Shown piece after piece: positions 1 through 36,460 of a stretch of DNA of 36,460 nt. The position numbers and the translations under genes were made by a program. The notes under the pieces were generated by a model. It saw only the letters and a program-made list of their open reading frames with translations. It did not search any database and was not told the DNA's origin. The DNA is taken from contig JAOQAJ010000323.1 in the NCBI GenBank assembly GCA_025963675.1, forward strand, positions 1 to 36,460, written 5' to 3'. Position 1 is the stretch's first letter. Each line of letters begins with the position of its first letter. The DNA is from Segetibacter sp. GTDB taxonomy: Bacteria > Bacteroidota > Bacteroidia > Chitinophagales > Chitinophagaceae.

Positions 1-6
1 ATAAGT

Positions 7-34
7 AAAGGGGAAGTCTAACAACTTCCCCTTT
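7..34. terminator. Bidirectional intrinsic terminator
   Basis: Perfect 11-bp inverted repeat (AAAGGGGAAGT / ACTTCCCCTTT) with a 6-nt loop. The right side runs into T-rich sequence on the plus strand, and the flanking A residues give a T tract on the minus strand. It lies about 70 bp past the stop of the DUF4142 gene (-) and could also end an unseen plus-strand gene to the left of the window. Confidence 0.8.
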
Positions 35-104
35 ATTTATTTTATATCTGCCCTGAGATCTAAGTTCAGCGATTCGAACCACAATTCCGAATGCCATCAG
101 TTGA

Positions 105-746
105 TCAAACGGTATGAGTAATTTTCGATTTCTCCTTTGCTCCGGGAATTTTTAATAATAAATCTCTGTGACTTTTAATTTTTGGTATCGCTCTCAGCAC
201 TGCAGCTTTCAATGCGGGATCTTTTACCAGGCTTAGAAAACTTTCAAGCTCTACAATTTTTGCTTCATGCATCGCCAGCATTTTTCCCGCCCATTCCTGG
301 TCAAATGCCGGTCCTGAAGCCACGTTTATTTCCGGACCTGTCATATCATTTCCATGCTCTTGAACAGCAACTTTTTTTTGTAATGCAAGTTTTGTAAGAT
401 CATTTAGTATAGTTGTATGATCCGCTACCATTAAAGCTGCAACTTTTTTTACCATTGTTGAGCTTCCCTTGGTTTGGCCGAGTTTTGATAACTGTATTTC
501 CATCCTGTTATCCATAATGCTTTTAGTGAGAAAGGCAGTGTCAGATAAGATGGCCATGCTGTTGTATGGATTTGCAGGCTTCACCGCCATTCTATTATCG
601 ACTTTTCCAGGGTTAACATTCATCGAATCGTTTGCATGGCCGGCTTTTATCGTATCTCTCGACGTTTGGGAGAAAGAAAAGTTAGCGGCAAAAACTATTG
701 ATAAACTAAAGATTGCCTTCGTTAGGGCCCATTGTAACTTTTTCAT
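105..746 (-). CDS. DUF4142 domain-containing exported protein
   Basis: Predicted periplasmic protein of 213 aa with a four-helix, ferritin-like DUF4142 fold. Its function is not established. I chose the ATG at 746 because it gives a typical signal peptide (MKKLQWALTK, hydrophobic core, FSFSQ cleavage region); the open frame extends 15 codons further upstream without one. The conserved part begins near FLTKSIMDNRMEIQLSKLG, followed by a VADHTTILNDL stretch typical of DUF4142 helices. The segment between the signal and the domain (about residues 28-70) is Asn/Ser/Met-rich and probably disordered. It is followed by a terminator at 7-34 and separated by about 100 bp from pdxJ, which is on the same strand, so co-transcription is possible. 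Family assignment is confident; the role (often guessed as stress-related) is not. Confidence 0.85.
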   Translation of the reverse strand: MKKLQWALTKAIFSLSIVFAANFSFSQTSRDTIKAGHANDSMNVNPGKVDNRMAVKPANPYNSMAILSDTAFLTKSIMDNRMEIQLSKLGQTKGSSTMVKKVAALMVADHTTILNDLTKLALQKKVAVQEHGNDMTGPEINVASGPAFDQEWAGKMLAMHEAKIVELESFLSLVKDPALKAAVLRAIPKIKSHRDLLLKIPGAKEKSKITHTV

Positions 747-852
747 AATTTGAAGTTTTACGACCAGTTTACAATCAATATCAACGTTCACTTTAGCCTC
801 AAAAAATTATTCCGGATTTTATTAAAGGACCTTGAAATTTTCATTAATTCGC

Positions 853-1569
853 CTATTGCAACTGCCGTTTATACATTTGAACAGCGTTTTCGTAACCGAG
901 ATAAATGGCATCGCAAACAAGTGCATGACCTATCGAAACTTCAAGTAGCCCCGGAATATTTTGAGCGAAGTATTTTAGGTTTTGTAAGTCAAGATCATGT
1001 CCTGCATTGATACCTAAACCTAATTCGTTGGCTGCTTTTGCCGCTTCGACATAAGGTCTTATCGCATCTTCTTTTTTCTCCGCAAAATGTTTTGCATAAC
1101 CTTCAGTGTACAATTCAATTCTATCTGTGCCGGTTGCTTTTGCCCCTTCCACCATTCTTACATCCGGATCAACAAAGATCGACGTACGGATACCTGCATT
1201 TTTAAAAACTGAAATAATATCGACCAAATAATCTTTGTGGGCAATGGTATCCCAGCCATGATTTGAAGTGATCTGGCCAAGTGCATCCGGCACCAGGGTT
1301 ACCTGGGCAGGTTTTACTTCCAGCACCAGGTCTACAAATTTTTGCTCCTGTGAGTTTCCTTCGATATTAAACTCGGTTTTAATTGCCTGCTTTATTTCTC
1401 TTACGTCACTATATCTAATGTGTCTTTCATCAGGCCGTGGATGTACCGTAACCCCATCCGCTCCAAACCTTTCCGCATCAAGTGCAGCCTTTAAAACGTT
1501 CGGGTTATCACCACCCCGGCTATTTCTTAAAGTAGCAAATTTGTTGATGTTTATGCTAAGTTTTGTCAT
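853..1569 (-). CDS. pdxJ: Pyridoxine 5'-phosphate synthase PdxJ
   Basis: Condenses 1-deoxy-D-xylulose 5-phosphate with 3-amino-2-oxopropyl phosphate to form pyridoxine 5'-phosphate, the last ring-forming step of the DXP-dependent vitamin B6 pathway; cytoplasmic. At 238 aa it has the normal length for this TIM-barrel family. Visible family residues: the SININKFATLRNSRGG start, H43 and R45 in VTVHPRPDERH, H50, E70 in NIEGNSQ, and H191 in GINAGHDL, matching the catalytic His/Glu/His set known from E. coli PdxJ. I chose the ATG at 1569, not the upstream in-frame start at 1608, because a perfect -7 box (TACCTTTG) lies at 1574-1581 between them, so a longer protein could not be made from that promoter. 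Divergent from the UbiD-family gene across a repeat-rich spacer. Confidence 0.97.
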   Translation of the reverse strand: MTKLSININKFATLRNSRGGDNPNVLKAALDAERFGADGVTVHPRPDERHIRYSDVREIKQAIKTEFNIEGNSQEQKFVDLVLEVKPAQVTLVPDALGQITSNHGWDTIAHKDYLVDIISVFKNAGIRTSIFVDPDVRMVEGAKATGTDRIELYTEGYAKHFAEKKEDAIRPYVEAAKAANELGLGINAGHDLDLQNLKYFAQNIPGLLEVSIGHALVCDAIYLGYENAVQMYKRQLQ

Positions 1570-1573
1570 AGGG

Positions 1574-1581
1574 CAAAGGTA
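1574..1581 (-). promoter_or_regulatory. Bacteroidota -7 box of pdxJ
   Basis: Reads TACCTTTG followed by C on the minus strand, an exact match to the Bacteroidota TAnnTTTG element. Only 4 bases separate it from the pdxJ ATG, implying a very short or absent 5' leader. A TTG lies upstream but at 24-nt spacing, longer than the usual 19-21, so the -33 half is not convincing. Confidence 0.6.
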
Positions 1582-1606
1582 GGGAAAGCTGCGGGTTGGG
1601 GGCGTC

Positions 1607-1900
1607 AAGCTACTAGCTGCTAGCCTCTAGCTTTCGTGTTTTGTTAAAAAGCTGCTATTCGTTAGCCGCTAGCTTTCAGCCTCCGTTTTTTGCAAAAATC
1701 CGGCTTACTCCATGCATTTATGTGAAATCGGCAAACGCCCCGGTGGAAGCTAGCTAGGATTATCACCACTTCCCTACGCTAGTGGGATCTAAAATAACAA
1801 ACGAGCAGCTAAAGGCTAGCAGCTCACTTTTGCAGCTTACTTTTGCATCTCTGGCCTGGCCGCCATGGCTTTCAAAGCTAGTAGCTAACAGCTAGCAGCT
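1607..1900. repeat. CTAGC-rich repeat block between pdxJ and ubiD
   Basis: The divergent spacer holds five clusters of GCTAGC/CTAGCAGCT-type words: 1607-1634, 1650-1680, 1746-1757, 1803-1826 and 1874-1900. The left cluster (AAGCTACTAGCTGCTAGC) resembles the reverse complement of the right one (CTAGTAGCTAACAGCTAGCA), so the block has rough inverted ends about 290 bp apart. Two tandem pairs are visible: CTAGCTTTC followed by a T-rich then A-rich stretch near 1627 and 1669, and GCTAGCAGCTyA followed by a TTTTGCA/TTCGCA-like segment near 1815 and 1891. No coding frame runs through it. It may be a small non-autonomous (REP/MITE-like) element or an expanded regulatory region. Confidence 0.6.
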
Positions 1901-1908
1901 TATCTTCG
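1901..1908 (+). promoter_or_regulatory. Possible -7 box of the UbiD-family gene
   Basis: TATCTTCG differs from TAnnTTTG at one position and lies directly upstream of the ATG at 1914. A perfect copy of the element (TACTTTTG) lies at 1838-1845 in the preceding repeat unit and could give a leader of roughly 60 nt. Which one is used cannot be decided from sequence. Confidence 0.35.
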
Positions 1909-1913
1909 CATCT

Positions 1914-3749
1914 ATGACCTATCGCTCTCTCGAACAATGTTTGGTTGACCTTGAAAAACACGGGCATTTGGTTCGAATAAAGGAAGAAGTGGATCCTCAT
2001 CTTGAAATGGCTGCAATTCATTTGCGGGTTCATGAAGCTGGCGGACCGGCATTGTTATTTGAAAATGTGAAAGGATCTAAATACCGGGCAGCTTCAAACA
2101 TCTTTGGAACTTTAGAAAGAAGCAAGTTCATTTTCAGGGATACATTAGAGTCAGTGCAAAAACTGGTAGAATTAAAAAATGACCCGATAAAGGCAATTAA
2201 GCAGCCATTTAAAAATCTGAAGACAGGTTTGGCGGCAATGAAAGCATTTCCATTAAAAAATCCTGCAGAAAAGCCAGTGCTTGCAGACGAGATTAAAATT
2301 TCAGATTTACCGCTAATTAAACATTGGCCGATGGACGGTGGCGCGTTTGTAACGTTGCCGCAGGTGTATACAGAAGATATAGACAAGCCGGGAATAATGA
2401 GCGCAAACCTGGGCATGTACCGCATACAATTGTCAGGTAACGAGTATGAGCTAAACAAAGAAATTGGATTGCATTACCAGTTGCACCGGGGCATTGGTAT
2501 TCATCAAACCAAGGCAAACAAAAAAGGCGAGGCATTAAAGGTTAGTTGTTTTGTAGGAGGGCCACCATCACATACTCTATCGGCAGTGATGCCTTTGCCG
2601 GAAGGTATCAGTGAAATGACATTTGCAGGAGTGTTGGGTGCCCGACGCTTCAGGTATACTTATCGTGATGGGTTTTGCATAAGTACCGACGCTGATTTTG
2701 TGATAACAGGCGAGGTGCTTCCAGGGGAAAATAAACCTGAGGGGCCTTTTGGAGATCACCTCGGGTATTATAGCCTTACTCATTCCTTCCCGTTAATGAG
2801 GGTAAGAAAAGTTTATGCAAGAAAAAATGCCATCTGGCCTTTCACAGTTGTCGGACGTCCACCGCAGGAAGACACCAGCTTTGGACAATTGATACACGAA
2901 ATAACGGGGGATGCAATTCCAAATGAAGTTCCCGGTTTAAAAGAGGTGAATGCGGTAGATGCAGCAGGCGTACACCCATTGTTACTTGCTATAGGAAGCG
3001 AAAGATATACTCCATACATGCCGGTGAAACAGCCCGCTGAAATTCTTACCATCGCAAATCACATTCTCGGTACAGGGCAACTAAGCCTTGCCAAATTCTT
3101 ATTTATTACTGCTGATGATACGAACCAGTTAAGAACAACAAGGGTGGAAGAATATATGAAATACCTTCTTCAACGAATTGATTTAACCAGGGATGTACAC
3201 TTTTATACCAATACGACAATTGATACATTGGATTATTCGGGAACAGGCTTAAACAGTGGAAGCAAGGTAGTTTTTGCAGCTTTCGGCGATGTGAAAAGAG
3301 AATTATGTACTGAAGTGCCCGCCATTTTAAGAGACCTGCAAAACTTTGAAAATCCTACTATTTGTATGCCCGGAGTTGTTGCATTACAAACCAGTAAGTT
3401 TACTACTTATGAGGCAGCTCGACAGGAGATGGGTAGTTTGAATGAGCAACTTAAAGATCAGGAATTGACTCTGGCCGAGGCAGCATTTATTGTTGTGTGT
3501 GATGATAGTACTTTTATTTCAGCAACACTTAATAATTATCTGTGGGTAACGTACACTCGTTGCAATCCTTCGCATGATATTCATGGCGTAAACTCTTTTA
3601 CCTGCAACAAACATTGGGGCTGTAAAGGTCCGTTAATTATTGATGCGCGAATAAAGCCTCACCACGCACCGCCTGTCGAAAAAGATCCTGCAACTGAAAG
3701 AAGAATTGACAGGTTATTCAGTAGCGGTGGAAGTTTATATAACAAATAG
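1914..3749 (+). CDS. UbiD-family (de)carboxylase
   Basis: A 611-aa member of the UbiD family, which uses prenylated FMN to remove carboxylates from unsaturated or aromatic acids; cytoplasmic. Family features: the N-terminal MTYRSLEQCLVDLEKHGHL segment, FVGGPPSHTLSA near residue 213, and the conserved acidic block GEVLPGENKPEGPFGDHLGYYS, containing E267, E272 and E276, where the UbiD catalytic glutamates sit. The C-terminal KGPLIIDAR motif is also typical. Bacteroidota homologues are usually named menaquinone/ubiquinone decarboxylase, but no quinone-pathway gene is present here, so the substrate is open. The partner flavin prenyltransferase (UbiX) is not in the window. The terminator at 3762-3792 follows the stop. 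Confidence 0.9.
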   Translation: MTYRSLEQCLVDLEKHGHLVRIKEEVDPHLEMAAIHLRVHEAGGPALLFENVKGSKYRAASNIFGTLERSKFIFRDTLESVQKLVELKNDPIKAIKQPFKNLKTGLAAMKAFPLKNPAEKPVLADEIKISDLPLIKHWPMDGGAFVTLPQVYTEDIDKPGIMSANLGMYRIQLSGNEYELNKEIGLHYQLHRGIGIHQTKANKKGEALKVSCFVGGPPSHTLSAVMPLPEGISEMTFAGVLGARRFRYTYRDGFCISTDADFVITGEVLPGENKPEGPFGDHLGYYSLTHSFPLMRVRKVYARKNAIWPFTVVGRPPQEDTSFGQLIHEITGDAIPNEVPGLKEVNAVDAAGVHPLLLAIGSERYTPYMPVKQPAEILTIANHILGTGQLSLAKFLFITADDTNQLRTTRVEEYMKYLLQRIDLTRDVHFYTNTTIDTLDYSGTGLNSGSKVVFAAFGDVKRELCTEVPAILRDLQNFENPTICMPGVVALQTSKFTTYEAARQEMGSLNEQLKDQELTLAEAAFIVVCDDSTFISATLNNYLWVTYTRCNPSHDIHGVNSFTCNKHWGCKGPLIIDARIKPHHAPPVEKDPATERRIDRLFSSGGSLYNK

Positions 3750-3761
3750 TGGTTTAAAATA

Positions 3762-3792
3762 AAAAAGCTTCGCAACATTTGCGAAGCTTTTT
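3762..3792. terminator. Bidirectional intrinsic terminator
   Basis: Perfect 14-bp stem (core AAAAAGCTTCGCAA) closed by a CAT loop, with an A tract on the left and a T tract on the right. It sits between convergent genes: 13 bp after the UbiD-family stop and about 20 bp past the stop of the DUF2911 gene (-). It should end both transcripts. Confidence 0.92.
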
Positions 3793-3810
3793 ACGATTTC
3801 TTGCATAGCA

Positions 3811-4332
3811 TTATATAACTGTAAAGCTGACGAGTTTGTCTCCCCACATTAAAGAAACCTTTCCGTCGTTGTTCACTTTAAACGTCATTTTCTCCGTAAT
3901 CGCCGGTGCTTTTTGCGTCTCTACCTCAACCCGCAGCGCATCATCACCCTGCGTGTAATTTGTACCCCACTGGTTCCAGGTTTTATTAAAAATAATTGTC
4001 CATTTTTTCTCTCCCGGAAGACTGTATAAGCCATACTTACCCGCCGCTAATGGGTATTTGCCTTCAATTTTTGCGTCTTTGCTGATCTCGAAAACAGTGG
4101 CTTCATTTGCGCCGGTACGCCAAACCTTGCCATAGGGCGCTATGTCTGTTCCAATAGTTCTGCCCTTAACACTCGGTTGACTGTAGTTTATAGTTATGGT
4201 ATTTCCCGAAGCAGTGGTGGCAGTTGCTGTCGCAGGCGGGCTTGGCCTTTTTGATTTGTCATCCTGGGCGAAGCTGTAAGCACTGCTAAGTAGAGTCGTT
4301 GCCAGTATTGTGGCAACTAAGATTTTTTTCAT
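3811..4332 (-). CDS. DUF2911 domain-containing exported protein
   Basis: A 173-aa secreted or periplasmic protein with an N-terminal signal peptide (MKKILVATILATTLLSSAYSFAQ), followed by a single DUF2911 domain. Recognisable family blocks are ITINYSQPSVKGR, PYGKVWRTGANEAT, LAAGKYGLYSLPGE and WTIIFNKTWNQWG, all in the usual order. The function of the family is unknown; it is a small beta-rich domain very common in Bacteroidota. It is a single gene with its own upstream spacer and the shared terminator 3762-3792 downstream. The start is supported by the signal peptide. Confidence 0.88.
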   Translation of the reverse strand: MKKILVATILATTLLSSAYSFAQDDKSKRPSPPATATATTASGNTITINYSQPSVKGRTIGTDIAPYGKVWRTGANEATVFEISKDAKIEGKYPLAAGKYGLYSLPGEKKWTIIFNKTWNQWGTNYTQGDDALRVEVETQKAPAITEKMTFKVNNDGKVSLMWGDKLVSFTVI

Positions 4333-4742
4333 AATCGTTTAATTTTATCAAAAGTTATATAAAATAATAGTCAGGAACAGAAAAATGTAACAAAGGTTTG
4401 AATTATCTCAAAAAGGATTAACCTTCCTATTTTCACCAGGTTTATTTGTTATTCACATTCGTTAGTAAAATAATCCTCTAATTTATTGAAATGCTGGTAA
4501 TTATGCAACCGGAGCTTCTTTTTTCTAGTCTGATAAAAGAATAGGCGGTTGGTAGCGTAGAAGGGGCAGAAGCAATACTTTTCTTTATTTTTCAATAGCT
4601 ATCAAATTTTCTATTATTATTGCAATTATTTGGTTTTTAATACTTTATGATAATTAATAGAAAGCTTAAGTAATTCCCTTATGCGAGAATTGGCTAATAT
4701 TCAGAACGTCACCTAACGATCGCTAAAAAAAAGGATAAAAAA
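4333..4742. other. Intergenic spacer, AT-rich
   Basis: About 410 bp between the divergent DUF2911 gene (-) and the small ORF at 4743 (+). No ORF of note, repeat or hairpin was recognised. On the minus strand near 4348-4356 there is TAACTTTTG, one base longer than a consensus -7 box, which is a weak candidate for the DUF2911 promoter. Confidence 0.4.
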
Positions 4743-4967
4743 ATGGAAGTGAGCCTCAAAGACGAACAGGCAGTAACTGTTAGCTATATGAATAATGAAA
4801 GTCGTAAAATGGCTGAAGCTGCGAAGCAGGACATGGTAGAGAAGTTGCAGGAGAGAATCCGGGAACTGGAACTCGAATTACAAAATCAAAAAAGATCTTC
4901 GGAGAAAGGTGATAAGTTACTGAAGGTAATGTGGGGTGATGATTTTAACGACGATTCATTACATTAA
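4743..4967 (+). CDS. Small hypothetical coiled-coil protein
   Basis: A 74-aa ORF of unknown function. Residues about 20-55 (MAEAAKQDMVEKLQERIREL and onward) form a strongly charged heptad-like helix, likely a coiled coil. The C-terminus is acidic (GDDFNDDSLH). No signal peptide or membrane segment. A purine-rich AAAAGGAT stretch lies just upstream of the ATG. The composition looks protein-like and not random, but no family was recognised, and it is flanked by long non-coding spacers, so it may be a small regulator, an adaptor or a chance ORF. Confidence 0.5.
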   Translation: MEVSLKDEQAVTVSYMNNESRKMAEAAKQDMVEKLQERIRELELELQNQKRSSEKGDKLLKVMWGDDFNDDSLH

Positions 4968-5916
4968 TAGAATGCCTTTTATATACCTTTTGGGGGAAGT
5001 TCGTTGAATAGGCTTCTGCGCTACGCATCCCTTCTTAGAAAAACTCTTACTCTGTCAACTTTTTTTAGCTCGACTCCCCACAATTTCCGGTGTAGATGAA
5101 TAAATTATACGAAAAATAGAAAAAGGGAAAAATTCTTAGTTTTTGAAACGGGCTGACCCTTCCGGCGCTTAGAAAAAATGTTTTGATTTCTCCTCTCCAT
5201 TACTCGATTCTTAACTTCCATAAAGCTTAGACGCTTTCCTGAACCTGAGCGTGTCGTTTTTCTAACCGGCTTTTTCTCTCAAGATCTACTCTGCTTTAAT
5301 TAGTCAAAGTTTACACATTCGTGGGTAACAGTTTCTACATCTTATGTATTATTTTAGTTATATGTGCGTGTTCGAAAAAAAATGTCAAAAGAGAAAAGAG
5401 CATCGTTTTTTGTTAAAAGAACTTATGTAACTGTGCAGAAGTGCTATCGAAAATGAACGCAGTACAAAGGCAAATACGATTATAACAACTTAAGAACTAA
5501 TAGAAAAGGGGCTCATGAAGAAATTAGGCAGGACAGTTATTCTTGAGAAATATAAAACTGCGTTCCTGCAATTCCCGTTTAGCTATTAACAATCCCCTTT
5601 TCCTTAGACCGGTTTTGCGAGTATGTTTAAAAAAAGGCACGCTTTTTTGCCTTAGTATTATACAGGAGGGCAATCTATTATGAATTTTGAAATGAATTAC
5701 AGAAAGGATAGGGATTCTTTCTTTTACCACACAGGAAAATTTGTGTAATACAAACACAAATCAGTAACATCAAAAAATTATTTATAGCATAAAGCCTACG
5801 CTGTGCATTAATCATATTGCTTGGGTAATATGACGCGGATGCTTTTGTAAAAAAGGGCTAAAAAAAATTGGAGCAATTCGAAAGAAGCTCGGATTAGTTA
5901 ATTCAAAAAACAGGTT
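4968..5916. other. Long gene-poor spacer
   Basis: Nearly 950 bp without a convincing gene. A minus-strand ORF at 5524-5757 has unremarkable composition and no recognisable domain. A 22-codon plus-strand ORF at 5680-5748 (MNFEMNYRKDRDSFFYHTGK start) is preceded by AGGAGGG at a plausible distance, but it is too short to call. Pyrimidine-rich stretches around 5030-5300 show no obvious coding frame. I see no clear hairpin terminator here. Confidence 0.5.
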
Positions 5917-8115
5917 ATGCTTGCAGGAAATCAAATTGAAATTTGGGGCGGAATTGAAGGGACGATAAACAGGGTAAGAGATGCATATCACGATCAGTCA
6001 GAATATTCAGGGCATTATACGCGTGAAGGAGATATAGATTTGATTGCATCGCTAGGAATTAAAATGTTGCGATACCCGGTACTCTGGGAAAAACACCAAC
6101 CACAGAAAGATACCGTTATAGACTGGGCATTTGTTGAAAAGAATCTTAACCGGTTAAAGGAGTTAAACGTAGAACCAATTGCCGGGTTAGTACATCATGG
6201 AAGCGGCCCTGTGTACGTCAACTTCTTTGATGGAAGTTTCGAAGAAGGAGTGGCTAATTATGCAAGGCTGGTAGCAGAGAAGTTTCCATGGTTAGAATAT
6301 TATACGCCAGTGAATGAGCCGCTAACAACAGCGCGGTTTTGCGGACTCTATGGTCATTGGTATCCTCATAAAGCTGACGATTATAGCTTTTACAAAATAT
6401 TGTTGAGCGAGTTAAAGGCTACCGTAATGGCTATGAAGGCAATCAGGGAAATAAACCCAAATGCAAAGCTGATACAAACAGAAGACCTTGCGAAATGCTA
6501 CAGTACACCCTTGCTTAAATACCAGGCAGATTTCGAAAACGATCGTCGTTGGATTTCTTATGATTTGCTTTGCGGTCGGGTAGACAGCAAGCACCCAATG
6601 TGGAGGTTCCTGACTGAAGAAGTAGGGTTAACGGCAGCAGAGCTCCATTATTTCCGTGATAATTATTGTATTCCTCATGTTTGCGGCTTCAACTATTACC
6701 TTACTTCCGAAAGGTATTTAGACCATCATATGTCTAAATATCCGAAGCAATATCACGGAGGAAATGGAAAACATAGATACGCAGATATTGAAACAGTATT
6801 GATACCGCTAAAGGAGGAATCTGGCCCGTACCTGCTGTTAAAGGAAGCATATGAACATCTACAGTTGCCATTAGCTATTACGGAATGCCATCTTCATAGC
6901 ACACGTGAAGAGCAAATGAGATGGTTTAATGAGATGTGGGAAACGGTCAATGAGCTGAAGGCAGATGGGGTAGATATTCGTGCATTAACAGCGTGGGCAA
7001 TATTTGGCCTTCACGGCTGGAATAAATTGGTAACAGAGCCGTGGGGAACTTATGAGCCGGGAGTGTTTAATCTCAGCACCGGCTGTCCCAGGCCTACAGC
7101 TCTTGCCAGGCTCATACAGGTGCTTACGAAACATAAAGTGTATTATCATCCTGTGCTCGAAACAGCGGGCTGGTGGAGAAGAGATACACGGGTACGGTAT
7201 CCGGTAAACAATGTAGTTAAGATGAAGGTCAGGAAACACTCCCCTAAATGCCAACCACTTTTAATACTAGGGAGGTCGGGAACACTGGGAAGTGCGTTCA
7301 GCAAAATCTGCACAGAGAGAAACATTCATCATATTCTCCTTAGCCGTGCAGATGTAGATATCACAGACGGTGAAACAATGGAACAGGTAATCCAGGAACT
7401 GCATCCGTGGGCTATTATAAATGCCGCAGGATATGTAAGGGTTGATGACGCAGAAAATGCACCCGAAACATGCTTCGATGCAAATTGTAAAGGTGCTTCA
7501 GTTCTTGCTGAAGTGTGCCAGAGGCATCCTGTAAAACTGATGACATTTTCTACGGACCTCGTTTTTGATGGAACAAAAAATGACCCCTACGTAGAAAGCG
7601 ACGAGGTAAATCCGTTGAACGTATACGGCCAAAGTAAAGCAAAAGCTGAAGAAAATGTTTTAAGCACAAATCCAAATGCACTCGTTATCAGAACAAGTAG
7701 TTTCTTTAGTCCCTGGGATCACTTGAACTTTGTTACTAACACCCTTGCTGATCTTAAGGAAGGCAGAACAGTGACAGTAGCAGATGATGTTGTTATATCA
7801 CCCACCTATGTTCCTGATCTTGTAAATGAGTCTCTGGATCTTTTGTTAGATAATGAACATGGAATATTCCACTTATCAAATCACGGTAAAATAACATGGG
7901 CAGACCTTGCCCGTAAAGTAGCTGAAATGGCAGGTTGTGATGAAAATTTGGTTAATGCGAAGCCATTACGCAAAATGCGGCTCAAAGCAAAGAGGCCTTA
8001 TTACAGCGTATTGCAGAGTGAAAAAGGTATAAAGTTGCCGACATTGGAAAATGCATTACAGCGGTATTTTGAGGCGGTTGCAAACGTTTATCAATCTGGT
8101 GCGATCGCGGTGTAG
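5917..8115 (+). CDS. Family 1 glycosyl hydrolase-like / RmlD-like SDR fusion protein
   Basis: A two-domain protein of 732 aa. Residues about 5-410 resemble family 1 glycosyl hydrolases (beta-glucosidase type) and keep both catalytic glutamates: the acid/base E134 in TPVNEP and the nucleophile E323 in LAITEC. Residues about 445-725 resemble dTDP-4-dehydrorhamnose reductase (RmlD), an extended SDR: the nucleotide-binding GRSGTLG (G452, G455, G458), FSTDLVFDG, and the YxxxK pair Y570/K574. No signal peptide, so probably cytoplasmic. The hydrolase half is shorter than a typical GH1 enzyme (about 450 aa). Similar fusions are, as I recall, found in other bacteria, but their substrate is unclear; a role in sugar-nucleotide or glycoside metabolism is inference. 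Single gene, followed by the terminator at 8141-8180. Confidence 0.88.
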   Translation: MLAGNQIEIWGGIEGTINRVRDAYHDQSEYSGHYTREGDIDLIASLGIKMLRYPVLWEKHQPQKDTVIDWAFVEKNLNRLKELNVEPIAGLVHHGSGPVYVNFFDGSFEEGVANYARLVAEKFPWLEYYTPVNEPLTTARFCGLYGHWYPHKADDYSFYKILLSELKATVMAMKAIREINPNAKLIQTEDLAKCYSTPLLKYQADFENDRRWISYDLLCGRVDSKHPMWRFLTEEVGLTAAELHYFRDNYCIPHVCGFNYYLTSERYLDHHMSKYPKQYHGGNGKHRYADIETVLIPLKEESGPYLLLKEAYEHLQLPLAITECHLHSTREEQMRWFNEMWETVNELKADGVDIRALTAWAIFGLHGWNKLVTEPWGTYEPGVFNLSTGCPRPTALARLIQVLTKHKVYYHPVLETAGWWRRDTRVRYPVNNVVKMKVRKHSPKCQPLLILGRSGTLGSAFSKICTERNIHHILLSRADVDITDGETMEQVIQELHPWAIINAAGYVRVDDAENAPETCFDANCKGASVLAEVCQRHPVKLMTFSTDLVFDGTKNDPYVESDEVNPLNVYGQSKAKAEENVLSTNPNALVIRTSSFFSPWDHLNFVTNTLADLKEGRTVTVADDVVISPTYVPDLVNESLDLLLDNEHGIFHLSNHGKITWADLARKVAEMAGCDENLVNAKPLRKMRLKAKRPYYSVLQSEKGIKLPTLENALQRYFEAVANVYQSGAIAV

Positions 8116-8140
8116 TGGAGTGTAGATTGATACCGTTTCA

Positions 8141-8180
8141 AAAACGCGTTTGTTCTATGAAGAGCAAACGCGTTTTTTTT
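8141..8180 (+). terminator. Intrinsic terminator after the GH1/RmlD fusion gene
   Basis: 12-bp perfect stem AAAACGCGTTTG / CAAACGCGTTTT with a 12-nt loop, followed by a run of eight T. It starts 25 bp after the stop codon. Confidence 0.9.
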
Positions 8181-8424
8181 ATAAGCTTTTTTATAACGCC
8201 ATTATTGCCTCATAAGTTTCTTCCACAGTTTACACTATTACAGTCGGTCGTAGCAATTCCCTAAACTTTTGTTCCGCGTTTACTGCAAATAAAATGTTTC
8301 GGTTATTATTGGTTTAGCGAAAAAAGTATCTTAAATGGTATTTCCAATGGATGGATTAAACTTAAAAAATAAAAGCGTATTTTTCTATTTTTAACCACTA
8401 TTCGAAAAACTAAAATCAAGAAAA

Positions 8425-9345
8425 ATGGCTTCAGACATATCAAGAAGAAAATTTATAACTAATGTAAGCTTAGCTGCAGGCGGCGTGTCTGTCTCTTCAT
8501 TTTTGCCCACACTCTCGGCTGGCGTGAATATAGTTCCTGATTTGATCCTTGGTTATTCTGCCATCACCTGGTCAGGAAATGATGTACAAGCTATGAAGGA
8601 TATTTCAATTCTGGGTTTTAAAGGCATACAACTTCGATCTACAATTCTTAAAGAGTATGGCACAAAACCTGAAGAAATTGCGGCTTTATTGGTACAGTAT
8701 AAATTAGCCCTGCCTATGTTTTCGAGTGGTAATGCTAACATAAATACAGGTAATGATCAAGCTGTAATTGAGACACACGTCACCAACGCGAAATTTGTAA
8801 AAGCACTAGGTGGTCGAAATATGCAGGTGACAAATTCTTCGAGACCAAAAGAAGGTAGCCCCACAACAGAAGACCTGGTGAAGTATGGAAAGTTAATTAA
8901 CGAAATAGGCAAGCGTACCCTTGACCTTGGAGTACAAACTAATTATCATAATCACATGGGTCAATTAGGCCAAACACCTGAAGAGGTTAAAATCATTCTC
9001 GAAAACTGTGATGATAAAAACGTAAAGTTTCTTTTAGACATAGCTCATTATTTTCAAGGTGGAGGCGATCCGGTCACTGCTTTAAATACATATAAAAACA
9101 GGATACATAATTTGCATTTAAAAGATGTGAAGCCCAATCCTTCCGGCGATGCAAAGGCGTACACGTTTGTAGAACTAGGCCAGGGTAACATTAATTTACC
9201 GGCCTTTTTTAACGCGCTTGATAAAATTAAATTTAAAGGTTGGGGAATAGTTGAATTAGATGCAGTTCCTGATAAAGCGAAAACACCATTACAATGCGGA
9301 AGCATAACCAAAACCTACCTCCAGTCTCTCAACATTAAAGTATAA
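8425..9345 (+). CDS. Tat-exported sugar phosphate isomerase/epimerase-like TIM-barrel protein
   Basis: A 306-aa protein of the xylose-isomerase-like TIM-barrel superfamily (AP endonuclease family 2). The N-terminus carries a twin-arginine signal (SRRKFITNVSLAAGG followed by a hydrophobic stretch), so it is probably exported folded to the periplasm. Metal-site residues typical of the fold are visible: H175/H177 in NYHNHMG, D205 and H208 in LLDIAHY, H231 in HNLHLKD and E277 in GIVELD. Related exported proteins in Bacteroidota are annotated as sugar phosphate isomerase/epimerase, often with sugar or inositol catabolism genes. The substrate cannot be read from sequence, and a phosphorylated substrate would be unexpected outside the cytoplasm. 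Monocistronic, with a terminator at 9370-9396. Confidence 0.88.
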   Translation: MASDISRRKFITNVSLAAGGVSVSSFLPTLSAGVNIVPDLILGYSAITWSGNDVQAMKDISILGFKGIQLRSTILKEYGTKPEEIAALLVQYKLALPMFSSGNANINTGNDQAVIETHVTNAKFVKALGGRNMQVTNSSRPKEGSPTTEDLVKYGKLINEIGKRTLDLGVQTNYHNHMGQLGQTPEEVKIILENCDDKNVKFLLDIAHYFQGGGDPVTALNTYKNRIHNLHLKDVKPNPSGDAKAYTFVELGQGNINLPAFFNALDKIKFKGWGIVELDAVPDKAKTPLQCGSITKTYLQSLNIKV

Positions 9346-9369
9346 CAATAGCATAAAATCTATGTGTTC

Positions 9370-9396
9370 GGCCTGGTCACCCGATCGGGCCTTTTT
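9370..9396 (+). terminator. Intrinsic terminator after the isomerase/epimerase gene
   Basis: 9-bp stem GGCCTGGTC / GATCGGGCC (two G-U pairs) with an ACCC loop, followed by five T, 24 bp after the stop codon. The rest of the spacer to 9722 (about 325 bp) holds no recognised gene or repeat. Confidence 0.85.
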
Positions 9397-9722
9397 GTTC
9401 TAAAACTCTTAGGAAAAAGCTACAAGAAAAGACTAAGCACTTGTAGCGGTCAGTCTATATATTTTCGTTCCTCCCTTTACAATATTTTTCGCAAGCCATA
9501 AAAAATTGTAGTCATTCGGTTTAAATGTTTAATTCAATTTATTTCTTTCAAACAATAACTTCTACAAATAAACGTCAATTGACTAAGGCTTATTTTTTGC
9601 ATAAACCACTAAGCATGAAGAACGTGCGGCAAGTCCTACAATAAAAATATAACCACACTTAATTGTTATTGGAGGCGCTGTATTTCTTTCGGTAATTGAT
9701 TTTGATAAAGAATTAATAATTG

Positions 9723-10460
9723 ATGATGACTTTTTTACCTGGAAAAACTATTCTTGCCATTGTTTTTATCGTTTGCTCTTTTACTTATCCAAAAAGTACA
9801 TCGGCTCAGAATTTACCGATTGAACAGCAGAAGTTCATTTATTTTCCTCACCCGATGAATTCTAAATGGACCACTTCAATCGGCGTCACTGCAACCACTC
9901 TTCCATACGATATAACTGAGGAATTACATTACCGCGTTCCTGCCGGTGATTTTCATGTTATAAGAAAAGTTGGTAAAAAAGTAAATCTCGATGGAAGACT
10001 GTCTGTTCAAATTCTTCAAAACCTGGCAACCGTCGGCGTCCGGTGGACAACGGAACTGAATAACAGGATTTCAATTGGCGCGGGAGATGAAATAGGTTAC
10101 TGGTTTGGTTTTGTAAACTTTGCAGGATTTAAATCAAGAGGTAGTGGTTGGCAGAATTATCCTAACGTAGCCATCGGGTATCGGTTTAATAAACAGGTTT
10201 TGCTTTCATTAAGGGCTGACGCGATAATGAATTTCAATGTAAGAACTTTTGCAGGTAAAGAGCGGGTAACAACAGATTACAGGGTATTTAGTGGTTCATC
10301 TTACACAATTGCCCTTGAACAGCCATTTTACGGTAAAAGAAATCTCACACTTGGCTTTCGCGCACTATATACAGATTTCTTCTGGCAGACATGGCCGGCA
10401 TTTGAAAGCTTTGACCGAAATATATTTTTTCCTCAACTAATAATTGGTCTCATCTTATGA
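9723..10460 (+). CDS. Outer-membrane beta-barrel protein, function unknown
   Basis: A 245-aa exported protein with a signal peptide (hydrophobic core AIVFIVCSFTY, cleavage after SAQ). The mature part has alternating hydrophobic/aromatic strands (WTTSIGVTATTLPYDI, RISIGAGDEIGYWFGFVNF, LLSLRADAIMNFNV, LTLGFRALYTDFFWQTW) and ends in a hydrophobic strand (FFPQLIIGLIL), as in small outer-membrane barrels. No family was recognised with certainty. The first of two adjacent ATG codons was used; a TTG just upstream is also in frame. Its stop overlaps the start of the next gene by 4 bp (ATGA), so the two are translationally coupled in an operon with the glycerophosphodiesterase lipoprotein and a second barrel. 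Confidence 0.75.
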   Translation: MMTFLPGKTILAIVFIVCSFTYPKSTSAQNLPIEQQKFIYFPHPMNSKWTTSIGVTATTLPYDITEELHYRVPAGDFHVIRKVGKKVNLDGRLSVQILQNLATVGVRWTTELNNRISIGAGDEIGYWFGFVNFAGFKSRGSGWQNYPNVAIGYRFNKQVLLSLRADAIMNFNVRTFAGKERVTTDYRVFSGSSYTIALEQPFYGKRNLTLGFRALYTDFFWQTWPAFESFDRNIFFPQLIIGLIL

Positions 10461-11725
10461 TAAAACACTGGTGTATTGCAATACTTTGCATAGTTACCTT
10501 TTCATGTAAAAAACACTATGAGGCTCCGGTGCCGGAAACTAAATGGAATTTGTTTGATTCACCCGCATCAACTTCTTTAACCAACGAAACTCGAAATAAA
10601 TTAGAAGGTGTTTACTCTGTTTCAGAAGGGGCAGATGTATTTGGAGCATCTGCTGCCCTTAAATGGAGTTACACCGTAAATGGCAGCGATACAACATACC
10701 AGCTTTCTATGTTCTGCGAAAGGCAGGTGGTTTATGTTATATGTGAAGGCAAAAGATTAGACAGCTCGATATTATTAAACGGTTATTGGCGAAATGTGGT
10801 AAATACGGAAACGGGTATTGCCAGGTTCACAATTTCTAAAAATACAGGAGGAGGCTATTTGCTTGATTCCTCCACGCTCAATGCGGTACCTGGTACCATA
10901 ATAACCGGCCTGTACGGAACTGCACAAGATACTACCAGGATAGTTCGAATGCAATATAATCGTCCTTTATACAAAGCGACTCCGCTTGAAATAGTGGCTC
11001 ATCGGGGAGGTGGACGAACATCAGACTTATTGCCGGCGTCAGAAAACACTGCTGAAATAATCAAATTGGCATCAAGCTTTGGAGCAACAGGCATTGAGAT
11101 CGATGTAAGATTAACAAAAGATGGAGTTCCTGTTTTGTTTCACGATGAAACAATTAATGAAAGATTGATTCAAAGAAATGGGATGATTGGGCCAATAGAG
11201 AATTACACTTATGCTCAATTAAATTCCCTGGTTCGTTTGATTAAAGGAGAGCGCATTCCAACTTTAAGGGAGGCTTTAGATGTAGTCGTTTATAAAACTC
11301 CATTAAAGTATGTCTGGCTCGATACGAAGTTTAAAGGATCGATACAAAAGGAGCGTGACATCCAGGTGGAATACCAGCAGAAAGCCGCAGCTATTGGTCG
11401 TGAGCTCAACATTACCATAGGTATCCCTGACCAGGGAGTCTTAGATAATTTTGTGAAGCTTAAAGATTACAGGAATATTCCATCCGTGGTCGAATTAACC
11501 CCGCAGGATGTAACCAATACTAATGCACAAATCTGGGCGCCCAGGTGGACGCTCGGATTGCAAAATGAGGAAGTTGACAAGATGCATTCAGCAGGAAGAA
11601 AGGCCTACGTGTGGACCCTCGATGTACCCGAAAACATAAGTAAGTATTTTGCCCAGGGTAAATTCGACGGCATATTAACCAATTATCCTTCATCAGTCGC
11701 CTATTATTACTATGCAAAAAAATAA
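10457..11725 (+). CDS. Glycerophosphodiester phosphodiesterase-family lipoprotein
   Basis: A 422-aa lipoprotein: N-terminal hydrophobic segment and lipobox FSC (Cys17) followed by KK. Residues about 178-420 form a GDPD TIM barrel, with H182 and R183 in VAHRGGG, E214 and D216 in GIEIDVRL, and H229/D230/E231 in FHDE, the usual catalytic and metal-binding set. The family hydrolyses glycerophosphodiesters to glycerol 3-phosphate and an alcohol. The region about 30-165 is a separate beta-rich domain (EGVYSVSEGADVFGASAALK and onward) that I do not recognise; it may bind lipid or surface ligands. Overlaps the preceding gene by 4 bp and the following one by 14 bp, so the three are one operon. Likely surface or periplasmic phosphodiester scavenging; some family members act on sugars or lipids instead. 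Confidence 0.88.
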   Translation: MIKHWCIAILCIVTFSCKKHYEAPVPETKWNLFDSPASTSLTNETRNKLEGVYSVSEGADVFGASAALKWSYTVNGSDTTYQLSMFCERQVVYVICEGKRLDSSILLNGYWRNVVNTETGIARFTISKNTGGGYLLDSSTLNAVPGTIITGLYGTAQDTTRIVRMQYNRPLYKATPLEIVAHRGGGRTSDLLPASENTAEIIKLASSFGATGIEIDVRLTKDGVPVLFHDETINERLIQRNGMIGPIENYTYAQLNSLVRLIKGERIPTLREALDVVVYKTPLKYVWLDTKFKGSIQKERDIQVEYQQKAAAIGRELNITIGIPDQGVLDNFVKLKDYRNIPSVVELTPQDVTNTNAQIWAPRWTLGLQNEEVDKMHSAGRKAYVWTLDVPENISKYFAQGKFDGILTNYPSSVAYYYYAKK

Positions 11726-12326
11726 GAGGGTTGTCCTTTATTTTGTAATGTTTTTAACTTGCTTTAAGGCTATCGGCCAGGAAGAAGAATTAACTTCACG
11801 ACCAGTAAGGGATAAAAAATACACTTTGATTTTATACCTGAGTGGAGGATACGGTTATTTCCCTTCTAACAAAGGAGCACCTGCATTTCTAAAGCCAGAA
11901 CTAACAAGAACTAATCCGGTTACAACTGCCCGTATCATGTGGCATCCTGATCATAGGTTAAAGGTTGGCTTTGAAAGTGGCTTTATGACTTTTTACTCTT
12001 ATAAGCTTACAGACGCGGATGGAAAAAAAGGCGAAGTTTCAGTTGACGCCATCCCTTTGTTGCTTGAGTTTTCGGTTTCAGTTAAAAAACACTTTAATGT
12101 CTTTGCCGGTCCCGGGTTTTATATCTTAAAAACTAATTTGGATTATGCCGGTAAAACTACCTCTCAGAAAGTCAGTACCGGTTGGATGGCAGCGGCCGCC
12201 TATACGACGCCAGTCACAAAATCGATAGCACTAGGTGCAGAGGCAAAGTGGTTATATGCAGCCGAAACGATAAGAGGATCTTTTGGTTTGCAAGTACAGG
12301 CTTCGTGGAGGTTTTTAAAATGGTAG
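11712..12326 (+). CDS. Outer-membrane beta-barrel protein, function unknown
   Basis: A 204-aa exported protein: signal peptide MQKNKRVVLYFVMFLTCFKA ending near AIGQ, then about eight amphipathic strands (YTLILYLSGGYGYF, RLKVGFESGFMTFYSYKL, HFNVFAGPGFYILKTNL, SIALGAEAKWLYAA) and a C-terminal strand GLQVQASWRFLKW ending in an aromatic residue, as for OmpA/OmpW-size barrels. Specific family not recognised. Its start lies inside the end of the glycerophosphodiesterase gene (14-bp overlap), indicating coupled expression; the two barrels bracketing the lipoprotein gene may form its outer-membrane partners (inference). Confidence 0.75.
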   Translation: MQKNKRVVLYFVMFLTCFKAIGQEEELTSRPVRDKKYTLILYLSGGYGYFPSNKGAPAFLKPELTRTNPVTTARIMWHPDHRLKVGFESGFMTFYSYKLTDADGKKGEVSVDAIPLLLEFSVSVKKHFNVFAGPGFYILKTNLDYAGKTTSQKVSTGWMAAAAYTTPVTKSIALGAEAKWLYAAETIRGSFGLQVQASWRFLKW

Positions 12327-12426
12327 GCTGCTCTCTTATTACATTTTAAACTTGTCTTGATATGATTTGATGAACCCGCAAACGTGAGTACAGGCAATCG
12401 CAATCGGGGAAGTTTCACCTAACCCA

Positions 12427-12433
12427 TATTTTG
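12427..12433 (+). promoter_or_regulatory. Possible -7 box abutting the metallophosphoesterase start
   Basis: TATTTTG followed by C and then the ATG. It resembles TAnnTTTG with one base fewer. No good -33 TTG at the usual distance. If used, the transcript would begin within the coding start, so this is tentative. Confidence 0.3.
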
Positions 12434-12434
12434 C

Positions 12435-13421
12435 ATGTTCATAAAGAATTTTTTATTTATACTCTTTGGCTTTTTTGCCCTGATATCTAGCGGTCAGACC
12501 GTAGATACTACTTCTATTCCCGGCAAAGAAATGGTTTTCGCAAGCGACACGCAGGCCCCAATGTGGGTTGAGACACTGGTATTAAAATCAAATCGTAATC
12601 GACTTGCTACTAAAAGCATTTTCGACAACATTCTTAACCGTAATCCTGCAGGTGTTTATCTGTTAGGCGATGTGGTGGCTTTGGGCTCCAGTACCAGGCA
12701 ATGGAAGGCAATGGATGCTTACCTCAAAAGGTTACGAAGTAAAGGTATAAAGGTAAATGCCGCGCTCGGCAATCATGAAGTAATGGGTCAACCTGCAAAA
12801 GGACAAAGGAAATTCCAGGTAAGATTTCCAAAACACGTTAAAACCGGTTCACTTGATATTACGGATTCTGTTGCTGTTATTCTTCTTAACTCCAACTTTG
12901 GCTCTCTTTCTTCTTCAGAAGATACTGCTCAAATAAACTGGTATAAACGAACATTAAACGAGTTAGATGCTGATTCCTCGGTTCTATTTATTATTACCGG
13001 TTGTCATCATTCTCCATATACAAACAGTAAAATTGTTGGTTCCTCTATTTCGGTCAGAAAAAATTTTGTTCCTTACTTCCTTCAATCTCCAAAAAGCCGG
13101 TTGTTTTTATCAGGGCACAGCCACAACTTCGAGCATTTTCAGCAGCAGGGTAAAAACTTTTTTGTAATTGGCGGAGGCGGAGGTTTGCACCAGCCGCTAA
13201 AAAAGGGCGAAGGTTTGTTAACCGACCTTGCCATCCAATACAAGCCCATGTTTCACTACCTGGCAATCCAGCGCCACAGCGATCGTTTAGTGCTAACGTC
13301 CATGAGATTGAAATCAGACTTTAGTGGCTTCGAGCAAGGGGCAAAATTTGAGATAGGGCCCTTAACCAGCAATTATTCAACTATCACAAATACTCCTGAA
13401 AAGAGCCCAGGTAAACATTAG
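12435..13421 (+). CDS. Exported metallophosphoesterase
   Basis: A 328-aa calcineurin-like phosphoesterase with a signal peptide (FLFILFGFFALISSGQ). Two-metal site motifs in order: D38 in FASDTQ, D79 in LLGDVV, N113-H114-E115 in LGNHE, H191/H192 in GCHHSPY, H228 and H230 in SGHSHNFE. The first motif is DxQ where the family usually has DxH, a variant seen in some subfamilies, so activity is still likely. The extra domain after residue about 265 is short. It lies 108 bp after the barrel gene and may be a separate transcript. Substrate unknown; phosphomonoester or diester hydrolysis in the periplasm is the family expectation and would fit with the glycerophosphodiesterase upstream. Confidence 0.87.
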   Translation: MFIKNFLFILFGFFALISSGQTVDTTSIPGKEMVFASDTQAPMWVETLVLKSNRNRLATKSIFDNILNRNPAGVYLLGDVVALGSSTRQWKAMDAYLKRLRSKGIKVNAALGNHEVMGQPAKGQRKFQVRFPKHVKTGSLDITDSVAVILLNSNFGSLSSSEDTAQINWYKRTLNELDADSSVLFIITGCHHSPYTNSKIVGSSISVRKNFVPYFLQSPKSRLFLSGHSHNFEHFQQQGKNFFVIGGGGGLHQPLKKGEGLLTDLAIQYKPMFHYLAIQRHSDRLVLTSMRLKSDFSGFEQGAKFEIGPLTSNYSTITNTPEKSPGKH

Positions 13422-13461
13422 TGATTTATGGTTACAAACAGTTGTTGTAAGGGTTGCATTC

Positions 13462-13497
13462 TTGCGTCGCAGTCCGTTCATCTGCAGCACTACTATT
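13462..13497 (+). repeat. Dispersed intergenic repeat, copy 1
   Basis: TTGCGTCGCA, 3 nt, CGTTCATC, 7 nt, CTACTATT. The same words with identical spacing occur at 25983-26018, and the first two also at 31446-31466. This copy lies 40 bp after the metallophosphoesterase stop. The remaining spacer to 13769 is AT-rich with no gene recognised. Confidence 0.75.
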
Positions 13498-13769
13498 AAG
13501 CTTTGTTCACCTTTTGTTATAAATTGTTAGCGGCGGTCACCGCGAGTTTCAAAATTTTAGTATTTAATAATTATCTTGTACAAATCTTAGGATTACAAGA
13601 ACTTTTTTAGCAATTAATTCCCCCCAATTTTTAATCTGGCCTGTTATTTAATTAAAACAGTTTTAAGTTTTAAAATTTAAAACTATGTCACAAAGAATAG
13701 ACTTTTCTGAGGAATAGAGCCGTGTAGGCTTCAATTGTCTTTAACAACCAAATCTCTTATATTGATTTT

Positions 13770-14429
13770 ATGAATAGAACTCTATTACTCATCATCGTCA
13801 TTGCAACAATTGTGTCTTGTGCGCCAACACGATTTGTAAAGCCTTTAGCGAAAAAACAGCAGGCAGTAAACCTTTCTGTAGGTGGTGCGCTTATTAGCTA
13901 TAGCAAACTTACTATCCCGATGCCGTTTGTAACAGCAACGTACGGCTATGGTATCGACAGCACACTAACAGGCTTTGGCTCCTTAAATCTAACTTCCCTT
14001 GCTTACGGTAATGCTCAAATTGAGCTTGGGGTTACAAAGCAAATTGTGCAGCAAAAAGGCCGTTGGCCCGGCATCAGCATTAACCCCGTTGCAAACATCA
14101 TTTACAGAAAAGATGCTTCAAAGCTTTATCCCGAAATTGACATTAACGCCTTTTGGGATTATAACAATAAAAGAAACTTTTTTTATGTAGGTGTTGCTAA
14201 CTGGTTTGAGCTCTCAGGAAAAAGAGCTTACGATCAAAAGCAGGAACATCGTTGGCTTTTCAATCCAATGATCGGCCAAACATTTGTGCAAAAAAAATGG
14301 AATTATAATATTGAATTGAAAGCAATTGCTCCCAATATTGCCAATAACACAAGCACCGTTGATTATAAAACTCCCTTTGGATCTCATGGAGCATTTGGAA
14401 TTTATTTAGGTTGTACAAGAAAATTTTAG
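13770..14429 (+). CDS. Lipoprotein, probable beta-barrel, function unknown
   Basis: A 219-aa protein with a lipoprotein signal (LLLIIVIATIVSC, lipid Cys at about 17). The mature part is rich in alternating strands (AVNLSVGGALISYSKL, FVTATYGYGIDSTLTGFGSL, NFFYVGVANWFEL) and ends with GAFGIYLGCTRKF, suggesting a barrel or beta-sandwich. I do not recognise a named family. It is separated by only 3 bp from the following alpha/beta-hydrolase lipoprotein gene, so the two are almost certainly co-transcribed and probably co-localised in the envelope. Confidence 0.72.
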   Translation: MNRTLLLIIVIATIVSCAPTRFVKPLAKKQQAVNLSVGGALISYSKLTIPMPFVTATYGYGIDSTLTGFGSLNLTSLAYGNAQIELGVTKQIVQQKGRWPGISINPVANIIYRKDASKLYPEIDINAFWDYNNKRNFFYVGVANWFELSGKRAYDQKQEHRWLFNPMIGQTFVQKKWNYNIELKAIAPNIANNTSTVDYKTPFGSHGAFGIYLGCTRKF

Positions 14430-14432
14430 CAG

Positions 14433-15344
14433 ATGAGAAAAAAGACTTCAATTTTATCAATAATTGTAATAGCAGTTTCTTTAACGGGTTGTCTTCGCCT
14501 CGATGATAATCTGTTTAACGCTAACGAGCATAAAATAGATAAATACGAACTGAGTAATTATAAGGGTGAGGTGGACTTTATCCTTGATGCATCTTATAGT
14601 ATTCCGGCAAACCTCGTTTCACTTTTTACATTAAACTCTAAAGGAACTGATGAAGCAACAGCTACAAAAATTTATGCTGTCTACATTGGCGATACTACCC
14701 GTATTTCGACTGATACCGTTATCGTTTATTGCCATGGCAATAAGGACCATATGGATTTTTATTGGCCACGTGCCCAGCTTCTCGCTAATGCCATCAGTAA
14801 AAACCGTTACGGAGTCTTAATGATAGATTACAGAGGCTATGGATTATCGGAAGGCAAACCCTCTGAAAGTGGACTGTTTAATGATATAGATGCTGGGTTA
14901 CAATGGCTAAAGGCAAAAGGTCTTTCAAATGAAAGATTGGTCATATATGGGTTTAGCATGGGAAGCGTACCAGCCACAAAACTTACCGCAGAACCACGAA
15001 GCATGAGACCGTCAAAACTTATTCTGGAAGCGCCAATAGCTTCGTCAGAAGCAATGGTGCAGGATGCGTCAGCACTAGCCTTGCCGGGTTCCTTTTTTAC
15101 TGATTTGAAAATTAATAATGCCGATCTGATAAAAAAAGTGCAACAACCTTTCATGTGGATCCACGGAACTGCAGACGATTTTTTAAATGTAAAAACACAA
15201 GGTGAAGTCGTTTATATCAATTACGGTGGAGCATCCAAAGACAAGGAAGCGCACCTGGTAGGTGGTGCCGGCCATAGTAACGTACCGGTTTATTTTACAT
15301 TTCCCAGATACATCCAGGCCGTTGGCAATTTTATAAGAAAATAA
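14433..15344 (+). CDS. Alpha/beta-hydrolase lipoprotein
   Basis: A 303-aa lipoprotein (lipobox SLTGC) with a serine alpha/beta-hydrolase fold. Visible triad: nucleophile S175 in GFSMGS, acid D248 in HGTADDF, and H281 in GAGHSN. The oxyanion-hole strand reads VIVYCHGNKDH, and the DYRGYGLSEG stretch is typical of the BEM46/YqiA-like hydrolases. An esterase, lipase or peptidase role at the envelope is likely; the exact substrate is unknown. Its start is 3 bp after the preceding lipoprotein stop, so it is the second gene of a two-gene operon. No clear hairpin terminator after it; the 196-bp spacer downstream is AT-rich. Confidence 0.88.
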   Translation: MRKKTSILSIIVIAVSLTGCLRLDDNLFNANEHKIDKYELSNYKGEVDFILDASYSIPANLVSLFTLNSKGTDEATATKIYAVYIGDTTRISTDTVIVYCHGNKDHMDFYWPRAQLLANAISKNRYGVLMIDYRGYGLSEGKPSESGLFNDIDAGLQWLKAKGLSNERLVIYGFSMGSVPATKLTAEPRSMRPSKLILEAPIASSEAMVQDASALALPGSFFTDLKINNADLIKKVQQPFMWIHGTADDFLNVKTQGEVVYINYGGASKDKEAHLVGGAGHSNVPVYFTFPRYIQAVGNFIRK

Positions 15345-15540
15345 TTAGATCGTTTAAACTTTTCCCTATCATTTTGTCTTAAATAAAAAAAGGTAATCGA
15401 AGCAAAAAAGGTTTGACAAAATAAAGTGCTTTGCTAAAAACAACTTAATTTTATAAAAGCTGAAGCATCAGTTTTTCTCCCCTAAGCAATTATTAAGCAC
15501 AATTGATTATTGTCTCTTTATTTAATTCATTTAAAAATTC

Positions 15541-15870
15541 ATGATTATGAAAAAAATTTGGGTAGCCGCTTTTGTAATGCTTTTGTCACTTAATACTTTT
15601 AACGCCAGTGCAAAAGATAAAAATCCATTTGCCGCAAGTGTTGAAAATTTGACTACAGAGCAAAAAGAAGCACGTTATTTAGAAATGAAGCTACGTGTTG
15701 ACGAGATTAAAAATATGGACAAATCTTCTTTGACAAAAGAAGAGAGAAAGGAACTCCGAAATGAATTAAAAGACATGAACAAGGAGGCCAAAGCCCTTGG
15801 CAAAGGCGGCATTTACATTTCTACCGCCGGACTTATAATAATCATTTTATTGCTTATCATTTTGCTATAA
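15541..15870 (+). CDS. Small exported protein with C-terminal membrane anchor
   Basis: A 109-aa protein of unknown function. Three parts are visible: an N-terminal signal-like helix (MKKIWVAAFVMLLSLNTFNA), a highly charged helical middle (about residues 36-85, LTTEQKEARYLEMKLRVDEI and onward; likely coiled coil) and a very hydrophobic C-terminal segment starting at GIYISTAGLIIIILLLIILL. A second in-frame ATG two codons later (15547) would also fit the signal. Such small helical proteins with a GG-hydrophobic tail recur in Bacteroidota and are unnamed. It is followed by a strong terminator at 15935-15972, supporting expression as a single gene. Confidence 0.7.
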   Translation: MIMKKIWVAAFVMLLSLNTFNASAKDKNPFAASVENLTTEQKEARYLEMKLRVDEIKNMDKSSLTKEERKELRNELKDMNKEAKALGKGGIYISTAGLIIIILLLIILL

Positions 15871-15934
15871 ACCTTATAGCATTATGCTTCAGTTACAAGT
15901 TGCAGACAATTAAAAGTTTTTAGTATTAACTTTT

Positions 15935-15972
15935 AAAGAGGTTGTACCAATCAAATTGGACAGCCTCTTTTT
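15935..15972 (+). terminator. Intrinsic terminator after the small membrane protein gene
   Basis: Stem AAAGAGGTTGT with an inner ATTGG/CCAAT extension and a 3-nt CAA loop, closing with ACAGCCTCTTT, followed by T-rich sequence. About 65 bp after the stop codon. Confidence 0.88.
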
Positions 15973-16089
15973 ATTTTACAATCCCCTGCTTCAAATCAAT
16001 AAATAGAATGGAATGAACGTTATTGATGAAAGATCAATTTTTCTGTTTGCGATAAAACTTGCCTGATTTTTGATATTTCAAAAACACCT

Positions 16090-16983
16090 ATGCTTAAACG
16101 ACTTTCATTCTTCATATTGTTCCTCGTTCTATCGATGTTTTCTTACGGTCAGGCCTTTTTTTATGACGATAAATATTACGATGCCGACATCTTATGGGAA
16201 GGGGGAATCTCTTTTGGATTAATGAATGGTATAACCGACGTAAGTGAAAACAAAGGCAAGGGCTTCTCACCAGGCTATTATCATTTAAATGCGTCGAAAT
16301 CCAACTTCAGCGCCCATTTCGGCATTCTTTACAAAGGCACTTTCGAGGGCAGGATCCAACTTACGAAAGGAACGATCGCCGGAGATGACGCAAACAGTAA
16401 CAGCGCCTATGTGAGGTCAAGAAATTTGAATTATAAGAGCAAAATTTTTGAAGCTGCCTTCGTCGGTGCATTTCACCCATTGATGCTTCGAAATACTGAA
16501 ACGCTTCCTCTACTTTCTCCCTATGTAATGGCCGGTTTAGGCATTTTTTCTTTTTTTCCTCAAACACTTTACGAGGGACAATGGGTGCCGCTTCGCCGAA
16601 TGAATACAGAAGGCCAGACCAGCGAGGAGTACCCGGCGAGAAAACAATATAGCTTGCGGGCATTATCGATCCCTTTAGGAATAGGCGTAAAATATGAGTA
16701 CAACGCAAAATTTAACCTTCGCCTCGAAGCATTGGGGCGTTTTACCACCAGTGACTATCTCGACGATGTTAGCACCACTTATGTTGACCGTGCAATTTTT
16801 CCAACTGAAACCCAGAAACTGCTATCTCACCGATATGAAGAGCTAGATCCCAATGTCGATCGTACCGGTTGGGCAAGAGGCAATTCAAACAACAAGGATA
16901 AATTTTTTACAATCAACCTAAGCGTTGGATATGTATTGGGCAGAAAGAAAATCCCCATCAATTATAACCCGGATAATAAATAA
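16090..16983 (+). CDS. Outer-membrane beta-barrel protein (DUF6089-like)
   Basis: A 297-aa exported protein: signal peptide FFILFLVLSMFSYGQ, then a barrel beginning with DILWEGGISFGLMNGITDV, which resembles the opening of DUF6089-type Bacteroidota barrels. Further strands: FSAHFGILYKGTFEGRIQL, LLSPYVMAGLGIFSFFP, LSIPLGIGVKYEYNAKFNLR, FFTINLSVGYVLG. The loop with YEGQWVPL and the long C-terminal loop (THRYEELDPNVD-like segment near residue 255) match how this group is usually built. Function unknown; possibly a receptor or structural porin. It converges on the PIG-L gene (-), with only 61 bp between stops and no clear hairpin. Confidence 0.78.
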   Translation: MLKRLSFFILFLVLSMFSYGQAFFYDDKYYDADILWEGGISFGLMNGITDVSENKGKGFSPGYYHLNASKSNFSAHFGILYKGTFEGRIQLTKGTIAGDDANSNSAYVRSRNLNYKSKIFEAAFVGAFHPLMLRNTETLPLLSPYVMAGLGIFSFFPQTLYEGQWVPLRRMNTEGQTSEEYPARKQYSLRALSIPLGIGVKYEYNAKFNLRLEALGRFTTSDYLDDVSTTYVDRAIFPTETQKLLSHRYEELDPNVDRTGWARGNSNNKDKFFTINLSVGYVLGRKKIPINYNPDNK

Positions 16984-17044
16984 AGGATGCATTCTCTTTA
17001 TTAAATTTTATAAATGAAGATCTGCAGCCACTGTTTAAATTCGA

Positions 17045-17935
17045 TTATTTCCCCAGCATTGGAAACAGCCTTTTCTTTTCTTCGTCGTTAGGTTGTGATC
17101 CGTATTCACAAATTTCAAATGCTTCTGCATTTTTGATCGTTGCAGCCTTATCTTTTCCATACCACTTTTCGAGAGACTGCCTTACCGCGGGATTGATTTC
17201 CACTGCTCTCCTTTGTCCTAACCACTTTTCCCGGTCTTGTTTGTTAGCAGGTACCTGGTCCAAATGCTGGCCTATCCAGGGCAACCATTCATACATTTGA
17301 GACTCGTGTGCGTCCATCGCGTGGATCTTCTGCAGGAAAACTTCAGTTATATCAATTGCAATGTCAGGGCGAAAGGGATTGGGTTTTTGAAAACGATCCT
17401 GGAAGTATAAAAAAACAGGGTTCTTTTTCAATGCCGGGGTTTCGGGGGCTACGTTTGGTACAGCCACCATATACGCAGCATCCTGAACTAATACGCCTGT
17501 ATAACGGTGGTCAGGATGGTAGTCGTTTGGTCTCGGAGCAATAACCACATCTGCATCCCATTCCCTGATTTTTTTAATTACCTGCAAACGCACCGCAAGG
17601 GTAGGTAGTAATTCTCCATCGTGGTTATTAAGTACATCATAGGTTACACCGAAGCGTTTGCCTGCTTCCTGCGCTTCTGCAAACCTGCGTTTTGCCAATG
17701 GTGTCCCTTTCATTGTTTGATGTCCGGCATCACCATTAGTTACTGCAACAAACTTAACCGCATATCCCATCTTCGCAAATTTAATAGCGGTTCCTCCGCC
17801 ACCCATATCACAGTCGTCGGGGTGAGCACCAATCATTATTATTCGTATTTTACTTTTGTCCTGTGCTTTTATTGAGAAAATATTTAGAAGAAGTAGAGGG
17901 AGAATTAATGATAAGTAATGGCCAATCGTTTTCAT
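17045..17935 (-). CDS. PIG-L/LmbE-family deacetylase, exported
   Basis: A 296-aa zinc-dependent N-deacetylase of the PIG-L (LmbE) family with an N-terminal signal or anchor helix (SLILPLLLLNIFSIKA). Zinc-site residues: H38, D40 and D41 in GAHPDD, and H140 and H143 in YHPDH. The family removes acetyl groups from GlcNAc-type sugars; exported members in Bacteroidota are presumed to act on periplasmic glycans. The sequence continues with RPDIAIDITEVF and a C-terminal region (about 215-296) common to this exported subgroup. Divergent from the Omp85-like gene across a 208-bp spacer. The substrate is not readable from sequence. Confidence 0.9.
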   Translation of the reverse strand: MKTIGHYLSLILPLLLLNIFSIKAQDKSKIRIIMIGAHPDDCDMGGGGTAIKFAKMGYAVKFVAVTNGDAGHQTMKGTPLAKRRFAEAQEAGKRFGVTYDVLNNHDGELLPTLAVRLQVIKKIREWDADVVIAPRPNDYHPDHRYTGVLVQDAAYMVAVPNVAPETPALKKNPVFLYFQDRFQKPNPFRPDIAIDITEVFLQKIHAMDAHESQMYEWLPWIGQHLDQVPANKQDREKWLGQRRAVEINPAVRQSLEKWYGKDKAATIKNAEAFEICEYGSQPNDEEKKRLFPMLGK

Positions 17936-18108
17936 TTATAAGCTTTTGATGAAGATAAAAATTAAAAATCAAATTAGCAGAATAGTTGTTGCTACGACCA
18001 GGAAGGATAACCGATTACAGCTTTCAAAATTTTAGCTGTTACTTATAATCACCTCCTAAATACCATTAGGGCCGTTTACAATATCAAGTAGCCATTTCAA
18101 TTAATAGC

Positions 18109-18138
18109 TTGTATTATTAAATTAAAATTTCTACTTTG
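18109..18138 (+). promoter_or_regulatory. Candidate promoter of the Omp85-like gene
   Basis: TTG at 18109-18111, a 20-nt spacer, then TACTTTG at 18132-18138, close to the Bacteroidota TTTG-N19-21-TAnnTTTG layout (the -7 box is one base short). The ATG follows after 5 bases, which would leave almost no leader. Confidence 0.45.
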
Positions 18139-18143
18139 AAAAT

Positions 18144-20747
18144 ATGATGCGGTTTTTTTTAATATTTAAAAGTGCCAGGAAGCATACTTTTTTTTTATTC
18201 TTCCTGTCGTTATCATTTGTCGTTGCTGTCAGTCAATCTTCTAACAATAAAAGTGATAGCATTTACGCGTCGATTGCTCCTGATTATGATAGTGTAGGAA
18301 AATTTCACCGCTTTTGGCTGGGAGAAAGTTATCGGAAATTATGGGCGGCGCCGGTAAAGATGAGGGTGTTTCATTTATCAAAAGAAAAAGGCGGACTTAC
18401 AGTGTTGCAAAGGGGTGGTGGTCTTCAAACCAAATCGTTGAGACTAAAAGATAGCCGCAGCAGGCAATGGGTATTGAGAACGATTCAAAAATATCCTGAA
18501 CGCGCATTACCGGAGAAACTAAGAAAAACCGTTGCAAAAGACATTTTGCAGGACCAGGTAGTAACTGGTCATCCTTATTCGGCTTTAACTGTACCGCCTT
18601 TTGCCCAGGCACTCGGCATACCTCATTCAAACCCTGAAATTGTTTATGTAGCTGATGATCCTTCGTTAGGAGAGTATAGATCTGATTTTGCCAATTCAGT
18701 CTTGTTGTTTGAAGAACGAGAGGTGGTTGACACAATCAAATCTGATAATTCACAAAAAGCACAGGAAAATCTTCAGGGGGATAATGATATAAGGGTCGAT
18801 CAGAAATTAGTTTTAAGGGCCAGGCTACTGGATATTTTGATGGGTGATTGGGACAGGCATGAGGATCAATGGAGATGGGAAAGAATAAGAGATAGAAGCG
18901 GCCTGGTATATATTCCTGTTCCTCGTGATCGAGACAAAGTATATTATAATACTTCGGGGGTACTTCCATGGTTTCTGTCGCACCAATGGCTAAAGTCAAA
19001 CTTGCAGGGTTTTAAGGGTGAGATCAGAGACATACCCGGATACAATTTTAATAACAGGTATTTTGATCGTTACTTTTTAACGGCATTAGGTGAAGATGTT
19101 TGGAAAGAGCAAATAAAATATGTTCAAACAAAAATTACAGACAGTCTTATTTCGAGATCGATAAAGTTACTGCCTGACACCATCTATGCACTTTCGGGAG
19201 AAAAAATAATCAGGACGTTGATAGCACGCCGCGCAACATTACAGAAAGAGGCCTTAAAATATTATCGGTTTATTTCAAAGTATGTTGATATTCCCGCTTC
19301 TGATAAACATGAACTTTTTGATATAGAAAATAAAAGCAACGGGCAATTAGGTGTAACTATTTATAAAATAAAAAAAGACGGAACCAAAGACAAAGTAATT
19401 TATAACCGAACCTTTGATCCTGCTGTTACTAAAGAAGTAAGGCTATATGCTTTTGCCGGAAAAGATATTTTTTCTGTGGTGGGTTCTGGTAAGTCTGCAA
19501 TTAAAGTACGTTTAATCGGAGGTCCTGATAGAGATAGCTTTTATGTAAGTAACGAGGTGCAGAACAGAAGCAAAGTATATGCTTACGACCGTTTTGATGA
19601 ACCAAATGTTTTACCTAACCGAACTGTCGCTAAAATCCGCACTTCTTTTGATAGTTCCGTAAATCAATTTGATAAACGCTGGTTTAAATATGATCAACTC
19701 GGTCCGGTTGTCATGGCTCAATACAACCTTGACCAGGGAGTACAATTGCGCGTCGGTTTAATTTTCGAAAAACACGGATTTAGAAGAGAGCCATATGCGG
19801 CACGCCACGAGATTTATGGTAATTATTCTACCGGAAGAAAGGCTTTTATGTTCACTTATTTCGCCGATATTAAAAGAGTGTTTGGCTCCACCGACATGAT
19901 GATCAACGTGCTTTCAAGAGGGCCTCATAATATTAGTAATTTCTATGGGATAGGTAACGAAACTGAGTTTATAAGAACCGGTGCAAAAGGAATAAATTTT
20001 TACCGCAACAGGTACGATTATATAAATGCAGATGTACGATTGAAACGAAATGTACTAAGACATTTAAGGCTAAGTGCTGGCTTAGCCGGCCAGTTTTATA
20101 GTAGCTCTCAAAAGAACAATACAAATCATTTTTTAAATAGCTACAATACCCTTCGCAATGATGAAGATGTTTTTTCGACCCGTTATTATGGTGGCTTGGT
20201 TGCCGGTGCTGAATTAGATACCCGAAACACTTTGATGTTGCCCGCAAGCGGCGTTTATTGGACATCAGAGATAAGAGGAATGCATGAAATTAGTGGCGAG
20301 GCGAAATCATATGCACAACTTAGATCAGAGCTTAACCTGTATATTCCTGTTACCCGAGATTCGAATCTGGTAATGTTTAATAGGGTAGGAGCAGGAACGA
20401 CAGTTGGAGAGCCAGCTTTTTTTCAACAGATGCAATTAGGAGGAATTCAAAATCTTCGTGGATTTCATACAAATAGATTTACTGGTAAGTCTATGTTTTA
20501 TCATAGTATACAAGCTCGTTTAAAACTATTTGATTTTACTTCTTATTTACTTCCGGGTTCGGTGGGTCTGATAGGATTTAATGATATTGGCAGGGTGTGG
20601 GTTCCGGGAGAGTCGTCAAACAAATGGCACGATGGATATGGTGGTGGAATATATATAGTACCGGCAGACCTTGTATTGATACAAGTAGTAATTGGACACT
20701 CGAAAGAAGGTACCCAACCTTATATTACAATAGGTGTAAACCTGTGA
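18144..20747 (+). CDS. Omp85/BamA-type outer-membrane barrel with kinase-like N-terminal region
   Basis: An 867-aa exported protein. After a signal peptide (FFLFFLSLSFVVAVSQ), residues about 55-300 do not look like POTRA domains. They hold GGLTVLQRGGGLQTKSLRL with a following strand VLRTIQK (R112), a helix ending in MGDWDRHEDQW (D237, R238, H239, Q242), and IPVPRDRDK (D262, D264). This order recalls the Gly-rich loop, catalytic loop and metal-binding Asp of HipA/Fam20C-type kinases. Residues about 510-867 form an Omp85 barrel: LRGF at 771-774 (the VRGF/Y motif), GFNDIGRVW and a terminal strand TIGVNL. Barrel assignment is firm; kinase likeness is inference from motifs. Barrels of this kind insert or secrete proteins or lipids across the outer membrane. 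A candidate promoter lies just upstream. Confidence 0.85.
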   Translation: MMRFFLIFKSARKHTFFLFFLSLSFVVAVSQSSNNKSDSIYASIAPDYDSVGKFHRFWLGESYRKLWAAPVKMRVFHLSKEKGGLTVLQRGGGLQTKSLRLKDSRSRQWVLRTIQKYPERALPEKLRKTVAKDILQDQVVTGHPYSALTVPPFAQALGIPHSNPEIVYVADDPSLGEYRSDFANSVLLFEEREVVDTIKSDNSQKAQENLQGDNDIRVDQKLVLRARLLDILMGDWDRHEDQWRWERIRDRSGLVYIPVPRDRDKVYYNTSGVLPWFLSHQWLKSNLQGFKGEIRDIPGYNFNNRYFDRYFLTALGEDVWKEQIKYVQTKITDSLISRSIKLLPDTIYALSGEKIIRTLIARRATLQKEALKYYRFISKYVDIPASDKHELFDIENKSNGQLGVTIYKIKKDGTKDKVIYNRTFDPAVTKEVRLYAFAGKDIFSVVGSGKSAIKVRLIGGPDRDSFYVSNEVQNRSKVYAYDRFDEPNVLPNRTVAKIRTSFDSSVNQFDKRWFKYDQLGPVVMAQYNLDQGVQLRVGLIFEKHGFRREPYAARHEIYGNYSTGRKAFMFTYFADIKRVFGSTDMMINVLSRGPHNISNFYGIGNETEFIRTGAKGINFYRNRYDYINADVRLKRNVLRHLRLSAGLAGQFYSSSQKNNTNHFLNSYNTLRNDEDVFSTRYYGGLVAGAELDTRNTLMLPASGVYWTSEIRGMHEISGEAKSYAQLRSELNLYIPVTRDSNLVMFNRVGAGTTVGEPAFFQQMQLGGIQNLRGFHTNRFTGKSMFYHSIQARLKLFDFTSYLLPGSVGLIGFNDIGRVWVPGESSNKWHDGYGGGIYIVPADLVLIQVVIGHSKEGTQPYITIGVNL

Positions 20748-20866
20748 TATGCTTTTTCTTCTTAAAAATGAATGAATAAGAACGTATAAACAATGTGATT
20801 AAAAGCACCAGGAAAAATTAAACGAATTCTCCAATTCGCTATAGAAAAAGCCGATATAAAATAATC

Positions 20867-20889
20867 GGTACAAGTGAGTGACACAACAA
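20867..20889 (+). repeat. Dispersed GGTACAAG/GAGTGACACAA repeat, copy 1
   Basis: A 23-bp word (GGTACAAG, one variable base, GAGTGACACAACAA) that recurs at 27623-27645 with a single change, and in a diverged form at 33240-33262. It lies in the 237-bp spacer between the Omp85-like and GAF-domain genes. Confidence 0.75.
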
Positions 20890-20984
20890 AAGCTGCAATA
20901 AAAAACTATTGCCGGTACCACTAAAAAAAATATGAACACTAAACGTTTTAAAAGGCGTTAATTTGGAAGGGAGGAATTACACTG

Positions 20985-23303
20985 ATGAGAATTTACAAAC
21001 AAAAATCAAAGCCATGGATAACTGAACAACACTTTCAGTTTAATCCATCTTTTGGTCCATATGTTCGGTTTCTTAAAAATAAAAAGGAGCGTTCTGAAGA
21101 TATCCGTGTAAAGTTTTATAGATACCTGATAAAGAAGTTTCAGCAACACCCCACACTAACTGTTCCGTTTACTGATGTGAACATCCTTGAGCAACATGAG
21201 GAGTTAATTCAGCTGTTGGTAATGTCGTTGGTACCACTATCTTCTGATTTTGAAAACCGCCCCTTTGCGCTGGCTGTTTTACAGCCCAGTTGTTTGTTTT
21301 ATTATTCCGATGCTTTCAAAAAAGCTTTTATAAACGAGCAAATCGAATTTAATACCCAGGAAGATGAAGTAAGTAACTTAAGGTATTTTGTGCGGTTGAT
21401 ACTAGAGCGATGTTATCATGTGAAAATAGATGATAACCATAAGATCATAAAACAGGTTAGAAATAACGAGGGGAATATTGTGAAGCACTTGCAGATGACT
21501 GTTGAAAGCAGTTTTATTGAAGTGCATGTTAATGGCAAGCTTCCCGAATTTAACGAAAAGTGGATTAAAATCTTAACTGCTGGCAGAAACGATTTTTTGA
21601 GCGCTTTTAAAAAATTTCCGTCCCACAACTTCCGGGTAGAAGGGTTTTGCATGATATCAATTGAAGATATAAGCAAAGAGATGGCTATTGCTGGTTTAAA
21701 GAATGCCATCGTGAATATGCACATGATATCGATTGACGAAACTGTAAACCTCGTCGAAATGGCAATGGGAGAATTAGTGAGCGATACAAATATTAAGATT
21801 GGTATTACCCCGTTCTTTAAGATCAACGGGAAAATCGTTTATGATAGTTTTTTGATAACGAAAGGGGTGGGTATTTCCTCTATCGAAAAGGGAATCAAAA
21901 ATGGAATTGACATAAATGAAACTTATCAAAAGTTATCACAGAATCCTCAGCCATACATCTTTTCTAATATTGATAAAGATTTTGTTATTAGCCGCAGTTC
22001 GATAAGTGATCTCGGCCGGCAACAAATCAAAAATTATCTTGTATTTCCAATTTTTACGAAGAGAGATGGACTGCTCGGATTGTTTGAATTGGAAAAAGAA
22101 AATATCACTCCTGATATCATTGATGTGTTGCAACCAACGATTCACCTGATAACAGATCTTTTATATTATATGATTGAGATGTTAGACAACAGGATCAACA
22201 GGATTGTGAAGGAGAAATTTACGCCGTTACAACCTTCTGTGGAATGGAAGTTTTACGAAGCGGCATGGAATACTTTGAGGAACAACGTGGATAAGAAAAC
22301 AGAGGAAGCAGTTGAGGATATTGTTTTTAATGATGTGCATCCATTGTATGGTGCAATCGACATTCGCGATTCTTCTGTTCAGCGAAATATTGCTCTAAAA
22401 AACGACTATGTAACTCAATTGGCAGCAACTGTTGATTTACTTGAAAAGACTTCAAAAGATATCTCGCTGCCACTACTGCAGAGCATAAAGTTTAAGTGTA
22501 ATGAATTTATCGAATCAATTGACAATTTTGTTACAACAGAAAATGAAATAGAGATTATAGATTTTTTCGAGAACGAGGTATTTGTTTTTTTCAAGTATCT
22601 CGCAGATCATTTCCCCTCGTACAAAAACGAGATAGCGGATTATTTTAAAAAGACCGACAAGCACAAGGGTATGTTTTGCAGCCAGTTGCATGATTATGAG
22701 CGAAGCATTGAAAAGATAAATACACTGGTGGTTGAATACCTGGACGAGGAAGTAAAAAAACAACAGGACATTTATTCTTTTTACTTTGAAAAGTATAGAA
22801 CAGATGGAATTGAGTACAACATTTATATTGGTCAATCGATTGTCGCTACACAACCTTTCGATCCCATCTATCTAAAGAATCTAAAGTTGTGGCAGCTAAC
22901 AACCATGGCTGAAATAGCGCAACTGAATTATAGAATGCAGGAAACTTTGCCGTTGCCACTAATGACCACACAATTGATTTTGGTGCAAACGCATCCGATT
23001 GATATTTGTTTTAGAAAAGACGAGCGAAGGTTTGATGTTGAGGGTTCTTATAACATCAGGTACGAAATACTTAAAAAGCGAATTGATAAGTCTCTTATAA
23101 AAGGTACGCTGGAAAGACTTACGCAGCCTGACAAGATTGCTATTGTCTACACCAATACCTCTGAAGCCGCAGTGTATAAGCAACACATACATTTTTTGCA
23201 GAGCAAGGGATTGCTGTTGCCGGGAGTAGAAAAATTTGAACTGGAAGATTTGCAAGGTGTGAGTGGGTTAAAGGCTTTGCGGGTGGGGGTGAAGTATGAA
23301 TAG
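20985..23303 (+). CDS. Large GAF-domain protein, function unknown
   Basis: A 772-aa soluble protein without signal peptide or membrane segments. Residues about 235-405 look like a GAF domain; its end is the clearest part (NYLVFPIFTKRDGLLGLFEL, then a helix to about 400). Residues about 430-480 carry a distinctive block with VEDIVFNDVHPLYGAIDIRD followed by SSVQRNIALKNDYVTQL, which I recognise as recurring in a conserved but uncharacterised Bacteroidota protein group. The rest (480-772) is mostly helical. GAF domains bind small ligands such as cyclic nucleotides or act as sensory modules, but no output domain (kinase, cyclase, helix-turn-helix) is visible. A GGGAGG sequence lies about 11 nt before the ATG. 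Cytoplasmic sensor or scaffold is the most that can be said. Confidence 0.75.
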   Translation: MRIYKQKSKPWITEQHFQFNPSFGPYVRFLKNKKERSEDIRVKFYRYLIKKFQQHPTLTVPFTDVNILEQHEELIQLLVMSLVPLSSDFENRPFALAVLQPSCLFYYSDAFKKAFINEQIEFNTQEDEVSNLRYFVRLILERCYHVKIDDNHKIIKQVRNNEGNIVKHLQMTVESSFIEVHVNGKLPEFNEKWIKILTAGRNDFLSAFKKFPSHNFRVEGFCMISIEDISKEMAIAGLKNAIVNMHMISIDETVNLVEMAMGELVSDTNIKIGITPFFKINGKIVYDSFLITKGVGISSIEKGIKNGIDINETYQKLSQNPQPYIFSNIDKDFVISRSSISDLGRQQIKNYLVFPIFTKRDGLLGLFELEKENITPDIIDVLQPTIHLITDLLYYMIEMLDNRINRIVKEKFTPLQPSVEWKFYEAAWNTLRNNVDKKTEEAVEDIVFNDVHPLYGAIDIRDSSVQRNIALKNDYVTQLAATVDLLEKTSKDISLPLLQSIKFKCNEFIESIDNFVTTENEIEIIDFFENEVFVFFKYLADHFPSYKNEIADYFKKTDKHKGMFCSQLHDYERSIEKINTLVVEYLDEEVKKQQDIYSFYFEKYRTDGIEYNIYIGQSIVATQPFDPIYLKNLKLWQLTTMAEIAQLNYRMQETLPLPLMTTQLILVQTHPIDICFRKDERRFDVEGSYNIRYEILKKRIDKSLIKGTLERLTQPDKIAIVYTNTSEAAVYKQHIHFLQSKGLLLPGVEKFELEDLQGVSGLKALRVGVKYE

Positions 23304-23386
23304 GTTATTTGCGGAGAGTAGGCTTTTTCAAAGATTTCTGAAAGCAACCAAAATTCAATCGATTAGCTATTAATACAAAAAAGAAG

Positions 23387-23433
23387 ATCATTAAGAGGCC
23401 GTGGAGAAATTAACTCCCCGGCCTCTTAATGAT
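23387..23433. terminator. Long inverted repeat between convergent genes (terminator)
   Basis: Perfect 14-bp arms (ATCATTAAGAGGCC / GGCCTCTTAATGAT), extended inward by GGAG/CTCC around an A/T-rich loop. An A-rich run to the left gives a T tract on the minus strand, so it best fits termination of the FAD oxidoreductase gene (-), while also stopping readthrough from the GAF gene (+). Confidence 0.85.
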
Positions 23434-23472
23434 ATCTAGTTCAAGTGTATCATATCGTTCTAACTAGCATTT

Positions 23473-24852
23473 TTAGGAGGGAAGAATATTATTATTTAAC
23501 CGAAAAAAATTGCTTGGATCATACTTGCGTTTAATCTGTCTCAATTTTTCATAATTAACCCCATAAGCATTTTTCACTCTTTCATTGTCATCACTGTCGA
23601 GGTGATTAACATATACTCCTTTACTAAATGGTTCTATCTCTTTCCAGAAACTGCGGGTCCACCCAATATTTAATTCGTCATCTTCGGCTTCTGTCCATTG
23701 ACTTATAATATCTATATCCCATTGATCGCACCGATGTACAAATGCGGTTTCTTCTAAAGGAACTCTTGCAGCCGCCCCGCGAATATGAAAAAATAATACA
23801 GGAGAATATGGGGAAGGTCTTGTAGCTACATTCCTGATAAAAATATCAAGTAGCTCATCAGAGATTTCTGTAAAGTATCCTGACTTCCAATATCTCCTCA
23901 TACCTGTAGGTGTGGCCGAGTCGAAAAGTGATTGCAGTTGAGTATAGGGCGTTTCTGCAACAAGGTCAACTATGGGCGTACCAAATGAACGAAGCTTTCC
24001 AAGTTCTTTTTCAGCTTGCTCCAATGGCCCTAACCACGTAGGTAAAATAAAGGTAACAGGCAATCCATCAGGGGTTACCAGGAATCCGGCATAACTAATG
24101 ATTTCGTCTGATGTATCGCGGACGTTGTCTCTATAAAACTGCAACATCTCCTTAGCCTGATCCATGGGGTATAAAATCAGGCCTCCAAAAATAGTCGGCC
24201 CGACGGGGTGCAAGTTGAATTCGAATAAAGTAACAATACCGAAATTGCCTCCACCGCCACGGATCGCCCAAAACAAGTCTGCATTGTTGTCTTTATCTGC
24301 CTTTAGTAGTTCGCCAGATGCAGTTACAATTTCTGCTGATACCAGGTTGTCACAACTCAATCCGTGCTTCCCCATTAAATAACCCATTCCACCACCTAAT
24401 GTCAGCCCGGCTATTCCTGTATCGGAAACAGTGCCACCTGTTGTGGCAAGGGCATGTACTTGAGTTGCTTTATCGAGTTCCTGCCACAAAACTCCGCCCT
24501 GCGCCCGTACTTTTTTATTTTCAGCGTCGACCTCAATTTCTTTCATTAACGACAGATCAATCATTAGTCCGTCATTGCAAACTGCGTTTCCGGCTACATT
24601 ATGTCCGCCGCATTTTACAGACACAATCAAATTGTGTTTACCAGCAAACTTCACTGCAAGTATTACATCATTACTATTTCTGCATTCAACAATTATTGCT
24701 GGTTTTTTGTCTATCATACCGTTCCATACACTTCGTGCCAAATCATATTGAGCATCTCCTTTAATAAAAATTTTTCCTGCCAGAAAGGGTTGTAATTCTT
24801 CGGCAGCAACTTCAATAGAAGCAATCGTTGTAAGACTATTTTCGAAAATCAT
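23473..24852 (-). CDS. FAD-binding oxidoreductase, berberine-bridge-enzyme type
   Basis: A 459-aa flavoprotein of the PCMH/berberine-bridge family. The FAD domain shows H84 in KCGGHNVAG, the site of 8-alpha-histidyl flavin linkage in the family, then LTLGGGMGYLMGKHGLSCDN and IRGGGGNFGIVTLFEF. The Cys used for a second flavin link in bicovalent members is absent (GGTVSDTG at that place), so a single covalent bond is predicted. The C-terminal BBE tail is present (NYEKLRQIKRKYDPSNFFRL). Such enzymes oxidise sugars, alcohols or specialised metabolites. No signal peptide. It follows the SDR gene by 75 bp on the same strand, and the two probably form one redox operon. Substrate unknown. Confidence 0.92.
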   Translation of the reverse strand: MIFENSLTTIASIEVAAEELQPFLAGKIFIKGDAQYDLARSVWNGMIDKKPAIIVECRNSNDVILAVKFAGKHNLIVSVKCGGHNVAGNAVCNDGLMIDLSLMKEIEVDAENKKVRAQGGVLWQELDKATQVHALATTGGTVSDTGIAGLTLGGGMGYLMGKHGLSCDNLVSAEIVTASGELLKADKDNNADLFWAIRGGGGNFGIVTLFEFNLHPVGPTIFGGLILYPMDQAKEMLQFYRDNVRDTSDEIISYAGFLVTPDGLPVTFILPTWLGPLEQAEKELGKLRSFGTPIVDLVAETPYTQLQSLFDSATPTGMRRYWKSGYFTEISDELLDIFIRNVATRPSPYSPVLFFHIRGAAARVPLEETAFVHRCDQWDIDIISQWTEAEDDELNIGWTRSFWKEIEPFSKGVYVNHLDSDDNERVKNAYGVNYEKLRQIKRKYDPSNFFRLNNNILPS

Positions 24853-24927
24853 AAATAAAAGTTTTAAAGAATGAATTAACGAGAGTTTGTAGATAGAAGC
24901 AGGGGAGGTAAAAACTGAGGATTTGAC

Positions 24928-25821
24928 TTAATTGAACTGCGGCATTCCTTTAGTTTCCATATATTTTCTTACGTTCAATCCCATGCCTTGTTCCATGAAG
25001 TTGATCCATGTTTCATCATCTATGTTCACTGAATTTACCCAGTCTTCATCTGATGCAGTAGCCCGCCACGATAGTAACGGTAGGGCATCGGGACCGGCCG
25101 GGTTTCTAAAACCATTTGTTTTTGCTGTCACAATATCATCGATGACCTGGCCGACAACTGAAGGAGCAACGTGATTTTCGAGCGAAGCAGCAAACAAAGA
25201 CATAAATCTTTTAAGGTTAGGGTAAAGCATGTTTTCGGGGTAGGCGTTTGCCTTTCTAAAAATAGGGGTCTCGATTACACCAGGTTCAACTAATGCAATC
25301 CGTATATTAAAGGGTTTGGTTTCCTGCGCCAAAGACTCACTAAAAGCTTCCACCGCCGCTTTTGAAGCACAATAAGCACCATGAAAGTTGGAATATACTT
25401 TACCCGCAACGGACGTTACATTTATGATAGTGCCGCTTTTTCTTTCCCTCATGTATGGTAAGACAGCTTTGATACAACGTACAGTTCCAAAGTAGTTTGT
25501 TTCCATATCATTTCTCAAAAGCTCCATTGGTAATTCTTCAACTGAACCAAAAGAACCAACTCCTGCATTATTTACCAACACATCAATGACGCCTTCATTT
25601 GCGATAATCTTATTGACGGCAGTTTCTACAGACTGGTCATCCAAAACATCCAGCGGTAATATGGTAATTGATAAGTTTTCTGCTTCTGCAAGTTTTTGCA
25701 GTTCCGGTGCTTTGTCCGGATTTCGCATGGTGGCATATACGGTATTTCCCTTTCGGGCAAGTGTTTCTGCAGTAGCGAAACCTATACCGGTGCTACAGCC
25801 TGTGATTAAAATAACTGGCAT
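24928..25821 (-). CDS. Short-chain dehydrogenase/reductase
   Basis: A 297-aa classical SDR. NAD(P) motif TGCSTGIG (residues 7-14), R33 after the second strand (ATMRNP), which suggests NADP preference, NNAG at 84-87, and catalytic S137, Y150 and K154. The C-terminus (about 230-297) extends beyond the usual 250-aa SDR core and includes DEDWVNSVNIDDETWINF. Cytoplasmic NAD(P)-dependent oxidation or reduction of an alcohol, ketone or sugar; substrate not deducible. First gene of a likely two-gene operon with the FAD oxidoreductase downstream on the same strand. Confidence 0.92.
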   Translation of the reverse strand: MPVILITGCSTGIGFATAETLARKGNTVYATMRNPDKAPELQKLAEAENLSITILPLDVLDDQSVETAVNKIIANEGVIDVLVNNAGVGSFGSVEELPMELLRNDMETNYFGTVRCIKAVLPYMRERKSGTIINVTSVAGKVYSNFHGAYCASKAAVEAFSESLAQETKPFNIRIALVEPGVIETPIFRKANAYPENMLYPNLKRFMSLFAASLENHVAPSVVGQVIDDIVTAKTNGFRNPAGPDALPLLSWRATASDEDWVNSVNIDDETWINFMEQGMGLNVRKYMETKGMPQFN

Positions 25822-25982
25822 TCTTAAGAAGATTAAAATGGTTAAGAGATGTATTTAAAAGCTTTTATTTCCTGTTTAAAAAATCGATGTTTCATTAAAG
25901 GGTTAGCAATAACATCGTTTATAGGATGTCTGGAAGAAAGATGTCTTATTGGCACCGGCAGTGGAACCAATAGCGGGCATTG

Positions 25983-26018
25983 TTGCGTCGCATTTCGTTC
26001 ATCCTAATTGCTACTATT
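25983..26018 (+). repeat. Dispersed intergenic repeat, copy 2
   Basis: TTGCGTCGCA, 3 nt, CGTTCATC, 7 nt, CTACTATT: same words and spacing as at 13462-13497. It sits in the 506-bp spacer between the SDR (-) and the SGNH hydrolase (+). Apart from a short ATTGG/CCAAT inverted pair near 25948-25971, nothing else was recognised in that spacer. Confidence 0.75.
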
Positions 26019-26327
26019 GTGCTATTGTGTGCCCTTCTTTCTAACCTATTAAGGTCAATGACACATCAATCTGCGAAAGTCTTTTTTCTGTAGACCTTAT
26101 TGAGACTTATTTTAGTAATTTTCAGAAGTTAGCGTAACAGATAGGGAAAGAGAAGCAGAACTTTAAGATAATTTAAATAATTCAAGTTTCATAATGACCA
26201 AATTTTTTTTGATTTTTTTTATCTAAATCAGCTGAATTTCAAACAATCACGGTTAGTGAATTTCTTCTAATTTAAATTGTAGGTGTAAAAAAGCCGTTAT
26301 TGCATTGACCAAACAAGCCTGAATAAA

Positions 26328-27314
26328 ATGAAGAAAAGGATTAACATAGCACTGGTTACTTTAATAATTTTCTTTCATCAATCATTGCCTGCCCAGATAT
26401 TAGGGCCTGGTGTCAAACGTATTTTGTTTCTGGGTAATAGTATCACCTGGGCTGGCAATTATGTAAATGATGTTGAAGCATATCTAAGAGTTCAATACCC
26501 GGGACGAGAGCTTGAGTTTATTAATACAGGATTGTCTAGTGAGACAGTATCCGGCCTTTCAGAGCCGGGACATGCAGGTGGAAGTTTTCCAAGACCGGAC
26601 CTACATGAAAGGTTGGCGCGGGTGCTGGAGCAAACAAAGCCTGATCTTGTATTTGCATGTTATGGAATGAATGATGGTATCTATATGCCTTTCGATAAAG
26701 ATCGTTTTCAAAAGTTCAAGGATGGAATAAACCGGTTACATATTGAGGTAGAGAAAAAAGGTGCGAAAATCATCCATCTTACACCACCTGTTTATGACGA
26801 GTTAAAAGGTAAAAGCATAGGTTATGCAGCAGTGCTTGATCGTTACGCTGACTGGTTGTTGAGTAAGCGCCAGGCGAAATGGGATGTGGTCGACATTCAT
26901 TACCCGATGAAGAAGTATCTGCTAGCGCATCGAAAAGTTGATGCACAATTTGGATTGGATGGTTTTGCATTAGCTCAGGATGGAGTACATCCCGGAGAAG
27001 TCGGGCATTGGATAATGGCAAGAGAAATTTTATTATATCTCGGATTTAAGGAGGTAGCGCGTTCACCTGGTATAGTTGAGAGTTTAAAACAAATTGAAGA
27101 CGCGCCACAATATGTAAAGCTGATTGCACAACGACAAAATATGATGCGTGATGCATGGCTCACTGCAACAAAACATAAACGACCAGGACTGCCGGTTGGT
27201 CTTCCTTTAGAAGAGGCACAAAGTAAATCTGCCGGGTTATTAGTTAAAATAGATTCTCTAATTAATAAAGCTTCACCGGTTTTAAAACCTGCAAAAAGTG
27301 CAGTTCAAAAATAA
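26328..27314 (+). CDS. Exported SGNH/GDSL-family hydrolase
   Basis: A 328-aa secreted esterase-type protein with a signal peptide (IALVTLIIFFHQSLPAQ). All four SGNH blocks are visible: S38 in FLGNSIT, G68 in NTGLSSETV, N115 in YGMNDG, and D218/H221 in DGVHPG. The core ends near residue 245; the C-terminal 80 residues are helical, with a conserved-looking MMRDAWLT segment. Exported members deacetylate or de-esterify polysaccharides or lipids. It is 443 bp upstream of the glutaminase-family gene on the same strand, but the spacer holds a repeat element, so joint transcription is doubtful. Confidence 0.9.
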   Translation: MKKRINIALVTLIIFFHQSLPAQILGPGVKRILFLGNSITWAGNYVNDVEAYLRVQYPGRELEFINTGLSSETVSGLSEPGHAGGSFPRPDLHERLARVLEQTKPDLVFACYGMNDGIYMPFDKDRFQKFKDGINRLHIEVEKKGAKIIHLTPPVYDELKGKSIGYAAVLDRYADWLLSKRQAKWDVVDIHYPMKKYLLAHRKVDAQFGLDGFALAQDGVHPGEVGHWIMAREILLYLGFKEVARSPGIVESLKQIEDAPQYVKLIAQRQNMMRDAWLTATKHKRPGLPVGLPLEEAQSKSAGLLVKIDSLINKASPVLKPAKSAVQK

Positions 27315-27400
27315 TGATCGTAAGCCGCTCAAATGTTTTTTGAAGCAGGAACATATAGTTATAATAAACGTTGCTGCGATGAAAGAATGCGGTACAAGGG

Positions 27401-27623
27401 CTACCGTGTGTACACAAGTTTTTTTGGAACACGGATAACACGGATTGGGAGGATTATGCAGATTACCAGGTAAGAAAACCTGTACCAATCCGTTTTTATC
27501 GCGAAAAACAGCGTTAGCGAAGTGATATTACCAGGGAAACAATTTAAAAATCGGTTCTTATCAGTTTGATCCGTGTCATCCGTGTTCTATTGTTTCGAGA
27601 AAAAAGATGAGTACACACCGTAG
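27401..27623. repeat. Nested inverted-repeat element
   Basis: Outer arms CTACCGTGTGTAC (27401-27413) and GTACACACCGTAG (27611-27623), one mismatch. Inner arms GAACACGGATAACACGGAT (27427-27445) and ATCCGTGTCATCCGTGTTC (27569-27587), one mismatch. A third pair, CGGATTGG (27441-27448) and CCAATCCG (27485-27492), lies inside. GGTACAAGGG stands immediately before the left outer arm, and the GGTACAAG repeat copy at 27623-27645 begins at the right end. No ORF of credible coding character runs inside. The structure could fold as a long RNA hairpin or be a small non-autonomous mobile element. Confidence 0.7.
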
Positions 27624-27645
27624 GTACAAGGGAGTGACACAACAA
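27623..27645 (+). repeat. Dispersed GGTACAAG/GAGTGACACAA repeat, copy 2
   Basis: Matches the word at 20867-20889 with one difference across 23 bp. It abuts the right end of the nested inverted-repeat element. Confidence 0.75.
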
Positions 27646-27757
27646 TGTGTGATAAGTGAACTAATGCTCGCCCAAAAAATATAACACAGCTTACTTTAGA
27701 CCATTGTATTTTTACCTATCAACATCTCCAGATACTAACTGACATAGCAATTGCCAT

Positions 27758-30244
27758 ATGAAAATCATTAAGAGTAATAACAGGGAATACAAGATTATAT
27801 TAATTGCTTTTGCAATCCTTTCTGTTGGATTTGTAAAAGCCCAGCAAAAGGCGCCCGCTTATCCTTTGATTACACACGATCCTTATTTCAGTATTTGGTC
27901 CATGACTGATACACTCAATGCTTCTGCTACAAGACATTGGACCGGTACTGAACATTCTTTAATCGGGATGTTGAAAGTGGATGGAAAGATCTACCGGTTT
28001 CTTGGCAGAGAAGACAAGCCTTACAAGCAGGTAATTGCTACATCAGATATAGGAGATTATACTGTAAAATTTACAGAAGAAGTAACTGATAGTTCCTGGA
28101 TGAATCCTTCATTTGATGATGCATCATGGAAAACCGGTGCAGCGCCTTTTGGTAATGGAAATGCAGCACTAACAAAATGGAGAAGCAAAGACCTATGGGT
28201 TCGACGCACGTTTTCTGTCAATAATCTTAATCTGAATAAGCTGTTCCTAAAGATCAATCACGATGATAATACTGAGGTGTATTTGAATGGACACAAAATT
28301 TACAATAAGCATGGATGGCTTAATAAGTTTCAGTATTTTCCAATTGATGATAATGTAAAATCGAAACTAAAAAAAGAAAATAATGTGCTGGCGATTCATG
28401 TAGCAAATACTACCGGAGGACAATGGCTGGATGCAGGCATAGTTGAAGAACCAGAACCAAAGAAGAATGATTTAATTCAGGAGGCTATTCAAAAAAATGT
28501 ATCACTTAGTGCTACCGAAACTGTTTATGATTTTGTATGTGGTAAAACAAATCTTACTGTCACCTTTACCTCGCCTTTGTTGATGGATAATCTTGATTTG
28601 TTGTCGAGGCCCGTTTCATATATTTCTTATAAAGTGAAATCTAATGATGGAAAAGCACATGATGTGCGGCTACTGTTGGGTGCATCGACTGATATTGCAA
28701 CAAATCTTCAAAACCAGGAAATACTTGCTCAAAATGTCTCTACAGATAATTTGTCAATTTTAAGAGCCGGTACGACCGAGCAACCCATCCTCGCTAAAAA
28801 AGGCGATGACCTTCGTATTGACTGGGGATATATGTACGTTGCCGCACCTAAAAGTGCAAAAGCAATTCAATACATTTCTTCGGCCACCGCTGCTTTTAAC
28901 CAGTTAATTGCCAATACTTCTGATGTTCCAAATAGCGAGTTGACAGGCAAGCATCTTTCATTAAATACCATTATTCCTTTCGGTAAAGTCTCTACTGTAG
29001 CCAAAGAGCAGTTTGTGATGTTGGGGTATGATGACTTATACTCGGTGCAATATTTCAAACAAAACTTGAGACCCTGGTGGAACCGGGATTCTGCTAAAAC
29101 AATTGTAGGAGAATTGGAGATGGCAGCTAAAGATTATAAAAGCATTTTGACGAAATGCGCGGCATTCAACAGGAAAATGCATGCTGACGCTGTCGTTGCA
29201 GGAGGAGAGACTTATGCCAGGCTTTGTGATCTTGCTTATCGCCAAAGTATTTCTGCCCACAAGTTGGTTAGAAGCCCTGATGGAGAGTTGTTGTTTTTAT
29301 CAAAAGAAAACTACAGCAATGGATGTATCAATACTGTGGATGTCACCTATCCGTCTGCGCCCCTTTTTCTTTTATATAACCCCGAACTATTGAAAGGGAT
29401 GCTGAACGGAATTTTTTATTATACAGAAAGTGGGCAATATGATAAGCCTTATGCTGCGCATGATCTGGGCACTTATCCTCTCGCAAACGGGGTAGTCTAT
29501 GGAGAACCTATGCCGGTAGAGGAGAGCGGCAATATGCTTATTCTGACCACAGCCATTGCGAAAGCCGAGGGCAATGCAGAGTATGCCAGAAAGCACTGGA
29601 AAACGTTAACGCGGTGGGGAAATTATTTGTTGGAGGCAGGCTTCGATCCGTCCAATCAATTGTGTACCGATGACTTTGCAGGTCACCTGGCAAGAAATAC
29701 AAATCTGTCAGTCAAAGCCATTGTAGGTATTGCGGGTTATGCGAGCCTGGCAAGACAATTAGGTTATAACGATATTGCAAAGACAATTGGCGACAGCGCA
29801 AAAGTAATGGCTAAAAGATGGGCAGAACTAGCTGATGCCGGCGATCATTATAAGCTAACTTTTGATAGTACTTATACATGGAGCCAGAAGTACAACCTTG
29901 TATGGGATAAGGTGTTGAATCTCGGAATATTTCCACAAGAGGTGTACAATAAAGAAGTGAAGTATTACCTGACCAAACAAAATAATTACGGCTTGCCCCT
30001 GGACAGCAGAAAGACCTATACAAAGTCGGATTGGATCTTATGGACGGCAACGCTTGCTAATAACCAAAAGGATTTCAATTCATTTATAAGCCCTGTTTAC
30101 CGCTATGCAACAACAACTGATACCCGTGTTCCACTTAGCGACTGGCATGAAACAACGAACGGACGGATGGTCGGTTTCCAGGCAAGAAGTGTTGTTGGCG
30201 GGTATTTTATAAAAATGCTTGACAAAAAATGGCAAGGGAAATAA
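27758..30244 (+). CDS. Exported glutaminase-family protein (DUF4964-DUF5127-DUF4965-DUF1793 type)
   Basis: An 828-aa secreted protein, signal peptide ILIAFAILSVGFVKAQ. Domain order: DUF4964-like 30-92 (PLITHDPYFSIWSMTD); an extra beta domain about 98-232 (WMNPSFDDASWKTGAAPFGNG, LWVRRTFSV, DDNTEVYLNGHKI), which looks like a galactose-binding-type sandwich inserted before the next domain; DUF5127-like about 240-440 (SPLLMDNLDLLSRPVSYISY); DUF4965/DUF1793-like about 460-828 with DDFAGHLARNTNLSVKAI near 636 and RSVVGGYFIKML at the end. Relatives include fungal glutaminase A, so release of ammonia from glutamine or a related extracellular amide is the family expectation; activity on this substrate is unproven. 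The stop lies 5 bp from the stop of the convergent endonuclease gene, with no terminator hairpin between them. Confidence 0.87.
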   Translation: MKIIKSNNREYKIILIAFAILSVGFVKAQQKAPAYPLITHDPYFSIWSMTDTLNASATRHWTGTEHSLIGMLKVDGKIYRFLGREDKPYKQVIATSDIGDYTVKFTEEVTDSSWMNPSFDDASWKTGAAPFGNGNAALTKWRSKDLWVRRTFSVNNLNLNKLFLKINHDDNTEVYLNGHKIYNKHGWLNKFQYFPIDDNVKSKLKKENNVLAIHVANTTGGQWLDAGIVEEPEPKKNDLIQEAIQKNVSLSATETVYDFVCGKTNLTVTFTSPLLMDNLDLLSRPVSYISYKVKSNDGKAHDVRLLLGASTDIATNLQNQEILAQNVSTDNLSILRAGTTEQPILAKKGDDLRIDWGYMYVAAPKSAKAIQYISSATAAFNQLIANTSDVPNSELTGKHLSLNTIIPFGKVSTVAKEQFVMLGYDDLYSVQYFKQNLRPWWNRDSAKTIVGELEMAAKDYKSILTKCAAFNRKMHADAVVAGGETYARLCDLAYRQSISAHKLVRSPDGELLFLSKENYSNGCINTVDVTYPSAPLFLLYNPELLKGMLNGIFYYTESGQYDKPYAAHDLGTYPLANGVVYGEPMPVEESGNMLILTTAIAKAEGNAEYARKHWKTLTRWGNYLLEAGFDPSNQLCTDDFAGHLARNTNLSVKAIVGIAGYASLARQLGYNDIAKTIGDSAKVMAKRWAELADAGDHYKLTFDSTYTWSQKYNLVWDKVLNLGIFPQEVYNKEVKYYLTKQNNYGLPLDSRKTYTKSDWILWTATLANNQKDFNSFISPVYRYATTTDTRVPLSDWHETTNGRMVGFQARSVVGGYFIKMLDKKWQGK

Positions 30245-30249
30245 TAAGA

Positions 30250-31320
30250 TTACAGCTTAATTCTTTCAAACTCAAAATTAAGAGGACGATCTTTTAAGGG
30301 GATCTTAATGAACGCTTCCCTGCTTACAGGAACCTCAACTCTTTTATAAATAATTTTTGTTGATTCTTTTTTTGTGTAGGGCTGAACTACTTTGTTAAGA
30401 CTAAATTTTAAACCAGTCACCTGTTCCACAAAATCGATTCGAACCTGGTATGGTTCACCTGTTTTAAAGTCCTCGAAAAAATCGACGTCTGCAGTTTCCC
30501 TGGTCACTTTAACCCCCCTGACGTCTTGCTTTTCGTCGACAACAAAGTTATGTTCACGAAGAATGTTTTCCTGGCTCATGATAAATGCTACCGCTGATAA
30601 CTTGTCTTTTTTATTTCTATAAACAACCACTTTATAAAAGTGACAAGGAATTTGTAAAGGCTTTCCGTCGATCAGGTCAATGTAATAAGGATCGCTCTTC
30701 AATAAAACGGGGCCGGCAAAAACCGACACTTTTCTTCCATCTGCACCATTGTCTTTTGTAAATTTTTTGACGATGTAATCTTCAAGGCTTTTCCATGCAC
30801 CTCTATTCAAGGTATGATGCTGAGGGACGCAGTTAGAATACTTCATTGTTTCGTCTGCAGCCTTCTTTACCGTAGTTGAATCTCCCCATTGCGGGTCTCG
30901 AAATTTGGCGATATGTCCCTTGTCGAAATCATTATTTGAAACGCTTTTGTAAAAATCATATAATTCATCCCCGATCTGGTGTTCGTCCAGGATGTTACGG
31001 TCTTTTGCAAATGTTATCCGGTCTTTCACTTCCGCATTCCATTTAAAGCCATCGATATTGGTTGCAACAAAAAAGGCGAACTTTCGGCTCTTATTCATCA
31101 CGATACTAAAGTGCGTGTACCTAAGTTCAAACTCTTTTGAATCGCTTATTAAAGGCGCTCTTAGCCTTTTTTGTGCGGCAGTTAAACCTGGTAACCGAAG
31201 ATTTATACCCGAAAGAAAATCTGCCTGATAGCCATCCATAAGTGTAGTTGTTGAAAGTGAATGAATAGTAATATAACTATAATCGTGCACATGAGGCGGT
31301 GTTGTTCCAACTAATGCCAT
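30250..31320 (-). CDS. DNA/RNA non-specific endonuclease family protein
   Basis: A 356-aa protein with a His-Me-finger nuclease domain at about 65-260. The DRGH motif appears as DKGH (D133-H136, catalytic H136), and N172 and E180 in the block PQHHTLNRGAWKSLEDYI match the metal-binding Asn and Glu of the NucA/Serratia nuclease group. Unlike most secreted nucleases it has no signal peptide: the N-terminus (MALVGTTPPHVHDYSYITIH) is polar, so it may be cytoplasmic, released by another route, or delivered as an effector. The C-terminal 100 residues (FEDFKTGEPYQVRIDFVEQV and beyond) form an accessory region. No immunity gene is recognisable beside it. Transcribed toward the glutaminase-family gene; its upstream spacer (31321-31891) contains repeat copy 3. 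Confidence 0.88.
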   Translation of the reverse strand: MALVGTTPPHVHDYSYITIHSLSTTTLMDGYQADFLSGINLRLPGLTAAQKRLRAPLISDSKEFELRYTHFSIVMNKSRKFAFFVATNIDGFKWNAEVKDRITFAKDRNILDEHQIGDELYDFYKSVSNNDFDKGHIAKFRDPQWGDSTTVKKAADETMKYSNCVPQHHTLNRGAWKSLEDYIVKKFTKDNGADGRKVSVFAGPVLLKSDPYYIDLIDGKPLQIPCHFYKVVVYRNKKDKLSAVAFIMSQENILREHNFVVDEKQDVRGVKVTRETADVDFFEDFKTGEPYQVRIDFVEQVTGLKFSLNKVVQPYTKKESTKIIYKRVEVPVSREAFIKIPLKDRPLNFEFERIKL

Positions 31321-31445
31321 TATAGGTCCCCAGGAAGCTGTTTAAAGATTGGACTTTAGTGTTCTTTTAGACATCCACCGGTTTTGAAATTTGTATTACG
31401 CGAAGATCTTTTTTGCCAGGCTTTTGCAATATCTATTAAACATCG

Positions 31446-31466
31446 TTGCGACGCAGTACGTTCATC
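31446..31466 (+). repeat. Dispersed intergenic repeat, copy 3
   Basis: TTGCGACGCA, 3 nt, CGTTCATC: same spacing as copies 1 and 2, with one base changed at the centre of the first word. The CTACTATT word is not preserved here. Confidence 0.65.
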
Positions 31467-31558
31467 TGCTGTCCTCTTATTTTACTTCTATCATGTTTTG
31501 CAATTGTTATTATCGGGGCCGGACTAACCTGCGAAATAAAGCGTTTATTTTTTGTCTA

Positions 31559-31588
31559 TTGCAAATATCACAATTGAGTTATACTTTG
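31559..31588 (+). promoter_or_regulatory. Candidate promoter
   Basis: TTG at 31559-31561, an 18-nt spacer, then TATACTTTG at 31580-31588, resembling TTG-N19-TAnnTTTG. It points toward the metallophosphoesterase gene 300 bp away; a 15-codon ORF (MIQTLDLKRLANHVT, 31611-31658) is the first thing downstream. Confidence 0.3.
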
Positions 31589-31891
31589 TTATAACTATAA
31601 CTTAAACTCTATGATCCAAACTCTCGACCTCAAACGCCTGGCTAATCACGTTACATAACAGACTTCATCTGTTTTAATAACTTATACTTCACTTGTTCTT
31701 TGAAAGCTTCCAGCAATTCTTAATTACGCCGGCAAATGCATGTTTTTCATCAGAACTAATAATGTCGTAATCTATTTTTTTTGAAGTGTTTCTTGTGCTT
31801 TTCAAATTGTAATTGCTTCGAGGTATAGTAATAATTATCATCGCATCAAAACTCTTTATAACCCGAAACAAATAACCCACATAACTGCCTC

Positions 31892-33169
31892 ATGAAAGAT
31901 AAAAGGAAGTTTATTGGAATGAATAAAAGCTCGATTGTAAGCCAGCTTAAGTCGGTATGGGATAGCATTGTACATCCGAAGCCTGATTATGATATGCATG
32001 CACTTGTTGAAGAAAACAAGATCGCATGGATCATAAGGAATATTGCTAACCTTGGCAATTCGCATTTTACATATCAATCGTATCCGAAACCCGAACTAAA
32101 TAATGGGATTTTTAAAATGCAAAATCCCTCTTCTAAATCCACTGCAATTGCTCTGTTAAGCGATTGGGCCTCCGATACGGCAGAGTCACATCTTATTGCC
32201 AGGCAGGCCTCGGATAACGATTATAGTATTCATTTAGGCGACACGTACTACGTTGGCAATAAAAAAGAAATAGCTGATAATTTTAATACCGACTATGGGG
32301 GAACCTGGCCATATGGAAAGCAGGGCAGTTTTGCATTGTTAGGTAATCATGAAATGTACTCGAGTGGAAGAAGTTATTTTCAGCAGCTGCTGCCTTACAT
32401 GGGTAACTTTGTAAAGGAGCATGATAAGCCGCAGCAGGCAAGTTTTTTTTGTCTCGAAAACGAGTTCTGGCGAATAATTGGACTAGATACCGGCTACTAT
32501 TCGCTGAAAGGAATTTTAGGGATAGGCCCTAACCTAAAACTCGACTTGCCGGATGAACATAAAGATTGGTTGGAAAAAACTGTGAGGTTAAATGATGACA
32601 ACAGGGGAATTATTTTTCTATCTCATCATCAATGCTTTTCTGCTTTTGAAGATGAATTTCCAAATCCCGGTAAATATATTTCTTCTATAATGAAACCCGG
32701 TCGCGACATATTATGGCTGTGGGGACATGAACATTGGTTTTCGGTCTACGGAGCTAACAAGCTTGAAAACGGCTCTAACGTGTATGCAAGATGTGTTGGT
32801 AATAGCGGGATGCCTGTTGAGTTAAATGCGAAGAAAAAACCAAAAGCTCCTAAAAACACAGATGCGTCGCATGCGTTTAATAGAAACCTAACATTGTTTG
32901 ACGGCAGGTTAAGAGAAAAAATGGACGATGACATTCCTATAGGCTACAACGGCTTTTGTATGCTGAATGTGCAGGACAATAAGCTCAGAATTGACTACTA
33001 TGACGACAACGATAAGAAGGAAGATCGGAGAAAGATTTTGCAGGAAGAGTGGGCAGTAGATCTGGCAACCGGAAAATTGAGCGGGATCGACATTGTTGAT
33101 TTCACCGAAGGAGCGGCCAAAAAACTTACAGTATTCTCAAAAGGTATAAGGAACGCGATAGGGGGCTGA
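31892..33169 (+). CDS. Metallophosphoesterase
   Basis: A 425-aa calcineurin-like phosphoesterase without a signal peptide (an alternative start at 31919 gives MNKSS). Metal-site motifs: D91 in LLSDWASD, D117 in HLGDTYY, N152-H153-E154 in LLGNHE, H245/H246 in LSHHQ, and H279 and H281 in WGHEHW. The first motif is DxA rather than DxH (SDW-A), which may weaken or re-tune the first metal site. The N-terminal about 80 residues and C-terminal about 110 residues are extra to the core. It heads a plus-strand run with an aldonolactone-oxidase-like protein, a CPBP-like protein and a DUF2270 protein. Its 3' end is copied in a tandem duplication (33155-33228) that includes the stop. Substrate unknown. 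Confidence 0.85.
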   Translation: MKDKRKFIGMNKSSIVSQLKSVWDSIVHPKPDYDMHALVEENKIAWIIRNIANLGNSHFTYQSYPKPELNNGIFKMQNPSSKSTAIALLSDWASDTAESHLIARQASDNDYSIHLGDTYYVGNKKEIADNFNTDYGGTWPYGKQGSFALLGNHEMYSSGRSYFQQLLPYMGNFVKEHDKPQQASFFCLENEFWRIIGLDTGYYSLKGILGIGPNLKLDLPDEHKDWLEKTVRLNDDNRGIIFLSHHQCFSAFEDEFPNPGKYISSIMKPGRDILWLWGHEHWFSVYGANKLENGSNVYARCVGNSGMPVELNAKKKPKAPKNTDASHAFNRNLTLFDGRLREKMDDDIPIGYNGFCMLNVQDNKLRIDYYDDNDKKEDRRKILQEEWAVDLATGKLSGIDIVDFTEGAAKKLTVFSKGIRNAIGG

Positions 33170-33228
33170 TTATGGCTTTCGTTGAAGGAAGGCGATAGGG
33201 AGCTGATTGTGGCTTTCGTTGATGAATG
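33155..33228 (+). repeat. Tandem 37-bp duplication at the end of the metallophosphoesterase gene
   Basis: Two adjacent copies beginning GCGATAGGG at 33155 and 33192, sharing GCTGATT and TGGCTTTCGTTGA with few differences. The first copy contains the gene's last codons and TGA stop; the second lies outside the gene. Most simply a slippage or recombination product. Confidence 0.75.
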
Positions 33229-33239
33229 AGAAAAATAAA

Positions 33240-33262
33240 GTACAAGAGTGCGACGCAACGGC
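33240..33262 (+). repeat. Dispersed repeat, diverged copy
   Basis: GTACAAGAG followed by TGCGACGCAACGG. The TACAAG start matches the GGTACAAG repeats at 20867 and 27623, while TGCGACGCAA is the reverse complement of TTGCGTCGCA in copies 1 and 2, linking the two repeat types. Confidence 0.6.
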
Positions 33263-33362
33263 TGCTGAATAATGAGGTGAAGGCCGGCTCAAAAAAATCA
33301 AACAAAAGTTGGAAGAACTATAGAACCAACATCTTCATTCTTAAAATACAAACACCATCTCT

Positions 33363-34937
33363 ATGAGGCAGGACGCAAAAGAATCGGTTCCTGAAAACAT
33401 CAAAGCTTCAGATACATTATGGAAGAGTAAAAGAAAGACGTGGCAGAACTGCGTTTGCAACCAGGTCATAGAGCCACTGCAGTACTTAAAGCCACAGTCA
33501 TTGCAGGAGCTAATTGACATAGTAAAAAAAGCTCAGAATAACAATTGCAAAGTTAAAGCGGTAGGTTCGGGACATTCGTTTTCTGACATTGTACAAACAT
33601 CTGATTTTCTCGTAGACTGCCATGGCTTAAATAGTCCGATCACACTGGATAAAGACCTATTATATGATGATGAGACAATTGCGAAAAACGGTTACAATTT
33701 AGCCCATTTGATGCATGTTGAAAATGGAATAACGATCAAGGCCCTGAACCAACACCTGGATAAAAACAGGCTTGCATTAATCAATATGGGCGGTTATGAT
33801 GCGCAAACAATAGCTGGAGTTATTTCGACTTCCACTCACGGTACCGGCATTACGCTTGGTCCAATTGCAAGCAGTGTTGCTTCGCTTATCCTGGTTGGAG
33901 AAATGGGACAAGTATATAGAATTGAGCCCTTAAACGGTATTACCGATCCTGCAAAATACAAGGCCCGATTTCCTGGCAATAAATTGATTCAAGACGATGA
34001 TTTCTTCAATGCAGTATTGGTAAGCATGGGTTGTATGGGCATTATTTATTCCGTTATTTTAAAAGTGATGGACAGCTATAATTTGTGCGAGGAGAGAATT
34101 GGCAAAGAAGGCGAGACTTTTTGGGAAGACCTGAAGCAAGGAAACCAGATAGCAGAACTATTGCAGGCAAACAGGCACTTTGAAATATGGGTGAACCCAT
34201 ATGAAGTAAAAGGCAAACACGGCTGCCTGGTCACTAAAAGAAACATTTTTGAAGGAGAAGTTAGAAGCTTGCCTTTAGGTCGGAGATCAAGAAAATGGTT
34301 AATTGAAAATGTGGTATTACTATTTAGAAAAGTTCCGGCTTTAATTTTTAGATTTTTTTATAAAAGTACTCCTGCGCTTATTGCCAGCAGTATGAAAGGA
34401 GTTATAGATTATGACGGCTACATCGATAAGAGTTTCGAAGTCATGCACCTTGGAAACGCCAATTTTGTAAAAGGTTATTCGGGCGAATATGCGGTGTCAC
34501 TTGAAGACAATTTATTTATTGATGCCGTCGACGCCATACTTGAAGAAGCAAAAAAGAATAGGGAAATTGGCCAGTTATATCATACCTCGCCTATCTCTTT
34601 GCGGTTTGTAAAAAAGTGCGATGCGCTTTTGTCAATGATGCACGGTGAAGATAAATGCATGATAGAAGTGCCGTTGTTGGTTGGCACAAAAGGAAGGTTC
34701 CAGATATTGGATAAAATAGAACATCGATTATTTAAACTGGGAAAGATCAGACCGCATTGGGGACAATATAATAACCTCGGCGAAAACACAATCAAAGAGC
34801 TTTACCCGGAAATAGATAAGTGGTTGCACTTCTATAGAATGATGAACAAGTCAGGCATTTTCAATAACACGTTTACTGACCGGTGCGGGTTTGTTGTAGA
34901 AAATAGTGAAGTGGAAGTTGAAACCATTTTTTCTTAA
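33363..34937 (+). CDS. FAD-binding oxidoreductase, aldonolactone-oxidase-like
   Basis: A 524-aa flavoprotein with the L-gulonolactone / D-arabinono-1,4-lactone oxidase layout. FAD domain: VGSGHSFSD (H71, the usual covalent flavin site), STSTHGTG (H159) and MGCMGIIYSVIL. C-terminal ALO-type region ending near IRPHWGQYN (H465, W466). A segment about 305-345 is hydrophobic and helical (LIENVVLLFRKVPALIFRFF), which could attach the enzyme to a membrane. Relatives oxidise aldonolactones or polyols with O2, releasing H2O2. No signal peptide. It lies 193 bp after the metallophosphoesterase and 107 bp before the CPBP-like gene. Substrate unknown. Confidence 0.87.
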   Translation: MRQDAKESVPENIKASDTLWKSKRKTWQNCVCNQVIEPLQYLKPQSLQELIDIVKKAQNNNCKVKAVGSGHSFSDIVQTSDFLVDCHGLNSPITLDKDLLYDDETIAKNGYNLAHLMHVENGITIKALNQHLDKNRLALINMGGYDAQTIAGVISTSTHGTGITLGPIASSVASLILVGEMGQVYRIEPLNGITDPAKYKARFPGNKLIQDDDFFNAVLVSMGCMGIIYSVILKVMDSYNLCEERIGKEGETFWEDLKQGNQIAELLQANRHFEIWVNPYEVKGKHGCLVTKRNIFEGEVRSLPLGRRSRKWLIENVVLLFRKVPALIFRFFYKSTPALIASSMKGVIDYDGYIDKSFEVMHLGNANFVKGYSGEYAVSLEDNLFIDAVDAILEEAKKNREIGQLYHTSPISLRFVKKCDALLSMMHGEDKCMIEVPLLVGTKGRFQILDKIEHRLFKLGKIRPHWGQYNNLGENTIKELYPEIDKWLHFYRMMNKSGIFNNTFTDRCGFVVENSEVEVETIFS

Positions 34938-35044
34938 TGCAAATGCGGGAGGTCGACACCGTCTTTGAAACATTTACTAATAATCCTGGATGTGCTTTTT
35001 TAGAACATCTAATGTAAAAGTTTATAAAGTTTCAGTTGTATAAA

Positions 35045-35923
35045 ATGAGTTATCAAAAAGAATTATCGGAGGATGAAATACGGCAAGTGCTAAAGAAGCC
35101 GAATCCTATATCAGTCTTAAAAATGGTGTGGGCACTTATCAGAAGCTTTTTTAAGGAAAAACCTGAAATAATTATACTTACAGCAATTGTGTTGATTATG
35201 TTGTGGGGCAACCAGGGCAACCTGGATCTACTAAAATTGATACTTAAAGAATGGAGTCCGCCGGGAGTAGCTACAGATACTCGTACTCCAATTCTTAGCT
35301 GGGTAAAGTGGGATCGTGAGCTTATTTCATTTTTGTCAGGCACTTTTTTGCTCGTAGTGATCCCGGCGTTTATAATTCGATTTGGCTTTAAACATTCTCT
35401 TGTAGATTACGGGCTTGGTTTACCTTCCAAAGGAAAACGGACTGTTGGTTTAGTGCTTTTTATCACCCTTATTCTTGTTTCAATTTTTCCGTTTTATATA
35501 GCTTCAAAAGATGCCGGCATGCAGGCAGTTTACCCGTTCTATAAAAACTTTTCAAGCGTAGGTGAGTTTATTATTTATGAGCTGTGTTATTTTCCATTTT
35601 TTCTTGTAATAGAATTTATTTTTCGAGGTTACCTGTTACTAGGGCTTTCCCATAATACTAACATTGTTTATTCACCTGATACAGGAAAGTACTCGGTCTA
35701 CAGTTTTGGCAAATATGCAATTACCATCTCGATGCTGTCTTATACCGCATGGCATCTGGGTAAACCATTGACTGAGTTATGGGGAACTCCACTATGGGGA
35801 TTGATCGCAGGTGCCGGTACTTATTACGTTCGATCTATCTGGCCTGCTTTGATGGCTCATTTCCTTCTAAATGTATTTCTGGATGGTATGATTCTTCATC
35901 ACCTGAACCTTTTTCCCGGTTAA
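35045..35923 (+). CDS. CPBP-family-like integral membrane protein
   Basis: A 292-aa polytopic protein with about six hydrophobic segments (for example IIILTAIVLIMLWG, LLVVIPAFIIRFGF, VGLVLFITLILVSIFPFYIA). It matches the CPBP (Rce1-like) intramembrane protease family: IEFIFRG (E190, R194) for motif 1, YTAWH (H237) for motif 2 and HFLLN (H272, N276) for motif 3. The first Glu of the EExxxR motif is Ile (I189), so proteolysis is uncertain; some family members naturally have only one Glu here. The ATG at 35045 was preferred over an upstream in-frame TTG at 35036. Only 23 bp from the DUF2270 gene, so the two are likely co-transcribed. Maturation, immunity or a non-catalytic role are all possible. 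Confidence 0.8.
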   Translation: MSYQKELSEDEIRQVLKKPNPISVLKMVWALIRSFFKEKPEIIILTAIVLIMLWGNQGNLDLLKLILKEWSPPGVATDTRTPILSWVKWDRELISFLSGTFLLVVIPAFIIRFGFKHSLVDYGLGLPSKGKRTVGLVLFITLILVSIFPFYIASKDAGMQAVYPFYKNFSSVGEFIIYELCYFPFFLVIEFIFRGYLLLGLSHNTNIVYSPDTGKYSVYSFGKYAITISMLSYTAWHLGKPLTELWGTPLWGLIAGAGTYYVRSIWPALMAHFLLNVFLDGMILHHLNLFPG

Positions 35924-35946
35924 TCAATCAACTCAACATATATCAT

Positions 35947-36460
35947 ATGGAGGATGACTTTCTAAAAATTTATTCTGAAGAGACGAAGCGATTGCTACGG
36001 AGTAAATCGGCCATGGATACGACGAGAAATATTTCGATAACGATTTTATTGGGGATGATATTAATTTCTTTTGCATCTGCAGCGCCAGTAAGTTACCATG
36101 TGCCTCTTTTTGCGTCACTCGCCGTGTTCGTTTTGTTGCTTTTCGAAACGTGGTTGTTTTGCTCCTCTTTTGTAAGGGAAAGACGAGTTCGCCTACTTGA
36201 AAAAAATTTTATTGCTCCTATGTTTGATGGCCAGGTAAAGATTGAATCGAACTGGCAGGGTGTTTTATCCGGCAATTATGTCAAAACAGCTAAACCGCCA
36301 TTTTTGCCATCGATCGCTTTTAGAATCTATAAGAATTACTTTATTTTATATTTAGCAGTTGACAGTAGTTGGCTTGCAAAAGTGTATTTATCACCTGAAC
36401 CTCCTTCAAGCTTTTTTGAATTTGTTAATAGGCTTGATCTTGGCGTGTTTGTCGGTTGGG
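35947..36460 (+). CDS. DUF2270-family integral membrane protein, partial (3' end beyond window)
   Basis: The frame is open from the ATG at 35947 to the window edge (171 codons seen). The N-terminus MEDDFLKIYSEETKRLLRSK is followed by DTTRNISITILLGMILISFA, HVPLFASLAVFVLLLFETWL and RERRVRLLEKNFIAPMF: two membrane helices and then an Arg-rich cytoplasmic turn, the pattern I know from DUF2270 proteins. Function of the family is unknown. It starts 23 bp after the CPBP-like gene stop and is probably co-expressed with it. The rest of the protein is not in the window, so length and C-terminal features cannot be judged. Confidence 0.75.
   Translation, partial: MEDDFLKIYSEETKRLLRSKSAMDTTRNISITILLGMILISFASAAPVSYHVPLFASLAVFVLLLFETWLFCSSFVRERRVRLLEKNFIAPMFDGQVKIESNWQGVLSGNYVKTAKPPFLPSIAFRIYKNYFILYLAVDSSWLAKVYLSPEPPSSFFEFVNRLDLGVFVGW

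Follow-up and report, generated by a model that had tools for sequence, protein, structure and literature searches.

The 867-residue protein encoded at positions 18144..20747 on the plus strand of the window (the whole 36,460-nucleotide stretch of Segetibacter sp. DNA analysed here) is, in the reading that we consider fairly probable, an atypical kinase anchored in the outer membrane and facing the periplasm. The fold is supported by a predicted model; catalysis, topology, substrate and phosphoryl donor we infer. Translation of this open reading frame, which we call K-beta-Omp85, gives the following layout, all on the plus strand: a hydrophobic N-terminus taken as a signal peptide (residues 1–31, 18144..18236, with a putative cleavage site), a kinase-like domain that we name K (residues 35–379, 18246..19280), an all-beta linker domain (residues 380–500, 19281..19643) and a 16-strand Omp85 barrel (residues 518–865, 19695..20738). 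A simple, rough hydropathy rule finds an SPI-like or lipobox N-terminus in 64 of 72 homologues.

An earlier note on this DNA had assigned residues 510–867 to an Omp85 barrel with LRGF at 771–774, and the searches bear this out. PF01103 matches residues 620–830 of the window protein in Pfam (E 4.5e-14), and a second barrel match, to NF047779 of NCBIfam, lies under that model's own cut-off. The full-length model (residues 33–867, 68 sequences, pLDDT 91.0) forms a barrel of 16 long strands from about residue 518 to 865, which resembles TamA (Z 27.3) and BamA (Z 27.2) in VIA-align and reaches E 7.6e-13 in Foldseek. The LRGF motif (20454..20465), presumably the loop 6 motif of Omp85 barrels, has its G773 invariant in 68 alignment rows. 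By family match, strand number, a VIA-align Z of 27 and this motif, the protein belongs to the Omp85 superfamily. The absence of POTRA domains had also been proposed, and it is upheld: no POTRA family matches the window protein in Pfam at E up to 10, and DSSP assigns nearly all of residues 380–500 to strands and loops in both the 35–500 and the full-length models, without the two POTRA helices. A POTRA reading of the N-terminal half was consequently rejected, the secondary structure not being beta-alpha-alpha-beta-beta. The protein shows no sign of the N-terminal POTRA domains, at least one of which defines a POTRA-bearing Omp85, and the linker stands where they would be expected.

No Pfam or NCBIfam model matches the first 500 residues with E set up to 10, a setting under which the HMMER filters still discard most matches above about E 0.1. 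The fold is more informative. An AlphaFold2 model of residues 35–500, built from a 78-sequence alignment, has a mean pLDDT of 92.6 and a pTM of 0.92, and its Foldseek search against the PDB gives 11 matches at E <= 0.001. The titles of ten name a kinase: Rio2 twice (1.1e-5 and 6.9e-4), PI4KII-alpha (7.8e-5), CtkA in six chains and one further bacterial kinase. The remaining match is MSMEG_1954 bound to ADP, which we take to have a kinase-like fold. TM-scores by query length are modest for these 11 best matches (0.20–0.34) and low for any single kinase among the 50 matches listed (0.15–0.34). In VIA-align 2 the top match is PI4KII-beta (Z 14.2, rmsd 4.7, 261 aligned), followed by CotH (Z 14.1, rmsd 4.0, 243 aligned) and, lower, by CtkA (13.1), VPS34 (11.6), HipA (11.2) and a Golgi casein kinase (10.5), an entry that we assume to be of the Fam20C type; among the matches listed, 7–16% of the aligned residues are identical. 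The tool's reference figures put a typical best Z at 7–8 where there is no clear match, but at 14 for five models that are mostly helical; because such models can reach Z 14 without true relatives, Z by itself is no proof. What carries the case for the predicted fold is that the VIA-align rows are kinases nearly throughout, rather than the size of Z. The bilobal kinase fold of the protein-kinase-like superfamily is seen, by prediction alone, in this model.

The kinase interpretation of the N-terminal domain is thereby largely supported at the level of the predicted fold, prediction and fold search having returned kinases that include PI4KII, VPS34, HipA and the Golgi casein kinase. The extent that had been given to it, the first 250 residues, did not stand: all the VIA-align kinase matches lie inside model residues 1–347, i.e., protein residues 35–381, and the domain reaches to about residue 379. 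The motifs on which the interpretation had been built are all found in the window translation where they had been placed, RGGGLQTKSLRL starting at residue 90, VLRTIQK at 110, GDWDRHEDQW at 234, PRDRD at 260 and LRGF at 771.

Attempts to assign K by sequence to one named kinase family were unfruitful, with CotH, CtkA and HipA all weak or at control level. A profile search at E up to 1 gave no kinase-named family for any of 32 family members. CotH (PF08757), HipA_C (PF07804), Fam20C and the PI3/PI4 kinase families of Pfam matched neither the window protein (E cut-off 10) nor any of these 32 (E cut-off 1). With hhalign, the probability of a relation to CotH was 38% with 16 CotH sequences and 5% with 49. 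The larger profile aligned the catalytic loop and PyDyD of CotH onto DWDRH and PRDRD (single-comparison E 0.008), and the smaller one gave E 3e-4 over DWDRH only. CtkA came third in a profile search, behind two unrelated chains, with E 0.43 on DRHxxNW. Sixteen HipA sequences gave 0.7%, and six unrelated control profiles gave 0.1–0.7%. K resembles the CotH spore-coat kinases in fold (Z 14.1) and in having catalytic and metal motifs in the same order, weakly aligned; unlike K, CotH has no barrel, and its loop letters differ from DWDRHEDQW and PRDRD. PI4KII, VPS34, CtkA, HipA and the Golgi casein kinase likewise share a common fold with K (Z 10.5–14.2), but no outer-membrane barrel tether is described in these entries. 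On the evidence of the model, K would be a new family of kinase-like domains, borne by an Omp85 scaffold that is already known and lying outside the curated kinase families tested.

Conservation was read from 72 homologues collected by whole-domain search and not by motif: the window protein, 31 from the best matches and its own genome, and 40 taken at about one per genus. Motif counts from 80 scanned loci were excluded, since that scan itself selects [GSA]DWDRHx[DG]Q. Averaged over columns 35–380, 37% of rows share the residue of the window protein, a share that reaches at least 95% of the 72 rows in 30 of these 346 columns. All five residues that had been singled out beforehand as catalytic or metal-binding fall among those 30 (hypergeometric p 4e-6, or 2e-5 when only polar columns are counted). 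The expected invariance holds in this set. In the catalytic-loop-like motif GDWDRHEDQW (residues 234–243, 18843..18872), D237, R238 and H239 are present in 72/72 and Q242 in 71/72, the lone exception being Asn, the residue that classical kinases use at this position. In the metal-binding-like motif PRDRD (residues 260–264, 18921..18935), aligned to PyDyD of CotH, D262 and D264 are present in 72/72. R112, K116, D230 and D235 are also among the invariant residues, and E190 and D137 are each kept in 71 of the 72. E190 (18711..18713) lies close to the end of modelled strand 185–191, at what would be the hinge position. The Gly-rich loop GGGLQT (residues 91–96, 18414..18431) sits between modelled strands 86–91 and 98–102, with G92 in all homologues and Q95 in 70.

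R112 and K116 (18477..18491) are candidate phosphate-binding basic residues. In the model, R112 lies within strand 108–113 and K116 directly after it. The beta-3 position that usually holds Lys thus seems to be non-canonical, occupied by R112 with K116 following the strand. Other kinase folds carry out nucleotidyl transfer or ligase chemistry, as in SelO and SidJ, and K could be a nucleotidyl transferase (a SelO-like AMPylase) or a SidJ-like ligase on the same fold, R112/K116 reflecting a different reaction. The retention of catalytic-loop residues together with an Arg as the beta-3 basic residue is in keeping with this; however, GDWDRHEDQW and PRDRD stand in canonical order, and the D237–D262 spacing of 25 is close to the 23 between D228 and D251 of CotH, whose D228Q and D251A variants are described as inactive (PMC7821199). 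Such chemistry appears unlikely to us, and phosphotransfer is retained as the putative activity of K in what follows.

The invariance has one exception, outside the 72-sequence set. Ten barrel-less K open reading frames from six loci, picked for being short, include three from one genus in which D237S and H239R occur together (L222:7391-9148, L225:5836-7491 and L226:5801-7459). The other 12 checked positions are unchanged in all three. Since D237 and H239 are lost alone, with the 12 others kept, D237 is marked out as a functional residue. Each of these copies adjoins an intact K copy in divergent orientation, which looks like a kinase/pseudokinase pairing; such pairing is known for Fam20C/Fam20A, and that pair is the natural comparison. 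The same copies bear on a different account of the whole family, in which K is a catalytically dead pseudokinase scaffold that replaces POTRA as a platform for barrel-assembly or secretion clients. K does stand where POTRA would be on a barrel that resembles those of insertases, and copies lacking D237 and H239 do occur in this one genus, but a scaffold would have no need of D237, D262 and D264, which are kept in 72/72, and the three D237-less copies each have an intact neighbour. We regard a scaffold role as improbable and continue to treat K as a putative active kinase.

The K family is widespread in Bacteroidota. Of the 395 genomes sampled from this phylum, 141 have a match, as do 72 of 171 genera; Chitinophaga, Mucilaginibacter, Pedobacter and Pontibacter are among the named relatives. 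K occurs three times in the genome that the window comes from, in the 867-residue protein and in open frames 1231 and 860 residues long. The 1231-residue paralogue (L002) begins with PF00149 Metallophos in the Pfam search, a family absent from the 867-residue window protein. Among the 72 homologues, 42 have a long N-terminal extension followed by K and barrel, 28 have K and barrel, and two are barrel-less open reading frames. Whenever more than 330 residues precede K (41 forms, L002 included), the N-terminus matches that of L002 (41/41), and on these sequence matches the long extension of the 42 is of the phosphoesterase type. Its gains and losses on the family tree require at least six events; the extension therefore joins and leaves repeatedly. 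In one genus the three parts are separate: at locus L224 (5749-9894), K, phosphoesterase and barrel are each encoded by a gene of their own, side by side on one strand, with stop-to-stop open reading frames of 579, 411 and 402 codons, respectively, and gaps of 13 and 17 bases if each gene starts at its first Met. The K and phosphoesterase frames have lipobox-like N-termini. Fusion in some lineages and gene adjacency in L224 make phosphoesterase, K and barrel look like one working unit.

Part of this architecture has been described before. The 'Metallo' subfamily of Omp85 proteins (PMC4104836) has, like our long forms, PF00149 and an Omp85 barrel without POTRA domains, and from this architecture, rather than from sequence lists, we infer that the long forms are its members. 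Heinz and Lithgow (2014) term PF00149 a metalloprotease and note some similarity between the barrels of the 'Metallo' and 'noNterm' subfamilies. The phosphoesterase–barrel architecture has been known since then; the kinase-like part is not mentioned there, a term search of the main text returning no 'kinase'. A 2025 study of the BAM complex of Flavobacterium (PMC12611786) likewise contains neither 'kinase' nor 'phosphatase' in its main text. Among the PMC papers listed by a search for such proteins, none dealt with an Omp85–kinase fusion, as judged by title and opening lines of the abstract.

The genomic neighbourhood of K loci is recurrent. A membrane protein with HD and PycTM domains (PF01966, PF18967) is encoded no more than 10 kb from 32 of 57 K loci and, in the lists compared, within that distance in 31 of the 45 genomes that have both; it is near 35/81 K loci in one set and 26/42 in another. 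A class III cyclase recurs as well, as do a SixA-like member of the histidine phosphatase family and an SdiA-regulated protein. Next to the 1231-residue paralogue, on contig C97 of the genome that the window comes from, are an HD-PycTM protein (L220:5502-6725) and a class III cyclase (L220:6870-7943), and PADLOC models of Pycsar defence parts match both. This neighbourhood suggests regulation of K by a nucleotide signal. Polyphosphate is a candidate phosphoryl donor only because PPK1 is sometimes near K loci (16/81 in one set, 8/42 in another). Of 56 loci, 19 have PPK1 at a distance of up to 15 kb and 7 at up to 10 kb; 12 of the 19 belong to one family, f24, at 11–14 kb. Both PPK1 matches of the window's own genome are on contigs other than those of its K genes. 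All of this could be assembled into a single outer-membrane kinase/phosphatase editing unit, fed by polyphosphate or another periplasmic donor in an ATP-free compartment, regulated by pseudokinases and wired to the adjacent Pycsar-like cyclase and HD-PycTM protein; as a whole, we hold such a unit to be distinctly unlikely.

Within the window, the recurrent neighbour set is represented only by a 772-residue protein directly downstream of the K gene (20985..23303, plus strand). It is conserved, a homologue accompanying 20 of 80 homologous loci and, in a second set, 12 of 42, and has no Pfam or NCBIfam family. Upstream, positions 10457-17935 hold a cluster of phosphate and envelope enzymes, namely GDPD, calcineurin-like phosphoesterase, alpha/beta hydrolase and PIG-L deacetylase genes; as a conserved set this cluster was rejected, being found at 0 of 80 homologous loci at E 1e-8. 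Its phosphoesterase (12435-13421) aligns with the phosphoesterase half of L002 only in scraps (E 0.006), and the search gave no close relation between the two. A DNA/RNA non-specific endonuclease (PF01223) is encoded at 30250-31320 on the minus strand.

CotH-like genes were also encountered. Three loci (L118, L122 and L134) have one near the K-barrel gene; the products, of about 376 residues, group as one protein cluster, identified as PF08757 in L122 and by position in the genomes of L118 and L134. Separately, 5 of 21 matches to VTC, the polyphosphate polymerase, have a CotH match no more than 6 kb away (e.g., G055:C43 and G019:C20), and a link between CotH kinases and polyphosphate is possible.

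A precedent for an enzyme borne in this way is PlpD, an Omp85 protein with an N-terminal enzyme domain that faces the periplasm, as we propose for K. PMC11116518 places its patatin domain in the periplasm and reports that PlpD loss alters membrane lipids; unlike K-beta-Omp85, PlpD carries a patatin-like lipase and has a POTRA domain. Export to the surface was first proposed for PlpD (as described in PMC4104836), and the barrel could in the same way deliver K to the outside of the cell, where it would act on extracellular targets. The PlpD enzyme domain was later shown to be periplasmic (PMC11116518), and several barrel-less relatives of K have lipobox-like N-termini and no export barrel of their own. 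A surface location for K is very unlikely in our view, and the periplasmic kinase is the arrangement developed below.

We hypothesize that the signal peptide would take the protein across the inner membrane and that the barrel would be seated in the outer membrane, with the CotH/PI4KII-like K domain hanging in the periplasm from the all-beta linker, at the place of POTRA in other Omp85 proteins. There D237 may serve as the catalytic Asp, D262 and D264 as metal ligands and GGGLQT as the nucleotide loop, and R112/K116 could form a phosphate-binding network with D137 or E190. K would then move a phosphate, possibly a nucleotide, onto a component of the cell envelope close to the periplasmic side of the outer membrane. 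Most economically, it would be an active phosphotransferase with an envelope protein or a lipid head group as its target. In longer relatives, the calcineurin-like phosphoesterase of the same chain may reverse or complement this transfer. That the periplasm has no known ATP pool counts against this reading.

If K is active, roughly one in three of the genomes sampled from this phylum would have a kinase of a family that lacks a Pfam entry, placed by its barrel at the outer membrane. Such a kinase would work where ATP is believed to be absent, and periplasmic phosphorylation and its donor would become testable. Its activity would also account for the unassigned middle of the phosphoesterase–Omp85 proteins, and a kinase would join the enzymes borne by Omp85 scaffolds.
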